Shown in pieces: positions 1-64,000 of a stretch of DNA of 64,000 nucleotides. Position numbers and translations under genes: made by a program. Source of the stretch: Sphingomonadaceae bacterium (GTDB lineage Bacteria; Pseudomonadota; Alphaproteobacteria; Sphingomonadales; Sphingomonadaceae); contig JAKFUU010000040.1 of assembly GCA_021732525.1 (NCBI GenBank), forward strand, positions 1 to 64,000, read 5' to 3'. Each line of letters starts with the position of its first letter. Position 1 is the first letter of the stretch. The notes below the pieces were generated by a model. That model was not told the DNA's origin and ran no database searches. It saw nothing but the letters and a program-made list of their open reading frames with translations.

Positions 1-748
1 CAGAGAGAAGCAGGAATAAATGCAACTCGCGCCGCAACGGATTGTCCAAAGCGCGCAGTTGATCAAACCATGCTGGCATGTCCTCAAGCCCCAACCCGCT
101 GTCACGGCGACCTTCCGGATTCCAATCGACCGCGAAAACCGGGTTCTCCGCAGGCATAGCGCGTGCGGATTTGCGGGCATGATTATAAACGGCGCGCAAG
201 GTGCGCATACAACCATTGGCCATATAAGGGCCGCTCTCTTTGGTGAGCGCGTCGTGCCGCGCGCGGACCAAAGATGGGTCATGCCCCAACACTGACAACG
301 GCTGATCCAACCACGATTTCATTAGGCGCTCAACATGGTCGGCATAGCCTTCCTCGGTCTTGGCGCTTCGCCCCTTCCGGCGCATATGACTATCGCGATA
401 GGCCGTCCACGCCATGCGGAGCGTTGGGTCGCTTCCGTTTGAAACGGGAGCCTCTGGCACTTCGACTTTCGGCCGAGGATCGATGCCCTCCGTGATCTGA
501 CCAAGCAACGCCTTCGCCTTGGCGCGCGCTTCTCGCGTTGTCAGCCTGCCAACGTCACCCACTTTCATCCGAAGCGACTGTCGCAACTCTCCCTGGCGTA
601 AGTCGCCCTGCACCATGAAGGTTTTCGAACGCGCACCGACCATTACAAAGAAACCAGGAAGATCGACATCACGAACGATTTTCTGCGTTCCCTTTGCCAT
701 TGGCAAAGCCGAAATGACACGATCAGACAGCGACACTTTTGACATCAT
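1..748 (-). CDS. Tyrosine-type site-specific integrase, N-terminal part (runs off window)
   Basis: An open frame without stops runs from ATG 748 (or 745) on the minus strand to base 1, so about 249 residues are visible and the C-terminal catalytic domain is mostly outside the window. The N-terminal ~80 residues look like the Arm-binding domain of P4-type integrases (DVDLPGFFVMVG, then LREARAKA-like TTREARAKAKALLGQI). A core-binding helical domain follows (RMAWTAYRDSH, VERLMKSWLD, YMANGCMRTLRAVYNHARK). The visible end, RRELHLFLLLSG, is the segment just before the first catalytic Arg in this family. A GTTC-N7-GTTC operator lies 14 bases upstream of the start and a tRNA-Arg half gene 170 bases upstream, so it is probably the integrase of a mobile element whose attachment site is that tRNA. 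Whether the enzyme is intact cannot be seen. Confidence 0.85.
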   Translation of the reverse strand, partial: MMSKVSLSDRVISALPMAKGTQKIVRDVDLPGFFVMVGARSKTFMVQGDLRQGELRQSLRMKVGDVGRLTTREARAKAKALLGQITEGIDPRPKVEVPEAPVSNGSDPTLRMAWTAYRDSHMRRKGRSAKTEEGYADHVERLMKSWLDQPLSVLGHDPSLVRARHDALTKESGPYMANGCMRTLRAVYNHARKSARAMPAENPVFAVDWNPEGRRDSGLGLEDMPAWFDQLRALDNPLRRELHLFLLLS

Positions 749-761
749 AATTTCATTTCTA

Positions 762-776
762 GAACGGTATTAGAAC
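762..776 (-). promoter_or_regulatory. Putative LexA (SOS) box upstream of the integrase
   Basis: Read on the minus strand the site is GTTC-TAATACC-GTTC, an exact match to the alphaproteobacterial LexA consensus GTTC-N7-GTTC. It is part of a direct repeat of ACCGTTCTA and lies 14 bases upstream of the integrase ATG, where a bound repressor would block transcription or early elongation. The lexA gene at 6166 carries the same box. A chance match is possible, since eight bases are fixed, but the position and the extended repeat favour a real operator. Confidence 0.7.
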
Positions 777-918
777 GGTAAACTCAACCACGAAAGTCAA
801 TCGGCGTCAATCGCCGACTTTACGCCACAGTTCCAAAAACCCCTGAAATACGTTGTTTTTTGATGGAAAGTTGTCAGTGTGGAGAAGTCTGGCGTTCGAT
901 AGAAAAGTGATATATACT

Positions 919-959
919 GATTAGGAATCTGATGCTCTATCCTGCTGAGCTATGGGTGC
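919..959 (-). pseudogene. 5' half of tRNA-Arg(CCU), probable attachment-site remnant
   Basis: On the minus strand this has the acceptor 5' strand GCACCCA, TA at positions 8-9, a D arm GCTC/GAGC with a GG-containing loop, anticodon stem 5' strand TCAGA and loop TTCCTAA (anticodon CCT at 925-923). Similarity stops two bases into the 3' anticodon strand: TCAGT is found where TCTGA would be needed, and no variable region or T arm follows. It cannot make a tRNA. The break in the anticodon stem beside an integrase gene is what is left when a tyrosine integrase recombines in the anticodon loop. The restored full tRNA-Arg should be at the other end of the element, beyond base 1. Confidence 0.75.
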
Positions 960-994
960 GCCGATTGCTGCTTTAATCGCCAACGCTCGCTGGG

Positions 995-1504
995 TCAATT
1001 TCTTGTGGCTGGCGGAATGTAAGGAAACAGCAACGGCGCGACCGATATTCCCTCTTCGTGCAAATCTTGTGCTTCACCGGCGCTGGTCTCGCCGTGGATC
1101 AGTCTAGATTCGGTTTCGCCATAATGGATCGCCCGCGCCTCTTCGGCAAAATGCCCGCCAACCCAGGCCGAATCTTTTAATAATTGTTTTTGCACATCGG
1201 CAATTTTTTCCGCCATTTTTGCCATTAAGCCGGGTGCGTCCGGCGCGTTTATTACCGCGCCAACGTCGGACTGATCGCCATCCGGCGCAGAATCAAAATC
1301 ATGCCGCCGCATAGCGTTAGCCGAAACAACCTGATTAGCTTTTCGTCCAACATTCGGTGCGGAAAGCATTTTTTTAATGTTTCGATCACCGCAATAAGGG
1401 CATATGATCAAGCCGCGCGCCAACTGCTCCTCATAATTTTTGGCACTGGCGAACCAACCTTCGAAGCGATGCACAGCCAAGCAGCATAAGTCAAAACTGA
1501 TCAC
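995..1504 (-). CDS. DUF1178 family protein
   Basis: 169 residues. The N-terminus has the family's zinc-ribbon-like layout: MISFDLCC, HRFEGWFASAKNYEEQ and C35-PYC38-G, followed by KKMLSAPNV. The C-terminal half carries the conserved FAEEARAIHYGE segment and ends with a proline-rich tail (PLLFPYIPP). Function is unknown; the cysteine pairs suggest metal binding. It starts at GTG 1504, overlapping the grxC stop as GTGA, so translation is probably coupled to grxC; this gene pairing with glutaredoxin and comF is familiar in Alphaproteobacteria. Confidence 0.85.
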   Translation of the reverse strand: MISFDLCCLAVHRFEGWFASAKNYEEQLARGLIICPYCGDRNIKKMLSAPNVGRKANQVVSANAMRRHDFDSAPDGDQSDVGAVINAPDAPGLMAKMAEKIADVQKQLLKDSAWVGGHFAEEARAIHYGETESRLIHGETSAGEAQDLHEEGISVAPLLFPYIPPATRN

Positions 1505-1773
1505 GACCGGGCAATAGCCTTAAGCATAGGGTCTAATTTCCCGCTCCGTTCCAATGCGTTCAAATCATCGAAACCGCCAATGGCAAGTCCGCCAATGAAA
1601 ATTTGCGGCACGGTGCGGGCACCGGGGGCTCGCGCCACCATTTCCGCGCGCTTTGCCTGATCCATGGTCACGTCATATTCAATATATTTGACGTTTTTGG
1701 AGGATAGCAATTTCTTGGCTCGAGCGCAAAAGGGGCAAGTAAATTTGCTATAAATTTCGATAGTTTTTGTCAT
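1501..1773 (-). CDS. grxC: Glutaredoxin 3
   Basis: 90 residues, the usual length for a class I dithiol glutaredoxin. The active site C13-PF-C16 follows the first beta strand (MTKTIEIYSKFT); the cis-proline loop is TVPQIFIGG and the C-terminal glutathione-binding loop is GGFDDLNAL. It would reduce protein disulfides and mixed disulfides with glutathione in the cytoplasm. It is the middle gene of a comF-grxC-DUF1178 run, 31 bases after comF and overlapping DUF1178 by four bases. Confidence 0.93.
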   Translation of the reverse strand: MTKTIEIYSKFTCPFCARAKKLLSSKNVKYIEYDVTMDQAKRAEMVARAPGARTVPQIFIGGLAIGGFDDLNALERSGKLDPMLKAIARS

Positions 1774-1804
1774 TCAGACAAAATGGTCTTTGAAAAGCGC
1801 TGTG

Positions 1805-2572
1805 TCAAGCAGGCCCGGCCGATATTTGTGCCGCATCCCTTTCATGGTTGGGCAGCACGCGCGCCCAGCAAAATAGCTGAACCCAATCCGCTCCCGCTTT
1901 TTTCAACGCGCGGATGCACGCATCGCTGGTTGCGCCGCTGGTATATACATCGTCGATGAGCAATAAGCGCGCGCCCTTGATTTGTGAGGAATATCGCGGG
2001 TTTAGCGCGAAAGCATTGCCGACAATTTTCCGGCGATTTGCCGCCGACATTTCCTTCAGCAGCGGTGTCCGGCGGCGGCGCACCAGCATATCGGGAATAT
2101 GGCGCAGGCCGCTTTGCCCGGCCAATGCCGATCCGATCAAAGCCGATTGATTGAAACTGCGCGCCCATAACCGTGTCCAATGCAGCGGAACGGGGGTAAT
2201 GATCAATCCTTTCCGATTGGCGGGCAAATGCCGGATCATATGGCGGGCAATCAATTTCGCCAATCCGATTTTGCCGCCATATTTCAATTTCAGCGCAACT
2301 TGCCGGGAAATATTATCATAGGCGGTTACTGTTCTTATCCCATCATGCACCGGCGCGCGGGCCATACAAGTCAAGCATTGCTGTCCTTCCGCTTCCAAAA
2401 ACGGCAATGGTGCGGCGCAGGTGGCACACCATGGCTCGGTGGGAAAATAAAGCTGCGCCCAGCAAGCGGCACAAAAATCTCCGCCCATTGGCGTAATAAC
2501 GCCGCAAGAGGGGCAGCGTTCGGGCAGCACCAGATCGACCAATGGCCGCAAGAAATTTGCAGGATTTGTCAC
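1805..2572 (-). CDS. comF: ComF family phosphoribosyltransferase-fold protein
   Basis: 255 residues. Four CxxC pairs (C20/C23, C34/C37, C49/C52, C66/C69) make an N-terminal double zinc-finger region. A type I phosphoribosyltransferase domain follows, with the PRPP loop LLLIDDVYTSGAT at 203-215. Family members act in natural transformation in competent bacteria (ComFC-like); many are simply conserved. The start is GTG 2572; the ATG at 2577 is out of frame. It is divergent from the methyltransferase gene at 2617, so the 44 bases between must hold or overlap both leaders. Confidence 0.88.
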   Translation of the reverse strand: MTNPANFLRPLVDLVLPERCPSCGVITPMGGDFCAACWAQLYFPTEPWCATCAAPLPFLEAEGQQCLTCMARAPVHDGIRTVTAYDNISRQVALKLKYGGKIGLAKLIARHMIRHLPANRKGLIITPVPLHWTRLWARSFNQSALIGSALAGQSGLRHIPDMLVRRRRTPLLKEMSAANRRKIVGNAFALNPRYSSQIKGARLLLIDDVYTSGATSDACIRALKKAGADWVQLFCWARVLPNHERDAAQISAGPA

Positions 2573-2616
2573 GCCATCCCTTGTTCATCAGAAGAAGCAT
2601 CGGCACAAGAGCAGAA

Positions 2617-3501
2617 ATGAACAGCGTCCCTCCCCCTGATATATTTGATTATCGCCGCCTTTCGGCCTTGCGCGCCAGAGCGGCGTCACGCGCCGCAAGC
2701 GACCGATTTTTGTGGCGGCATATGGCGGATGAATTGTCCGAACGGTTGGCCGATGTCAGCCGTAATTTTGACGATATACTGGTGGTCGGCCCGATCGGCA
2801 ATTTTGCACAATTGATTTTGGCAAACCGGCGGGCGAATGTCACCCATCTGCATTTATCGGCACAAACAGTCTCAGAAGGCGCAGATAACATCATTGCGGA
2901 GGACCGATTGATCGCGAGCGTTCCTGGCCAAACGGACAGCAAAGCTTATGATCTGATTGTTTCCGCCGGGACTTTGGACAGCGTCAATGACTTGCCCGGC
3001 GCGCTCATCCAATATCGCCGGTTGCTGCGGCCCGACGGCCTGCTTTTGGCAAGCCTATTCGGCGGTGGTAGCCTTTCTGCGCTGAGGGCCGCGATGATCA
3101 AAGCCGATGAAAACCGCATCAGCCCGCATATTCATCCGCAGATTGAGCTTCGCAATATGGCCGATCTTTTGGTTCGTGCCGGATTCGCCCTGCCCGTGGC
3201 GGATATCGACCGGATCGATATTCGCTATCGCGATTGGCGCAGTTTGGTAGGAGACCTGCGGGATATGGGGCTTGGCAACGGATTATCCGGCGCGCGGCAT
3301 TATCTTGGCAAAGATTATCCTGCGCGCCTATCGGCCGCTTGGGACGCAAAAGCGGGGCCCGACGGAAAGGTAACCGAAACTTTCCGTTTTTTGCAATTGA
3401 GCGGCTGGGGCCCCTCCCCCACGCAGCCCAAACCCGCAGCCCGCGGCAGCGGATCGGTATCGCTTGCGGCTGCGCTTCAACCGCGCAAGCGCTCCGATTA
3501 G
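2617..3501 (+). CDS. Class I methyltransferase-like protein resembling NDUFAF5 (complex I assembly factor)
   Basis: 294 residues from ATG 2617; an in-frame start at 2542 exists but would run into the divergent comF gene. The order of motifs follows mitochondrial NDUFAF5: FDYRRL at the N-terminus, VNDLPGAL, LLRPDGLLLASLFGGGSLSALR, SPHIHP, MADLLVRAGFALP, and a C-terminal ARGSGSVSLAAAL. The nucleotide-binding loop reads DDILVVGPIGNF rather than the usual DxGxGxG, so classical methyl transfer is doubtful. NDUFAF5 is known to hydroxylate an arginine of the NuoB-type subunit (NDUFS7); a similar role on NuoB is inference, made attractive by the nuo operon in the same window. Confidence 0.75.
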   Translation: MNSVPPPDIFDYRRLSALRARAASRAASDRFLWRHMADELSERLADVSRNFDDILVVGPIGNFAQLILANRRANVTHLHLSAQTVSEGADNIIAEDRLIASVPGQTDSKAYDLIVSAGTLDSVNDLPGALIQYRRLLRPDGLLLASLFGGGSLSALRAAMIKADENRISPHIHPQIELRNMADLLVRAGFALPVADIDRIDIRYRDWRSLVGDLRDMGLGNGLSGARHYLGKDYPARLSAAWDAKAGPDGKVTETFRFLQLSGWGPSPTQPKPAARGSGSVSLAAALQPRKRSD

Positions 3502-3634
3502 CAATTTGCGCAGCAATATTGCCGATTGTAACCCAGCAGCACATATATTAGCGGCGGATATCACAGGCTGTTCTGACATCGGCTGCTCGAAGGTTATCCG
3601 GGGGAATGTATATTTTGCAAAGTGACTGTAGCCC

Positions 3635-4414
3635 ATGAGCGACAAGCTCACCGAAATCTGCACCGCAAAGCGCGCGGAGGTCGCCGCGCGCAAGCCGCTT
3701 GGCCTTTCGCATTGGCCCGCGCCGTCACCGCCGCGCGCTTTTGAATCGGCATTACGCGCAAAAGCAGAAAGCGGCTTCGCCCTGATCGCCGAGATTAAAA
3801 AAGCCAGCCCATCCAAAGGCTTGATCCGCGCCAATTTTGATCCCACTGCGCATGCCATTTCTTATCAAGCCGGCGGAGCGGCCTGCCTATCGGTGTTGAC
3901 CGATGCGCCTTATTTTCAAGGACATGCAGATTATCTGATCGCCGCGCGCGGCGCTTGTGATTTGCCCGTTATCCGCAAGGACTTCATGGTCGATCCGTGG
4001 CAATGCGCTGAAGCGCGCGCCATGGGCGCCGACGCAATTCTCGTCATCGTCGCTGCGCTGCAAGATACCGCGATGATTGAAATGGAGCAGGCAGCAGGCG
4101 AACAAGGCCTGGATGTGTTGATCGAGGTGCATGATGCGGCGGAAATGGAACGCGCCCTCACCCATCTTAAATCCAAGCTTATCGGGGTGAATAACCGCAA
4201 TCTCAAAACATTTGAAGTTGACCTTGAAAATACCCGGCGGCTGGCGACGATGGTGCCCCAAGACGCGATAATTATTTGCGAAAGCGGGATTACCAATCAT
4301 GCCGATTGCGTGGCCATGGCAGCATCGGGGGTTAAAACATTCCTTGTCGGCGAAAGCCTGATGCGACAGGATGATGTTGAAAAGGCAACGCGAATGCTGT
4401 TGACGGGACAATGA
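3635..4414 (+). CDS. trpC: Indole-3-glycerol phosphate synthase
   Basis: 259 residues, normal for monofunctional TrpC. It closes the indole ring of tryptophan from CdRP. The (beta/alpha)8 barrel signature is complete: [15 protein letters not shown] with the catalytic Glu53 and Lys55, [33 protein letters not shown], and ICESGI plus FLVGESLMR at the phosphate-binding end. No other trp genes are near. The last base of its stop region overlaps the moaC start (ATGA at 4411), so moaC and moeA are probably translated from the same message. Confidence 0.97.
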
Positions 4415-4902
4415 GCGATGACCGAGGAATGACCAAGCTTACCCATCTGGATGACACCGGGCAGGCGCATATGGTCGATGTGTCGCATAAGGCCGATACC
4501 GCGCGGCAAGCGGTTGCCGAGGGCCGGATTAGCATGTGCGCCGAGGCGCTATCCGCAATCCGCGCCGGTTCCGCAAAAAAAGGGGATGTTCTGGCCGCCG
4601 CGCGCATTGCCGGAATTATGGCGGCAAAGCGGACCAGCGAGTTGATCCCGCTATGTCATCCGTTAATGCTATCCAAAATTTCAGTGGATTTTGCTTTTGA
4701 AACAGGCGGTATTCGCGTCACGTCGCAGGTTCGGTTGACCGGCCAAACCGGGGTGGAAATGGAGGCGTTGACCGCCGTTTCAGTCGCCTTGCTGACCATT
4801 TACGATATGGCAAAATCGCTTGATAAAGCCATGGTTATCGGCGGCATCCGGCTCCTTGAAAAGACCGGCGGAAAATCGGGTGATTGGCGGGCCGCGCCTT
4901 GA
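4411..4902 (+). CDS. moaC: Cyclic pyranopterin monophosphate synthase (MoaC)
   Basis: 163 residues. Second step of molybdenum cofactor synthesis. Family marks are [38 protein letters not shown] with the catalytic His, [19 protein letters not shown], and [21 protein letters not shown] with the catalytic Asp and Lys. I take ATG 4411, which overlaps the trpC stop by four bases; ATG 4429 (MTKLTHLD) is an alternative, closer to the usual N-terminus. moeA follows immediately. No moaA, moaD or moaE is visible here, so the pathway is completed elsewhere. Confidence 0.95.
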
Positions 4903-6080
4903 TTAGCGCCGAAGAAGCGCAACAACGGCTGTTGAAGCTGTGCCGCCCGCTTTCAACAGTTAACAAACCACTGACCGATTGTTCGGACCATTATCTTGCC
5001 GAAGATTTAATCGCATCACGAACACAGCCTGCGGCGGATTTATCCGCGATGGATGGCTATGCCGTGCGCTATGCCGATGGCGCGGGCCCTTGGCGCGTCA
5101 TCGGCGAAAGCGCGGCAGGCGCGGCATTTCGGGGCATGCTGGCACCGCAAACGGCGGTTCGCATATTTACCGGCGCGCATGTCCCATCCGAGGCCGACAC
5201 GGTCATTATTCAAGAGAATATTGCCATCACCGGCGATGATATTGCGTTATCGCGCCAAGATCCCATGGAACCGCTTAAAAATATCCGCAAGGCCGGTTCC
5301 GATTTCGTCACGGGCGATATTTTGATCACCAAAGGCACAAAATTGACAGCGGGTGCGATCGCCGCCGCTGCCATGGCTGGACATGCTAAACTGCGCGTCG
5401 GCGGCAGGCCAACGATCAGCATTATCTCTTCGGGCAATGAGCTGGCACCGCCCGGTGAAGCGTTAACCGACGAGCAAATTCCTGCATCCAATAGCATTAT
5501 GCTTTGCGCAATGCTGTCCAGCTTGCCCGCCGATGCGCGCGATCTAGGCATCGCGCGAGACGATATTGCGGCGCTAACGGCCAAAATAAGCGAGGCGAAG
5601 GCATCGGACATCATTGTCACCATCGGCGGCGCATCGGTTGGTGATCATGATCTGGTGCAGGCGGCACTAACGCAGGCCGGGGCACAAATTGATTTCTGGC
5701 GCATCGCTATCCGCCCTGGCAAGCCGATGATGGCAGGAACATTAGGGCACAGCATCGTCCTCGGCTTACCGGGCAACCCTGGTTCTGCTTTTGTCACCGC
5801 TTTTTTATTCCTGCTGCCACTGGTGCGCCATTTGGCGGGCGCGGCCGATTGCTGGCCAATGTTAAGGGAAATGCCATGCGGTCATGATCTTCCGGCGGGT
5901 GGATCGCGCGCCGAATATCTGCGTGCGCGGGTAAGGAATGGTATCCTGTTTGCCTTTAATCGCCAGGACAGCGGGATGACGCTCCCGCTCGCCGCGGCCA
6001 ACGCGTTAATCCTTCGCCCTCCCTATGCCGCCAAAATTTCGGCTGGTTCTTCCGTGCCTTACCTACCGATTGACATATAA
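4899..6080 (+). CDS. moeA: Molybdopterin molybdenumtransferase (MoeA)
   Basis: About 393 residues. It inserts molybdate into adenylylated molybdopterin. Domain order is as in MoeA: N-terminal [41 protein letters not shown], then the MogA-like domain with [31 protein letters not shown] and [14 protein letters not shown], and a small C-terminal beta domain. No ATG is available near the N-terminus. I choose TTG 4899, which overlaps the moaC stop (TTGA) and matches the family start; TTG 4884 would add five residues. Third gene of trpC-moaC-moeA; lexA lies 85 bases downstream with its own promoter. Confidence 0.93.
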
Positions 6081-6102
6081 AAACAGCAATTAAACATCGC
6101 GC

Positions 6103-6134
6103 TTGACATAACCCTATTTGTTCTTTAATTGTTC
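6103..6134 (+). promoter_or_regulatory. lexA promoter with overlapping SOS box
   Basis: A -35 hexamer TTGACA lies at 6103-6108. A -10-like TTTAAT (6124-6129) or TAATTG (6126-6131) follows at 15-17 bases. The LexA box GTTC-TTTAATT-GTTC occupies 6120-6134, an exact GTTC-N7-GTTC match covering the -10 region. This is the expected autoregulation of lexA: repression in the absence of damage and rapid resetting after it. The box ends 31 bases upstream of the lexA ATG. Confidence 0.85.
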
Positions 6135-6165
6135 TTAATATGTTTAACTGGGTTAAGGACATTTT

Positions 6166-6897
6166 ATGTTGACCGCCAAACAAAATGAACTGCTTCGTTT
6201 CATCCATGAACGTCTTGAAAATAGCGGCGTATCCCCATCCTTTGAAGAAATGAAGGAGGCGCTAAATTTGAAAAGCAAATCGGGCGTGCACCGATTAATT
6301 GGCGCATTGGAAGAACGCGGCTTTATCCGCCGGCTCGCCAACCGCGCCCGGGCGCTGGAGATATTGCAGATGCCCGAAGGTGGCGGCGCAAAGGCCGTGC
6401 ACGGAACGGTCAATAATATCGTTACCTTATCATCCAAATCGGGGACGCACAAAATTTCGCCAAATGCAGAAACGGGCCGCAAACCGGCCCAATCTATTCC
6501 GGTCGCGGCCAATGATGTTATGGAAATTCCCTTGCATGGGCGGATCGCCGCAGGTGTTCCGATCGAAGCAATGGAGGGGCAGGAATCTTTGGCGGTTCCG
6601 ATGGCATTATTGGGAACGGGCGAACATTATGCGCTCGAAATATCGGGCGATTCGATGATTGAAGCAGGCATTTTTGACGGCGATTACGCTTTGATTAAAA
6701 AAACCAACGTGGCCCGTGACGGTGAGATTGTTGTTGCATTGGTTCGCGGCGAAGAAGCAACGCTGAAATATCTGCGGCGCGAAAATGGACGGGTCCGGCT
6801 TGATCCGGCCAATTCGGCTTATGAACCGCAAATTTACCGCCCCAATGAAGTCGTTATTCAAGGGAAGCTGGCGGGGCTATTGCGCCGTTATCATTGA
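6166..6897 (+). CDS. lexA: LexA repressor (SOS regulator, self-cleaving)
   Basis: 243 residues, a little longer than E. coli LexA because of a linker of about 50 residues between the domains, as is common in Alphaproteobacteria. The N-terminal winged helix-turn-helix ([45 protein letters not shown]) binds the SOS box. The C-terminal S24 peptidase domain has the cleavage bond Ala129-Gly130 (GRIAAGVP), Ser163 in SGDSM and Lys201 in EATLKYL. RecA filaments trigger self-cleavage after DNA damage. It is transcribed from its own box-bearing promoter and converges with comEC. The integrase at the window start carries the same operator. Confidence 0.97.
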
Positions 6898-7009
6898 ACC
6901 TTTGGGCAGCTGATGTTGGGTGGACGGCCGATATTGGGCGGATGAAATCGCATTGCGAACCGCCTGTTTTCGCCGATAGCCTCCCACACCGAAGGCTGTG
7001 ATCTGGGGT

Positions 7010-9172
7010 TTACCGTCCGCGCTTTGGGCTTACGGTTTGTGCCCAGGGCATGTGAATACGGCTTTCGGCGACACTTTCTGCCCTGAAATATCGTAGGTAA
7101 AAAGCCAATCCTCCGGTTTGCACCAAAGTTCGTCCATCGGCCTTAATCCATTTGGGACGGCAGCTTTTCGGTAACCAGCGCTCGCTAACCACTATATCCG
7201 CCCTTTCACAAGCCGCGGCCAATTGGGGCAGCGATATCAAATATCGACTGCGGATGGCCATGATATTCCATTGCCGCCCGCCTCGGCTTAGCGCGATCGA
7301 GCAGGCATCTGCGGAACAACGCGCGCCCGGCCAATCTTCAATCGCAACCGGATCCGCCTTTATACCCGCATTTTCGCGCAGTGTGTCGCGGACATAATCG
7401 CCCGCCCGCCCGCGCAGCAACGCGATTCGTCCGCTATCATCAATGATCGCCAGATGCTTGCCATCACCCGTCACCAAAATATCAGGATAAGGCGCGGTTA
7501 TCATCCCGGCCAACCCGCATAAAAACAATGGAAGCCCAACATACCGCATGCGGGTGCGAAAAATGCCAAACCATAACGCGCCAAGCACACAGCAGCCAAA
7601 CGCCCAGCCGGGTATTGCGGGTAACATGGTAACCGCACCGGGCGCTGCATTAACCGCGCGCGCTATTCCCAGGATAATATCAAGCCCCTGTCCCACTACC
7701 CACCAAAAGGGCCAGCCCAACCCGGCAATATCAAAAATAAGCGCCAACGCTTCAAAGGGCATAATCACAAATGTCGTGAGCGGAATGGCTATGACATTGG
7801 CAAGCGCGCCGTAAAGACCAGTTTTGTGAAAATGAAACAAGGTGATAGGGGCCAAAACCAGTTCGATCGCCAACCCGGCGAGCAGCAGGATCACGATTCC
7901 CCGGCCAAATCGCGCCGCAAAATGCTCATCGCGCGGCTGCGCAAATCGTTGCACCCATTTGCTATCATGCAAAATAATGATTGTGGAAACCGCAGCAAAA
8001 CTAAGTTGAAAGCTCGGCCCGGCCAGCGATTCCGGCCATAGCAGCAGCACGGTAGCAGCGCCAAAGGCAACCAGCCGCAGGCTCAATGCTTCCCGGCCAA
8101 AAACCAGCGCCGCCAAAATCAACAAGGCGGCAATGCAGGACCGCACCGTCGGAACCTGCGCACCCGTCAACATTGTATAAGCGATCGCTCCCAAAGCCGC
8201 GAGACCCGCTGCTGCAATTGGAATAGGAATACGCAGCGCGATATAGGGTATCAACGACATCAACCGGCTAACCATCAGGAATATCGCGCCAACCACAGCG
8301 GTGACATGCAGGCCGCTGATCGACAATAAATGAGCAAGGCCGCTGTTGCGCATCGCTTCCTCATCTGCTTCGGTTATGGCGCCGCGATCCCCCGTCACCA
8401 AGGCCGCCGCGATGGCACCGCTATCGGTGGGCAATTGCCGAGAGATATGGCCAGCAAGATCGCGGCGGATCGCGGCCAGCAAAGGCGGGTTTTTCGATGG
8501 TTTGTGCAAAGTAATTTCACCAAGGACCGTCCCCGTCGCACCAATTTTGGAAAACCAGGCCCGCCTGGAAAAATCATACGCGCCCGGCACCGACGGGCCA
8601 GCAGGCGGCACCAACCGCGCGCGCAATCGGATCACCGCCCTCGGAACAAAAGCATCGCGGTATCTTTCCGGTTTCAAATTAACCCGCACCTGTTGCGGCA
8701 AATCGTCATGACCGCCGGTTTTGATTTCCATCCGCACAATATCACGCGCTGGCAGATGTTCGATTTTGACGATCTCTGCATAAAATTCGCTAATTTTCAT
8801 CTGTTTGAGCGGCGGTTCGGCGACCATGGCCGAGCGCAGAAAAATAGCGAAAAAACCGGCAAGGATACAAAGCGCCGCCCATCTTACAACCGAACCAAAA
8901 AGGCCGTTCCCGCCAGCAGCATAGGCCGCGAGAAACAATCCCGCGCAAAAATATAGGACGCTCCAAAGCGTGCCATCACCCCAATATTCCCATATTGTTA
9001 TTCCCGCACCAATTCCCACCGGTATCCAAAGCGGTAATTGGTTTCGTTCGGCATCCAACCATGCCTCTATCTTGGGCATTATGGCTGGCCAAAATATCAA
9101 CCGGTGCGGCCTTTGCAATTTTGCCAATAGCTGCAAGATTTTGCTCCCGGAAAATGACATCCGTTTGGCCAA
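7010..9172 (-). CDS. comEC: ComEC/Rec2 family membrane protein
   Basis: 720 residues. An N-terminal DUF4131-type region with membrane segments and an OB-like fold (about residues 50-200) precedes the Competence domain, which starts with AIAAALVTGDRGAI and LSISGLHVTAV and continues through about ten hydrophobic segments to PGWAFGCCVLGALWFGIF. The last ~130 residues keep the strand pattern of the terminal domain (DILVTGDGKHLAIIDDSGRI) but I see no zinc-binding HxHxDH, so a metallo-beta-lactamase nuclease is absent, as in many alphaproteobacterial members. ComEC forms the inner-membrane channel for DNA uptake; competence here is unproven. It converges with lexA. Confidence 0.9.
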   Translation of the reverse strand: MAKRMSFSGSKILQLLAKLQRPHRLIFWPAIMPKIEAWLDAERNQLPLWIPVGIGAGITIWEYWGDGTLWSVLYFCAGLFLAAYAAGGNGLFGSVVRWAALCILAGFFAIFLRSAMVAEPPLKQMKISEFYAEIVKIEHLPARDIVRMEIKTGGHDDLPQQVRVNLKPERYRDAFVPRAVIRLRARLVPPAGPSVPGAYDFSRRAWFSKIGATGTVLGEITLHKPSKNPPLLAAIRRDLAGHISRQLPTDSGAIAAALVTGDRGAITEADEEAMRNSGLAHLLSISGLHVTAVVGAIFLMVSRLMSLIPYIALRIPIPIAAAGLAALGAIAYTMLTGAQVPTVRSCIAALLILAALVFGREALSLRLVAFGAATVLLLWPESLAGPSFQLSFAAVSTIIILHDSKWVQRFAQPRDEHFAARFGRGIVILLLAGLAIELVLAPITLFHFHKTGLYGALANVIAIPLTTFVIMPFEALALIFDIAGLGWPFWWVVGQGLDIILGIARAVNAAPGAVTMLPAIPGWAFGCCVLGALWFGIFRTRMRYVGLPLFLCGLAGMITAPYPDILVTGDGKHLAIIDDSGRIALLRGRAGDYVRDTLRENAGIKADPVAIEDWPGARCSADACSIALSRGGRQWNIMAIRSRYLISLPQLAAACERADIVVSERWLPKSCRPKWIKADGRTLVQTGGLAFYLRYFRAESVAESRIHMPWAQTVSPKRGR

Positions 9173-9505
9173 ACAGATGATACTTTATATTGATCCTGCC
9201 ACCCGGCCGCCGCTTGGCAAGAAAAAACACAAAATACAGCGGCAGTTTATGGCTCAAACTCTTGACGTCGCTGCCATTTCGCCGCAATAAGCGCCATATT
9301 CAATTCTACCGCCAATATATAAGCGAGCGACATTTTGGTATCGCAGCTGATGATGATATGGTCTTAAAATTGTAACCAAGAATCACCACTATCCGAAAAA
9401 CAAAGACGACAATATCATCGTTTACATCAAAATTGGACGAGTGGATAATCAGGCACCCCGGTATGATGCTCAGTCATGCTGGTCCGCAAACAGGAGTAGC
9501 GAACG
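9173..9505. other. Intergenic region between comEC and gltA
   Basis: 333 bases between divergent genes. A Shine-Dalgarno AGGAG lies at 9492-9496, ten bases before the gltA ATG. I could not pick a convincing promoter by eye, found no coding sequence and no repeat. The short open frames here have no recognisable content. In related genomes I recall gltX often lying between comEC and gltA; no trace of it is seen here. Confidence 0.4.
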
Positions 9506-10792
9506 ATGAGCGATTTAAAAGCAACGCTAAACATTGACGGAAATGCCATCGAATATCCTGTTATTCAGGGTTCTGACGGGCCCGATGTTATCGATATCCG
9601 CAAATTATACGCACAGACGGGTAAATTCACCTTTGATCCCGGATTTACCTCAACCGCAAGCTGCGAATCCGCGCTGACATTCATCGATGGGGATGAAGGC
9701 ATATTGCGGCACCGCGGCTATGATATTGAGGAATTGTCCGAAAAATCTAGCTTTATGGAGGTATGTTACCTGCTGCTCAACGGCGAGCTACCCGGCAAGC
9801 AACAGCTTCATGATTTCAGCTATACCATCTCGCGGCACACAATGCTGCATGAGCAGCTGGCGACATTTTACCGCGGTTTCCGCCGTGATGCCCACCCGAT
9901 GGCCATTATGTGCGGCGTGGTCGGGGCGCTCAGCGCTTTCTACCATGATTCAACCGATATCGCTGACCCCGACCACCGCAAGATTTCCAGCCACCGATTA
10001 ATCGCAAAAATGCCGACGATTGCCGCGATGGCTTATAAATATGCGATGGGTCAGCCGTTTCTGTATCCCGATAATCATCTAAGCTATACTGGCAATTTCC
10101 TGCGGATGACCTTTGGTGTTCCCGCTGAACCCTATGTGGTTAACCCCATTGTTGAACGCGCGATGGACCGTATTTTCATCCTGCATGCCGACCACGAACA
10201 AAACGCATCGACATCGACGGTGCGGCTTGCCGGTTCATCGGGCGCGAATCCTTTTGCATGTATTGCCGCCGGAATTGCCTGCCTTTGGGGCCCGGCCCAT
10301 GGCGGCGCGAATGAGGCAGCGTTAAATATGCTTCGCGAGATTGGAACGCCGGACCGGATCCCGCATTATATTGCGCGGGCAAAGGATAAGAATGATCCTT
10401 TCCGCCTGATGGGATTTGGCCACCGGGTTTATAAAAATTATGATCCGCGTGCGAGTGTGATGCGGCAAACCGTGCGCGAAATTATGGCGGAGTTGAAAAT
10501 CAATGATCCGGTGTTCGAGGTCGCTTTACAATTGGAAGAAATGGCGCTGAACGATCCTTATTTCATCGAAAAGAAGCTGTTCCCGAATGTGGATTTTTAT
10601 TCGGGCATCATTCTATCCGCCATCGGCTTTCCAACCGAGATGTTTACCGTGTTATTTGCTTTGTCCCGCACGGTGGGCTGGGTGGCGCAGTGGAATGAGA
10701 TGATTTCGGACCCTGGCCAGAAAATCGGTCGCCCCAGGCAACTTTATACCGGACCTGGCCATCGCCCCTATGTCGATATAGCGGCGCGCTAA
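9506..10792 (+). CDS. gltA: Citrate synthase
   Basis: 428 residues, a type II (hexameric, Gram-negative) citrate synthase. It condenses oxaloacetate and acetyl-CoA at the entry to the TCA cycle. The catalytic triad is visible: His265 in [11 protein letters not shown], His306 in [14 protein letters not shown] and Asp363 in NVDFYSGI; numbering is one off from E. coli. The N-terminal beta-rich domain ([46 protein letters not shown]) is present. Single gene with its own leader; a TonB receptor gene follows 170 bases downstream. Confidence 0.97.
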
Positions 10793-10962
10793 ATTTCGTT
10801 TTTTTTAGCACAAAGGCCCGATAACTGACGGATTTACAATCGTAATTGTCGCTACATATTGCGGGCCGTCGAACGCGGTAAATGACAGTTTTTGGGCATA
10901 ACATGTAACCAGCAAGCCACAGAATCATCCTAATTGGTCCGGACAATTAAGAGGATGATAAC

Positions 10963-13302
10963 ATGAAAATTACACTCTCCCCAACGACCACTCTTGCCGC
11001 CATCATTTGCGGTCTGTTGCTATTCACCGCGCCCGCAGCCGCCCAGCAAGCACCCGCCGAGGAAGAAGACACCGCCGCCGAATCCGGTGATGGCGAAGAC
11101 GAGATTATCGTTACGGCGCAAAAAATTGAACAAAAGCTCGTTGATGTTCCGATCACAATTTCCGCTGCAACGGGCCGCCGGATCCGGGAATTGGGCGTTA
11201 CCGATCTTGACGAGTTGTCCGCCTATATTCCCGGTCTCAATATTCAGGAGCAAAGCGCCAACAATCCCGGCATCGTGATTCGCGGTATCACATCAGACTC
11301 CGGGTCATCGCAGCAAGGGCCGCGGGTAACGCTTTATTATAACGGCGTCGATATTTCGCGGTCGCGCGGATCTTACCAAGCGATATATGATCTGGAGCGG
11401 GTTGAGGTGATCAAGGGGCCGCAAGCGACGCTATTCGGCACGGCATCGGCCGTGGGCGCGATCAGCTTAATCTCCGCCCGGCCGCGCGAAGGCATCTCGG
11501 CCGAATTGACCGGTGGATATGGTAATTTTGATCAAACATTGCTCGGCGGATATATCAATTCGGGAACCGAAAATTTTGCGGCTCGCGTTGCGTTTGAATG
11601 GCGCACGCGCGATGGATATGTGGAAAATTTAAGCCTGCGCCAAGAAGATGAGCTTTACGCACAAGATCAATTTGGTGCGCGTTTATCGCTGCAATTCAAA
11701 CCAAGCGACGACGTCACCGTGGATTTTATCGGTACCGTTGATCAACAACGCAACGGCGGCACACCATTTATTTCGGGAACTTTTGCAACCAGCAGCGGCC
11801 CGGCCAATCCGTTTGGCAATGCCAATTTGGGCGGTTCGCCATTGTCGCAAACCGCGCTCGGCAATGATCAATTGAGCCTAACCCGCGATGTATATGACGC
11901 CAACCTGACCGTTACCGCATCTTTGAGCGACCAGTTCACCTTTACCACCGTTAACGGTTACCGCGAATTTGACAGTTTGGAAATTTTTGACGCCGATGGC
12001 AGCGCCGCGCCCTATCTGGAATTTGCCGAACGCGCCGAAGGATGGCAAGTCAGCCATGAAGGCCGTTTCGCCTATCAATCGCCGGCGCTGCGCGGATCGA
12101 TCGGATGGAACATCTTCCACGAAGACGGCACTCAAGCCGTGCCCTTTTCATCTGAAGAAGGCACCTTCCTGCAATGTCTCGCCAATGTCATCCCTGGCCT
12201 TGGCTGCGTTAATTCCGCCGGTGTTGTAACCGCGGCGCAGGCAACAAGCTTGCTCAGCCGCGGTGCGATCAGCGAGGTTTTTTACAGCTCCGAATTTATT
12301 AACGGCGGCATCAACACCAGCTATTCGGGTTTTGCCGATGTCACCTGGTTACCCTTCGAAACATTGGAGCTAACGGCAGGTGCCCGGATCATTTATGAAG
12401 ACCGCGAATCCACTTTCTTTGCCCGCGTGCCGCGCCCTGTGTTGAATCCTACCGCCTTTTCCTTGATCCCCGGTCAGGTTGATACCGGCGGCCAAACCTT
12501 TCGCGCCAATGATAATTTTTTCGATGTCCTGCCGCGATTCAACGCCTTGTTACGGCTCAACGACGAAGCAAATATTTTTGCGACAGTGTCCAAGGGCCGC
12601 CGTTCAGCGGTGGTGCAATTGGGCGCGACCCGCGTTGGCGGATTGCCTGCGCCCAATTTGCAGTCGGTCCCCGAAGAGACGGTGTGGAACTATGAAGTGG
12701 GCTTGAAAGGATCGGCGGGGCCGGTTTCGGGATCGCTGGGTGTTTATTATCAACAATATGACGGATTTCAGGTCAGCGTCACGCAAGCAAACGGCATAGC
12801 GGTAACCCAAAGCGCGGGTCAGGCGAGCAATTTTGGCATCGAAGCCGAGCTAACGATCCGCCCCACAGATTGGCTGCAGCTCTTCGGCAATATTGGCTAT
12901 ATCGATGGCGGTATTGACGAAAATAACAGCTTCGCACCGCAATTTTCGGGCGCGCGGTTTCGGTTACAACCCGAATTTCAAGGTGCAGCGGGCTTTACCG
13001 TCGATGCGCCATTGGGCAGCGGCGTGCGCGTCTTTTTGACACCAACGGTAACGTATCGCAGCCAGATATTCTTTGAGGTGCCAAACAATATCCGTATCAG
13101 CCAAGATGCAGTTACTTTGTTCAACGCACGGGCCGGATTTTCCTTTGCCGATGATAAATATGAAATATCGGGCTTTGTTCGCAACGCTTCGAACGAGGAT
13201 TATTTGCTAGACGCCGGCAACACCGGCGGCGCGTTTGGCGTTGCAACCTTCATCCCCGCCGAACCCCGTTTTTACGGTGTCCAAATCGCGGTCCGTTATT
13301 GA
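10963..13302 (+). CDS. TonB-dependent outer-membrane receptor
   Basis: 779 residues. A signal peptide (cleavage near PAAAQQ) is followed by an acidic linker and a TonB-box-like DEIIVTAQK. The plug domain is complete (KLVDVPITISAATG, VTDLDELSAYIPGLNIQ, GPRVTLYYNGVDISRSRG, LERVEVIKGPQATLFGT, GAISLISARP). A 22-strand-type barrel follows and ends in a terminal aromatic (FYGVQIAVRY), the BAM signal. The sequence looks like sphingomonad receptors of broad or unknown substrate; there is no enzyme or ABC transporter alongside to hint at the ligand. An RBS-like GAGG lies about 8 bases before ATG 10963. Confidence 0.9.
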   Translation: MKITLSPTTTLAAIICGLLLFTAPAAAQQAPAEEEDTAAESGDGEDEIIVTAQKIEQKLVDVPITISAATGRRIRELGVTDLDELSAYIPGLNIQEQSANNPGIVIRGITSDSGSSQQGPRVTLYYNGVDISRSRGSYQAIYDLERVEVIKGPQATLFGTASAVGAISLISARPREGISAELTGGYGNFDQTLLGGYINSGTENFAARVAFEWRTRDGYVENLSLRQEDELYAQDQFGARLSLQFKPSDDVTVDFIGTVDQQRNGGTPFISGTFATSSGPANPFGNANLGGSPLSQTALGNDQLSLTRDVYDANLTVTASLSDQFTFTTVNGYREFDSLEIFDADGSAAPYLEFAERAEGWQVSHEGRFAYQSPALRGSIGWNIFHEDGTQAVPFSSEEGTFLQCLANVIPGLGCVNSAGVVTAAQATSLLSRGAISEVFYSSEFINGGINTSYSGFADVTWLPFETLELTAGARIIYEDRESTFFARVPRPVLNPTAFSLIPGQVDTGGQTFRANDNFFDVLPRFNALLRLNDEANIFATVSKGRRSAVVQLGATRVGGLPAPNLQSVPEETVWNYEVGLKGSAGPVSGSLGVYYQQYDGFQVSVTQANGIAVTQSAGQASNFGIEAELTIRPTDWLQLFGNIGYIDGGIDENNSFAPQFSGARFRLQPEFQGAAGFTVDAPLGSGVRVFLTPTVTYRSQIFFEVPNNIRISQDAVTLFNARAGFSFADDKYEISGFVRNASNEDYLLDAGNTGGAFGVATFIPAEPRFYGVQIAVRY

Positions 13303-13371
13303 CCGGGCACTAGGTTAAAAACCAACCGATATTACTGAATTTCATGGCTATGGGGTTCAAATATAAGCGGA

Positions 13372-13477
13372 TTAGAGCATCGCGCGAAAAAATAGGCACC
13401 GGTTTTTCGCATCAAGCGGTGCGACAACAAAGTGATAGAGCGGGCGGTGTGATTCCTATTTCACGCTGCCCGCTCTA
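13372..13477. repeat. Compound palindromic intergenic repeat, probable bidirectional terminator
   Basis: The spacer between the convergent receptor and kinase genes contains two palindromes. The right one is a long hairpin: 13436-13452 (TAGAGCGGGCGGTGTGA) pairs with 13461-13477 with one or two mismatches and an eight-base loop, and its right arm reaches the stop codon of the kinase gene. The left part (about 13376-13425) contains GAAAAA/TTTTTC and GCATC/GGTGC arms around a CACCGG core. The look is that of dispersed alphaproteobacterial intergenic repeats; only one copy is in this window. Confidence 0.6.
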
Positions 13478-14860
13478 AGATACCGGCAGAGTCGGCAGGG
13501 TTAGCGTGAATTTCGCGCCGCCCTGCTGATTTTTTGAAACCGTTAGGTCACCGCCCATTGCGCGCGCCAACCGCCGCGAAATATATAAGCCTAGGCCGCT
13601 GCCACCATCACCAGACCGGCCCAATCGTTCGAATTTTTCAAAAATTTTTTCTCGGTCTTCAACGGCAATACCAGCACCCTGATCGCTGACGTGAATGGCC
13701 GCTTCCGCGTCTTTTTCCTCGATATCGATTGATACCCGGCTGCCTGCGGGAGAATAATGGATGGCGTTACTAACAAGGTTGATCAAAATTTGTAATACTC
13801 TCCGAAACTCTCCTTTTGCGATAGCCCTTTCGGTGACCGGCGGGGTCGTAACATCAATGCGATGATCAGCCGCTTTCAACGCCAGTAGTCCAGCCACCCG
13901 TCTTGCAATATCGCCCAATTCTATATCATCGGGTGCGGTTACAAAATCGGGCCGTTCGATAGCCTCCAAATCGCCCAAATCGTCAACCAATGCCATTAAG
14001 TGCCGGGCAGCATTGGCAATATCTTTGGCATAACCGGCATAATTTTCACGGATAGGGCCTTGCAGCTTGCTGCCTATTGTTTCGGCTTTGGCAATGATCC
14101 GGCCTAAAGGTTGACGCAGCACTGGGGCAAGCCGCCGCCCAAACAAGGGTTCGGGGGACGCAGCAGCTTGGTCTTTCCGGTCATGCGCCGCAACTAAACT
14201 ACCCCCGCCTGAACCTGGATCGACACGCGCCGATAAAATACAGAGATATCCTGAGAATTCATTCTGCTGATTAAACTGAGGCTCTAAACTTGCTTCAATA
14301 AGCGGCCCTTCACTGGCCAAAAATTGGCCGTCGGCACGAATGGCTTCGCATCTTTCCATCGCCGCGAGCAATTTTCCGCAATCCTTGTTTTCCGGCTTAA
14401 AAATATCGGCAGCAATTTTTCCAATATGATCCGGGCCTATATCTATTTGATCGCTGCCAAATAGCCGAACCAACCGCAGGTTGCGGTCAAATAATAGCTC
14501 AGCGGCATGCAACGATGGGGGCATTGTTCCATCGGACGGGTTTGTTCGCCACTCTATTTCCCGATCGACAACCCACCAGCCGGAGATCGACAACATTGCC
14601 CTATCGCCGGCCAAGCGCGATTCCACCCACAATTCTACATCGTCTTCACCATCGGCCACATAAACCGAGCGGGCAAGCCGCATCTTTATTTTATGTGTCA
14701 CAGCAGCAATTGCGGCAAGGCCTGGCACCGCAATAACGCCACCATCAATTCCGCCCGCCCTATAATGGAGGCGCAATATCGGGGCGTCTGCCTGCAATAA
14801 CCGGCCATCGATTGCAACTTGGGCCGTTAACGGGGCAAGCAGATTGACGGGATCCCTCAT
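13475..14860 (-). CDS. Histidine-kinase-like protein lacking the phosphoacceptor His (DivL-like)
   Basis: 461 residues, no membrane segment. The C-terminal half is a HisKA-like dimerisation helix pair plus a complete HATPase_c domain: N box INLVSNAIHYSP (361-371), G1 DQGAGI (393-398), F box EKIFEKFERLG and G2 GGSGLGLYIS (419-428). The H-box reads RRLAPVLRQPLG, so Pro246 stands where SHELRTPL has histidine; I re-read the codons (CCA) and found no alternative His. The first ~230 residues may contain a PAS-like sensor region. Such a protein may bind ATP and act allosterically, as DivL does in Caulobacter with Tyr instead of His. It overlaps the DUF2336-like gene by four bases. Confidence 0.75.
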   Translation of the reverse strand: MRDPVNLLAPLTAQVAIDGRLLQADAPILRLHYRAGGIDGGVIAVPGLAAIAAVTHKIKMRLARSVYVADGEDDVELWVESRLAGDRAMLSISGWWVVDREIEWRTNPSDGTMPPSLHAAELLFDRNLRLVRLFGSDQIDIGPDHIGKIAADIFKPENKDCGKLLAAMERCEAIRADGQFLASEGPLIEASLEPQFNQQNEFSGYLCILSARVDPGSGGGSLVAAHDRKDQAAASPEPLFGRRLAPVLRQPLGRIIAKAETIGSKLQGPIRENYAGYAKDIANAARHLMALVDDLGDLEAIERPDFVTAPDDIELGDIARRVAGLLALKAADHRIDVTTPPVTERAIAKGEFRRVLQILINLVSNAIHYSPAGSRVSIDIEEKDAEAAIHVSDQGAGIAVEDREKIFEKFERLGRSGDGGSGLGLYISRRLARAMGGDLTVSKNQQGGAKFTLTLPTLPVS

Positions 14861-15876
14861 CGCGCATTGCTCAGATCATCAGCGGGAATTGTCAAAAATT
14901 TAAGACGCTCGGCTGCCCAATCGGCCATCGCCGCCCTGACCATGTCGCGATCAAGCCGTTCATAATTTTCATCAAAAACCGTGATGTCATGCGGGGTCAA
15001 ATCAAAACCTTTAAATAGACAAATCACAGCCATGGCCTGCTGCCGATCAAGACGGCTATAACGCAAAAGTGCGGCCAAAGGCGCAATGCTATATCCATCA
15101 ATCAACCGCAAAATATGATCATGTTCCAATGTTGTTTCCACCGATAGCGCCGCGACAAAAACCGCCAGTCCGGCCTTTTCCGGATCAAGCGCGTCACCCG
15201 CAAATCGCGTCGGCAGAAAATGAACCAGCTTGCGTGCGGCCACCCGGCCCGACTGGCTTTCGTCATGCGCAGCGAGCAATGATTTTGCCCGCGCGATATG
15301 ATCGGCGTTCCGATCACCCCATATAACCTGCAGGACGGCAACAATCCGCCACACCAACAAGTGAAGATATTCCGGTGGCAATTCCCGGTAAAGCAGTTGA
15401 GGAGAATAACGCAGCAGACTCTCGCTCGCAAGTAACGCTTGAGCGGTATCGGCAATCACTGCGTCACCTTCCGACAGCAAAATTGCGGGCAATTGTTCGG
15501 CAACCGATATTTGGGCTCTACTGGCGAGCGCGACGTTCAGGCGGCCCTCAGCATGGCGCGCCAATACAAAGTCGATCAGCGCCGACTCTTTCAGAAACCC
15601 CGATTGAACCAACAAGTTCCAACTTTCGGGGTCAGAATCTCGCTTGTCAGAAACAGTATCATCGCGGCCAGTTAACGCAGCCTCGATACCTTTCACGATC
15701 AGGCGTAATTTTGCGGCAGCGGCAAAGATCATCTGTTCGGAAGGCATCCGGTGTCCCAACGGGAATATCATGGTCGATACATCGCGGCACTGCGCCGATA
15801 TATCACGGGCGAAATGCGCTGCGACGATCAACAAATCATCATTGTTTGCGGGCAGCTTTTCCAAATCGCGATCCAT
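14857..15876 (-). CDS. DUF2336-like all-helical protein
   Basis: 339 residues, predicted almost wholly alpha-helical with Leu/Ala-rich repeats (ALIDFVLARHAEGRLNVAL, LLASESLLRYSPQLLYREL, SIAPLAALLRYSRLDRQQAM). I see no catalytic motif, signal or membrane segment. The pattern resembles DUF2336, an alphaproteobacterial HEAT-like family of unknown function, but I hold that loosely. It lies between the membrane nucleotidyltransferase-like gene (19 bases upstream) and the kinase-like gene (four-base overlap), so the three are probably one transcript and may act together. Confidence 0.55.
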   Translation of the reverse strand: MDRDLEKLPANNDDLLIVAAHFARDISAQCRDVSTMIFPLGHRMPSEQMIFAAAAKLRLIVKGIEAALTGRDDTVSDKRDSDPESWNLLVQSGFLKESALIDFVLARHAEGRLNVALASRAQISVAEQLPAILLSEGDAVIADTAQALLASESLLRYSPQLLYRELPPEYLHLLVWRIVAVLQVIWGDRNADHIARAKSLLAAHDESQSGRVAARKLVHFLPTRFAGDALDPEKAGLAVFVAALSVETTLEHDHILRLIDGYSIAPLAALLRYSRLDRQQAMAVICLFKGFDLTPHDITVFDENYERLDRDMVRAAMADWAAERLKFLTIPADDLSNAR

Positions 15877-15895
15877 ATTAATATCCGGGAGAATG

Positions 15896-17137
15896 TTAGC
15901 TCTTTTCGGTTAATTTCAGTTTAAGTTTAACTGTTTCCAAATCGGGGGCATAAAGCGGCCAGAGTAAGACAAACAATTGCGCGATGGCGACCAAGCAAAG
16001 ACCCATCATCCAAACATTAAAAAATGCAGCGAACAACAGCAATATTGTGGCCAAAGCCGGTGATGCGATCAAAGCTTTTTGCCTTGGCGTCAGCCGAGAT
16101 TTTACCGCGTAAAGCATGAGCGCCAGCATGACCATCGGCGCAAAAAGAGCGCTGAAACTGCCGCGCCCTGCGCCCCAACTGATCAAAAATATCGTCGCTG
16201 CGAAGGCGGCCCAGATAACGCCGCCGAACAACCGCGTCAACGCGCCGCGCCGATCACGATCACCGATCATATCTTGCAGTTTTATCAAAAATAACGCCGC
16301 CAATAACGCGGCCATGGCAAGCGCGGCGGCACCTATCGTTGCAAACCCCGCCGCCGCGGCCGCAGTGAGCATTGAGCCGATGCCAAGCATTTGACGCGGC
16401 GTGGGCGCATTCCAGAAAAGCGGGGCAAGCTTGGCCGCCACCGGCCCGAAAAGCTTCGCTTCCATAAATCCGTCGGCATCATGCGCCCGGTGCGTTAACA
16501 TTTTTTTGGTCAAATCATTCGCATCGTCCTGATGAAGAACCCGGCGGAACAGCTTGCTCGTAATCAGATCCTGGCTGAGCGGGCGATGCACAATCGAATC
16601 TTGTAAAGCTTGCCGCAGCAACGACGATCCAATGTTCCATCCTTCAGGAAGCGATGCAATCGCCGCTATTGATCGGTGATCAAACAGCGCCAGACCGGCC
16701 CAAAAGCTATTCAAGTCTATGCGCTCAAAAATTTCATTCTCTTTACGGCCATCCACCGTCACAATGTAAACCAACGGCTGCGCAATCATTTCCGCGAGCA
16801 GATCGTCATTCGCAATGACCCCCTCAGACATAACAAACAGCAGTTCGCCAGCGCCGAGGCAATCCTGCAAATCCCTAGGGAAGCGGACAAATTGGACCGA
16901 AATACCACGTTGTTTCATTTGATCTGCAACCGCGGCAATGGCGCCCGAAACAACATCCACCTCAACCAAAAATTTACGAATTCCTGCCGCAACCAGTTGC
17001 TGTATTTGAAAAGTTAGCAGCGGCGCACCCACAACCTGTAACAAAGCCGAACCGCCGTGCCCTTGTTCACGGCCTGTATTTATCGCAGACAGTAGCGCGG
17101 TATCAACGGTCAAGGTCGCGGCGTTTTTTGAGAGCAT
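15896..17137 (-). CDS. Nucleotidyltransferase-like domain fused to a multi-pass membrane domain
   Basis: 413 residues. The first ~150 follow a sugar-nucleotidyltransferase plan: an opening strand and GG-containing loop (GHGGSALLQVVGAPLL), a helix and strand FQIQQLVAAGIRKFLVEVDV, QFVRFPRD, ELLFVMSEGVI and VYIVTVDGR. The GGxGTRL loop lacks its Arg/Lys, so activity is uncertain. The C-terminal ~190 residues have seven or so hydrophobic segments in Ala/Leu-rich pairs. No CDP-alcohol phosphotransferase motif (DGxxAR) is present, which argues against an inositol-phosphate type bifunctional enzyme. Function unknown. It heads the operon with the DUF2336-like and kinase-like genes, 77 bases after the HPt-like gene. 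Confidence 0.55.
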   Translation of the reverse strand: MLSKNAATLTVDTALLSAINTGREQGHGGSALLQVVGAPLLTFQIQQLVAAGIRKFLVEVDVVSGAIAAVADQMKQRGISVQFVRFPRDLQDCLGAGELLFVMSEGVIANDDLLAEMIAQPLVYIVTVDGRKENEIFERIDLNSFWAGLALFDHRSIAAIASLPEGWNIGSSLLRQALQDSIVHRPLSQDLITSKLFRRVLHQDDANDLTKKMLTHRAHDADGFMEAKLFGPVAAKLAPLFWNAPTPRQMLGIGSMLTAAAAAGFATIGAAALAMAALLAALFLIKLQDMIGDRDRRGALTRLFGGVIWAAFAATIFLISWGAGRGSFSALFAPMVMLALMLYAVKSRLTPRQKALIASPALATILLLFAAFFNVWMMGLCLVAIAQLFVLLWPLYAPDLETVKLKLKLTEKS

Positions 17138-17214
17138 GATCTTGGATATGCGCCCTGATTATCATTTGCAAAGCCAAATTGGTAACCGGCTTTGGCAAAA
17201 TAGACCGAACGATA

Positions 17215-17526
17215 TCAATCCTCGGAAAATTTTTCAATTTGGCCGAAAGCTTGCGCTAGGTGTCGTACAATAACGGGATCACCAGGAGCACCGAGGGCCG
17301 CTTCTTCGGCCAGTTCCATCAAGCGAATGGCACCAAAACTCGCGGCCAATCCCTTTAAACGCCAACAACTATGAAGCCAATTGGCATCGCAGCGCGAACG
17401 TGAAAGCAGGCTAATTTGACGCTTGGCGCTCTCAATAAAAGAAGCGCGCAGCTCCAATGCCAACAATGCGTCATCGCCGGCCGCGGCTTTCAAAGCTGTA
17501 TCAAATGCACCATAATCAACATTCAT
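17215..17526 (-). CDS. HPt-like protein lacking the phosphoacceptor His
   Basis: 103 residues with the helical-bundle pattern of a histidine phosphotransfer domain: ALELRASFIESAKRQISLL, then LHSCWRLKGLAASFGAIRLMELAEEAAL, where HPt domains have AHxLKGxAxxxGAxxLxxLaxxLE. At the phosphorylated position the codon is TGG, giving Trp55; the only nearby His is residue 52, one turn earlier. Phosphotransfer is therefore unlikely and a binding or decoy role is more plausible. It starts 70 bases from the divergent large coiled-coil gene and is the first gene of the minus-strand group. Confidence 0.7.
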   Translation of the reverse strand: MNVDYGAFDTALKAAAGDDALLALELRASFIESAKRQISLLSRSRCDANWLHSCWRLKGLAASFGAIRLMELAEEAALGAPGDPVIVRHLAQAFGQIEKFSED

Positions 17527-17596
17527 GCGCGAACGCTACACGCGGTTCCGTTAACTTTGCGTTTCATAATCATCAATTTATGGTAAACAGCCGGAT

Positions 17597-20062
17597 ATGA
17601 CGAACCGATCAAAAATTGTTGGGATTACTCAAGACCCGTCTGACGCACCTTCACGGTCCGTCGATTCGGATGCACCCGCATCTTTCATCGACGACCATCT
17701 GGATGACGATTTTGCCGAAAATCATCAGGTAAATGTCGGTGCGCAAAACGAAAATTCTACCGAATATTATGACGAATATGTAACGAATAATCCCAGCATT
17801 TCTTCATGGACCCAATATATCGCACCGATTTTCCTTACCGTATTGATGATCGGCTGGACCGTTTTTTTTGGTTGGGTAAACCAAACCGAACTTTTGGCCA
17901 TTACGCCAGTAGATGCCGTAAGATTGATTAGCGAATGGGCGGTACCAGCAGCGTTGATTGGGGTGACATGGTTGCTTATTTTACGCTCCAGCCGGTCCGA
18001 AACCAATAGATTTTCCGATGCGGCGCTAAAATTGCGCAATGAAAGCGAGGCGCTGGAAATCAAAATGCGGACTGTGAACGAAGAAATTGCCGTGGCGCGG
18101 GAATTTCTGGCGCAAAACAGCCGCGAGTTGGAAAGCGTAGGGCGGCAATCCGCAGCGCGCTTGATCGAGGCAGCGGAAAAAATCGGTGTGGCATTGAATG
18201 ACAGCGAAGCCAAAGCGAAAATCCTTGAGCAAGTATCGAACGCAGCGACCATAAATTTGGATCAGCTTCGCAAACATCTGCCCGTCGTCACCAGCGCAGC
18301 CAAAGATGTGACCAATCAAATTGGCGGTGCGGGCAATAGCGCTCAATTGCAGGTAAAATCCTTGATAGCCGCGCTGCAACGGGTTTCGGCGGCGGGGGTG
18401 GAGGCGCGCGATAACATTGCCCAGATGGAGCAACAGGCGGCGCAGTCCAGCGAAGGCATGTCGCAGCGGATAACCGACAATGCCGCATTTTTGCAAACAG
18501 CAATGGAACAATCATCCGAACAAATGAAAGCGTTGACCGCCGCCGTCTACAATTTGATGGTGGAGCTTTCTTCCCGGCTGGAGAAAGGATCAACCGATAC
18601 CGTAGATAAGATTAGCGGTGCCGCCACCGATCTCACCCGCAAGCTTAACGACAATGCGGCCAAGGTCAGCGAATATCTTGAACAATCCTCAAGCAATTTT
18701 GCGGCGAAGATCGCTATTAACAATGGCGACATAGATCAAATGGTCGAACGCAATCTCGCCAAATTAACTACGCAGGCCGCCGCACTCAACCAGTCGCTCG
18801 CCATTATGGAGAGCAAAGTCGCGACCGAAGATGCGCGCAGCCGGGATATGATAACCCGGATTAACGAACATTTGGCGGAACGCAGTCAGCAGGTAATAGC
18901 GATTGACGAAGACGCAGCGCAGCGTTCGGCAAAGCTCGCTTTTGCGCTGGAAGCTCTGGTAGAAACCAGCGTTCGGCTAATGGGCAATTTGACCTTAAAT
19001 AGCGATACGGCCAGGGTGCTGACGGAGCGGTCCGAACATATTTTGGCATTGGCGGATGCGGCGAACACAAGGTTGGCCGAAACTTTACCAGCCGCCCTGT
19101 CGCAGGCCGATCAACATATTTCCGGTAGCCTGACGCATATCGAGCAAGCGAAGCAACAAGCCAGTGGATTGGAAGAATATGGCAGCGGTCTGCTGTCCAA
19201 ACTGAACGAAATCGAAGGAGCTATTGCGGCACGGCGGGGTGAATTGGAAAGCTTCATCGCGGCCAGCGGCGGATCGCTATCGGGCAGCCAGCAACAGGCC
19301 GACGCCTTGTCCGAATCGTTACTGCGCGCGCAGGCATTAATCGGCGAATTGGCGCAGATAAAGGACGAAGGATTGATCGAAACGCTGGACCGGGTTCAGG
19401 AAAATATCCGAATTGGGATATTGCAGAGCCGCAAGATGATGGAAGCCGAGATGGAGGGTTTAACGGCGCGCTTATCCGAAGAGAGCCAAAATTCCTTGAA
19501 ATCTGCGGTCGAAGAACAAGTGAATAGCGTCGATCGGATTATGAACGAAACCATCCAAGCCAATATCACTCTATCAAATTCGGCCGCCGAAAAGCTGAAT
19601 GAACAGCTTGCCCACATTGAAAGCATGACCAGCAATTTGGAGCGGCGTTTAGACGACGCGCGCAGTGAGTTCGCCGGCATCGACGACGATAGCTTTGCCC
19701 GGCAAATGGCATTGCTGACCGAATCGCTCAATTCGACCGCGATTGATGTTACAAAGATATTGTCCAATGAGGTTACCGATACCTCTTGGGCGGCCTATCT
19801 TAAGGGTGACCGCGGCGTCTTTACCCGCCGTGCTGTCCGTCTACTCGATTCGGGGGAGGCAAAAACGATCGCAAGCCATTATGATGAAGACGCCGAATTT
19901 CGCGCTCATGTGAACCGCTATGTTCATGATTTTGAATCGATGATGCGCGCCTTGCTCAGCACGCGCGACGGTAATGCCATCGGCGTAACGTTGCTGTCTT
20001 CTGATGTTGGCAAGCTTTACGTGGCGCTGGCGCAAGCGATTGAACGGCTGCGAAACAACTGA
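17597..20062 (+). CDS. Large membrane-anchored coiled-coil protein, TipN-like polarity factor (putative)
   Basis: 821 residues. An acidic N-terminal region of ~70 residues precedes two membrane segments (about 74-94 and 113-129) and then ~600 residues of nearly continuous heptad-rich coiled coil full of Ala, Gln, Glu and Ser. The last ~90 residues are a compact conserved-looking domain (WAAYLKGDRGVFTRRAVRLL, HVNRYVHDFESMMRALL, VTLLSSDVGKLYVALAQAI). Two membrane segments, a giant cytoplasmic coiled coil and this type of C-terminus are how Caulobacter TipN is built; the identity is inference from memory of that family. Alternatives are a methyl-accepting-like or other scaffold protein. It is divergent from the phosphorelay-like genes. 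Confidence 0.6.
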   Translation: MTNRSKIVGITQDPSDAPSRSVDSDAPASFIDDHLDDDFAENHQVNVGAQNENSTEYYDEYVTNNPSISSWTQYIAPIFLTVLMIGWTVFFGWVNQTELLAITPVDAVRLISEWAVPAALIGVTWLLILRSSRSETNRFSDAALKLRNESEALEIKMRTVNEEIAVAREFLAQNSRELESVGRQSAARLIEAAEKIGVALNDSEAKAKILEQVSNAATINLDQLRKHLPVVTSAAKDVTNQIGGAGNSAQLQVKSLIAALQRVSAAGVEARDNIAQMEQQAAQSSEGMSQRITDNAAFLQTAMEQSSEQMKALTAAVYNLMVELSSRLEKGSTDTVDKISGAATDLTRKLNDNAAKVSEYLEQSSSNFAAKIAINNGDIDQMVERNLAKLTTQAAALNQSLAIMESKVATEDARSRDMITRINEHLAERSQQVIAIDEDAAQRSAKLAFALEALVETSVRLMGNLTLNSDTARVLTERSEHILALADAANTRLAETLPAALSQADQHISGSLTHIEQAKQQASGLEEYGSGLLSKLNEIEGAIAARRGELESFIAASGGSLSGSQQQADALSESLLRAQALIGELAQIKDEGLIETLDRVQENIRIGILQSRKMMEAEMEGLTARLSEESQNSLKSAVEEQVNSVDRIMNETIQANITLSNSAAEKLNEQLAHIESMTSNLERRLDDARSEFAGIDDDSFARQMALLTESLNSTAIDVTKILSNEVTDTSWAAYLKGDRGVFTRRAVRLLDSGEAKTIASHYDEDAEFRAHVNRYVHDFESMMRALLSTRDGNAIGVTLLSSDVGKLYVALAQAIERLRNN

Positions 20063-20071
20063 GCAAATCCC

Positions 20072-20338
20072 TTACCGGCGATAGAGACCTTCAAAACTGG
20101 TTCGATCAATCCAGCCATAGATATGATTGAGATAATATAGCCCAAATAGCGCCGCCGATAGCAAGGTCGTTCGGAGCAATATCGCCTTTGGATTGAAATT
20201 GGCCGGTGCGCCGGGATCGTGCCCCGGCTTAACCTTTTCACCCAATTCACTCGGGTTTCGTATGCCAAATGGCAATATCACAAAAGCGCTCATAACCCAG
20301 AATAGCGCGTAGATCGCAACAATCGAGATGATATTCAC
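20072..20338 (-). CDS. DUF1467 family membrane protein
   Basis: 88 residues with two membrane segments (IVAIYALFWVMSAFVILPFGI and LLRTTLLSAALFGLYYLNHIYGW) and the family motif ALFWVMSAFVILPFGIRN. A charged loop, KPGHDPGAPANFNPKA, lies between them. Function unknown. It overlaps the rnj stop by four bases (ATGA at 20338), which places it at the end of the long nuo-birA-coaX-rnj run; it converges with the TipN-like gene nine bases away. Confidence 0.88.
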   Translation of the reverse strand: MNIISIVAIYALFWVMSAFVILPFGIRNPSELGEKVKPGHDPGAPANFNPKAILLRTTLLSAALFGLYYLNHIYGWIDRTSFEGLYRR

Positions 20339-21978
20339 GCGGTTTCCAATATCATGACATCGACGATCGGCTTTTTACCGGTCCAGCTCGTCGCAAGCCG
20401 CCGGACCGCAAGCCGCACCGATTCGCGCAGCTTTTCATAATCGCCTTTATTGTCCCTAATTGCCTGTTTCACCGCTACAGTGGCTTCGTCCAAAAATTCA
20501 TCCACGCTTTCCTCGATGGGAACGCCGTGCAGCCGAAATTCCGGTTCGCCCAAAAGCTTGTCATGAGCATCTAAGGCAAAAGCCACACTGATTATGCCAT
20601 ACCACGACAAACGCCGACGCTGCGTGATGGTTTGGCCGTCAGCGGCCACGATATTCTCGCCGTCCAAAACCAACCGCCCGGTCCGCTCTTTGCCAATATA
20701 TTTCGGTCCATCGCCCGACAAGCGAATAACATCACCATTGGACTGTACGATCGTTTGGGGCACGCCGTGCGCCTTGGCAAAACGGGCCTGTTCGGCCATA
20801 TGGCGCCGTTCGCCATGCACCGGAACCAAAATTTGCGGCCGGATCCAATCATAAAGCTTGGCCAGTTCCGGCTGGCCCGGATGGCCCGACACATGCACAT
20901 GCGCCTGTTTCTCCGTCACCGTTAAGATATTCCGCCGGGCCAATTGGTTCATGATCACACCGATGGCAATTTCATTGCCCGGGATTTGTTTCGACGAAAA
21001 TATCACGGTATCGCCCGCCTCCAATTTTACCGGATGATCACCCTCGGCGATCCGGGCAAGCGCCGCACGCGCCTCCCCCTGCCCGCCGGTTGCCACCACC
21101 ATGACATTTTGGCGCGGCAGGGCGTCGACATCATTCATATCAACCGTCGCGGGAATGTCTTTCAAATATCCATTGGCCTGCGCCGCCTCGATAATGCGGT
21201 GCAGCGATCGCCCGGCAAAGCATAGCTTACGCCCGCTTTCGCGCGCCACATCAGCCAAAGTTTGTAGCCGCGCCGCATTGGAGGCAAATGTGGTGATCAG
21301 CACCCTGCCCTTGGCCGCGTTCACCGATGCCAGCAGGTCGGCCTTCACGCTGCCCTCGCTGCCGCTTTCGTTTTTGTTGAACACATTGGTGCTATCGCAA
21401 ACCATCGCCAGCACACCCGCATCGCCAATTTTGCGCAATTCGGCCTCGGTTGCCGGCGTGCCAACCACGGGCACATCATCGAGCTTCCAATCGCCAGTGT
21501 GGAAAATTCGCCCATAAGGCGTGTCAATCACACAGGCGCTCATTTCCAGCATCGAGTGAGCCAGCGGGAACAACCGGAAACCAAAAGGTCCAATATCAAA
21601 AGAGCCGCCCATCGGGATGATATTCAATATGATATCGTCCAATATGCCTTCTTCTTCGAGCTTGCCCTGAATCAATGTCGCGGTGAACGGCGTCGCATAA
21701 AGCGGCACGCCAAGGTCGGCGGCAAAATAACGCACCGCGCCAATATGATCCTCATGTCCATGCGTTAGGACAATTCCGAGCAAATCGTCGCGCCGCGCCT
21801 CAATAAACTCCAAATCGGGCAGGACCAATTCCACGCCGGGATATTGCGCGCCCGAAAAAGTCATGCCCAAATCGACCATCACCCATTTGCCGTCGCAGCC
21901 GTAAAGATTGACATTCATGCCAATTTCATCCGACCCGCCAAGCGAGAGATAGAGCAATTCTTTGCCGGGATTAGTCAT
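20335..21978 (-). CDS. rnj: Ribonuclease J
   Basis: 547 residues, the normal length of alphaproteobacterial RNase J, a 5'-3' exo- and endoribonuclease for rRNA and mRNA maturation. The metallo-beta-lactamase core has LTHGHEDHIGAV with His73, His75, Asp77 and His78. The beta-CASP inserts include VCDSTNVFN, TTFASNAARLQTLADVA and VVATGGQGE. The C-terminal motif HVSGHPGQPEL plus LVPVHGERRH follows. It starts two bases after the coaX stop and overlaps DUF1467, consistent with one transcript. Confidence 0.95.
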   Translation of the reverse strand: MTNPGKELLYLSLGGSDEIGMNVNLYGCDGKWVMVDLGMTFSGAQYPGVELVLPDLEFIEARRDDLLGIVLTHGHEDHIGAVRYFAADLGVPLYATPFTATLIQGKLEEEGILDDIILNIIPMGGSFDIGPFGFRLFPLAHSMLEMSACVIDTPYGRIFHTGDWKLDDVPVVGTPATEAELRKIGDAGVLAMVCDSTNVFNKNESGSEGSVKADLLASVNAAKGRVLITTFASNAARLQTLADVARESGRKLCFAGRSLHRIIEAAQANGYLKDIPATVDMNDVDALPRQNVMVVATGGQGEARAALARIAEGDHPVKLEAGDTVIFSSKQIPGNEIAIGVIMNQLARRNILTVTEKQAHVHVSGHPGQPELAKLYDWIRPQILVPVHGERRHMAEQARFAKAHGVPQTIVQSNGDVIRLSGDGPKYIGKERTGRLVLDGENIVAADGQTITQRRRLSWYGIISVAFALDAHDKLLGEPEFRLHGVPIEESVDEFLDEATVAVKQAIRDNKGDYEKLRESVRLAVRRLATSWTGKKPIVDVMILETA

Positions 21979-21980
21979 TA

Positions 21981-22757
21981 TTATAGATCTCGATTATTAT
22001 ATAATTGCGCCAATCCCGTTAAAGCGAGATCGGGTTCAATGCGATCAAAAAGATCGTTATGCTGTCCGAATAAACCCGCCAGACCGCCGGTTGCAATGAC
22101 CGTTACTGGCGCGCCAATTTCTTTTTTCATCCGCGCCAGCAGCCCCTCTATCAACGACACATAACCCCAATAAATGCCAATCAGCATTTGCCGCTGCGTC
22201 GTGCGGCCGATCACGCTATCATCATCGGGCGCTTCGATGGCGATCCGCGGCAATTGCGCGGTATTGCCGACCAATGCCTCCAGCGACAGATTGATGCCCG
22301 GCGCGATAATCCCGCCGCAATAAGCGCCATCCGCACCAACATGGTCGAGCGTGGTGGCGGTTCCGAAACTGATCACGATTTTTTCGCCCATGGCCACTGA
22401 CTGCGCCGCAATTGCATGGACTGCGCGGTCGGCCCCCACCGCATGCGGTTCATCCACTTTCAGCGCTATGCCCCATTCCACCGGCGCGCGGCCCGCGACC
22501 AAGGGTTCCAGTCCGAAATATTTGCGCGACAAGGTGCTTAGATTATGCAACGCGCGCGGCACGACAGTGGAGATAATCACGGCGCTAACCGAGCTGCGGT
22601 TATACCCCTCAAGCTCCAGCAATTGCAGCAGCCAGACGGCATATTCATCCGCCGTTTTGCGCGCATCGGTGGCGATACGCCAGCGCGTTTTAACTTGATC
22701 GCCATCGACCAACGCAAATTTGATATTGGTATTACCGGCCTCAATCGCAAGCAACAT
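21981..22757 (-). CDS. coaX: Type III pantothenate kinase
   Basis: 258 residues from ATG 22757 ([11 protein letters not shown]), which matches the family N-terminus. A TTG at 22772 overlapping the birA stop as TTGA would add five residues. It makes 4'-phosphopantothenate for CoA. Visible motifs are [21 protein letters not shown] and [12 protein letters not shown]. The first motif has Glu6 where the family usually has Asp, a conservative but noteworthy change. Neighbours are birA upstream (overlap or 11 bases, depending on the start) and rnj two bases downstream, a conserved alphaproteobacterial arrangement. Confidence 0.92.
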
Positions 22758-22768
22758 GCCCCGCCCCG

Positions 22769-23479
22769 TCAAATTAAAAATACATCGGCGGCATGAATGG
22801 CACGAATGGAGCCATCCGCCAAGCGCAGCTTCAGCGAACCGTCATCGCCCAGGCCGCTATAGTGTCCTTGCAACCCCCCGCCATCGGGCAAATGGACAAT
22901 CAACGGGGTTCCGGCGGGATGTGCCGCAGCCTGCCATGCCGCCAGGATACCGCCAAGCCCAACCGAGCGCCATTGGTCCAACCGCGCGGCAAATTCCGCC
23001 GCCATCTGCTCCACAAACTTCTGCGGCGCGGGCGGGCGCAGGCCCAGCGCCGCCAAGCTGGTAACGGGACGCGCAAGGCCTTTGGGATGGCTCGCCAAAT
23101 TGACACCAATGCCGACGACAACGGCATCATTGCTGCGTTCCAGCAGCATTCCCGATATTTTTGCGCCGTCCGCCGACAATATATCATTGGGCCATTTAAT
23201 CTGAAAATTTTGCCCCGGTGCCCATGCGGCAAGCGTCCGCTGCACCGCGAGCGCCGCGACGAAAGCCAACGTGGGCGCGGGCGGATCGGTGGGCCTCAAC
23301 CGCACAATCGTGCTTGCATAAGCATTGCCCAGCGGGCTTTCCCATTCACGGCCCATCCGCCCGCGCCCCGCATGTTGCTGATCCGCGCGCAGCCAAAGCC
23401 CTTCGGGAGCGCCCTCCCGAGCGCGCTGGATCAAATCCGCATTGGTTGAGCCGGTAACCCCTATCTGTTCGAAAATCAG
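22769..23479 (-). CDS. birA: Biotin--[acetyl-CoA-carboxylase] ligase, probable non-ATG start
   Basis: About 236 residues. It attaches biotin to BCCP; there is no N-terminal DNA-binding domain, so it is not a repressor. Motifs are [24 protein letters not shown] (biotinyl-AMP site), [16 protein letters not shown] with the catalytic Lys, GIGVNL and the small C-terminal SH3-like domain. The first conventional start is TTG 23434, but that removes the conserved GSTN segment. In-frame CTG 23479 (or ATT 23476) gives [16 protein letters not shown], the usual N-terminus, three bases after the nuoN stop codon. No ATG, GTG or TTG exists in that stretch. Initiation at CTG or ATT by coupling to nuoN is inferred. 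Confidence 0.85.
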
Positions 23480-23481
23480 GG

Positions 23482-24936
23482 TCAGAAAGCCAGCGCCCCG
23501 GCGGCACGGGTGGTAATTGCGGTTAAAGCCGGTATCGCCAAATAGCCCAGCGGCGATACTGCGAGCGCCAGCGCGCCGCCGGTAATGGCCAGCGTTTTGT
23601 CGTCATCGGCAACCAATGCGTCGCTCGCTTCGTCAAAATACATCAGCTTGACGATTTTCAGATAGTAAAATGCGCCAATCACCGAAGCGGCGATACCGAT
23701 CACCGCCAGCGGCAATAGCCCGGCGGCCACCGCCGCCTGAAACACCACCAGCTTGCCCCAAAAACCGAATAAGGGCGGAATACCGGCGAGCGAGAACATA
23801 AACACCGCCATCGCCAAGGCCAAAAGGGGTCTGGTCTTTGACAGGCCGGCTATGTCGCTTAAACCTTCGCGATACTCGCCGCCGCGCCCGCGTAGCTGCA
23901 TCAAACAGATAAATCCGCCCAATGTCATCGCCACATAGATGATCAGATATACCAGCATTGCGGCCACGCCTTGCGCGCTGCCCGCGGCAAGACCAATCAG
24001 GAGGAAGCCGATATTGTTGATCGAGCTATAGGCGAGCAGCCGCTTCAAATTCTGCTGCCCAATCGCGCCAACCGCGCCGATGATGATCGACATCAGCGCG
24101 ACGACGATAATAATCTGCTGCCATGCGGCGGCCTGCTCACCAAAGGCTGTAATCGCCAAGCGCACCAGCAATATGGTTGCCGCCACTTTTGGAGCGCTCG
24201 CGAAGAATGCTGTCACCGGGGTCGGCGCGCCTTCATAGACATCGGGCGTCCACATATGGAACGGTGCCGCGCTTATTTTGAAGGCCATGCCCGATAACAC
24301 AAAAACAATACCGAACAGGCTACCCAAGCCAATATCGCCCGCCAAGGCCTTGCCAATCAGATCAAAATTGGTGCTGCCGGTAAAGCCATAAAGCAGCGAC
24401 ATGCCATAGAGCAAAATACCGCTGGCCAGCGCGCCGAGCACGAAATATTTCAGCCCGGCTTCGGCGGATCGTTCATCGCTGCGGACGAAACTTGCCAGCA
24501 CATAAGCGGCCAAACTGTTGAGTTCGAGGCCGATATACAGCGTAATCAGATCATTGGCCGAAACCATAATGCTCATGCCGATCACCGCAAACAGGATCAA
24601 AATCGGATATTCCGCGCGCATCCCACCCATTTTTTCCAGATAACGCGGCGCGATGATGATCGATATGATCGCCGCGAAATAAATCAACATCTTGGCAAGA
24701 TTGCCCAGCGCGTCCATCCGGTAAAGCCCGGCAAAGGCGTCCCCGCCAAATTCAAATGCGCTGTTGGCCATTAAATTGGCTGTCCAGGCGCTCGCCCCGA
24801 TCAGCGCGGCGACCGACAATAGGCTGACCAGGCGGCCGCTGTCGCTGCGCCATGCCGCGAGCAATAATAACGCCAGCCCCGACAGGCTCAAAATTAGCTC
24901 GGCGCGGGTAAAATAAAGCGAAATGGCCAAATCCAT
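23482..24936 (-). CDS. nuoN: NADH-quinone oxidoreductase subunit N
   Basis: 484 residues, about 14 membrane helices; antiporter-like proton-pumping subunit of the complex I membrane arm. Marks include YIGLELNSLAAYVLASF, EAGLKYFVLGALASG, the conserved Lys in KISAAPFHMWTPDVYEGAPTPV, NLKRLLAYSSINNIG and AGIPPLFGFWGKL. ATG 24936 shares one base with the nuoM stop (TGATG); a TTG at 24939 is also in frame. It ends the nuo genes proper; birA follows within a few bases. Confidence 0.96.
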   Translation of the reverse strand: MDLAISLYFTRAELILSLSGLALLLLAAWRSDSGRLVSLLSVAALIGASAWTANLMANSAFEFGGDAFAGLYRMDALGNLAKMLIYFAAIISIIIAPRYLEKMGGMRAEYPILILFAVIGMSIMVSANDLITLYIGLELNSLAAYVLASFVRSDERSAEAGLKYFVLGALASGILLYGMSLLYGFTGSTNFDLIGKALAGDIGLGSLFGIVFVLSGMAFKISAAPFHMWTPDVYEGAPTPVTAFFASAPKVAATILLVRLAITAFGEQAAAWQQIIIVVALMSIIIGAVGAIGQQNLKRLLAYSSINNIGFLLIGLAAGSAQGVAAMLVYLIIYVAMTLGGFICLMQLRGRGGEYREGLSDIAGLSKTRPLLALAMAVFMFSLAGIPPLFGFWGKLVVFQAAVAAGLLPLAVIGIAASVIGAFYYLKIVKLMYFDEASDALVADDDKTLAITGGALALAVSPLGYLAIPALTAITTRAAGALAF

Positions 24937-26519
24937 CAATGCGCGCTCCCCGGTTTGGTCTTATCATCATGCTGCGGCGCTGCGCCGTGATCCGCCTTCA
25001 CCCGATATTTTTCCGTGGCCTTATCATGCGCTTGGATGCGGCTATCGCCTGCCGGTGCGGCGCGTTCGATCCGCGCGACGATCACCGCAACGTCGCGGCG
25101 AATGGGCGATAGGAAGCTTTCGGGATAGACCCCCATCCACAGCACCACCGCGGCAATCGGCGCGAGCAACCAGATTTCGCGGCCGTCAATGTCGTTCATC
25201 GCCGCCGCATCGGCATTCACCTGCTCCCCAAAGGCAACGCGGCGATAGAGATAGAGCATATAGCCCGCGCCCAAAATAATGCCCGTGGTCGCGATCAAAG
25301 TTGCCCAGGTCGAAACCTTATAAAGCCCCGCCAATGCCAAAAATTCGCCGACAAAACCGCTCGTTCCCGGCAAGCCGATGCTGGCCATGGTAAATAGCAT
25401 GAACAACAGCGCATATTTGGGCATATTAACCGAAAGCCCGCCATAACGGCCGATCTCGCGCGTATGCAGCCGGTCGTAAATCACCCCCACACATAGGAAC
25501 AGCGCACCCGACACCAGTCCGTGGCTGAGCATGATGATAATCGCGCCCTCAATCCCTTGCTGGTTAAAGGCAAATAGACCAACAGTCACGATGGCCATAT
25601 GCGCCACGGAAGAATATGCGATCAGTTTTTTCATATCATGCTGCACCAACGCGACCAGCGAGGTATAGACAACGGCGACCATCGACAGGCCGTAAATTAG
25701 CCAGACGAACTGCGCGCTCGCTTCGGGAAACATCGGCAGGCTGAACCGCAGGAAGCCATATCCGCCCATTTTAAGCAGCACACCCGCCAAAATCACCGAA
25801 CCCGCCGTTGGCGCCTGCACATGTGCATCGGGCAGCCATGTATGCACCGGCCACATCGGCATCTTCACCGCAAAGCTGGCGAAAAAGGCCAGCCACAGCC
25901 AGCTTTGCGCCTCAGGGGCGAAATCATATTGGAGCAGGTCTGGGATATAGCCGGTGCCCGCCGTCTGGATCATCCACAGCATCGCGATCAGCATCAGCAC
26001 CGATCCCAGCAACGTGTAGAGGAAGAATTTATAGCTTGCGTAAATCCGGTTATCGCCGCCCCAAATACCGATAATCAGATACATCGGGATCAGTCCCGCT
26101 TCAAAGAAAATGTAGAAGAGCATCAGATCCTGCGCCGCGAAAACGCCGATCATTAGCGCCTCCATCAGCAGGAAGGCCGCCATATATTCACCAACGCGGT
26201 TGCCGATCGCGCGCCAACTTGCGCCGATACAGATAGGCATCAGGAAAACCGACAGCATGATCAACATTAGCGAAATGCCGTCGATACCCAGTTTCCAACC
26301 GAGCAGATCCCCAAAAACATCTATATTTTCAACAAATTGCCATTGGCTGCCCGCCGGATCATAACTGATCCACAACCAGATACCGAGCAGCAATTCGGCC
26401 AAAGTCACCGTTAATGCGGCTATCCGCGCGCCTTCGCCGCGCAGATAGAGACAGGCAATCGCCGCCAGCACGGGCAGCGCGATCATGATCGATAAAATCG
26501 GTATATCCGCCGCGCTCAT
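24936..26519 (-). CDS. nuoM: NADH-quinone oxidoreductase subunit M
   Basis: 527 residues from ATG 26519 ([16 protein letters not shown]), which overlaps the nuoL stop as ATGA; an upstream GTG-type extension to 26540 would only add residues encoded inside nuoL. Antiporter-like subunit with about 14 helices: [37 protein letters not shown] with the key Glu, [34 protein letters not shown] and [17 protein letters not shown]-terminal hydrophilic tail rich in His, Lys and Asp extends about 40 residues beyond the last helix and is not part of the usual core. Confidence 0.96.
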
Positions 26520-28534
26520 CGTGCCGCCACCATCATCCAACTGATCAAGGCGACAAGGCCGAGCAGCATCACCAGCGCATAGCTATAAATATATCCCGAT
26601 TGCAGCCGCACCGCCACCCGGCTGCCGAGCGCCACCGCCGCGGCGGCACCATTGGGGCCAAAGCGGTCGATCACACCAATATCGCCTTGCTGCCAAAATA
26701 ACCGCCCAAACCAGAATGCGGGCCGCACAAACAGCACATCATACAGCTCGTCAAAATACCATTTATTGAGGAAGAAATTATACAGCGGCCGGAAAGTCGC
26801 CGCGAGTTTTGCCGGCGCGTCATCACTGCGAATATACATCATGTAAGCGATAAACAGACCGGTCAGCATCGCGGTGGTCGACGACAGCTTCACCCATAAT
26901 GGCACCTCATGGATCGCATGCATCAGATGTTCGTTAAAGGCCAAGGTGCTTTTTGCCCAAAATGCGGCCGCGCCCGCGTCGCCCTCAACAAAGGGATTGT
27001 GAAACAGAAATCCGGCAAAAACCGCGCCAAACGCCAGCACGCCCAGCGGAATCAACATCGTCAGCGGGCTTTCATGCGGATGATATCCGCCAGTGGTATC
27101 ATCGCCTGCCTGCTCCGGCGTTTTATGCAGGCTATGCTGGATATGTTCGCTCCCTATCCAGCGGGCCTTACCAAAAAAGGTTAGGAACATCAGCCGCCAG
27201 CTGTAAAAGCTGGTTAGCAACGCCGCAAGCACACCGATGGCAAAGGCATATAAGCCAAAATTACCTGGGTTGCTCCCGGCAAAAGCCACCTCGATAATCG
27301 CATCTTTCGAATAGAAACCCGCAAATCCGCCCAGCCCGACAATGCCGACACCGGTGATTGCCAATGTCCCCGCCATCATCGCCCAGAAGGTGAGCGGGAT
27401 ATGTTTCCGCAACGCGCCATAATAACGCATATCCTGTTCATGATGCATCGCATGGATCACGCTGCCCGCGCCCAGAAACAGCAAAGCTTTAAAAAAGGCA
27501 TGCGTGAACAAATGGAACATCGCCGCACCATACGCGCCCATGCCAGCGGCAAAAAACATATAGCCAAGCTGCGAACAGGTCGAATAAGCGATCACGCGCT
27601 TGATATCGGTTTGCACCAGGCCCACCGTGGCCGCGAATATCGCGGTGCTCGCGCCGACAATGGTCACGACATTCAGCGCAAATTGCGATGTCTCAAACAA
27701 CGGCGACAGGCGGCATACCATGAATACGCCCGCGGTCACCATGGTCGCTGCATGGATCAGCGCGGAAACCGGCGTTGGCCCCTCCATCGCATCGGGCAGC
27801 CAGGTGTGCAGGCCAAGCTGCGCCGATTTGCCCATCGCCCCGATAAACAGCAACAGACAAAGCAAGCTCATCATATCCACGCGCAGCCCCAGGAAACCAA
27901 TGCTGGCCCCTACCTTATCGGGCGCCATCGCCAAAATGTCGGGAATATTCACCGTGCCAAACGCCAGATAGACGCCAAAAATCCCCAGCATAAAGCCCAG
28001 GTCGCCGACCCGGTTGACGACAAAGGCCTTTATCGCGGCGGCATTGGCAGATGGTTTTTTATACCAAAAACCAATCAGCAGATAAGAGGCAAGCCCCACG
28101 CCCTCCCAGCCAAAAAACATCTGGACAAGGTTATTGGCCGTCACCAGCATCAACATCGCAAAAGTAAAGAGCGAGAGATAAGCAAAGAAACGCGGTTGAT
28201 CCGGGTCTTCCTCCATATAGCCCCAGCTATACAAATGAACCAGCGCGGAAACGGTTGTGATCACGACCAGCATCACTGCAGTCAGGCTATCGACGCGCAA
28301 TTCCCAATCAAAGGTTAGATCGCCCGATTGCACCCATTGGAGGACGGGCACCACATAAGGCTCCGCGCTGCCGCCAACGAAGCTTAGGAAAATCGGCCAA
28401 CTGAGCGCCGCGCTCAAAAATAGCCCAGCGGTGGTAGTGCTCTTGGCCGCGGCCGCGCCGATGAAACGTTGCCCCAGCCCCGCGATCAGCGCGGCGAGCA
28501 ACGGCACAAAAACGATGATTGCGATAGAGCTCAC
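26516..28534 (-). CDS. nuoL: NADH-quinone oxidoreductase subunit L
   Basis: 672 residues, about 16 helices including the long lateral helix and its terminal anchor. Motifs are [40 protein letters not shown] with the key Glu, [73 protein letters not shown]. The start is GTG 28534 with an upstream GAGAGAAG. A repeat-A palindrome fills most of the 148 bases between nuoK and nuoL. Confidence 0.96.
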
Positions 28535-28550
28535 GCAGCTTCTCTCACTT

Positions 28551-28660
28551 CGTCATGCTGAACTTGTTTCAGCATCCATCCTGCCGCACGGGCGGAGCTA
28601 GAAAGTTGAAATGGACCCTGGAACGCAGTCACCGCAAGGTGAAACAAGTTCAGGGTGACG
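28551..28660. repeat. Repeat family A, copy 1 (nuoK-nuoL spacer)
   Basis: Two palindromes back to back: TGCTGAACTTGTTTCAGCA on one side and CCCTGG..ACAAGTTCAGGG on the other, bounded by GTCA at the left and TGAC at the right, with a variable centre of about 40 bases. The outer ends are complementary, so the whole unit can fold as one long hairpin. This copy is 110 bases. Three more copies are in the nuo operon at 31866, 34408 and 36942. It is non-coding and would leave a stable stem in the mRNA just upstream of nuoL. Confidence 0.85.
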
Positions 28661-28682
28661 GTGTGTGTGATTGCCACGGCGC

Positions 28683-28988
28683 CTACCCCTTCATTCGATT
28701 AACATCGTCAACCGCAATCGTGCCGCGACCCCGGAAATAGACCACCAGGATAGCAAGGCCGATTGCGGCCTCCCCCGCCGCGACGGTCAGCACCAGCATC
28801 GCAAAAATCTGCCCGGTCAAATCACCCAGAAAGGCGCTGAATGCAACAAGGTTGATATTCACCGCGAGCAAAATCAGTTCAATCGCCATCAAAATAATGA
28901 TCACATTCTTGCGGTTCAGGAATATGCCGAGCACGCCCATCACAAATAATATCGCGCTGACCACCAGATAATGTTCAATGCCGATCAT
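28683..28988 (-). CDS. nuoK: NADH-quinone oxidoreductase subunit K
   Basis: 101 residues, three membrane helices; the usual length. [47 protein letters not shown] with the conserved Glu of the proton path, and [21 protein letters not shown] with the second Glu. It overlaps nuoJ by four bases (ATGA at 28988) and is followed by a repeat-A copy before nuoL. Confidence 0.97.
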
Positions 28989-29602
28989 AATTCGACCCCC
29001 TGCCCAACCGGCTGCTGTATTTTGCGCACCGCGTCTTGCGGCCGGCGCTGGTTTTGGCGGCTGATATTCTGACCGCGCGTGCCGTGGCTGGGCCGATGGG
29101 TGAGCACGATCGCACCGATCATTGCCACGAGTAGGATCAAGCCCGCCGTTTCAAAAAGGAAGATATATTTGGTATATAACAAATTGCCGATTGCCTCGAT
29201 ATTGGGGGTGACGTTGGAAATGGCGGCCTTGCCGTCCGCTACGCCCAGCTCCACCGTGCCGGCACGATACGCGCCAATGCCCAGCACCAATTCGCAAACC
29301 AATATAAACGCGAGCAATAGCCCCAGCGGCACATTCTTGACAAAGCCCGCGCGCAATTCGGCAAAATCAATATCGAGCATCATCACCACAAACAGAAACA
29401 GCACCGCGACCGCGCCGACATAGACGATTACCAACAGCATTGCGATAAATTCTGCCCCCACCAATATCATCAATCCCGCTGCATTAAAAAATGCAAGGAT
29501 CAACCACATCACGCTATGCACCGGATTGCGGGCAAAGATCACCATCGCGGCAGATGCAATGACGATGGCGGCGAACAGATAGAAGGCGATGAGTTGGGTC
29601 AT
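28985..29602 (-). CDS. nuoJ: NADH-quinone oxidoreductase subunit J
   Basis: 205 residues, five membrane helices: [52 protein letters not shown] (conserved GA bend), [20 protein letters not shown], and [23 protein letters not shown]. The C-terminus carries a polar tail ([21 protein letters not shown]). The 206 bases upstream, towards nuoI, hold a repeat-B palindrome. Confidence 0.96.
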
Positions 29603-29634
29603 ACGGCAAACCCCGCCCGCAGGGCAAAAAAAGA

Positions 29635-29764
29635 TTCACGCGGAGACGCAGAGGCGCGGAGAAAGTTAAACCTTAAAACTTTGCGACCAATGCGCACAAT
29701 AATATTTGGTTCGCGCAAAGTGCGCCGTGAAACAAATCTCCGCGCCTCTGCGTCTCCGCGTGAA
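29635..29764. repeat. Repeat family B, copy 1 (nuoI-nuoJ spacer)
   Basis: A long inverted repeat: TTCACGCGGAGACGCAGAGG at the left returns as its reverse complement at 29745-29764, and the arms extend inward through CGCGGAGA. The centre is about 75 bases and A/T-rich. Related copies lie at 35887 and 38941. The arms are themselves made of short GCGGAGA/GCAGAGG units. Non-coding; probably a dispersed palindromic element. Confidence 0.85.
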
Positions 29765-29808
29765 CAAAATTCTTTCTGAAGCTGCTGTCTCATCATTATT
29801 CGCAGCCC

Positions 29809-30297
29809 TTAACGATACGGCGCATCGGCGGCAAGGTTTGCCGCGATTGCCCGCTCCCATTTGTCGCCATTATCCAGAAGCTTTGCCTTGTCATACAGCA
29901 ATTCTTCGCGGGTTTCGGTGGCATATTCGAAATTTGGTCCTTCGACGATGGCATCGACCGGGCAAGCCTCTTGGCAGAATCCGCAATAGATGCATTTGGT
30001 CATGTCGATGTCGTAACGCGTGGTGCGGCGGGAGCCGTCTTCCCTTGGTTCGGCCTCAATGGTGATCGCCTGCGCCGGACACACCGCCTCGCACAGCTTG
30101 CACGCGATACAGCGTTCCTCGCCGCCCGGATAACGCCGCAGCGCATGCTCACCGCGAAAACGCGGGGACAGCGGGTTTTTCTCAAACGGATAGTTGATCG
30201 TCGCCTTGGGCTTAAAGAAATATCGCAAGGTCAGCAGGTGCGCCTTGATAAATTCCCACAAGGTGAAGGATTTGATGAGGTGGGCGATGGTGGTCAT
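29809..30297 (-). CDS. nuoI: NADH-quinone oxidoreductase subunit I
   Basis: 162 residues, the usual alphaproteobacterial length. It carries clusters N6a and N6b near the quinone end of the peripheral arm: [12 protein letters not shown] and [12 protein letters not shown] give the eight cysteines of two 4Fe-4S clusters. The N-terminal amphipathic helix ([17 protein letters not shown]) sits at the membrane; the family signature [20 protein letters not shown] is present. ATG 30297 overlaps the stop of the inserted exported-protein gene by four bases. Confidence 0.97.
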
Positions 30298-30809
30298 CGG
30301 TTTTCTGCTTCCAACGAAATGAATTTAATACGACAAATTCCAGTATTTATAGATTTCCCATCTTTAAAAATAGATAATGTACTAGGCTGCCCATCATTTG
30401 AACCCAGAGCATAGGTCATTTCTACTATAGATTCTTTATCTGCGCCAACAGATTTGAAAGTATGCACAACGTGAAATCGGCCTTTATTTTTTATCTGGGT
30501 ATAAGTTTTATATTTTTCTTTAAGGAACTCTCCGAATTCTTTGTCAATCGCAACCAATCCCTCTCCACTATCTTCTTCCAATTTAAAGCCTTTCAACAAA
30601 AAATGTCTAAATTTTCCTTTGAAAATTTTTGGATTATCATCATCAGATTTCATTTGGCAGGACCATTCAACGGGATTTAGCCCTTTCACCGGAACGCCTC
30701 TATTAATTGTGGTAAAGGTGCCATCCCCCCACTCTTCAGTAGCATGTGCTGGAGCTTCCATAGAAACCCCGATCACCACCATAATGAGAAACATCACTAC
30801 AAATTTCAT
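30294..30809 (-). CDS. Uncharacterised exported protein inserted between nuoH and nuoI
   Basis: 171 residues. A signal peptide ([20 protein letters not shown], cleavage after AHA at 23) sends it to the periplasm. The mature part is Lys-rich and probably beta-rich, with only two cysteines (WSCQMK near residue 50 and TGICRIK near the end) that could form a disulfide. I recognise no family. The DNA is clearly richer in A+T than the flanking nuo genes, which suggests recent transfer. It overlaps nuoH by four bases at its start and nuoI by four at its end, both ATGA, so it is fully co-translated with complex I. Confidence 0.75.
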
Positions 30810-31852
30810 CCCCAATGCCCCTTCCACATCAAATATCCACTCACCAAAAACACCCAGAACAGACTGATCGGCAGGAACACTTTCCACCCCAGCCGCATCA
30901 GCTGATCATAGCGGTAACGCGGCACGGTGGCCTTAATCCAGCTGAAAATGAAGAAGAAGAGCAGGATTTTGGCGAATAACCAGATGATGCCCGGCACATA
31001 ATAAAGCGGCGCCCAATCGACCGGCGGCAGATATCCGCCCCAGAACAGCACCGCATTCAGCGTACACATGAGCAGCACATTGGCATATTCGCCGAGCCAG
31101 AATAACGCGAAGCTCATCGACGAATATTCGGTTTGATAACCCGCGACCAGCTCGCTTTCCGCCTCGGTCAAATCAAACGGCGCGCGCGCGGTTTCGGCCA
31201 AGGAGCTGATCAGAAACATGACAGCGACCGGAAAAAGCAAAAGGTTGAAACCAAAAGCGTTGACAATGCCCAGCCCATGCCCGCGCTGCGCCTCGACAAT
31301 ACCGGCCATGTTGAAGGTGCCCGCCCACAGCACCACGGAAATGATGATGAAACCGATAGAAACCTCATAACTGATCATCTGCGCGGCGGCGCGCATCGCG
31401 CTGAAAAACGGATATTTCGAATTGGAGGCCCATCCCGACAGCACCACGCCGTAAACGCCCAGCGAGCTGATCGCCAATATATACAGCAAGCCGACATTGA
31501 TGTTGCTGAGCACCACGCCCGCATCGAACGGGATCACCGCCCAAGCGAGCAAGGCCACGGTAAAGGTTATGATCGGCGCGATCAAAAACAGCCCGCGGTT
31601 GGATGCCGACGGGATAATGGTTTCTTGCAAGAATACTTTTAAGCCATCGGCGAAGCTTTGTAACAGCCCAAACGGTCCGACCACATTCGGCCCGCGCCGC
31701 AACGCCATCGCCGCCCAGATTTTGCGGTCCGCATAAATGATCATCGCAACGGCAAGCATGAGCGGCAGTGCAATCAGCAGAATACCGATAATCGTGGCGG
31801 TGAACCAAGCCACTTCATAGGACATGCCGAGTGATTGGAAGAAGGCGGTCAT
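30806..31852 (-). CDS. nuoH: NADH-quinone oxidoreductase subunit H
   Basis: 348 residues, eight membrane helices; it forms the quinone chamber with NuoB and NuoD. Signature segments are [56 protein letters not shown] (with [15 protein letters not shown]) and [22 protein letters not shown]. The stop overlaps the start of the inserted exported-protein gene. A repeat-A copy lies in the spacer from nuoG. Confidence 0.97.
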
Positions 31853-31865
31853 GCTAAAACTCTTT

Positions 31866-31954
31866 CGTCATGCTGAACTTGTTTCAGCATCCATCGTGAA
31901 GCACGACCGGAGCTCGAACGGCAAACTGGACCCTGAAGCAAGTTCAGGGTGACG
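31866..31954. repeat. Repeat family A, copy 2 (nuoG-nuoH spacer)
   Basis: 89 bases. Left part GTCATGCTGAACTTGTTTCA, right part CCCTGAAGCAAGTTCAGGG then TGACG, with a short variable centre. Same architecture and orientation as copies 1 and 3. It lies 13 bases upstream of the nuoH ATG, leaving little leader outside the hairpin. Confidence 0.85.
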
Positions 31955-31982
31955 GTATTTGTGCGTGGGCAAGGCGCATTTA

Positions 31983-34010
31983 TCATTCCGCCGCCTCCAG
32001 CATCGCTTCCCCATGCACCAATTCCCGGCTGCATAGATTCATCGTCTCGCTCGCGCGGCAGATGGCATTGGTCAGGTAAAAATCCTTAATCGGATAGGCC
32101 AACGGCCCCGATGGCTTCGCATCCAGCTTGGGCAATGCCCAGCCATAATTGGCCAAACCTTCTGCCGCCAGCCCGGGAACATCCGCAACCATCGCCGCGC
32201 GGCATGCAGCGAAATTGTCAAAGGGCAATTTATACCCTAGCACATCGGAAAGCGCGCGGAAAATCGCCCAATCTTCGCGGGCATCGCCCGGTGCAAAGAC
32301 CGCCTTGCTGGCATGCTGAATCCGGCCCTCCAGATTAACGAATGTGCCATCTTTTTCGGTATAGGCGCTTCCCGGCAAGATCACGTCCGCCGCGCTCGCT
32401 CCTTTGTCGCCATGATGGCCGACATAGACCTTGAATGTCTTGGCAAATTTGGAGAAATCCACCTCATCCGCGCCCAGAAAAAAGGCCAACTTTGGTTCTG
32501 CGGCGGCGATATCGGCTATCCCGCCCGGCTGCGCATAGCCCAGCATCAATCCGCCCATCCGGCTCGCCGCCATATGCAGCACGTTAAAGCCATTCCATGC
32601 TCGGCCATCGTCGAGCGTGCGGATCAGATTATATTTCTTCACCAGCGCCAGCGCGGCACCGTGCACGCCGTCCACCGCAAGGCCGCCGCCGCCAACGATC
32701 ACCACCGGGCGTTTCGCCGCCTTCATCGCGTCTACTGCTGCCTTGGGCAGGCTCGCGATCTTGCCCGCGTCATTGCTGAGCCATTCGACCTTATAGCTAA
32801 GGTCGGTTTCTGGCCCGATGGCGAACACTTTCGCGCCGCCTTTACGCACCGCTTTTTGGATCCGCGTATTCACCAGCGGCGCTTCCCAGCGGACGTTGCT
32901 GCCGATGATCAGGATGCAGTCGGCCTCTTCAATGCCAGCGATCGTCGTGTTGAAATTCACTGCAGAAAGCGAAGTTACGTCATATTTCAGGCCGGTTTGC
33001 CGCCCCTCGAGCATAGCCGAACCCATCTTGGCAAGCAACGCCTTCGCCGCATACATCGTTTCGCAATCCACCAAATCACCGGCAATCGCGGCGACCGACG
33101 ATCCTGCATTCACCGCCGCGATTGCCGCAAAAGCCTCAGCCCAGCTTGCCGGGGCCAGCTTGCCATCGGCGCCGCGCAGATAGGGCTGATCAAGGCGGCG
33201 ATGGGTGAGGCCATCGACCGCATGGCGCGTCTTGTCGCTCGCCCATTCTTCATTCACATCATCGTTGATCATCGGCACGGCGCGCAGCACCGCCCGGCCC
33301 CGGCTGTCGATCCGCACATTGGTGCCCACGGCGTCCATCACGTCGATGCTCGCTGTTTTCTTCAGCTCCCATGGCCGCGCTTCAAAGGCGTAGGGCTTGG
33401 CGGTAAGCGCGCCAACAGGGCACAGATCGACGACATTGCCCGAAAGCTCGCTTGTCACCGCATGTTCCAAATAGCTGGTGATCTGCATATTCTCACCGCG
33501 CCCCGTCGCGCCAATTTCTTCCACACCCGCAACCTCTTCGGCAAAGCGGATGCAGCGCGTACACTGGATGCAACGGGTCATGACCGTCTTAACAATCGGC
33601 CCCATATATTTCTCGGTCACCGCGCGCTTATTTTCTTCATAGCGCGATTGCCCGCGTCCATAAGCAATGCTCTGATCCTGCAAATCGCATTCACCGCCCT
33701 GATCGCAAATCGGGCAATCGAGCGGGTGGTTGATCAGCAGAAATTCCATCACACCCTCGCGCGCCTTTTTCACCATCGCGCTGTCGGTGCGGATAATCTG
33801 TCCTTCGGTGGCGGGCAGCGCGCAGGAAGCCTGCGGTTTGGGCGGGCCGGGGGCCACTTCAACCAAGCACATGCGGCAATTGCCCGCAATGGACAGCCGT
33901 TCGTGATAGCAGAAACGCGGAATTTCCTTGCCCGCAAGCTCGCAAGCCTGCAAGACGGTGGCGCCAGCGGGGACTTCGATTTCGTGGCCGTCTACGGTGA
34001 CTTTAGGCAT
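31983..34010 (-). CDS. nuoG: NADH-quinone oxidoreductase subunit G
   Basis: 675 residues, the size of alphaproteobacterial and mitochondrial (NDUFS1) forms. N-terminal 2Fe-2S ferredoxin domain (CYHERLSIAGNCRMCLVEV, with a further Cys in QASCALP), the His-Cys3 4Fe-4S site HPLDCPICDQGGECDLQD, then the third 4Fe-4S site CIQCTRCIRF plus LCPVGALT. The rest is the molybdopterin-oxidoreductase-like domain without the cofactor. The start ATG shares one base with the stop of a small coiled-coil gene (TAATG). A degenerate copy of its first ~84 bases lies upstream at 34236-34337. Confidence 0.97.
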   Translation of the reverse strand: MPKVTVDGHEIEVPAGATVLQACELAGKEIPRFCYHERLSIAGNCRMCLVEVAPGPPKPQASCALPATEGQIIRTDSAMVKKAREGVMEFLLINHPLDCPICDQGGECDLQDQSIAYGRGQSRYEENKRAVTEKYMGPIVKTVMTRCIQCTRCIRFAEEVAGVEEIGATGRGENMQITSYLEHAVTSELSGNVVDLCPVGALTAKPYAFEARPWELKKTASIDVMDAVGTNVRIDSRGRAVLRAVPMINDDVNEEWASDKTRHAVDGLTHRRLDQPYLRGADGKLAPASWAEAFAAIAAVNAGSSVAAIAGDLVDCETMYAAKALLAKMGSAMLEGRQTGLKYDVTSLSAVNFNTTIAGIEEADCILIIGSNVRWEAPLVNTRIQKAVRKGGAKVFAIGPETDLSYKVEWLSNDAGKIASLPKAAVDAMKAAKRPVVIVGGGGLAVDGVHGAALALVKKYNLIRTLDDGRAWNGFNVLHMAASRMGGLMLGYAQPGGIADIAAAEPKLAFFLGADEVDFSKFAKTFKVYVGHHGDKGASAADVILPGSAYTEKDGTFVNLEGRIQHASKAVFAPGDAREDWAIFRALSDVLGYKLPFDNFAACRAAMVADVPGLAAEGLANYGWALPKLDAKPSGPLAYPIKDFYLTNAICRASETMNLCSRELVHGEAMLEAAE

Positions 34011-34243
34011 TAATGCTCCGTATCCTTCAAGCCCATGCGCGTTTCAATCCGGTCCACGCGGACTTTCAAATGAGCAACGTCGGCCTGGATTCCATATAGC
34101 GTGGTCAGCGTTCCGCGAAAATGATCTTCAAGCGAAGATACCCGCATTTCGAGAGAACGAATATCGTGCTTTATCTCGCCGATATCCATCTGTATGCTTT
34201 TCAGAATTTCAATGACCAAATCGGTCCGATCCACCTCAGTCAT
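34010..34243 (-). CDS. Small coiled-coil protein inserted upstream of nuoG (paralogue 2)
   Basis: 77 residues from ATG 34243. Entirely helical, heptad-like (LVIEILKSIQMDIGEIKHDI, MRVSSLEDHF, VRVDRIETRMGLKD). It aligns end to end with the 75-residue protein at 37084-37311: MTE start, LxxExLxxI, MR, LE/VE-[DE]H, T-x-[LF]-G, RV/RL-x-R-[IV]-E-x-R, LKD. No function known. It is not a nuo subunit; its stop overlaps the nuoG ATG and its start overlaps the stop of the nuoG fragment, so it is coupled on both sides. Such short proteins recur in alphaproteobacterial genomes as I recall them. Confidence 0.7.
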   Translation of the reverse strand: MTEVDRTDLVIEILKSIQMDIGEIKHDIRSLEMRVSSLEDHFRGTLTTLYGIQADVAHLKVRVDRIETRMGLKDTEH

Positions 34244-34337
34244 CAATCTTCTCCTTGCCCACAAGCTCGCAAGTGTAAAGGACGCCCGCGCCTGCGGGCA
34301 CTTCGATTTCGAGGCCATCTACGGTGACTTTAGGCAT
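34236..34337 (-). pseudogene. Partial copy of the nuoG 5' end
   Basis: A 33-codon frame from ATG 34337 begins MPKVTVDGLEIEVPAGAG, nearly the NuoG N-terminus (MPKVTVDGHEIEVPAGAT). By hand about 71 of the first 84 bases match nuoG in register; similarity stops at GGCAAGGA and the frame ends in TGA overlapping the coiled-coil ATG. Many differences are at third positions. It is a broken duplicate left beside the inserted small gene. It could still be translated as a leader that couples nuoF to the small gene. Confidence 0.85.
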
Positions 34338-34407
34338 TAGTCTCCGCCCCCACAATCACCACCACCATCGAATGATGTCGACGATTCAGCCGCCTCCATC
34401 AAAACAC

Positions 34408-34519
34408 CGTCATGCTGAACTTGTTTCAGCATCCATTGCTCAACACGCCCAGAGCTTGAGCGGACAAATGGACCCTGGAACGCAGTCACCGCAAGGTGAA
34501 ACAAGTTCAGGGTGACCGT
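34408..34519. repeat. Repeat family A, copy 3 (nuoF-nuoG spacer)
   Basis: About 112 bases with the same outer arms as copy 1: GTCATGCTGAACTTGTTTCA at the left, ACAAGTTCAGGGTGAC at the right, and the same internal variant TGGAACGCAGTCACCGCAAG as copy 1. Copies 1 and 3 are thus a longer subtype than copies 2 and 4. It lies between the nuoF stop and the nuoG fragment. Confidence 0.85.
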
Positions 34520-34554
34520 AGTTTTGCCAAATGCGGCGGTGGATAGGTTCCTTA

Positions 34555-35856
34555 TCATTCCGCCGCCTCCATCATTTTGTCCGATCCCTTACGCTCAATA
34601 ATCCGGCGCTCCATCTCTGGGCGGAAATGCTTGATCAGCCCTTGGATCGGCCAAGCCGCCGCATCGCCGAGCGCGCAGATCGTGTGGCCTTCGACCTGCT
34701 TAGTCACTTCATACAGCGTGTCGATATCCCCAATGTCGGCATCGCCCACGCGCATTTTTTCCATCACGCGCCACATCCATCCGGTGCCTTCACGGCACGG
34801 CGTGCATTGGCCGCATGACTCATGCTTGTAGAAATAAGAGAGCCGCGAAATCGCCTGCACAATATCGGTGCTCTTATCCATCACGATGACGGCGGCGGTG
34901 CCAAGGCCCGATCCAACCGCTTTCAGCCCGTCAAAATCCATCGGCGCATCCCAAATTTCGGACGCCGGAACCAATGGCACCGAAGAGCCACCGGGGATCA
35001 CCGCCAGCAAATTATCCCGCCCGCCGCGAATGCCGCCGCAGTGTTTTTCGATCAACTCGCTAAACGGAATGCTCATTGCTTCTTCGACGACGCAGGGTCT
35101 TTCGACATGGCCGCTAATTTGGAACAGTTTTGTGCCGCGATTATTCTCTCGCCCGAAACCGTTGAACCATGCCGCGCCGCGCCGCAGGATGGTGGGCACC
35201 ACCGCGATGCTCTCGACATTGTTGACGGTGGTGGGGCAACCATACAGCCCCGCGCCCGCCGGAAAGGGCGGTTTCAAACGCGGCTGACCCTTTTTGCCCT
35301 CCAGGCTTTCGAGCATCGCGGTTTCTTCACCGCAAATATAGGCGCCCGCGCCCCGGTGGACGAAGACATCGAAATCATAGCCCGATTTGGCCGCGTTTTT
35401 TCCGATCAATCCGGCATCATAAGCCTCTTGCACGGCGGCAAACAAAGTCTCGGCCTCGCGGATATACTCGCCGCGAATATAGATATAGGCGGCGCGCGCG
35501 CGCATCGCATATCCGGCGATCAACGCCCCTTCGATCAGTTTATGCGGATCATGGCGGATAATTTCGCGGTCTTTACAGCTGCCGGGTTCGGATTCGTCGG
35601 CGTTGATGACCAAAAAGCTTGGACGCTCCGCCGTTGGCGCTTTGGGCATAAAGCTCCATTTCAGGCCGGTGGGAAAACCCGCCCCGCCCCGCCCGCGCAG
35701 GTTAGATGCCTTAATTTCGTCGATGATCGCGTCTTGGCCGACCTTCATGAGGTCCTTGGTCTTATCCCAATCACCACGCCTTTGCGCAGCCTTCAGGTTC
35801 CATGGCTGATAGCCATAGACGTTGGTGAAGATGCGGTCTTTATCAGCGAGGCTCAT
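34555..35856 (-). CDS. nuoF: NADH-quinone oxidoreductase subunit F
   Basis: 433 residues. It holds the FMN and NADH sites and cluster N3. [19 protein letters not shown] is the FMN-binding glycine-rich loop; [36 protein letters not shown] and [20 protein letters not shown] line the nucleotide pockets; the 4Fe-4S ligands are in [14 protein letters not shown] and the later [12 protein letters not shown] repeat-B copy separates it from nuoE. Confidence 0.97.
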
Positions 35857-35886
35857 AACGTTGCTCCCGCCCGAAGGGCAGAAAAG

Positions 35887-35990
35887 GTTTCGCGCAGAGG
35901 CGCAGAGAAAGCAAAGCGCGCAGAGGGGGGCATGCCTTTGAGTTCAAAAATCTCTGCGACCTCTGCTTTCTCTGCGCCTCTGCGCGAAAC
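35887..35990. repeat. Repeat family B, copy 2 (nuoE-nuoF spacer)
   Basis: 104 bases. The left arm GTTTCGCGCAGAGGCGCAGA returns inverted at the right end (TCTGCGCCTCTGCGCGAAAC, 35971-35990), and the arms extend inward through GAAAGC. It has the same plan as copies 1 and 3 but with GCGCAGAGG units in place of GCGGAGACG. A GC-rich CCCGCCCG(A)AGGGCA motif just outside the left arm is also next to copy 1. Confidence 0.85.
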
Positions 35991-36028
35991 AAAATTAAAG
36001 CCGCTCAAACGCGGAATGAAGACAATCA

Positions 36029-36697
36029 TCACCAATCCCCCCGGTAATCATGATTTTTGCCAACCATTTCTTTCAGCGTCGTTGGTCCGCCCTGCGGCTC
36101 GACGGTATGGCGGCCGGGCAATTGCGTTCCCGGCTTGGGCTGCTCACCTGCCGCCAGCGTTTCCAATATGCTGGTCATGCTGTCAAAATCCAAATCTTCA
36201 TAATTATCGTCGTTAATCTGCACCATCGGCGCGGATGAGCAATTGCCCATGCATTCCACCTCGGTGAGCGTAAACAGGCCGTCGGGCGTGGTCTTGCCCT
36301 TATTCATACCCTTATTCTTGCATGCCGCCATCACATCGTCGCTGCCGCGCAGCAAGCAAGGCGTCGTGCCGCAAACCTGCACATGAAACCGGCCCACGGG
36401 CGCGAGATTATACATGGTGTAGAAAGTTGCCACCTCATAAGCGCGCATATACGGCATATCGAGCATGGCGGCGACATATTCGATCACCGGAACGGGCAAC
36501 CAGCCTTGCGTCTGCGTCTCCGCCCCCACCTGACGCTGCGCCAGGTCGAGCAGCGGCATTACGGCAGAGCGCTGCCGCCCGGCGGGATAGCGCGCGATGA
36601 TGATCTTCGCTTGCTTCAGGTTCGCGGGCGTAAAAGCGAAGTCACCCCACTTTGCGCGGGTTTCGGTTTCGTCGGGGATGATGGAGGTTTCAGCCAT
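36029..36697 (-). CDS. nuoE: NADH-quinone oxidoreductase subunit E
   Basis: 222 residues from ATG 36697 (MAETSIIPDETETRAKW). Thioredoxin-like 2Fe-2S subunit (cluster N1a). The four ligands are in CGTTPCLLRG and CMGNCSSAPMV; helical N-terminal domain with YPAGRQRSAVMPLLDLAQRQ and YMRAYEVATFYTMYNL. The start overlaps the stop of the preceding small gene by eight bases. A 43-base near-copy of its 5' end lies upstream at 37041-37083. Confidence 0.96.
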   Translation of the reverse strand: MAETSIIPDETETRAKWGDFAFTPANLKQAKIIIARYPAGRQRSAVMPLLDLAQRQVGAETQTQGWLPVPVIEYVAAMLDMPYMRAYEVATFYTMYNLAPVGRFHVQVCGTTPCLLRGSDDVMAACKNKGMNKGKTTPDGLFTLTEVECMGNCSSAPMVQINDDNYEDLDFDSMTSILETLAAGEQPKPGTQLPGRHTVEPQGGPTTLKEMVGKNHDYRGDW

Positions 36698-36932
36698 TGG
36701 CGCGCTCACATTCAATCTTGAATTGTCCCAGACGACCAAGCGTTCTTGCTGCAATCACGTTACAATCCCTAACGTCCCGGCTAATCGAAGCCAGTTTTCG
36801 GTCAATGTCTCTAAGCGCGAGAGCAATCTTACGCAGCAACGGCCTTTCGGCCTCTGGCTCGAATTCAATTGAGTCGAACAGTGCACCTATCAGTTGACTC
36901 TTGGTCATTTCGGCAAGCTTTGATTTAGCCAT
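36690..36932 (-). CDS. Small helical protein inserted upstream of nuoE
   Basis: 80 residues from ATG 36932, nine bases after repeat-A copy 4. Charged and helical: KLAEMTKSQLIGALFDSIEF, ERPLLRKIALALRDIDRKLASI, and two cysteines (RDCNV and IECERANG). No signal peptide, membrane segment or recognised domain. It shares the amphipathic style of the two coiled-coil paralogues but I do not see a true alignment. It overlaps the nuoE start by eight bases, so the two are translationally linked. Confidence 0.6.
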   Translation of the reverse strand: MAKSKLAEMTKSQLIGALFDSIEFEPEAERPLLRKIALALRDIDRKLASISRDVRDCNVIAARTLGRLGQFKIECERANG

Positions 36933-36941
36933 AACTACCAC

Positions 36942-37032
36942 CGTCACCCTGAACTTGTTTCAGGGTCCATCTATAAGCCGAGACCATTGGTTTGCGTGTC
37001 GAAATGGATGCTGAAACAAGTTCAGCATGACG
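36942..37032. repeat. Repeat family A, copy 4, inverted (upstream of nuoE)
   Basis: 91 bases in the opposite orientation to copies 1-3: it begins CGTCACCCTGAACTTGTTTC and ends CTGAAACAAGTTCAGCATGA. Centre short, as in copy 2. On the minus strand its end GACGGTGG lies just before the ATG of the small gene at 36932, so it may supply the leader for that gene. The other side abuts the nuoE 5' fragment with only eight bases between. Confidence 0.85.
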
Positions 37033-37040
37033 CGAAAGAA

Positions 37041-37083
37041 CGCGGGTTTCGGTTTCGCCGGGGATGATGGAGATTTCAGCCAC
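37041..37083 (-). pseudogene. Partial copy of the nuoE 5' end
   Basis: On the minus strand the sequence from 37083 reads as codons V-A-E-I-S-I-I-P-G-E-T-E-T-R, against MAETSIIPDETETR in nuoE. By hand 40 of 43 bases match in register, with differences at the start codon (GTG for ATG), codon 4 and codon 9. It begins directly after the stop of the coiled-coil gene at 37084 and ends eight bases before repeat A copy 4. It is a broken duplicate, more recent than the nuoG fragment judging by its fewer differences. Confidence 0.88.
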
Positions 37084-37311
37084 TTATGATGCATCTTTCA
37101 AATCAAGGCGGCTCTCGACGCGCGACAGGCGTTCGTCAAAACGGTCCATGCGCTGATTTAAGCCAAAAATACTTGTCTGGATACTAAGAAGATGCTCCTC
37201 AACCGCCGTCATGCGCAGCTTCACATCTTTTACGCCTCCCTCGATATTGGAAAGACGGTCATCAATCCGCCGCAGGCGTTCAAGAATCAGATTTTCTACA
37301 TTCTCAGTCAT
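37084..37311 (-). CDS. Small coiled-coil protein inserted in nuo operon (paralogue 1)
   Basis: 75 residues. Helical with heptads: NLILERLRRIDDRLSNIEGG, MTAVEEHLLSI, RMDRFDERLSRVESRLDLKD. It is a clear paralogue of the 77-residue protein upstream of nuoG. No signal or membrane segment; probably self-associating. The stop codon directly abuts the nuoE fragment, so before the insertion of repeat A and the 80-residue gene it probably lay immediately upstream of nuoE. Function unknown. Confidence 0.7.
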   Translation of the reverse strand: MTENVENLILERLRRIDDRLSNIEGGVKDVKLRMTAVEEHLLSIQTSIFGLNQRMDRFDERLSRVESRLDLKDAS

Positions 37312-37412
37312 ATCAATGCTCTTTGTGTCAATAACAACGTCAATAACACGATACTAGCCCGCCTTGTTCGGATTGGGAGCGCGCCGGAGATGATCGATGC
37401 GTCGTAGATGCA

Positions 37413-37682
37413 TCAGCCATCAACTTGTTCTTTCCGATCCTTGAACCAGAAAAACCACAACAGCAACAAGGCACAAACACCGCCCAAGGCATATCCAAAT
37501 AAAGGAAGGTCTTCGAGTGAACCTCTGCCTGCTTTAATCCCAGCACTAAGCAAACCAAGCGCATACCAAAAACCCGCAATTTTGCCGCCCGAATAGCCAG
37601 CTCGCCCAGCCAAAAATGACAGAACTACGGCATTCAGACCGATAAAGACAAAAGCCTCAATGAATTCGGCAGCAACAGCCAT
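37413..37682 (-). CDS. Small membrane protein coupled to nuoD
   Basis: 89 residues from ATG 37682, sharing one base with the nuoD stop (TGATG). Two or three membrane segments: EAFVFIGLNAVVLSFLAGRA, GFWYALGLLSAGIKAG (weaker) and FGYALGGVCALLLLWFFWF, then a charged tail KDRKEQVDG. I recognise no family and it is not a nuo subunit. The 101 bases after it, before the coiled-coil gene, show nothing definite. The base composition is slightly more A+T-rich than nuoD. Confidence 0.65.
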   Translation of the reverse strand: MAVAAEFIEAFVFIGLNAVVLSFLAGRAGYSGGKIAGFWYALGLLSAGIKAGRGSLEDLPLFGYALGGVCALLLLWFFWFKDRKEQVDG

Positions 37683-38893
37683 CACCGGTCACACTCCCCA
37701 AACACCACATCGATCGCGCCAATAATCGCGGTCGTATCCGCCAGCATATGGCCTTTGCTCATCATCTCCATCGCTTGCAGATGACTGAACGCTGTGGGGC
37801 GGATTTTGCAGCGATAGGGTTTGTTGGTGCCGTCCGCGATCAGGTATACGCCAAATTCGCCCTTGGGGCTTTCGGTGGCGACATAGACCTGGCCCTCGGG
37901 CACGTGGAAACCTTCGGTATAAAGTTTGAAATGATGGATCATTGCTTCCATCGATTGCTTCATTTCGGCGCGTTTGGGCGGGCTGACTTTGCGGTCATCG
38001 CTGCACACGGGGCCTTGCGGCATTTCGAGCAAACATTGCTTCATGATGCGCACCGATTGCCGCACTTCTTCGACGCGGACCATGAAACGGTCATAACAAT
38101 CGCCGCCCGTGCCCACGGGCACGTCGAAATCCATTTGGGCATAGACATCATAAGGCTGGCTCTTGCGGATGTCCCATGGGATGCCGCTGCCCCGGATCAT
38201 CGGGCCGGAAAAACCCCATTTGATCGCGTCTTCCTTGCTCACTATGGCGATATCGACATTGCGCTGTTTGAAAATACGGTTGTCGGCGACCAGGCTGATC
38301 GCATCGCCGAACAGCTTGGGCATCCTTTTATCGAGCCAATCGCCGATATCGGTGAGGAGCTTCAACGGCACATCCTGATGCACCCCGCCGGGCCGAAAAT
38401 AAGCGCAATGCATCCGCGCCCCGCTTGCGCGCTCAAAAAAGTTCAAGCAATCTTCGCGTATTTCAAACAGCCACAGGTTGGGCGTCATCGCACCCACATC
38501 CATCACATGCGCCCCAAGGTTGAGCATATGGTTGCAGATGCGCGTCAGCTCGGCAAAAAACACCCGGAGATATTGCGCGCGGATCGGCACCTCCAAATTG
38601 AGCAGTTTTTCGATGGCGAGCACATAGCTATGCTCCATCGCCAACGGACTGCAATAGTCGAGCCGGTCAAAATAGGGCAAAGCTTGCAAATAAGTTTTAT
38701 GCTCGATCAGCTTTTCGGTGCCGCGATGCAGCAGGCCGACATGCGGATCGAGCCGTTCGATAATCTCTCCGTCGAGCTCCATCACCAACCGCAAAACGCC
38801 GTGTGCGGCGGGATGTTGCGGGCCGAAATTGATCGTATAATTTTCGATGGCTTGATCGCCGGTGGTGGGCGCTTTTTCGATAATCAGGCTCAT
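37682..38893 (-). CDS. nuoD: NADH-quinone oxidoreductase subunit D
   Basis: 403 residues, the separate NuoD form (not fused with NuoC). Quinone-site subunit: [15 protein letters not shown] with the conserved His pair, [64 protein letters not shown] and [13 protein letters not shown]. The C-terminus ends [10 protein letters not shown], as usual. A repeat-B copy lies in the spacer from nuoC. Confidence 0.97.
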
Positions 38894-38940
38894 AAGGCAA
38901 ATCCCGCCAAGGCATATTTTGCGCCGATAGGCGTTATAGG

Positions 38941-39031
38941 TTTTTCACGCGGAGACGCAGAGACGCGGAGAGCGTGGGCCGCGATTTCACCGCTCAAAAC
39001 CCTCCGCGTCTCTGCGTCTCCGCGTGAAAAA
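38941..39031. repeat. Repeat family B, copy 3 (nuoC-nuoD spacer)
   Basis: 91 bases. TTTTTCACGCGGAGACGCAG at the left returns as CTGCGTCTCCGCGTGAAAAA at 39012-39031; the arms are perfect for about 30 bases and the centre is only ~30. The arm sequence is nearly that of copy 1, so copies 1 and 3 are closer to each other than to copy 2. It would form a very stable stem 16 bases after the nuoC stop (in the direction of transcription). Confidence 0.88.
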
Positions 39032-39047
39032 TTGACAAGAGCTACGC

Positions 39048-39665
39048 TCATTTTTTTGCTCCCTTCTCATCCCCAGGCAGCACATAGTCGGTGCCCTCCC
39101 ATGGCGACAGGAAATCAAAGCTGCGAAAATCCTGCGCCAATTGCACCGGTTCATATTTCACGCGCTTTTCTTCCTCCGAATAACGCAGTTCGACATAGCC
39201 GGTCAGCGGGAAATCCTTACGCTGCGGATGGCCTTCGAAACCATAATCGGTGAGGATACGGCGCAGGTCGGCGTTGCCCGAAAATAGCACGCCATACATA
39301 TCAAACACTTCGCGCTCGAGCCAGCCCGCCACCGGCCAGATACCGGTAACCGACGGCACTGGATCGGCCTCATTGGTCGCCACATGCACGCGGATACGGT
39401 GATTTTTGGTCAGGCTGAGGAGGCAATAAACCACTTCAAACCGCGGATCACGACTCGGCCAATCGACCCCGGCAATTTCCATCAATTGTTGATAGCCGCA
39501 TACATCGCGCAGCGCGGTCATCGCGTCGACCAGCGCGCCGGATTTCACATGCAGACCAATTTCGCCATTGGCCTCATCCAGGCGCACAAGCATTTTGCCG
39601 AGCGCCTTTTTAATCTCGGTCTTTACGCCTTTGGGATGCGCGATAGCGGGGGCGGAATGGGCCAT
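39048..39665 (-). CDS. nuoC: NADH-quinone oxidoreductase subunit C
   Basis: 205 residues. Peripheral-arm subunit (30 kDa homologue). The signature [22 protein letters not shown] is present in the form [20 protein letters not shown], followed by [22 protein letters not shown] and [20 protein letters not shown]. It starts three bases after the nuoB stop. Normal length; nothing unusual seen. Confidence 0.96.
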
Positions 39666-39668
39666 AAC

Positions 39669-40223
39669 TTACCGTTCAATCGTTCCAACGCGGCGAATTT
39701 TCCGCTGCAATTGCATGATGCCGTAGAGCAAGGCTTCGGCCGTCGGCGGGCAGCCGGGGATATAGATATCGACGGGCACAATCCGGTCGCATCCGCGCAC
39801 CACGCTGTAGCTATAATGATAATAGCCGCCGCCATTGGCGCAGCTGCCCATCGAAATCACATATTTCGGCTCGGACATTTGGTCGTAAACCTTGCGCAGG
39901 GCCGGTGCCATTTTGTTGCAGAGCGTGCCCGCGACGATCATCACATCCGATTGGCGCGGAGAGGCGCGCGGGGCGGCGCCAAAACGCTCCATATCGTAGC
40001 GCGGCATATTGACATGGATCATCTCAACCGCGCAACAGGCAAGGCCAAATGTCATCCACCAAAGCGAGCCGGTCCGCGCCCAATTGAACAGATCCTCGGC
40101 CGATGTGACGAGAAAGCCCTTATCATCGATCTCGCCTTGCAGATCGCGGAAAAATGCCGGATCGGGCGGCGTATCCGCCAAGTTTTCGTTCAGGTGGGCA
40201 GGGTTTGATGTGATTATTCCCAT
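39669..40223 (-). CDS. nuoB: NADH-quinone oxidoreductase subunit B
   Basis: 184 residues from ATG 40223, overlapping the nuoA end by ten bases; a longer upstream frame to 40298 lies inside nuoA and is not needed. It carries cluster N2, the last before quinone: [10 protein letters not shown] with tandem cysteines, [32 protein letters not shown] and [14 protein letters not shown]. The arginine hydroxylated by NDUFAF5 in mitochondria lies in this family; a possible homologue of that enzyme is at 2617-3501. Confidence 0.97.
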
Positions 40224-40594
40224 TCCAACGCTCCTATTTTCCAGGCATAGATGAAACCAATCACCAATTCGGCCAGAAATATCATCATCGTCGTCCAACC
40301 CACCCAGCCTGTTTCGCCGAGGCTAACCGCCCAAGGGAAGAGAAAGGCGGCTTCCAAATCGAAAATGATAAACAGGATGGCGACGAGATAAAAACGCACG
40401 TCAAATTGGCTGCGCGAATCTTCGAATGCCGGAAAACCGCATTCATATTCGGCAAGCTTTGCCTCGGTCGGTTGATGCGCACCGGTGAGCCGCGATACCG
40501 CCATCGGCAGAAATACGAATAGCGACGACAAGCCAAGCGCGATGATAAGGAACATCATTATCGGTAGATATTGTGACAAGTCGGTCAAAATCAA
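40214..40594 (-). CDS. nuoA: NADH-quinone oxidoreductase subunit A
   Basis: 126 residues, three membrane helices: [42 protein letters not shown] with the conserved DLE, and [23 protein letters not shown]. The loop [24 protein letters not shown] is diagnostic. First gene of the nuo operon; 113 bases separate it from suhB, with no promoter I can name with confidence. Confidence 0.96.
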
Positions 40595-40707
40595 ACTCGC
40601 TTTCCGGCAAAGATTACCGCGCTTTTACGGGCTTGTATCGCAAGCCGCAAGGGCTGCAACATGCTTTTTTTAAGCCGCAAATGGGGTTTCGCCATGCCGC
40701 GCAAAAA

Positions 40708-41520
40708 TCAGCGTAATGCGCCGGCCAGATATTTATGCAGTTTGCTATGCAGCGTGTCATTGGCCGCGAGCACTTGCCTGTCCGCAATCGCCGGGCGCTG
40801 CCCGCGAAAATCGGTGACAAACCCGCCCGCCTCGCGGACCAGCAGGCATCCTGCGGCGGTGTCCCAGGCTTGCAAATCGGCCTCCCAATAGCCATCGAAG
40901 CGGCCCGCGGCAACCCAGGCAAGATCGAGCGAGGCCGCGCCAAACCGGCGGATACCCGCGACCTCGGGCGCTATCGCGCCGAATATCCGGCTCCATTCGG
41001 CAAAATTGCCATGGCCCAAAAATGGAATGCCCGTCGCGATCAAAGCGTCGGCCAGATCGCGCCGCGCCGAAACGCGCAGCCGTTCGGTCTGGAGCCATGC
41101 CCCGCGCCCGCGCTCTGCCCAAAAGCTCTCATCGGTCATCGGCTGATAGACCAATGCCGAAGTAATTTCCCGCGCGCCATCGGCCAGCGTTTCTTCCACC
41201 GCAATGGATATCGCAAAATGCGGAATACCGTGCAAAAAGTTGCTGGTGCCATCGAGCGGATCGATAATGAAACGCGGCTTGCCGTCGCCGCCGGGAATCT
41301 CGCCTGCCTCCTCCATCAAAAAACCCCAGTCGGGGCGCGCCTTGCGAAGTTCATCATACAGCGTGCGTTCGGCGCGCATATCCGCCTTGGACACGAAATC
41401 TGCGGGGCCTTTGCGGCTCACCTGCAATTGCTGCACCTCGTAAAAATCACGGCGCAGCTTGGCACCGGCTTTGCGCGCAGCGCGGTCCATCATCGTCATT
41501 ATCCCGGAATGGGCGGTCAT
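40708..41520 (-). CDS. suhB: Inositol monophosphatase family protein
   Basis: 270 residues. Metal-dependent phosphatase fold: EEAGEIPG (first metal ligand Glu), FIIDPLDGTSNFLHGIPHFAISIAV (DPLDGT motif), GAASLDLAWVAAGRFDGYWE and AWDTAAGCLLVREAGG (WDxAAG motif). Substrate may be inositol-1-phosphate or a related phosphate; SuhB also assists rRNA transcription in E. coli. It starts four bases after the efp stop, suggesting a joint transcript. The symbol rests on family resemblance. Confidence 0.92.
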   Translation of the reverse strand: MTAHSGIMTMMDRAARKAGAKLRRDFYEVQQLQVSRKGPADFVSKADMRAERTLYDELRKARPDWGFLMEEAGEIPGGDGKPRFIIDPLDGTSNFLHGIPHFAISIAVEETLADGAREITSALVYQPMTDESFWAERGRGAWLQTERLRVSARRDLADALIATGIPFLGHGNFAEWSRIFGAIAPEVAGIRRFGAASLDLAWVAAGRFDGYWEADLQAWDTAAGCLLVREAGGFVTDFRGQRPAIADRQVLAANDTLHSKLHKYLAGALR

Positions 41521-41524
41521 CGGG

Positions 41525-42088
41525 TCAATCCGCCTTTTTCACATATTCCCGGGCATAGACATCAACAATAATCCGCGTGCCCGCGCCGATGAAGGGCGGC
41601 ACCATCACGCGCACGCCATTGTCGAGGATCGCCGGTTTGTAACTGGATGAGGCCGTCTGCCCCTTCACCACTGCATCGGCCTCGACAACCATCGCGTCGA
41701 TCTGGCTTGGCAATTGCACGCTCAGCGGCTTTTCCTCATAAGTTTCCATCACCACATCCATGCCGTCGGTTAAGAAAGCAGCGGCATCACCGAGCACGTC
41801 ACGATCCAGCGTCACCTGATCAAAGGTCTCTTTATGCATAAAGGTCAGCGCATCGCCATCGGCATATAGAAACTGAAAATCAACTTGCTCCAGCCGGACC
41901 TTTTCCACCGATTCCGCCGACCGAAAACGGATATTATTCTTGCGCCCGTCGATCAGGTTTTTGAGCTCCACCTGCATATAGGCGCCGCCCTTGCCCGGCT
42001 GCGTATGCGCGGTTTTCACGGCGCGCCACAACCCGCCTTCATATTCAAGGATATTGCCCGGTTTAATTTCGACGGCATTGATTTTCAT
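41525..42088 (-). CDS. efp: Translation elongation factor P
   Basis: 187 residues, three beta-barrel domains. It relieves ribosome stalling at polyproline. The loop [17 protein letters not shown] carries Lys33, the position that is beta-lysylated in many bacteria. The C-terminal signature [28 protein letters not shown] is close to the family pattern. No epmA or epmB is in this window, so the modification state is unknown. It is followed closely by suhB. Confidence 0.96.
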
Positions 42089-42174
42089 CAGAAGTCACTC
42101 GCTATACAAGATTGGAAAGAGCTGGACGCATAATGTCGCGCCGTTGGCAGCGGCCTTTAGCGATGGCGCGCCGG

Positions 42175-42798
42175 TTAGGCAAGCAAAGCGTTAAAAGCCT
42201 GAATTGCGGCTGCCGGACCATCCCGATGGCCCCAAACCGCGCCGCTGACGGCGATAAAATCCGCGCCCGCACGCACCAGCGGCGGGGCATTAGCGGGCGT
42301 GATGCCGCCAATCGCAACGCAGGGTATCTCCATGAATTTTGACCAATTGGTCAAAGTCTCCAGATCGGCAAAATGCTCCACCTGCTTCGTGATCGTCGGA
42401 TAAAAGGCACCGAATGCGACATAATCCGCTCCCGCCTCCCCCGCCTCCATCGCCAGATGGCGGCTATTATGGCAGGTGACGCCAATCTGCGCGTCCGGCC
42501 CCAGTTCCAAACGAGCCTCGCGCACATCGCCGTCACCCTGCCCCAAATGAACACCGTCAGCTTTCAACCGCTTTGCCAACGTGACATTGTCATTCACGAT
42601 AAAGGCAACTTCATGGCCTGCGCATATTGCCTGGAGCGGCGCGGCAAGCCTTGCCGCATCGTGATTATCCATCCCCTTGACGCGAAATTGAAAGGCAGCA
42701 ACCGGCCCCGCAGCCAAGGCATCCGCCAATTGCGCAGAAAAATCTCCGCCCACATCCAGCGGCGAGATCAAATATAATTGGCAAGGAATTGGCGTCAT
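42175..42798 (-). CDS. thiE: Thiamine phosphate synthase
   Basis: 207 residues. It joins HMP-PP and THZ-P to thiamine phosphate. TIM-barrel motifs are YLISPLDVG, FQFRVKG (usually QLR-K), FIVNDNVTLAKRLKADGVHLGQGD, GVTCHN, ADYVAFGAFYPTITK and CVAIGGITPANA. The upstream spacer to fba is only 34 bases, too short for a TPP riboswitch. It sits in the glycolytic cluster, 86 bases before efp. Confidence 0.9.
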   Translation of the reverse strand: MTPIPCQLYLISPLDVGGDFSAQLADALAAGPVAAFQFRVKGMDNHDAARLAAPLQAICAGHEVAFIVNDNVTLAKRLKADGVHLGQGDGDVREARLELGPDAQIGVTCHNSRHLAMEAGEAGADYVAFGAFYPTITKQVEHFADLETLTNWSKFMEIPCVAIGGITPANAPPLVRAGADFIAVSGAVWGHRDGPAAAIQAFNALLA

Positions 42799-42832
42799 GC
42801 CCGCGCCTTAACCAGGCCGCTGCAAATTTGCA

Positions 42833-43720
42833 TCAGGCTTTTGATGCTTCATAAATTTGCCCGATCGAACCGCCCAGCGCGGCGTTAAATTCGGCATCGG
42901 TCATGGGATATTGCAATTTTTCAAGCAATGCCCGGCTGAAGCTGGCGATCAAGCCGTCATTTTTTGCAAGCTCGGCGCAAGCCGCGTCGGCCGAAAAACC
43001 GCCCGACAGCGCCACGACGCGCAGCACCCGGGGATGGGCGATCAAATCGGCGTAAAAATTGGACTCCGCCGGAATAGACAGTTTCAGCATCACTTGCCGG
43101 CCCTCGGGCAGCGTATCGAGCGCTTTGACCAACTCATCGCGCAGGATCACATCGCATGCGGCGCGCGCGGCGCTGTTGATATTCACCTCGGGTTCGATGA
43201 TGGGCATCAGCCCATGTTCGATAATCCGCGCCGCCACCGCAAATTGCTGCTCCACGATGGCGGCGATGCCTGCGGGGTTGGCCGCGTTAATCACCGAACG
43301 CATCTTGGTGCCAAACATGCCCTTGGCGACGCCTTTTTCGAGCAGGGCATTCAGATCCGGCATCGGTTTCATCAATTGCACGCCGTCCGCCTCATCCTGC
43401 AGGCCTTTATCCACCTTCAGAAAAGGAACTATCCCGCGCGATTTCAGATAATCCGGGACGCTTTGCCCGCCCGCTTGGCCGTCCATCGTTTTTTCAAACA
43501 AGATCGCGCCCAATATCCGTTCGCCATCGAAAACGGGCGATGTGATAATCCGCACGCGCATTTGGTGGATCAATGCGAACATGTCATCGTCATTCGAAAA
43601 TGCGTCTGCGGATATTCCATAGGCCGCCAACGCCTTGGGCGTCGAACCCCCGCTTTGATCGAGCGCGGCGATAAAGCCATGCCCGTTCGCAATTTTTGAC
43701 ATTATTTCAGATTTCTGCAT
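42833..43720 (-). CDS. Class I fructose-bisphosphate aldolase
   Basis: 295 residues from ATG 43720 (MQKSEIMSKIANGHGFIAALDQSGGSTPKAL). The motif ALDQSGGSTPKAL, FEKTMDG, PFLKVDKGL and KLSIPAESNFY fit the FBA class I family that uses a Schiff-base lysine and no metal. It cleaves fructose 1,6-bisphosphate. It completes the tkt-gap-pgk-fba cluster for the Calvin-like/glycolytic carbon flow on this strand, 35 bases after pgk. Symbols differ between databases, so none is given. Confidence 0.93.
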   Translation of the reverse strand: MQKSEIMSKIANGHGFIAALDQSGGSTPKALAAYGISADAFSNDDDMFALIHQMRVRIITSPVFDGERILGAILFEKTMDGQAGGQSVPDYLKSRGIVPFLKVDKGLQDEADGVQLMKPMPDLNALLEKGVAKGMFGTKMRSVINAANPAGIAAIVEQQFAVAARIIEHGLMPIIEPEVNINSAARAACDVILRDELVKALDTLPEGRQVMLKLSIPAESNFYADLIAHPRVLRVVALSGGFSADAACAELAKNDGLIASFSRALLEKLQYPMTDAEFNAALGGSIGQIYEASKA

Positions 43721-43755
43721 GGCCCCCAACCTATTGCTATCTAATAATTTTACCG

Positions 43756-44946
43756 TTAGCCAAGCGCCAAAACGCCCGGCAATGGCTTGCCCTCCATCCA
43801 TTCGAGGAATGCGCCGCCCGCGGTGGAAACGAAGCTGAAATCCTGCGCCACCCCGGCATGGGCAAGCGCGGCAACCGTATCCCCGCCGCCCGCCACCGAC
43901 ACCAGCGAGCCTTCTTTGGTTAGCGCCGCCGCCGTCCGGGCAAGCGCCACAGTGGCCGCGTCAAAGGGTGGAATTTCAAACGCGCCCAACGGCCCATTCC
44001 ACACCAAAGTGCGGCAGATTTTCAACACATCGGCGAGCGCTTCCACCGCCGCCGGCCCGACATCCAAAATCATTTCATCCGCCGCCACTTCATGCACATT
44101 TACCGTGCGAACCGGGGGATTTGCGCGAAATTCGCGGGCCGTCACGGCGTCATAGGGCAGATGGACCGTGCAATTGGCCGCATGCGCTGCATCCAAAATC
44201 GCCAAAGCTGTATCGGCAAGATCATGTTCGCAAAGCGAATTTCCGACATCAATGCCGCGCGCCGCCAAAAATGTGTTCGCCATGCCGCCGCCAATAATCA
44301 GATGATCGACCTTGGTGACCAGATTGGTCAGCACATCAAGCTTGGTCGAAACCTTTGCGCCGCCCACCACCGCCGCCACCGGATGCCGAGGATTGCCCAG
44401 CGCGGCCTCGAGCGCCTTCAGCTCCGCCTCCATCGACCGCCCGGCATAGGCGGGCAGGATATGCGCCAAACCCTCGGTCGACATATGCGCGCGGTGCGCC
44501 GCCGAAAAGGCATCATTGACGTAGAAGTCACCATGCGCCGCAACCGCCGCCGCCAATTCGGGATCATTTTCTTCTTCGCCGGGGTAAAAGCGGGTATTTT
44601 CCAGCACCGCCACATCGCCATTGCCCAATATGTCAATCGATTGTGCCACCACCGGTCCATATATTTCGGGCACGAACATAATTTCCTGCTCCAAAAGCCG
44701 CTGTAACGGGTCTACAATCATCGATAGCGACATTTCGCTATGCTTGGCCCCCTTCGGCCTACCAAAATGCGCCAGCAGCAAAATTTTCGCATGCCTGTTC
44801 GCCAATTCACGCACGGTCGGGATAATCGCGCGCAGCCGCATATCGTCACTCACCCGGCCATCGGCATAAGGCACATTCAAATCCACGCGGATCAGCGCGA
44901 CTTTGCCGGCCACATCGCCCAAATCATTTAGCGTCTTGAATGCCAT
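43756..44946 (-). CDS. pgk: Phosphoglycerate kinase
   Basis: 396 residues, standard. N-terminal [24 protein letters not shown]-type Asp in the substrate site, [58 protein letters not shown] and the C-terminal [13 protein letters not shown]. It transfers phosphate from 1,3-bisphosphoglycerate to ADP. 13 bases after gap. Confidence 0.97.
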
Positions 44947-44959
44947 ATCTTTGGATTCC

Positions 44960-45967
44960 TTACAGGAATGACGCCATGACTTTTGCGGTGTCGATCATCC
45001 GGTTGGAAAAGCCCCATTCATTGTCATACCAACTGACCACGCGGACCAGCTTACCATCCATGACGGCGGTTTCGCCGGCATCGATGGTCGAGCTGGCGGG
45101 TTGATGGTTGAAATCGCTCGATACCAAAGGCAGCGTTTCATAAACCATTATGCCCTTCATCGCCCCGTCTGCTGCGGCTTTCAGGCCATTGTTAATCTCC
45201 TCTTTGGTCGTCTCCCGGCTGGGTGTGAACACAAAATCAATCAGGCTGACATTGGGCGTGGGCACCCGCACCGAACTGCCATCCAGCTTGCCATTGAGTT
45301 CGGGCAGCACCAAGCCAACCGCCCGCGCGGCGCCCGTGGTCGTTGGGATCATATTCACGGCCCCGGCCCGCGCGCGGCGCGGGTCGCTATGCATCTGATC
45401 GAGCATCCGTTGATCATTGGTATAGCTGTGGATCGTGGTCATAAACCCGCGCTCGATCCCGACCAGATCATGCAGAACCTTTGCCACCGGCGCGAGGCAG
45501 TTGGTGGTACAGCTCGCGTTGGACACGATCATGTCATCTGACGTCAAGACGCCGTGGTTGACCCCGTAAACCACGGTTTTATCAACGCCTGCTGCGGGCG
45601 CGGAGATGAGCACCCGCTTGGCCCCCGCGGCCAGATGCGGCGCGGATGCCTCCTTCGACTGAAAAAATCCGGTGCATTCCAAAACCAGGTCGATACCCAT
45701 CGCGGCATGCGGCAAATCGCCGGGATTACGCTGCGATGTGACCGCGATTTTCTTACCGTTAACGACCAGGTGATCCGCGCCGGCCGTCACTTCGCCGGGA
45801 AAGCGGCCATGCGTGCTGTCATATTTAAACAGCAACGCATTGGCCTGCACATCGGCCAAGTCATTGATAGCGACCAATTCTAAATTGTCGTCACCGCGCT
45901 CCAAAATAGCGCGGGCAACCAGGCGGCCGATGCGGCCAAATCCATTAATGGCAACTTTCACAGACAT
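44960..45967 (-). CDS. gap: Glyceraldehyde-3-phosphate dehydrogenase, type I
   Basis: 335 residues. NAD-binding NGFGRIGR; Asp36 in AINDL suggests NAD preference. Catalytic Cys153 in [12 protein letters not shown], then [34 protein letters not shown] and [14 protein letters not shown] 12-base gap follows tkt; an AGGAG-like stretch precedes ATG 45967. Confidence 0.97.
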
Positions 45968-45979
45968 TTTCTTCTCCTG

Positions 45980-47944
45980 TTAGCCCAGCCGGGCGATGAT
46001 TTGCGGAAAAATTTTCTCGGAGGTCAAGCCAAAGTGATTGTAAAGATCATCGATCGGGGCCGACGCGCCAAAGCGGTCGATGCCAAAGCGCAGGCCGCCG
46101 CGCCCGGTATAACGCTCCCAACCAAAGGTGGTCCCCGCCTCGATCGAAATGATCAGCATATCTTGCGGCAAAATATCCGCCTGGTAAGCGCTCGGCTGCG
46201 CGTCGAATAGCGCGGTGCAGGGCATCGACACCACGTCGGTGCCCTGCCCTGCCGCCTCCAGCATCGCCGCAATATCCAGCGCCAAGGCCACTTCCGATCC
46301 CGTTGCCACAAGCACAATTTTTCGTCTTTCTTCTGCTATTTTCAGTCGATACCCGCCCTTTGCAGAAAAATTCTCGCTCACATCACGGCGGACCGCCGGC
46401 AAATTCTGCCGGCTGAGGGCGAGCAGCGAAGGGCCGCTATTATGGCGCAGCGCAATGTCCCAGCATTCCGCCGTCTCAACCGCATCGGCAGGGCGAAATA
46501 CCAGCAGATTGGGCATCGCGCGCAGGCTTTGTAGATGCTCGATCGGCTGATGCGTCGGGCCATCTTCGCCAAGCCCGATGCTGTCATGTGTCATCACGTA
46601 AATGCACCGTATCCGCTGAATTGCTGCCAAGCGAATGGCCGCACGCGCATAATCGGCAAAGACCAGAAATGTGCCGCCATAGGGGATCACACCGCCATGC
46701 AGCGCCATGCCATTCATCGCCGCGCCCATGCCAAATTCGCGGATACCATAATTTAGATAGCGGCCGGAATAATCCTTCTTATCCAATATTTTGGTGGACA
46801 ATGTTTTGGTATTGTTTGAACCCGTCAAATCCGCCGATCCACCGATCATTTCCGGGATCGATGCGGTTAGCACGTTAAGGGCCATCTCGCTGGCCTTGCG
46901 AGTGGCAATTTTGGGGGCGTCGATAACCAATTGATCCAGATAAGTTTGCATCCCCGTTTCGGCGGGTAACATGCCGTTCATACGGCGCGTGAACTCTTCA
47001 GAATTACCGTCTGTATTAAAATGATTTTTCCATTTTTCATGCGCCGCCGCGCCGCGCGCACCAGTCGCTCGCCAAGCCTGCACGATATCCTCTGGTATAT
47101 CGAAAGGCGCATGCGGCCAATCCAGTTCCCTACGCGCCGCCGCCACCTCATCGCCGCCCAAAGCCGCGCCGTGGGTCGCCGAGGTGCCTTGCTTATTCGG
47201 CGCACCTTTGCCGATGATGGTTTTGCAAGCAATCAACGAAGGCCGGTCGTCGGCAATCGCGGCGTCCAGCGCGCGCGCGATATCGGCAAAATCATGGCCG
47301 TTGCAACTTGTCACATGCCAGCCCGTCGCCCGGTAGCGCGCCGGAATATCCTCACAAGAAGATAGCGCAACCGCGCCGTCAATGGTGATATTATTGTCAT
47401 CCCATAGCACGATCAGCTTGCCAAGACGCAGAGTGCCGGCAAGGCCAATCGCCTCATGATTGATCCCTTCCATCAAACAACCATCGCCCGCAATCACCCA
47501 AGTGTGATGATCGACCAGCGCGTCACCAAACACCGCGTTCAAATGCCGTTCGGCAATCGCCATACCGACCGCCATCGCAAGGCCCTGCCCCAACGGCCCG
47601 GTGGTCGCCTCAATACCCGCCAGTTCAAAATTTTCCGGGTGACCGGCGCAAGGACTTGTTAACTGACGAAAATTACGAATATCATCCATGGTCGGCTCGG
47701 CATATCCCGCCAAATGCAAGGTCGCATATGCCAGCATCGAGCCATGACCCGCCGATAGCACAAAACGATCCCGATCCGCCCATTTTGGCGCGGCGGGATC
47801 GAATTTCAAATAATCCTTATAAAGCACCGTCGCCACATCGGCCATTCCCATCGGCATTCCGGGATGGCCGCTATTTGCGGCTTCAACAGCATCCATCGCC
47901 AGCGCCCGGATTGCACTGGCCATCTGCTGCTTACTGACCGTCAT
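45980..47944 (-). CDS. tkt: Transketolase
   Basis: 654 residues. ThDP-dependent transfer of two-carbon units between sugar phosphates. ANSGHPGMPMGMADVA, DRFVLSAGHGSMLAYA, the ThDP motif GDGCLMEGINHEA with WDDNNITIDG, then TSATHGAALG, the pyrimidine domain FADYARAAIRLAAIQR and THDSIGLGEDGPTHQP. First gene of the glycolytic run; divergent from the small gene and zapA, with 243 bases between and no signal I can name there except a weak TTGCAC/TAAATG pair (48137-48164) for the plus strand. Confidence 0.97.
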   Translation of the reverse strand: MTVSKQQMASAIRALAMDAVEAANSGHPGMPMGMADVATVLYKDYLKFDPAAPKWADRDRFVLSAGHGSMLAYATLHLAGYAEPTMDDIRNFRQLTSPCAGHPENFELAGIEATTGPLGQGLAMAVGMAIAERHLNAVFGDALVDHHTWVIAGDGCLMEGINHEAIGLAGTLRLGKLIVLWDDNNITIDGAVALSSCEDIPARYRATGWHVTSCNGHDFADIARALDAAIADDRPSLIACKTIIGKGAPNKQGTSATHGAALGGDEVAAARRELDWPHAPFDIPEDIVQAWRATGARGAAAHEKWKNHFNTDGNSEEFTRRMNGMLPAETGMQTYLDQLVIDAPKIATRKASEMALNVLTASIPEMIGGSADLTGSNNTKTLSTKILDKKDYSGRYLNYGIREFGMGAAMNGMALHGGVIPYGGTFLVFADYARAAIRLAAIQRIRCIYVMTHDSIGLGEDGPTHQPIEHLQSLRAMPNLLVFRPADAVETAECWDIALRHNSGPSLLALSRQNLPAVRRDVSENFSAKGGYRLKIAEERRKIVLVATGSEVALALDIAAMLEAAGQGTDVVSMPCTALFDAQPSAYQADILPQDMLIISIEAGTTFGWERYTGRGGLRFGIDRFGASAPIDDLYNHFGLTSEKIFPQIIARLG

Positions 47945-48187
47945 ATTTTCTTCCCTTCGGCCAATCTGCGCCGCGCTATTATCAAACCGCCGTTTGAGAT
48001 GAGTGACTCGTTCGAATCATCGTTTCAGCGCATTGCTTTGCTTACCAACACCGCCAGCGTCAAGCGAAGACAGACGGTTTAGCAGCGATTTAAGAGCGCA
48101 TCTGACAAAGTGACGGCAGGGCGTCAAAAAGGTCAATTGCACCCACGCTCGATTCTGCTAAATGACTTGAGTTGAAAGGGTTACCTT

Positions 48188-48382
48188 ATGTCGCATGACC
48201 GTTTAATCGTTGCTATCGGGCGTATTGAGCGCGCTTTGTCAAAGATTGAGCAAGCACCTATGGCAGCGCCCAGTGTCAACCCGCGCGATAGGGATTTGGC
48301 CGAACGTCACGCGCGTCTGAAGGCGGAAACGGCGGCGATCTTGGATGATATCGATCGTTTGATTGCCGAAGGCGGACGATAA
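48188..48382 (+). CDS. Small helical protein upstream of zapA
   Basis: 64 residues, coiled-coil-like (DRLIVAIGRIERALSKIEQA, ERHARLKAETAAILDDIDRLI) with a Pro-rich break in the middle. No named family. Its stop overlaps the zapA ATG by one base (TAATG). ZapA itself forms coiled-coil dimers that bundle FtsZ, so this gene may work with it; that is inference from coupling only. An AAAGGG ribosome site lies about ten bases before ATG 48188. Confidence 0.75.
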   Translation: MSHDRLIVAIGRIERALSKIEQAPMAAPSVNPRDRDLAERHARLKAETAAILDDIDRLIAEGGR

Positions 48383-48723
48383 TGGCGGATGTTCGCCTGA
48401 CCATTGCCCGCCGCGAATATATCGTGACCTGCCGCGACGGCGAAGAACAGCGCCTCATGTCGCTTGGCGCCATTGTCGATGAATTTGCAAAAGAAGCCGG
48501 CGAATCAGCGGGCGGTTTGAACGAAAGCCGGCAATTATTATTCGCTTCTTTGCTTCTTGCCGACCGGCTTCATGAGATGCAATCTTGTGCCCCCGCGCGC
48601 GCGTTGCAGGATGCAGACCCCGTGCAAGCTGATCCTGATCTGTTGCAGACCGATCGGGCCGCAGCCGCAATCGAACAACTTGCAGGCCGGATCGAGGCGT
48701 TTGTTAATAGACTTGAGAATTAA
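48382..48723 (+). CDS. zapA: Cell division protein ZapA
   Basis: 113 residues. The N-terminal domain VRLTIARREYIVTCRDGEEQRL is the ZapA globular head; a heptad-rich C-terminal helix follows (ESRQLLFASLLLADRLHEM ... AAAIEQLAGRIEAFVNRLEN). It cross-links FtsZ protofilaments at the division ring. It is followed directly by 6S RNA and fau, a conserved order in Proteobacteria. Confidence 0.9.
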   Translation: MADVRLTIARREYIVTCRDGEEQRLMSLGAIVDEFAKEAGESAGGLNESRQLLFASLLLADRLHEMQSCAPARALQDADPVQADPDLLQTDRAAAAIEQLAGRIEAFVNRLEN

Positions 48724-48929
48724 ACGCTGGCTCCCTATATTACAATCGGCGGAGCTGCCCGGCACGAACTGATGCGAACATCCCTGAGGCGATTCACTAT
48801 CTAAGGGAGCTGTCCCTGTCCGGATCACTATGGAACCATAGGGGTCCGGTGCATATGGCCCCCACCTGGCGTTACTGGCGTCAGAGGATATTCCGGGAAA
48901 CGACCCATGGTGGTTCCGCTATTTTTTTA
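48724..48929 (+). ncRNA. ssrS: 6S RNA (SsrS)
   Basis: The 218-base gap between zapA and fau is where 6S RNA is found in Proteobacteria. The sequence folds into the expected long rod: an apical hairpin CTATGG-AA-CCATAG at 48828-48841 sits on CCGGATC/GGTCCGG, and purine/pyrimidine blocks extend outward on both sides (CCCTGTCC with GGGGTCC, GGGAGC with GCTCC). At the 3' end GGAAAC-GACC..GGTGGTTCC and T7 (48922-48928) look like a terminator. 6S RNA mimics an open promoter and sequesters sigma70 RNA polymerase in stationary phase. Ends are approximate. Confidence 0.8.
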
Positions 48930-48941
48930 AGGCGATTGCGA

Positions 48942-49511
48942 ATGTATTTACCTGCGGATAAATCCGCCATGCGCCGGGCGTTTAAGGCGAAACGTGATGA
49001 TTATGTCGCTAAATTGCCAAATGCCGATGCCGCGATAAGCTTTTCGGCGCTGCCCAGCCCGCTCCGGTCGTTATTTTCGGCAGCCAAGACCGTCGCGGCC
49101 TATATCGCCATCGGCAGCGAAGCCAATCCGCGGGCGCTGCTGCGCTTTGCGCATGACGCCGGCTGCATGACGGCATTGCCCCACGTCACCGGCCGCGCAG
49201 CGCCCATGTGTTTTCGCCAATGGCAAATGACCGATCCGCTGATCGCCGGGCCCTTTGGCTTGCAGCAACCCATCGCCGACGCGCCGCAGGTTACGCCAGA
49301 TGTTATTCTGGTGCCGCTGGTCGCCTTTGACCGCCGCTTAAACCGGCTTGGACAAGGCGCAGGGCATTATGACCGCGCCTTGAGTATCATCGACAATGTA
49401 ATTGCGATTGGCGTGGCCTGGTCAGTGCAAGAGGCCGATCTGGTTCCCGCCGATCCCTGGGACATTCCCCTATCCGCAATATTGACCGAAAAAGAATGGA
49501 TCAGCCGATGA
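48942..49511 (+). CDS. fau: 5-formyltetrahydrofolate cyclo-ligase
   Basis: 189 residues from ATG 48942 (MYLPADKSAMRRAFKAKRD); a longer upstream frame would lie in the 6S RNA. It converts 5-formyl-THF to 5,10-methenyl-THF with ATP. The Arg-rich N-terminal helix, AAKTVAAYIAIGSEANPRALL, PDVILVPLVAFDRRLNRLGQGAGHYDRAL with the ATP-binding signature, and IGVAWSVQEADLVPADPWDIPL are typical. The stop overlaps the DUF2842 start (ATGA). Confidence 0.93.
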   Translation: MYLPADKSAMRRAFKAKRDDYVAKLPNADAAISFSALPSPLRSLFSAAKTVAAYIAIGSEANPRALLRFAHDAGCMTALPHVTGRAAPMCFRQWQMTDPLIAGPFGLQQPIADAPQVTPDVILVPLVAFDRRLNRLGQGAGHYDRALSIIDNVIAIGVAWSVQEADLVPADPWDIPLSAILTEKEWISR

Positions 49512-49759
49512 ATAAGCCGCCGGATTACCAGCCAAGTTGGCGCAAACCCGCGGGCGTGCTGTTCATTCTCGCTTACATATTTGCCTGGATCATTATCGTG
49601 GTCAGCCAAGGAGAATGGATCGGGCGTCTGCCGATTTTGGTGCAAGCGGTCATTTATTTAATCGCGGGGGTTATTTGGTTACCGCCGCTAAAACCGTTGC
49701 TGATCTGGATGGAAACCGGAAAATTTCGTCCGGCTAGGTCCGAAACGAAACCGTCTTAA
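49508..49759 (+). CDS. DUF2842 family membrane protein
   Basis: 83 residues from ATG 49508 (MNKPPDYQPSWRKPAG). Two membrane segments (GVLFILAYIFAWIIIVVSQG and LVQAVIYLIAGVIWLPPLKPLL) and the family end PPLKPLLIWMETGKF. Unknown function; its position after fau is conserved in Alphaproteobacteria. A tRNA gene converges 19 bases downstream. Confidence 0.85.
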   Translation: MNKPPDYQPSWRKPAGVLFILAYIFAWIIIVVSQGEWIGRLPILVQAVIYLIAGVIWLPPLKPLLIWMETGKFRPARSETKPS

Positions 49760-49778
49760 TTCGAACCCTAAAAAAAAA

Positions 49779-49855
<77 letters not shown>

Positions 49856-50114
49856 ATATTCGCGGTGACGGCGCACTATAAGCGGCAAAGGCGTCTGTCA
49901 ACACACAGATTGCAGCGGCCCGCGATTTTGCCCCATAGAATGCACAAGCAGGTTAAGCTTCTCACCCCATGAACCGCGTTAAGCACCTTAATCCGTTTAC
50001 ATGTTATTACATCTTTATAGGTCACATTTCTTATACTTATGAATAGCTTATCTGGATTATAAGGGATTAAGCTGTTTAACGGTTTGTTGACCTTATTCCT
50101 GCATAAAGCGCAGG

Positions 50115-51131
50115 ATGAGAAAACGACCGATACCCAGGCTTATCCAGACAGCGTCCGCACACCGTTTCAAAACGGCATGGTTCGCGGCATCGATGCTGGC
50201 CGGCGCCAGCTGCGCGACACCGGCATTTGCCGGTGGCACCCCTGCGGGTACCGACATTCAAAATATAGCAACGGCCACCTACGAAACATTGGGCGGTCCA
50301 ATTGAGATTGATTCAAACCTAGTCGTCATAAGAGTGGATGAATTGCTAGATGTTACGGTATCCAGCAGCAATCCCGGAGATGTCGCAACCACGCCCAGCG
50401 GTAACAACGTCCAAACCTTTCAGGTAACCAACAGCGGCAACGGAAATGAGGCATTTGCACTGGTCGCGAATGTCGCTGTCGGTGGTGACGATTTTGACCC
50501 CTCGCTGCAATCGTTGGTGCTCGATAGCAACAATAATGGCGTGTATGATGCCGGTGTTGATACGATCTATGTTGCAGGTAGCAATGATCCCGTGCTGGCA
50601 CCGGATACAAGCATAACGGTCTTTATTATTACCAGCACACCGGCTTCGGCGGTCAACAACAACCGTGCCGAAGTGAGTTTGCTGGCGTCAGCTGTAACCG
50701 GCACCGGTGCGCCTGGAAGCAGCTTTCCGGGTGCTGGGGACGGGAATAGCAATGCAGTGGTTGGCAATACCGGGGCCGATGCACAAGCAAGCAGCTTCCT
50801 TGCGGTTCAAGCGGCACTATTGGCTCTGGTTAAATCAGCGGCGGTCGCGGATCCTTTTGGCGGAACGCGCCCCGTTCCCGGCTCCGTTATCACTTATACA
50901 TTGGTCGCTTCCGTTTCCGGTTCGGGCACGCTGACAAATATCACCATTTCGGACCCAATACCTGCCGAAACCACATATTCGGCGCAGTCCATAACACTCG
51001 AAGGCGTCGGACAGAGCGATGCGGTCGATACCGATCAAGGAAGTTTTAACGGATCCGCGATACGCGTCGCCGTCGGATCTCTCGCTTCAGGCGAAAGCCG
51101 CACGGTAACATTCAGGGTAACAATCCAATGA
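50115..51131 (+). CDS. Exported DUF11-type repeat-domain protein, first gene of surface cluster
   Basis: 338 residues. A long N-terminal region with a signal peptide (cleavage near ATPAFAG at 40) is followed by an Ig-like beta-rich protein: NIATATYETLGGP, FQVTNSGNGNEAFAL, a calcium-site-like DSNNNGVYDAGVD, and a C-terminal domain with GSVITYTLVASVSGSGTLTN, SDPIPAETTYSAQSITL, that fits the DUF11/conserved-repeat family. Small hairpin CCTGC/GCAGG just before the ATG. Overlaps the next gene by four bases. It is likely a periplasmic or surface partner of the 1704-residue outer-membrane protein. Confidence 0.75.
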   Translation: MRKRPIPRLIQTASAHRFKTAWFAASMLAGASCATPAFAGGTPAGTDIQNIATATYETLGGPIEIDSNLVVIRVDELLDVTVSSSNPGDVATTPSGNNVQTFQVTNSGNGNEAFALVANVAVGGDDFDPSLQSLVLDSNNNGVYDAGVDTIYVAGSNDPVLAPDTSITVFIITSTPASAVNNNRAEVSLLASAVTGTGAPGSSFPGAGDGNSNAVVGNTGADAQASSFLAVQAALLALVKSAAVADPFGGTRPVPGSVITYTLVASVSGSGTLTNITISDPIPAETTYSAQSITLEGVGQSDAVDTDQGSFNGSAIRVAVGSLASGESRTVTFRVTIQ

Positions 51132-51607
51132 AAAACTGGCAAATAGAGAAACTGACCGCATGCGTTGCCGCATTATTTGCATCGACGGCAGCGGCGGCGG
51201 GAACGCAGGTACAATTATCGAGCGATGTATTTGTTGAAAAACAAATACGGCAGCCCGATGGTTCGACATCGCTTGTCTTGGAACAGCCCAAGCTCGTAAC
51301 ACCCGGCGACAATCTGGTGTTTATTGTCAAATTCAAAAATGCCGGTGCAGCGCCCGCCGAAAATTTTATTGTCACCAATCCCGTGCCCAATGCCGTTGCC
51401 TTCAACGGCACATCGGATGGCACCGAAACCGTTTCAATCGATAATGGAGAAAATTGGGGACTGCTCTCCGCTCTGCGCGTTAAGGACACCGAGGGTAATC
51501 TTCGTCCAGCGCAAATGGCGGACGTCACTCATATCAGATGGAGTTTAAATCAATCTTTGCCCGTCGGATCGGAAGGCAAAGTGATTTTCCGCGGGGTCGT
51601 AAGATGA
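51128..51607 (+). CDS. Small exported DUF11-like protein, second gene of surface cluster
   Basis: 159 residues. Signal peptide (LTACVAALFASTAAAAG) then one Ig-like domain of DUF11 style: KLVTPGDNLVFIVKFKNAGA, ENFIVTNPVPNAVAFNGTSDG, WSLNQSLPVGSEGKVIFRGVV. ATGA overlap with the preceding gene. No cysteine and no lipobox, so probably soluble in the periplasm or secreted. Confidence 0.75.
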   Translation: MKNWQIEKLTACVAALFASTAAAAGTQVQLSSDVFVEKQIRQPDGSTSLVLEQPKLVTPGDNLVFIVKFKNAGAAPAENFIVTNPVPNAVAFNGTSDGTETVSIDNGENWGLLSALRVKDTEGNLRPAQMADVTHIRWSLNQSLPVGSEGKVIFRGVVR

Positions 51608-51673
51608 CCGCAAGCCGCCCGGATTGCCGCGGTTCTTTGGCAATTCAGTTTAAGAGTAAGAAGGAAGAGAGCA

Positions 51674-52771
51674 ATGACCAGTAAGCTTAAACTCCTCGGC
51701 ACTTCGGTTGCAATTGCGGCGATGGCGGCAGCTTCGGCTCCAGCGATGGCGCAATCGACTACGACGGCCGGGACCGATGTAACCAACGTTGCCAACGTAA
51801 CGTTTGAAGTTAATGGTGTCGTCCAGGCACCGCCTCCAGCGGCAAGCAACACATTCGAAGTTGACCGCAGGATCCTGTTTACAATTATTGAACGGACCCC
51901 TGTTGGCACCACCAATGTTTCGGCCAACCAGACGGGTGCAATCACCGCATTTACGCTAACCAACCTATCCAATGATATTTTGGACTTTACCGTTTCACCG
52001 AGCCAAATCCTGACGGGAATCGCCACACCGCGCGGAACGGATGCATTTAATCTTAACAATCTGCTGATTTGTCTTGATGCGGATAACAATAATCTCTGTG
52101 ACGCTGCGCCGACGGCAACCGTTACTGTCGACAATCTTGCGCAGGATACAGGCACGCGCAATATATTGATTATTGGTGATATCCCCGCGACGACCACCAA
52201 CGGTCAAATTGCCGGGGTAACCGCAACAGCAACCGCGCTCAACAGCAACGGCAGCACAATTGTGGCGGCGGTCGATACCGACGTCAACTCGCCAACCGTT
52301 GTCGAAACCATCTTTGCCGATGGAGCAAGTGGCGGCGGTTCACGAAATGGCATTGAATCGGCAAGTGACGATTATACCGTTGCTGCTGCAGCGTTGACCG
52401 TGTTCAAATCGAGCCGTGTTGTCAGCGACGGCGTTACAGCATCCGGACCCGGTAACTTTCCGAAGGCGATACCAAATGCCATTGTCGAATATTGCATTTC
52501 CGTTGCCAACGCATCCGGTGCAGCCAGCGCAAGCAATATCGCCCTTTCCGACATTATCCCGTTAAATACGACCTATATACCTGGCACCATTCGGGTTGAC
52601 GGCACGGTCACCGCACCTGGCGCTGGTCAGACTTGCGCGGGCGGTACGGGTGTCACCGATGGCACCGCTGATGATGCGGGCGAGTTCGGATCGAATACTG
52701 TGACTGGAAGATTGTCTACTATTGCAGCCAGCACATCTCGTGCGTTGATTTTTCAAGTAAGAATCAACTAA
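51674..52771 (+). CDS. Exported DUF11-type protein, third gene of surface cluster
   Basis: 365 residues. Signal peptide (LLGTSVAIAAMAAASAPAMA, cut before QSTT), then two or three beta-sandwich units: NVANVTFEVNGVVQ, TLTNLSNDILDFTVSPS with LLICLDADNNNLCDAAP (calcium-site-like), LTVFKSSRVVSDGV and IVEYCISVANASGAASASN with SDIIPLNTTYIPGTIRV. Two cysteine pairs could form disulfides. A good Shine-Dalgarno AGGAAGAGAG precedes the ATG. A terminator follows, so this is the end of the main transcript; it is rich in Thr/Ala/Asn as exported proteins often are. Confidence 0.75.
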   Translation: MTSKLKLLGTSVAIAAMAAASAPAMAQSTTTAGTDVTNVANVTFEVNGVVQAPPPAASNTFEVDRRILFTIIERTPVGTTNVSANQTGAITAFTLTNLSNDILDFTVSPSQILTGIATPRGTDAFNLNNLLICLDADNNNLCDAAPTATVTVDNLAQDTGTRNILIIGDIPATTTNGQIAGVTATATALNSNGSTIVAAVDTDVNSPTVVETIFADGASGGGSRNGIESASDDYTVAAAALTVFKSSRVVSDGVTASGPGNFPKAIPNAIVEYCISVANASGAASASNIALSDIIPLNTTYIPGTIRVDGTVTAPGAGQTCAGGTGVTDGTADDAGEFGSNTVTGRLSTIAASTSRALIFQVRIN

Positions 52772-52780
52772 GGACATTGG

Positions 52781-52832
52781 GGCGGCGTTTAACGGGCAGA
52801 GGATGATCCTCCCAATAAACGCCGCCTTTTTT
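52781..52832 (+). terminator. Rho-independent terminator just before the giant barrel gene
   Basis: Stem GGCGGCGTTTA (52781-52791) pairs perfectly with TAAACGCCGCC (52816-52826) and is followed by TTTTTT (52827-52832). The loop of 24 bases holds a second small stem (GAGGAT..ATCCTC). It lies nine bases after the stop of the third gene and only five bases before the ATG of the next gene, so it both ends the upstream transcript and occupies the leader of the barrel gene. Confidence 0.85.
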
Positions 52833-52837
52833 CAAAT

Positions 52838-55800
52838 ATGAAAATGTTAACCAAGTCTATTATACAATGGACAGCATTGCTGACCGCAGGGGCACTCACT
52901 CCTGCGGCCAGCAATCTTGCCCAGGCGCAAACGGCACCAAATTCCTCTCGCGTTATCAGCAATACGGCAACGGCGGAATGGGCCGTAGGGCCCAGCACGC
53001 GTTCAACCGCGTCGAACAGCGTCGATATAATTGTTGAAAACCGCCCGCCCTCCAATCCGGTGCTCAACCTTTTCCATTTTTCCTCCAATCCCAACGCGAC
53101 GACGGCCAATCTTCGTGCAAACCAGTGCATCGGAGCCAGCGGCGCGATCCCAGTAACGCTAAATGGCGCATTTGCTGGAACTTCAACAAGTCCAGCTTCC
53201 TTGGTCAGTGCAGACGCGATACGCGCCGGCGAACCGTTAGTGATTGAAGTCGTTGATGCTGCGCGCAACAACAGTCCCGCCGCAATCGATCAATTTGAGG
53301 TTACAATTACAACCGCAAATGGCGACCGAGAACGCATTAGCTTGGTCGAAACCGAAGCAAATAGCGGCCGATTCATGGGAATTATCAATACGGCTGCGGT
53401 TCCGCCAGCTCCAATAGGTGGCGATTGCGTGCTTTCGGTCCAGCCTGGCGACAGATTAAATGTAGAATTGGACGACAGCAATTCCGGTTTAGACGTTGGT
53501 AGCGCCGCAGTCGATATCTTGATCGACCCATTTGGCCTTACTTTCGATAGCGCCGACGGCGCACCGGTTGAAGGCACACGGGTTACGATTGTCGACGCCG
53601 TTACCGGCCAGCCAGCGCAAGTTTTTGGCGATGATGGCGTATCCATTTTCCCTAGCACATTGATAGTCGGGTCGTCGGTCACCGATAGCGGCGGTAATGT
53701 GTATCAATTTCCCACCGGATTTTATCGTTTCCCATTTTTGCGGCCCGGCAACTACCGATTGGTGGTTATACCGCCCACTCCCTACACGCATCCTTCGGTT
53801 GCAACACCCGTTGAACTTGCTTTACTAACCAGACCGGATGGCGGAAGTTTCTCCATTATACCAGGTTCTTATGGCGGAATAATTTCGCTTACCAGCCCCG
53901 AACCCGTGCGCGTCGATATTCCGTTGGATCGGCCTGGCGGCACGCTGACGATCAGCAAAATTACATCCACCCAAAATGCCGTGCCGGGCGATGTCGTTCA
54001 ATATCGTATCCAGGTTCGCAACCCCGATATTACACGCGCCAGCGCCGCAATCACCGTAACCGATCAGCTACCCAGAGAGCTGAGATTACGCAAAGATACC
54101 GTTAGATATCAAGGGAATATAGTTAGTCCTACCGTGGCCGCCGATGGATCTAGCTTTTCCGTGCTTATCCCTTCCTTGCCCGGCGGCGGATCGGGCCTGA
54201 TCACCTATCTTGCCGAAGTACGGCAGGATGCGAGGCCGGGCGACGCAGTGAATCTGGCATCTGCCCGCGATGCGCGCGGCGCGGTCAGCGCGACCGTTGA
54301 TGCACCCATCCGCATCATCCGCGACGGCATTAGCGAGCGTTTCACCATCGTTGGCCGGATAACCGAAGGTGGTTGCAAACTGGATCCCAACTTGACGAAG
54401 GGCATTGCCAACGTTCGCGTCATTCTGGAAGATGGAACTTATACCGTAACCGACGCCGACGGCCGGTATCATTTTGAAGGTTTGACCCCCGGTATCCATG
54501 TGGTGCAGGTCGACCCCAATAGCTTTCCACTCGACCAGGAACCGGTAGATTGCACGCAAAATACACGCAGCGCAGGTAGCGCGATTTCTCGCTTTGTTGA
54601 GGGCCGTGGCGGCAGTTTGAAACGCGCAGATTTTCGTAGTCAAAAAGTCGATCCGCGCGCTGCTTTAGCAACCGATGTAACACCGATTCCAGCCGTAATA
54701 TCCGACCAAGATGCAGCCGGTTCGGACCGCGATTGGCTAAAGAATGAAACTGCGGGACGCACTTTCCTTTTCCCAGGCACCGATCACAATCCCCGGGTTC
54801 GTGCCATTCGCGTTGTGGTGAAACACAATGAAGGTGAACGCATCGAATTGCAGATCAATGGCAAGCCGGTAAGTCCACTCAACTATGATGGCCAGAAAAA
54901 AAGCGCGAACGGTCAAGTCCGGGCGGGTATCTGGCGCGGCATTGAAATCGACGCAGGAACCAACATACTTACCGCTAAGATTTTGAATAACAATGGTGAA
55001 ATTGTCGAAATACTGACCCAGGAGGTTTATTTTGCCAATGCGCCGGTGCAAGCGCAATTTATCAAAGAGCTTTCGGTATTGCGCGCCGATGGAATCACCC
55101 GGCCCCGGATTGCCATTCGCCTGACCGATCGAAACGGCAAACCGATACAGCATAATTCCGTGGGTGATTTTGCGGTAACCGATCCCCACCGCCCTGCCGT
55201 TGAAGCCGATGCACAGCAAGCCGCTCAGCTTTCCGGCCTGGAACGCGCGGCACCGGTTTGGCGCGTTCACGGCGAAGATGGTATCGCGTATATAGAATTG
55301 GAACCAACCACTGCGTCCGGCACGGTTGGCATCACCTTCAATTTTCAAGATGGCCAGGCGAAACGTCAACAGCGCATTGAAACCTGGCTCGATCCCGGTA
55401 ACCGGCCATGGACTGTCGTTGGCTTTGCCGCGGGCACTGTCGGCTTCAACAAGCTGAATGATGGGCTGGAAACGCTGGCCGACGAAGAAGATGATCTGAA
55501 TATTGATGGCCGCATCGCGCTTTATGCCAAGGGCCGAGTATCAGGCAAATGGCTGCTCACGCTCGCCTATGATAGCGATAAGCAGGAAGATGAAACGCGC
55601 TTTGCCGGCGTTATCGATCCGCGCCGTTTTTACACCATCTATGCCGACCGCACCGAACAGCGTTATGATGCGGCATCGGTTCGCCGCTTATACATCAAAC
55701 TGGAACGGCCGCAATTTTATGCGCTGTTTGGCGATTACACAACCGGCATCGATGATCCCGAACTGTCGCGGTATCAACGCAGTTTCAACGGTATCAAAGC

Positions 55801-57952
55801 CGAATATCGCAGCAGTCAATTTTCCGCGCAGATTTTCGGCGCCGATACACCGTTTCGTTTTCGCCGGGAGGAAATTCAGGGCAACGGCCTAAGCGGTCCT
55901 TATGCCCTCGCCAGCCGCGATATTTTCGCCAATAGCGAACGGATTACCTTGCAGACGCGTGACCGGTTGCGCTCGGACCGGATCGTCGACGAAACCGTTC
56001 TGGTGCGCCATATTGATTACGATATCGACTATCTCGCCGGAACGCTAATTTTTCGCTCGCCTATCCTTTCCCGCGACAGCGGACTGAATCCTCAATTCAT
56101 CATTGCTGAATATGAGGTTGATGGCGTGGGTGAACGGGTCAACAATGCGGGCGGCCGTGTCCGCTGGACGAGCAAAGATGAAAAACTGCAAATCGCGGCA
56201 ACCGTGATTCACGACGAAACCGACCGTGACAAAACCAATTTGGCGGGTGTGGACATTGTCTATCATCCCGGCACTGGCACCGAAATTCGCGCTGAGTTTG
56301 CTGGAACCGACGGCGAAGGCAAAGACGGCAATAACGGTGCCGGACGCGCCGACGCTTGGCTTATCGAAGCGGAACATCACACTGGCAGCATTGATATTCT
56401 CGCCTATGCCCGCGAACAACAAGCGCGCTTTGGCCTCGGTCAACAAAATGCCAGTGAAGTCGGCACGCGCAAATATGGCATCGATGCGCGTGTGCGCATC
56501 ACCGACAATTTGGCCATCGCTGGCACGGCATATCAGGAAGATTATCTGAGCAGCGATGCCCGGCGCCGCGCCGCGAGTGCTGAACTAGAATATCGCAAGG
56601 ATGATACAACGCTTCGCGCCGGGCTGCTGCATGCCAACGATCGGCTTGAGGATGGAACGACCAACCAATCCACCATTGCCAAGCTCGCCGCTTCACAAAA
56701 GCTGCTCGACAATAAATTGGAGCTTGGTGCGCAGACCGAATTTGCGTTGGGCGGACAGGATGAAAGCGTTGACTTTCCGGCCCGTCATACATTGAGCGCA
56801 CGTTATACAGTTGCGCAAGATATCCAAATCGTCGGCAGCTACGAAATTGCCAACGGCGAGAATATCGATGCCCGCACGGCCCGGTTGGGCTTTGACCTTG
56901 CGCCCTGGGCGGGCGGGCGGATACTCGCGAGCGCAAATCAACAAGATATTGGCGAATTTGGACCGCGGACTTTCGCGGCCTATGGACTGGCTCAATCTTT
57001 CCGGATCAACGACAAATGGTCGGTCGATTTCAGCGTTGATGGCAATAAAACGCTCAGCGGCATTCGGCGCGACGATGTGCTGAACCCATTGCAACCGGTC
57101 GCATCCGGCGGATTTTTGGGCAGCAACGGCTCGCTGACCGAAGATTTCACCGCGCTCACCGCTGGCGCCACCTATCGCAGTGAAAAATGGAGCTGGACTG
57201 GTCGCGCCGAATATCGCGACGGGGAAACCACCAACCGTTACGGCGTAACTTCCGCGATATTGCGCCAAATCGGCGAAGGCAAGGCCGTTGGCGGCCTGTT
57301 CAGCTGGCTTAAGGCCACCGAATTTGGCGGTGCGTCAACCGAAACAGCGCAAGCGGAAATCAGCTGGGCGCACCGGCCGGCCGCATCTGACTGGTCGTTT
57401 CTCGATAAGCTCGAATTACGCTATGATGCGGTCAAGAATGCGGTATCTGGACAAACCGGGCCCATCGGCGGCGCGGCGCTAACCATCGATGGCAATGCAA
57501 CCTCGCGCCGGATCATAAACAGCCTGTCGGTTAATTATACGCCGAAAGGCCGCGATGATGATGGGCTGGGCGGCGACGATGGCAATTATTTCGAACGAGG
57601 GGAATATTCACTCTTTTGGGGCACACGCTATGCTTTGGAAAAAATCGGCCAAGATGACGTTGAAGGTTGGAGCAACATCATCGGAGGTGATTTCCGCTTT
57701 GATTTAAGCAAAATCGCCGATATCGGCGCACAAGCTACGGTTCGCATCGGCACCGGCGGCGGCAATATTGCTTATTCGGGCGGACCGGTGCTCACGGTGG
57801 CTCCGGTGAAAAATGCGAATATATCGATTGGCTACAATATTGTTGGTTTCGCTGACCGCGATTTTGAAGAAAGCCGCTACATCCGCAGCGGTCCATTCAT
57901 TACATTGAAACTGAAATTTGACCAAACAAGCTTGGCCGGGTTTAAATTTTAA
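52838..57952 (+). CDS. Giant DUF11/CnaB-type outer-membrane beta-barrel protein
   Basis: 1704 residues. Signal peptide 1-31 (cleavage near AQAQ). A region with beta-sandwich pattern (about 35-360) is followed by a DUF11 domain (about 367-490: TISKITSTQNAVPGDVVQYR, TVTDQLPRELRL), a CnaB/SdrD-like domain (500-570: VRVILEDGTYTVTDADGRYHF), a linker, and from about 855 a long run of amphipathic beta strands to the C-terminal Phe (SLAGFKF), typical of BAM-inserted outer-membrane barrels. So it would be anchored by its C-terminus with large N-terminal sandwich domains in the periplasm or outside. No Shine-Dalgarno is visible before ATG 52838. Likely partner of the three upstream exported proteins; function unknown. 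Confidence 0.78.
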   Translation: MKMLTKSIIQWTALLTAGALTPAASNLAQAQTAPNSSRVISNTATAEWAVGPSTRSTASNSVDIIVENRPPSNPVLNLFHFSSNPNATTANLRANQCIGASGAIPVTLNGAFAGTSTSPASLVSADAIRAGEPLVIEVVDAARNNSPAAIDQFEVTITTANGDRERISLVETEANSGRFMGIINTAAVPPAPIGGDCVLSVQPGDRLNVELDDSNSGLDVGSAAVDILIDPFGLTFDSADGAPVEGTRVTIVDAVTGQPAQVFGDDGVSIFPSTLIVGSSVTDSGGNVYQFPTGFYRFPFLRPGNYRLVVIPPTPYTHPSVATPVELALLTRPDGGSFSIIPGSYGGIISLTSPEPVRVDIPLDRPGGTLTISKITSTQNAVPGDVVQYRIQVRNPDITRASAAITVTDQLPRELRLRKDTVRYQGNIVSPTVAADGSSFSVLIPSLPGGGSGLITYLAEVRQDARPGDAVNLASARDARGAVSATVDAPIRIIRDGISERFTIVGRITEGGCKLDPNLTKGIANVRVILEDGTYTVTDADGRYHFEGLTPGIHVVQVDPNSFPLDQEPVDCTQNTRSAGSAISRFVEGRGGSLKRADFRSQKVDPRAALATDVTPIPAVISDQDAAGSDRDWLKNETAGRTFLFPGTDHNPRVRAIRVVVKHNEGERIELQINGKPVSPLNYDGQKKSANGQVRAGIWRGIEIDAGTNILTAKILNNNGEIVEILTQEVYFANAPVQAQFIKELSVLRADGITRPRIAIRLTDRNGKPIQHNSVGDFAVTDPHRPAVEADAQQAAQLSGLERAAPVWRVHGEDGIAYIELEPTTASGTVGITFNFQDGQAKRQQRIETWLDPGNRPWTVVGFAAGTVGFNKLNDGLETLADEEDDLNIDGRIALYAKGRVSGKWLLTLAYDSDKQEDETRFAGVIDPRRFYTIYADRTEQRYDAASVRRLYIKLERPQFYALFGDYTTGIDDPELSRYQRSFNGIKAEYRSSQFSAQIFGADTPFRFRREEIQGNGLSGPYALASRDIFANSERITLQTRDRLRSDRIVDETVLVRHIDYDIDYLAGTLIFRSPILSRDSGLNPQFIIAEYEVDGVGERVNNAGGRVRWTSKDEKLQIAATVIHDETDRDKTNLAGVDIVYHPGTGTEIRAEFAGTDGEGKDGNNGAGRADAWLIEAEHHTGSIDILAYAREQQARFGLGQQNASEVGTRKYGIDARVRITDNLAIAGTAYQEDYLSSDARRRAASAELEYRKDDTTLRAGLLHANDRLEDGTTNQSTIAKLAASQKLLDNKLELGAQTEFALGGQDESVDFPARHTLSARYTVAQDIQIVGSYEIANGENIDARTARLGFDLAPWAGGRILASANQQDIGEFGPRTFAAYGLAQSFRINDKWSVDFSVDGNKTLSGIRRDDVLNPLQPVASGGFLGSNGSLTEDFTALTAGATYRSEKWSWTGRAEYRDGETTNRYGVTSAILRQIGEGKAVGGLFSWLKATEFGGASTETAQAEISWAHRPAASDWSFLDKLELRYDAVKNAVSGQTGPIGGAALTIDGNATSRRIINSLSVNYTPKGRDDDGLGGDDGNYFERGEYSLFWGTRYALEKIGQDDVEGWSNIIGGDFRFDLSKIADIGAQATVRIGTGGGNIAYSGGPVLTVAPVKNANISIGYNIVGFADRDFEESRYIRSGPFITLKLKFDQTSLAGFKF

Positions 57953-57978
57953 TCGCGGCGCGGCATTTGGGTGGCCGC

Positions 57979-59280
57979 TCAATCGGCAAACAGCAAAACC
58001 GGCGTTTCCAGATATTTCTTGAGCGTCTGCACATAACTCGCCGCATCATGGCCGTCGACGACGCGGTGGTCACAACTGATCGATAGATTCATCAATTTGC
58101 GCGCTTCGATCGTGTCGCCGATGAACATAGGCCGCTCGACGATCTTATTGGGGCCGATTATAGCCACCTCAGGACGATTTATCACCGGCGTGGTGGCGAT
58201 ACCCCCCAAGGGCCCCAAAGATGTCACAGTCAGCGTGGAGCCGGTTAATTCGGCGCTGGTCGCGGTGCCATTGCGCGCGGCCTCGGCAAGGCGGGTAATC
58301 TCGCTTGCCAATTGCCAGATATTTTTATCCTGCGCATCGCGGATCACCGGAACCATCAACCCTGCCTCCGTCTGCGCCGCCATGCCCAAATGCACCGAGC
58401 CATAGCGTGTGACCACGCCCGCCTCATCGTCATAGCGCGCATTGATCATCGGGAAAGCGGGAATGCTTTTGCAGATTGCAGTGATAAGCAGCGGCAGCAT
58501 CGTCAGCTTGGGACGCCCCGAATCCGTGGCAGCGCGATGGGCATTCAAATCGGCGCGCATATCCTCCAACTCGGTAACGTCGATTTCTTCGACATAAGTG
58601 AAATGCGGGATATGCCGTTTCGATGCGGCCATATTTTCCGCGATGCGCCGGCGCATTCCGATTACCTTAATCGCCTCATCGGCGCGCTTGGCCGAGGTTC
58701 CGGCTGCGCGGTATCCCTGCCCCTTGTTATAATTCAGATATATATCCAGATCGGCATGGCGGACGTGATTTCCCGGTGCTTTCACATCGGCAAGATCAAC
58801 CCCCAAATCCTTGGCCCGGGCGCGCACGGCGGGCGATGCCGTAACCTTGGCCGAAACCATGGGTGCAGCGGTTTCCTGAATGGCCGGAGCCTCGGAAACT
58901 AGCTCTGGATGAGACATTGCGGCCGTTGGCGCTATAATATCATCTTTCGGTTCGAGCACCGCCTCAGGCGCTATGACATCACTTTCTGCGGACACCGATT
59001 TAGCCGCGGGTTGCGCCGTGTGATCCGCCTCAACATCACCCTCCACCTCAATTTCGACCAGCATCGAACCGATCGCGATCACATCACCTGCTTCGCCGGC
59101 AACTTTAACCACCACGCCGCTGACCGGGCTTTCCATTTCAACCGTTGCTTTGTCGGTCATCATATCGGCAATCGGCTGATCTTCGGAAATCACATCGCCG
59201 ACCTTGACATGCCACGCAACTATCTCTGCCTCGGTGATACCCTCACCGATATCGGGGAGCTTGAACGTAAATTTGCCCAT
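57979..59280 (-). CDS. bkdB: Branched-chain 2-oxoacid dehydrogenase E2 (lipoamide acyltransferase)
   Basis: 433 residues. One lipoyl domain (residues 1-80, lipoyl Lys in DKATVEMESP), a flexible Ala/Pro/Glu linker, a peripheral-subunit-binding domain (SPAVRARAKDLGVDLADVKAPGN at about 145-175) and the catalytic domain with ending SCDHRVVDGHDAASYVQTL (HxxxDG). It moves the acyl group to CoA. Last gene of the E1alpha-E1beta-E2 operon; E3 is not here. Could also serve pyruvate or another 2-oxoacid, but the separate alpha/beta E1 genes of this form favour branched-chain acids. Confidence 0.9.
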   Translation of the reverse strand: MGKFTFKLPDIGEGITEAEIVAWHVKVGDVISEDQPIADMMTDKATVEMESPVSGVVVKVAGEAGDVIAIGSMLVEIEVEGDVEADHTAQPAAKSVSAESDVIAPEAVLEPKDDIIAPTAAMSHPELVSEAPAIQETAAPMVSAKVTASPAVRARAKDLGVDLADVKAPGNHVRHADLDIYLNYNKGQGYRAAGTSAKRADEAIKVIGMRRRIAENMAASKRHIPHFTYVEEIDVTELEDMRADLNAHRAATDSGRPKLTMLPLLITAICKSIPAFPMINARYDDEAGVVTRYGSVHLGMAAQTEAGLMVPVIRDAQDKNIWQLASEITRLAEAARNGTATSAELTGSTLTVTSLGPLGGIATTPVINRPEVAIIGPNKIVERPMFIGDTIEARKLMNLSISCDHRVVDGHDAASYVQTLKKYLETPVLLFAD

Positions 59281-59284
59281 CGCG

Positions 59285-60307
59285 TTAATCCTTCATGATC
59301 TTGTCAATCGCCGCGCCGATGCGGATGGGGCCAGGGAAATAGGCCCATTCCAAACTATGCGGATAGGGCGTGTCAAATCCCGTAACTCGCTCCACCGGCG
59401 CTTCGAGATGATAGAAGCAGCGTTCCTGCACCAACGCCGCCAGCTCCGCGCCAAAGCCGCTGGTGCGCGTGGCTTCATGCACCACCATACAGCGGCCGGT
59501 TTTCTTTACCGACGCTTCGATGGCTTCGATGTCAAGCGGCAATAATGTGCGCAGGTCAATCACCTCGGCATCGACGCCCATTTCTTCGACCACCGCCATC
59601 GCGACATGCACCATCGTGCCGTAAGTCAAAATCGTCAGCGCGCCGCCGGCCCGCACGATCGCCGCCTTGCCCAATTCGATCCGGTAATAATCTTCAGGCA
59701 CCTGGCTCGCGGCATGTTTCGACCAAGGCTCCACTGGCCGGTCATAATATCCGGTGAACGGGCCGTTATAAATGCGCTTGGGTTCAAAGAATACGACCGG
59801 ATCATTATCTTCAATCGCGGCAATCAACAGTCCTTTGGCATCATAGGGCGTTGCCGGGATTACGGTTTTGACGCCGCACATATGGGTGAACAGGCTTTCG
59901 GGCGATTGGCTATGCGTTTGCCCGCCGAATATCCCCCCGCCAAAGGGCGAGCGGATGGTGATGGGGCAGATATAATCCCCCGCGGAGCGATATCGCATCC
60001 GCGCCGCTTCGCTGACCAGTTGATCGAGGCCGGGATAGATATAATCGGCAAATTGGATTTCGGGCACCGGGCGCAGACCGTAAGCCGACATGCCGATGCT
60101 GACCCCGACGATCCCGCATTCCGAAATCGGCGTATCAAAAACCCGCGTCTTGCCATGCTTTTTCTGGAGACCGGCGGTGGCGCGAAACACGCCGCCAAAA
60201 TAGCCGACATCCTCGCCAAAAATCACCACGCCCGGATCGCGCGCCAGCATAATGTCCATCGCGCTGTTGATCGCCTCAATCATATTCATGCTTTTCATCG
60301 CGGTCAT
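59285..60307 (-). CDS. bkdA2: 2-oxoisovalerate dehydrogenase E1 component, beta subunit
   Basis: 340 residues. ThDP-binding heterotetramer beta chain: EDVGYFGGVFRATAGLQKKHG, FDTPISECGIVGVSIGMSAYGLRPVPEIQF, SPFGGGIFGGQTHSQSPE, GKAAIVRAGGALTILTYG, EVIDLRTLLPLD and CMVVHEATRTSGFGAELAAL. It overlaps the E1 alpha stop by four bases and precedes E2 by four. Confidence 0.93.
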   Translation of the reverse strand: MTAMKSMNMIEAINSAMDIMLARDPGVVIFGEDVGYFGGVFRATAGLQKKHGKTRVFDTPISECGIVGVSIGMSAYGLRPVPEIQFADYIYPGLDQLVSEAARMRYRSAGDYICPITIRSPFGGGIFGGQTHSQSPESLFTHMCGVKTVIPATPYDAKGLLIAAIEDNDPVVFFEPKRIYNGPFTGYYDRPVEPWSKHAASQVPEDYYRIELGKAAIVRAGGALTILTYGTMVHVAMAVVEEMGVDAEVIDLRTLLPLDIEAIEASVKKTGRCMVVHEATRTSGFGAELAALVQERCFYHLEAPVERVTGFDTPYPHSLEWAYFPGPIRIGAAIDKIMKD

Positions 60308-61590
60308 TTCGGCATCCAGTCGGCACCAAATTTGCTCCGCTGTTCATCCAGCATCTGTTCGCATTGCTCCTTCAAGTGCCAGGGCTGATGCTCAAACACG
60401 TCGTCAAACATGCTTTCAAAGGGATGATGGAGACCGTGCCCCAATGTGCCGTTTTTCTCGGCCTCTTTCTGCGTTGCTTTGATCAGATCGGCAAGCTCTT
60501 CGGCCTGCGCGCTATGGCGTTCTTCATCCCATTCACCGGCGGCGATCAGGTGCGCCTTCAACCGGTTGACCGGATCGCCCATCGGCCATTTGGCAAATTC
60601 CTCCGCCGCGCGGTAAGCCAGCGGGTCGTCCGACGTCGAATGACCTTCCGCCCGGTAAGTGAAATATTCGATCAGCGTGGGGCCATTGTTGGTGCGCGCC
60701 CTGTCCGCCGCCCAGCGCATGGCGGCATAAACCGCCAGCGGATCATTGCCGTCAACGCGCAGGCCAGCAATACCATATCCCACCGCGCGCGCGGCAAATG
60801 TTGTTCGCTCCGCGCCGGCAAAGCCGGAAAAAGAGCTAATCGCCCATTGGTTGTTGACCACTTGCATAATGACCGGTGCATTATACACGGCGGCAAAGGT
60901 CAGCGCGCTGTGAAAATCACCCTCGGCGGTTGATCCCTCGCCGCACCAGACCGCTGAAATCCGGCTATCGCCCTTTGCCGCCGAAGCCATCGCCCAGCCC
61001 ACGGCTTGCGGATATTGCGTGGTTAGATTGCCCGAGACGCTGTAAAAACTGCATTCGGGCGCGCTATACATGACCGGCAATTGCCGCCCTTTCAAATGGT
61101 CCGCGCGGTTCGAATAAATTTGGTTCATCATTTTTAGCAAAGCATATCCGCGGGCAATCAAAATGCCTTGCTGGCGGTAGCTGGGAAAGCACATATCATC
61201 GGCGGCCAGCGCCATCGTGGCTGCCACCGACGTGGCTTCTTCGCCGGTGGATTTCATGTAAAAGCTGGTTTTGCCCTGCCTTTGCGCGCGAAACATCCGG
61301 TCGTCAAAAGCGCGCAGCATCATCATATTGCGCAGCATCAACCGCAGCTTATCCGCATCCAGACCGGGGTTCCAACTGCCCTTGGCGCTATGGTCAAAAT
61401 CAAGCACCCGGACCAAACCATAAGCGAGCGCCGAAAGCGGCGATGGCGGGCTATTTTCATCGGGCCGGGATATCGCATCGACCGGGGGCACAGCGATATC
61501 GCTAAAATCCACGCTATCACCGGGCCGATATTTCGGCTCGGGCACATGCAGCCTTAACGGCGCGATATTGCCATGCGGATGGTCGGCCAT
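60304..61590 (-). CDS. bkdA1: 2-oxoisovalerate dehydrogenase E1 component, alpha subunit
   Basis: 428 residues. ThDP site GEGSTAEGDFHSALTFAAVYN with NNQWAIS; RMMRAFDDRMFRAQRQGKTSFYM-like start of the catalytic core (residue ~95), and YRAEGHSTSDDP. About 90 residues precede the core, longer than pyruvate dehydrogenase alpha and typical of branched-chain E1 alpha. First gene of the operon; it starts the acyl decarboxylation of Val, Leu and Ile 2-oxoacids. Confidence 0.93.
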   Translation of the reverse strand: MADHPHGNIAPLRLHVPEPKYRPGDSVDFSDIAVPPVDAISRPDENSPPSPLSALAYGLVRVLDFDHSAKGSWNPGLDADKLRLMLRNMMMLRAFDDRMFRAQRQGKTSFYMKSTGEEATSVAATMALAADDMCFPSYRQQGILIARGYALLKMMNQIYSNRADHLKGRQLPVMYSAPECSFYSVSGNLTTQYPQAVGWAMASAAKGDSRISAVWCGEGSTAEGDFHSALTFAAVYNAPVIMQVVNNQWAISSFSGFAGAERTTFAARAVGYGIAGLRVDGNDPLAVYAAMRWAADRARTNNGPTLIEYFTYRAEGHSTSDDPLAYRAAEEFAKWPMGDPVNRLKAHLIAAGEWDEERHSAQAEELADLIKATQKEAEKNGTLGHGLHHPFESMFDDVFEHQPWHLKEQCEQMLDEQRSKFGADWMPK

Positions 61591-61632
61591 CGTCTCTCTC
61601 CAAACGGGCGGAGCCTGTCGACTCGCGCCATG

Positions 61633-61662
61633 ATCTTATTGACATTTGTTATTTTATTTCAA
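61633..61662 (-). promoter_or_regulatory. Probable promoter of the bkd operon
   Basis: On the minus strand TTGAAA (61662-61657) and TAAGAT (61638-61633) are separated by 18 bases (or ATAAGA by 17), in an A/T-rich stretch, 43 bases before the bkdA1 ATG. A reasonable sigma70-type match; not more than a visual call. Confidence 0.5.
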
Positions 61663-61689
61663 CATCCGAATTGGGTCAACAATTCTGTC

Positions 61690-62619
61690 CTAAATTGCAA
61701 CCGGTGCCGCGATATGGGCTTGCGGGGTGTAATCTTCCACCGCGAAATCCTCAATCTGATAGTCAAAAATGCTCGCTGGCCGTCGCAAAATCCGCAATTT
61801 GGGATTGCCCGCCGGTTGCCGCGCCAATTGCGCTTCAACCAACGGCGCGTGATTTAGGTACAGGTGAACATCGCCGCCTTGCCAAATGAACTCTCCGGGC
61901 TCCAACCCCGCCTGCTGCGCCAGCATCCGGATCAACAGGCTCGCCGAAAAGACATTAAAAGCAAATCCCAGCCCCAAATCGCAAGACCGTTGAAACAGCA
62001 ATCCGTTGAGCCGCCCATCTGCAACCTGAAACTGATAGGTTTTATGGCATGGCGGCAGCGCCATCTGATCAATCTCTGCAACGTTCCAGCCTTCGATAAT
62101 ATGCCGCCGCGATCCGGGGTTGCTCCGAAGGCTGTTCATCACCGCCGCAACCTGATTAATCCCCTGATCCGCGCGCCGATAAAGCCCCTCGCCCACCGCT
62201 TCATAGTGCGTCCAATCGGTCCATTGCTTGCCGTAAACCGGGCCGAGATCGCCCCAACGCGCGGCAAACGCCGCATCCGCTAATATCCGCGCTTCAAAAT
62301 CCTCCTGAGACATGTCATCACCCGTTTCGACGCGATACCGCGCGAGCGGCCAATCGGTCCATATCCGCACCTTATTGACCAACAAGCTGCGAATATTGGT
62401 TTCACCGGTCAAGAACCACAACATCTCGCGCGCCGCGCTTTTCCAAAATACCCGCTTCGTGGTCAGCAACGGGACCGCATCTTCCGCCAGACTAAACCGC
62501 ATCTGCGCGCCAAAAAGCGCCTTGGTGCCCACGCCGGTGCGGTCATGCTGAATCGTGCCTTCGGTCCATACCCGCCGCATCAAATCCAGATATTGTTGTT
62601 CATAATGTTGATCGCTCAT
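61690..62619 (-). CDS. thyA: Thymidylate synthase
   Basis: 309 residues, folate-dependent class; longer than the 264-residue E. coli enzyme by an insert between residues ~90 and 140. DRTGVGTKALFGAQMRF, RGLLWFLTGETNIRSL-like EMLWFLTGETNI, DLGPVYGKQWTDW, LRSNPGSRRHIIEGWNVAEID and the active site ALPPCHKTYQFQV; FQRSCDLGLGFAFNVFSASLL. It makes dTMP from dUMP. Single gene with its own leader. Confidence 0.95.
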   Translation of the reverse strand: MSDQHYEQQYLDLMRRVWTEGTIQHDRTGVGTKALFGAQMRFSLAEDAVPLLTTKRVFWKSAAREMLWFLTGETNIRSLLVNKVRIWTDWPLARYRVETGDDMSQEDFEARILADAAFAARWGDLGPVYGKQWTDWTHYEAVGEGLYRRADQGINQVAAVMNSLRSNPGSRRHIIEGWNVAEIDQMALPPCHKTYQFQVADGRLNGLLFQRSCDLGLGFAFNVFSASLLIRMLAQQAGLEPGEFIWQGGDVHLYLNHAPLVEAQLARQPAGNPKLRILRRPASIFDYQIEDFAVEDYTPQAHIAAPVAI

Positions 62620-62753
62620 ACCGCATGGCTAAGCCGCCACTGCGATTCTGGCAACCGGTTGAACCGCTTTATCTCGCTTGAAATCGGCATGTTGCAAAAT
62701 TATAACATGTCATGTCAAATATTCGGCAATGTTTCGCCGTTGGTTGAAACAGT

Positions 62754-62829
62754 CGGGAAATAGCTCAGCTTGATAGAGCACTGCTTTCGGAAAACAGGGG
62801 CCGGAGGTTCGATCCCCTCTTCCCGGCCA
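62754..62829 (+). tRNA. tRNA-Pro(CGG)-like gene, structurally aberrant
   Basis: 76 bases including CCA. Acceptor CGGGAAA/TTCCCG pairs at six of seven positions; D arm GCTC/GAGC pairs. The anticodon arm CTGCT-TTCGGAA-AACAG has a C-A mismatch and carries anticodon CGG. The T stem GGAGG/CCCTC has a mismatch and a GU pair around TTCGATC. The D loop AGCTTGATA has no GG (G18G19). So the identity is tRNA-Pro, but several rules are broken; it may be a pseudogene, a low-activity tRNA or a specialised one. Confidence 0.6.
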
Positions 62830-62899
62830 TATTGTTGAATGTAAAATTTGCAAAAAACCAATTAACCATTCCTTGACCTTGTGCGGCTAATCGAAACGC

Positions 62900-64000
62900 A
62901 TGCATGCACGGATTGTTATCGTCGACGACAGGTCAACAAATTTGCGAATCTACGCGCAATTTGTAGCCATGATGGGTCCAGATTATTCGGCAAAATGTTT
63001 CCATAGCGCCTTGGAAGCGCTCATCTATCTTGAACAGAATCCGGCGGATCTGCTGATCGTCGATTACCGAATGCCCGAAATGAATGGTGCAGATTTTATC
63101 CGCGCCGTCCGTTCAAAATCAAAAGCGTCGCATATCCCCGCAATTATTATTACTTCGCGTCAAGACCGTGAGTGCAGAATTAGCGCGCTTGATGCCGGTG
63201 CCACGGATTTTTTGCAAAGCCCGGTATCGGATTTCGAGTTTCGAGAGCGCGCCGAACTACTGCTGGCCCAACACCGCAAAGAGGGTAGCCTTGCCAGGCA
63301 ATCTGGCAAAAATTTACTAGACACAAGCGCGCTGGAAAATGATCCCATTTTACACTCCCGCACGAAATCTATGTTGGAACAAATTATTGATACAACACCG
63401 ATATTAATCAATGCAACCGATCGCAACGGCAAAATCCTGTTTATAAACAGTTACCAATCTCAATTGTTCGGTCAAGAACCCGATCAATTGGTGGGTAAGG
63501 CAATAAATATCATTATGGATGCCGATTTTGCCGACCGCGAAGCGCGCCGAAATGCGGTTGTATTGGAAACCGGATTGGCAACCGCGGGCTATGAGGAAAA
63601 ATACACCAGCGACGGAATCGGGCTAACCTTTCATTGCACCAAATCCCCATTGAGCAATATTGACGGACAAACAATTGGCGTATTGACGACGGGCGTCGAT
63701 ATTACGGTACGCAAGTTTGCTGAAGAACATCGGACGCATTTGGCCTTGCACGATATGCTTACGGGTTTGCCAAACCGGGCCTTACTGTCGGAGCGGATGC
63801 GGATAACAATTGACGACTGTGTCAAAAACGATAAAATTTCGGCCTTACTGCTGCTGGATTTGGACCGTTTCAAGGTTATCAATGATACACGCGGCCATCA
63901 AGCGGGCGATATGTTGCTCCGCCAGGTTGCCGATAGGATCAGCAATATCATCGGGCCTCGGGATTTTGCCGCACGCATCGGTGGCGATGAGTTTGCGCTT
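62900..64000 (+). CDS. Response regulator-PAS-GGDEF protein (3' part outside window)
   Basis: 367 codons are open to the window end. Receiver domain 1-130: IVIVDD acidic pair, Asp55 in LLIVDYRMPEMNG, ITSRQDR with Thr/Ser and DFLQSPV near the Lys position (here Gln-Ser-Pro, so the usual conserved Lys is missing). PAS domain about 150-270 (LINATDRNGKILFINSYQSQLFG). GGDEF domain from about 280: DMLTGLPNRALL, LLLLDLDRFKVINDTRGHQAGD, and RIGGDEFAL at the very edge. It probably makes cyclic di-GMP, or is a dual GGDEF-EAL protein if the sequence continues that way. Start ATG 62900. Confidence 0.88.
   Translation, partial: MHARIVIVDDRSTNLRIYAQFVAMMGPDYSAKCFHSALEALIYLEQNPADLLIVDYRMPEMNGADFIRAVRSKSKASHIPAIIITSRQDRECRISALDAGATDFLQSPVSDFEFRERAELLLAQHRKEGSLARQSGKNLLDTSALENDPILHSRTKSMLEQIIDTTPILINATDRNGKILFINSYQSQLFGQEPDQLVGKAINIIMDADFADREARRNAVVLETGLATAGYEEKYTSDGIGLTFHCTKSPLSNIDGQTIGVLTTGVDITVRKFAEEHRTHLALHDMLTGLPNRALLSERMRITIDDCVKNDKISALLLLDLDRFKVINDTRGHQAGDMLLRQVADRISNIIGPRDFAARIGGDEFAL

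Follow-up and report, generated by a model that had tools for sequence, protein, structure and literature searches.

Bacterial complex I (nuo) operons are usually considered well conserved. The nqo/nuo operons of Paracoccus and Rhodobacter contain unidentified reading frames, and insertion with long target duplication has been described for restriction-modification genes. At the protein level, the complex I of Paracoccus denitrificans is described as having the supernumerary subunits NDUFS4, NDUFS6, NDUFA12 and a PIMT subunit; according to the same source, the three ancestral supernumerary subunits seem to lend stability to the NADH module (PMC11522691). Gene gain inside operons has been counted in haloarchaea, where one study gives insertions as 86 of 946 single-type changes in operon-like structures (PMC7760734). 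Among the titles and abstract starts listed in our literature search by term, none concerned extra nuo-operon genes of sphingomonads, and how a coupled operon gains genes without breakage is an open question.

We analysed a 64,000-nt stretch of DNA from a Sphingomonadaceae bacterium (the window), whose nuo operon holds five extra ORFs between nuoD and nuoI, all on the minus strand. Our main reading, to which we give a probability of about 0.55, is that certain junctions of this operon are recurrent slots for coupled inserts, that the two coiled-coil proteins and the exported protein would be accessory or assembly factors, and that the membrane and helical ORFs are perhaps passengers.

Recurrent slots in the nuo operon

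The five extra ORFs are spread over three junctions (Table 1). Among Sphingomonadaceae operons, a set with some dependence between members (L074 and L175 are one locus), the junction is at least 120 nt long in 84/102 cases at D/E, 60/102 at E/F, 61/102 at F/G, 33/100 at G/H and 23/99 at H/I, whereas the contrast junctions reach this length in 0/97 (A/B) and 5/93 (J/K). Seven loci could be fetched from 16 genomes of other families of the order: D/E and E/F are tight in 7/7 and F/G in 6/7. Because relatives fill the same junctions with changing sets of small genes, D/E, E/F, F/G, G/H and H/I look like recurrent accessory slots, not five random accidents. An earlier, sequence-only reading of the window had spoken of five foreign genes in a conserved operon. 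The extra genes are there, but that description does not stand as worded: in this family these junctions are often filled, so the genes cannot be called simple intrusions. A single imported block for all five genes was likewise dropped, as they occupy three junctions and differ in composition and in relatives.

One alternative is that a large, highly expressed operon retains any short ORF or repeat which happens to preserve translation and that the extra genes, as passengers, play no part in complex I; we consider this quite possible, although short of probable. The low G+C of the inserts (0.37-0.49, versus 0.54-0.59 in nuo genes) is consistent with passengers, but slot contents vary by junction, with SnoaL-like genes only at D/E and the exported family mainly at F/G, which argues against them.

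In a general search of Pfam and NCBIfam, none of the five ORFs has a match above a curated cut-off, and therefore no known complex I supernumerary subunit was recognised by it. The five also gave no transposase, integrase or PADLOC match; the exported, membrane and helical ORFs had no match on plasmids, and the helical ORF none on phages. PHROGs matches came from coiled coil 1 and coiled coil 2 alone, and these, like the weak Pfam and NCBIfam matches of the same two proteins, were taken as coiled-coil composition. Among solved structures, the coiled-coil profile matched mainly the coiled coils of proteins unrelated to it, and these matches were read as composition only.

Table 1. Positions of the features discussed, in window coordinates.
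Feature	Position	Strand	Remarks
C/D repeat ORF	38890..39051	-	links nuoC to nuoD
nuoD-nuoI part of complex I operon	29809..38893	-	holds the slots
Membrane ORF	37413..37685	-	90 aa; two hydrophobic stretches by eye; D/E junction
Coiled coil 1	37084..37311	-	75 aa; D/E type of nuo-linked coiled-coil family
nuoE start copy	37041..37083	-	42 nt, 95% identical; extends as 52-aa ORF to 36925 through palindromic repeat
Helical orphan ORF	36690..36932	-	80 aa; best start ATG 36932, stop 36690; mechanical ORF starts 36947
E/F repeat ORF	35853..36035	-	links nuoE to nuoF
Palindromic-repeat ORF	34337..34558	-	73 aa; nuoF stop to nuoG fragment start
nuoG start copy	34252..34339	-	86 nt coding, 85% identical; 33-aa ORF ends 34236 inside coiled coil 2 start
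Coiled coil 2	34010..34243	-	77 aa; F/G type of nuo-linked coiled-coil family; mechanical ORF starts 34318
G/H repeat ORF	31849..31986	-	links nuoG to nuoH
Exported-looking two-cysteine ORF	30294..30809	-	171 aa; fills H/I; G+C 0.37

Translational coupling across the gaps

A gap is "bridged" in this context when end-to-start ORFs span it. Across 104 operons, 270/315 gaps are bridged, about four times the 67.4 expected from shuffles, and the subset L004-L083 gives 196/218 against 47.5 expected. The earlier reading was right that coupling was kept. The 45/315 unbridged gaps include the D/E gap of the window itself, where some 100 nt separating the membrane ORF from coiled coil 1 interrupt the chain.

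Four of the five extra ORFs had been said to share bases with a nuo gene or fragment, and this is correct. The exception is coiled coil 1, which abuts the nuoE start fragment with zero shared bases because the GTG of the fragment comes directly after its TAA. Coiled coil 2 overlaps nuoG by 1 nt (TAATG) and the end of the nuoG start-fragment ORF by 8 nt, while the exported ORF has a 4-nt ATGA overlap at both ends, with nuoH and with nuoI. The stop of the helical ORF lies inside the nuoE start, with 8 nt shared (ATGGCTGA), and the same ORF overlaps the end of the nuoE-fragment ORF, also by 8 nt. For the membrane ORF, the overlap with the nuoD stop (GTGATG) is 4 nt if GTG 37685 is the start and 1 nt if it is ATG 37682.

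Inserts mostly overlap or nearly touch both neighbours, so ribosomes can move from gene to gene, and selection may be what retains inserts of this form. Promoter-like and terminator-like sites in 29500-38000 show no excess over chance. Two aspects of the bridging favour passengers: bridging is no poorer in short gaps than in long ones (60/61 of those of 110-160 nt, versus 26.8 expected), and it extends to four window gaps which hold only repeats (C/D, E/F, G/H and K/L).

The coiled-coil family

The two coiled coils had been called paralogous, and they are: each on its own detects the other at E=2e-6, and both fall into one profile family. Codon use favours coding for both, and the structure model of coiled coil 1 is a single helix (residues 2-68, pLDDT 92). 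In Sphingomonadaceae, a profile with coiled coil 1 and coiled coil 2 themselves among the seeds places 19/25 matches at E<=1e-9 inside nuo (15 genomes, 11 genera) and the remaining 6/25 outside it; a balanced profile, with half its seeds from outside nuo, places 16/24 matches at E<=1e-8 in nuo and 8/24 elsewhere. At class level, 23 genomes had hits; outside Sphingomonadaceae, nuo genes were found at 0/27 fetched coiled-coil loci. As to whether relatives of the extra genes lie apart from nuo, the picture is thus mixed, with linkage in most cases inside the family, a minority elsewhere, and none at the loci fetched from outside.

Within nuo, the placement is specific. All 23 copies in our loci are at D/E, E/F or F/G, the five from F/G group in a single clade, and the window copies have relatives at the matching junction in other genera (coiled coil 1 at D/E, coiled coil 2 at F/G). 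At L144, L145 and L150, the coiled coil alone occupies D/E, with overlaps of -4/+1. Pairs with at least 50% identity have pS of 0.52-0.85 versus pN of 0.15-0.38 (0.79 and 0.24 for coiled coil 1 versus L145; 0.81 and 0.26 for coiled coil 2 versus L154), values which indicate that the family is under purifying selection across genera.

Such selection, together with the junction-specific descent of the F/G clade, speaks against the coiled coils being passengers. Their relatives outside nuo, however, adjoin other housekeeping genes (read by eye as sucC/etfB, thrS, pntAB and folP), and their presence is patchy: only 1/45 genomes of the window's own genus has a match to coiled coil 1, which is therefore dispensable. 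Both observations are what passengers would give.

The exported ORF at H/I

The coding signal of the exported ORF from codon use is weak, its structure model has no usable fold (pLDDT 37), and a single-sequence search of 298 Sphingomonadaceae genomes found it in its own genome only. Of the 23 H/I gaps that reach 120 nt, 17 hold a gap-filling ORF of at least 80 aa, and 16 of these 17 have the same 4-nt overlap with nuoI; the other six gaps have no such ORF, L079 carrying a 154-aa membrane-like ORF instead. By a crude hydropathy rule, only 6 of the 23 gaps are exported-like and 4 small-membrane. A cysteine pair, with one cysteine after the signal region and one 8-20 residues from the end (windows that were set after seeing the data), occurs in 13/13 long single-domain H/I ORFs, against a shuffle mean of 0.9 and 4/33 in the control. 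The ORF in the window has both the cysteine pattern and the overlaps at both ends.

H/I ORFs mostly have no detectable sequence similarity to one another (mean z of 0.53 over 78 pairs, 4 of them above 3). The window ORF reaches z=5.2 with L013 and 1.7 or less with the other H/I proteins shown. The exported gene is thus like the fast-diverging H/I inserts in position, overlaps and cysteine pair, and mostly not in sequence.

The membrane and helical ORFs

Neither the membrane ORF nor the helical ORF has a coding signal in codon use, a point in favour of passengers, and single-sequence searches of the same 298 genomes found each in its own genome only. The 3' end of the membrane ORF enters a 12-nt stretch resembling a nuoE start, ATGGCTGATGCA (37420-37409), which is identical to the nuoE start in L167, L056 and L011. 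Both are orphan ORFs, perhaps passengers.

Copied gene edges and a possible route of insertion

The nuo fragments noted in the earlier reading are real: direct repeats at F/G and D/E of the window are copies of the nuoG and nuoE starts (Table 1). Copies of gene edges, starts or ends, occur in 6 and 7 of the 315 gaps, versus 0 and 0 in a reversed control, and 10/12 of the gene-edge copies shown end at most two bases from a start or stop codon. This suggests how inserts enter with coupling unbroken. The D/E and F/G inserts of the window probably arrived in several steps, which would have left the nuoE and nuoG start copies behind.

The copies could also be remnants of transfer from another nuo operon, in which one side joins by homologous recombination and the other illegitimately, so that the recipient's gene start stays behind. 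One-sided recombination of this kind is known (PMC3240628), and the donor-type order nuoF-coiled coil 2-nuoG is present in other genera. However, the functional nuoG start is closer to genus relatives (up to 0.91) than to the four other bearers of coiled coil 2 (0.69-0.74), so its import along with coiled coil 2 from a sampled bearer is unsupported. In every row shown, moreover, the functional start is nearer to the relative than its copy, and a decaying duplicate of the operon's own start therefore fits at least as well as transfer, which we regard as somewhat unlikely.

We judge it improbable that the coiled coil is a small mobile or selfish family which inserts beside well-translated genes and duplicates the target's start. 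Its members are scattered in Alphaproteobacteria next to varied genes, and both window copies adjoin duplicated nuo starts, as such a family would predict. But the five ORFs include nothing that matches a transposase or integrase, the copied-start gaps include none from the 17 further operons that carry the family in nuo, several of which show clean -4/+1 fits, and in Sphingomonadaceae the family is concentrated in one operon instead of being spread.

A possible role in complex I

The sequence-only reading had offered accessory or assembly factors and harmless passengers as explanations, and both remain live alternatives. Under our main reading, the slots at D/E, E/F, F/G, G/H and H/I would undergo a turnover of small genes and palindromic repeats. 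Coiled coils 1 and 2 belong to one family found at nuo junctions in many genera, with a branch specific to F/G; they are probably oligomers of long helices, synthesised alongside NuoE, NuoF and NuoG, and would most likely serve the NADH module as accessory or assembly proteins. The exported gene probably encodes the local form of a rapidly changing periplasmic protein with a disulfide bond, synthesised alongside NuoH and NuoI. The accessory or assembly role in complex I is our inference.

A stronger version, which we consider unlikely, is that lineages of Sphingomonadaceae have their own complex I variants. Each junction would then encode an interchangeable accessory protein that joins near its neighbour's product (long-helix coiled coils at the NADH module and, from H/I, disulfide-bonded periplasmic proteins), and new genes would enter by copying the coupling site, i.e., a gene start or end, with stoichiometric translation kept.

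On the question of how a coupled operon gains genes, this locus and its relatives offer some 270 bridged gaps in fixed places, a few of which carry scars that may record insertion steps. Should the small proteins bind complex I, new lineage-specific accessory subunits would arise from them.

Comparison with known systems

Like the Paracoccus supernumerary subunits, the proteins of the window may be extra, non-core complex I proteins. Unlike those subunits, the window's genes lie inside the nuo operon, vary from species to species and have no Pfam match above a curated cut-off. By description, the unidentified reading frames of Paracoccus and Rhodobacter are likewise additional ORFs interspersed with alphaproteobacterial nuo genes, whereas the recurrent slots, the overlaps and the coiled-coil family are described here from Sphingomonadaceae. 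The arrangement resembles insertion with long target duplication, in that a direct repeat of the target would flank the insert and leave the neighbours intact, but here the repeats are 17-86 nt, one edge lies at or near a start or stop codon, and there are no restriction-modification genes. Genes are gained inside operons in haloarchaea as well, where insertion is, according to that study, the rare route; at several nuo junctions here it is common.

Extra genes in the nuo operon

In this 3.0-Mb genome, the nuo (complex I) operon lies on the minus strand and carries five extra open reading frames (ORFs), all between nuoD and nuoI. The sequence-only reading had described them as small foreign genes, most of them sharing bases with a neighbour, and small extra genes in the operon are indeed real: four of the five have bases in common with a nuo gene, and coiled coil 1 instead abuts a fragment of the nuoE start. 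The two coiled coils are paralogous, as proposed (E=2e-6). Of the five, evidence is thinnest for the membrane and helical ORFs, which are supported by an open frame and overlaps; codon use gives no coding signal, and the searches made found no relative of either.

Positions of the extra ORFs and of repeats in the window, and of one protein in a relative (D/E, junction between nuoD and nuoE, etc.)
Feature	Position	Strand	Junction
Exported ORF	30294..30809	minus	H/I
Coiled coil 2	34010..34243	minus	F/G
Helical ORF	36690..36932	minus	D/E
Coiled coil 1	37084..37311	minus	D/E
Membrane ORF	37413..37685	minus	D/E
Palindromic repeat	28551-28662		
Palindromic repeat	31866-31977		
Palindromic repeat	34408-34519		
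Palindromic repeat	36942-36978		
Two-domain exported-looking protein (locus L030)	14348-15139		H/I

The start of nuoG is duplicated upstream of coiled coil 2 (86 nt, 85% identical) and that of nuoE upstream of the helical ORF (42 nt, 95% identical). Both are real duplications, and window positions 1-28000 and 41000-64000 hold no direct repeats of at least 30 nt within 2.5 kb. The membrane ORF ends in a 12-nt stretch, ATGGCTGATGCA, that is identical to the beginning of nuoE in the nearest relative (L167) and in two other loci; being so short, it is only suggestive of a third nuo-start duplication. A palindromic repeat family also occurs at several nuo junctions of the window, translating as LNLFQ.../HAELVSAS.../KQVQHD, and related repeat ORFs lie at nuo junctions of relatives (loci L009, L028, L038, L057, L079, L080, and L102).

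Junctions across relatives

Our sample combined 80 named loci around nuoF with stretches from unnamed relatives, giving 104 operons that include the window and at least one repeated locus (L074 and L175 are the same locus). Gaps between adjacent nuo genes were measured, and those of at least 120 nt counted.

Gaps of at least 120 nt at each nuo junction
Junction	Gaps/operons
A/B	0/97
B/C	8/99
C/D	10/100
D/E	84/102
E/F	60/102
F/G	61/102
G/H	33/100
H/I	23/99
I/J	16/95
J/K	5/93
K/L	5/92

In other families of the order (seven loci returned from 16 genomes), D/E and E/F are tight in 7/7 and F/G in 6/7. Given these tight junctions and the counts within the family, inserts are habitual at the junctions from nuoD to nuoI in Sphingomonadaceae. 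The finding is more general than first assumed.

Slot contents, classed roughly by profile and hydropathy, vary with the junction. The 84 D/E gaps hold small membrane ORFs (42), SnoaL-like genes (39, with Pfam confirming the identity of one member), and coiled coils (9); the 60 E/F gaps hold small membrane ORFs (52) and coiled coils (9); and the 61 F/G gaps hold an exported family (38) and coiled coils (5). In the nearest sampled relative (L167, NuoF identity 92%), D/E is occupied by a SnoaL-like gene and F/G by an exported-looking gene of 186 aa, and H/I is without an insert. The slots therefore turn over.

Translation across the inserts

A gap of at least 110 nt was counted as bridged when ORFs of at least 25 codons spanned it from the stop of one nuo gene to the start of the next, every join lying within -14 to +8 nt, and expectations came from 40 dinucleotide shuffles per gap. 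This was true of 270/315 gaps (67.4 expected), or 196/218 in the named loci alone (47.5 expected). In these named loci and with I/J set aside, 60/61 short gaps (110-160 nt) were bridged vs 26.8 expected, as were 44/53 gaps over 600 nt vs 2.4 expected; I/J is the exception (5/20 vs 4.0 expected). Promoter-like and terminator-like sites in window 29500-38000 show no excess over chance. Kept translation across inserts is thus a pattern throughout the family, as seen in its nuo operons. In the window, C/D, E/F, F/G, G/H, H/I, and K/L are bridged, I/J is not, and D/E has a break of ~100 nt that separates the membrane ORF from coiled coil 1. We infer that selection has kept the coupling.

How inserts may enter

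Among the 315 gaps, the start of the gene that follows is copied in six and the end of the gene that precedes in seven, with none in either reversed-gap control. Ten of the 12 gene-edge alignments shown stop within two bases of that side's start or stop codon; the L079 copy extends five bases further, and the L171 G/H copy runs about seven further, with one mismatch, into paralogous genes. Insertion with target duplication is a possible route of entry, as is one-sided homologous recombination. The window's nuoG fragment is farther from relatives than the functional nuoG start in every row shown, which suits a decaying duplicate of the window's own nuoG start.

The D/E junctions of L171 and L172 hold stacked ORFs with nuoE-like beginnings, each entering a palindromic repeat, and one L171 ORF fuses a nuoE start, a repeat, and a nuoD end. 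At D/E of L012, nuoD is followed by an inserted cupin-like gene (by eye), after which the end of nuoD recurs as a 49-nt copy with its stop codon.

The exported protein at H/I

The exported ORF (G+C 0.37) has no sequence match in 298 genomes or on plasmids. Nevertheless, 17 of the 23 H/I gaps hold a gap-filling ORF of at least 80 aa, 16 of these ending 4 nt inside nuoI; five of the other six gaps are under 175 nt, and the sixth, in L079, has a membrane-like 154-aa ORF starting 25 nt into the gap. Hydrophobic N-termini, judged by eye, suggest that the H/I proteins are exported; a crude hydropathy rule on the 23 gaps gives six exported-like and four small-membrane.

A cysteine pair (residues 15-55 and 8-20 residues from the end, windows chosen after the data were seen) occurs in 13/13 H/I proteins including the window's, a count that omits L007, L063, and L075 (shorter, lipoprotein-like) and the two-domain L030. 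Shuffling gives a mean of 0.9/13 (maximum 5 in 2000), and ORFs filling other junctions give 4/33. Compared two by two, the proteins are only faintly similar (mean z 0.53 for 78 pairs vs -0.01 in the control), but window vs L013 gives z=5.2; they are at most a putative common family. We read the window's ORF as a probable fast-changing exported protein proper to H/I. The L030 protein has two domains in tandem, with a cysteine pair in each.

The coiled-coil family

Coiled coil 1 is modelled as one helix (residues 2-68, pLDDT 92), and its only match among 45 genomes of the genus (a grouping that includes Sphingorhabdus wooponensis, L031) was its own genome. A profile of five seeds, all from nuo loci, matched 27/397 Sphingomonadaceae genomes at E<=1e-3; at E<=1e-9, 19 of 25 hits lay inside nuo (15 genomes, 11 genera) and six elsewhere. 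Because this profile was nuo-biased, a second one was built from four nuo and four non-nuo seeds. At E<=1e-8, 16 of 24 hits were inside nuo, and one of the eight others (contig C31 of a relative, G351) is so classed only by its contig differing from the nuo contig. Outside the family, the balanced profile matches 23/289 genomes of a class sample, some weakly, and nuo genes appear in 0/27 loci fetched from those 23. Linkage to nuo in relatives thus holds for most copies within Sphingomonadaceae but for none of the loci fetched beyond it.

The loci examined contain 23 nuo copies (nine at D/E, nine at E/F, one of them a partial match, and five at F/G) and six elsewhere. The five F/G copies, including coiled coil 2, group as one clade in a tree quoted without support values. 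In L144, L145, and L150, the coiled-coil gene alone fills D/E with -4/+1 overlaps, and the D/E of the window probably once looked like this. The pairs compared, all with at least 50% identity, have pS of 0.52-0.85, mostly near saturation, and pN of 0.15-0.38, so the protein is constrained. Non-nuo members L158, L160, L162, and L163 adjoin pntAB-, thrS-, sucC/etfB-, and folP-like genes (named by eye).

Among the papers listed by the literature searches, none was on this finding, judged by titles and the starts of abstracts. What is solid in it is that the slots are coupled and that a coiled-coil family is linked to nuo. For the coiled coils, we prefer a role as candidate accessory or assembly factors of complex I, at somewhat under even odds by itself; passengers are the main rival explanation.
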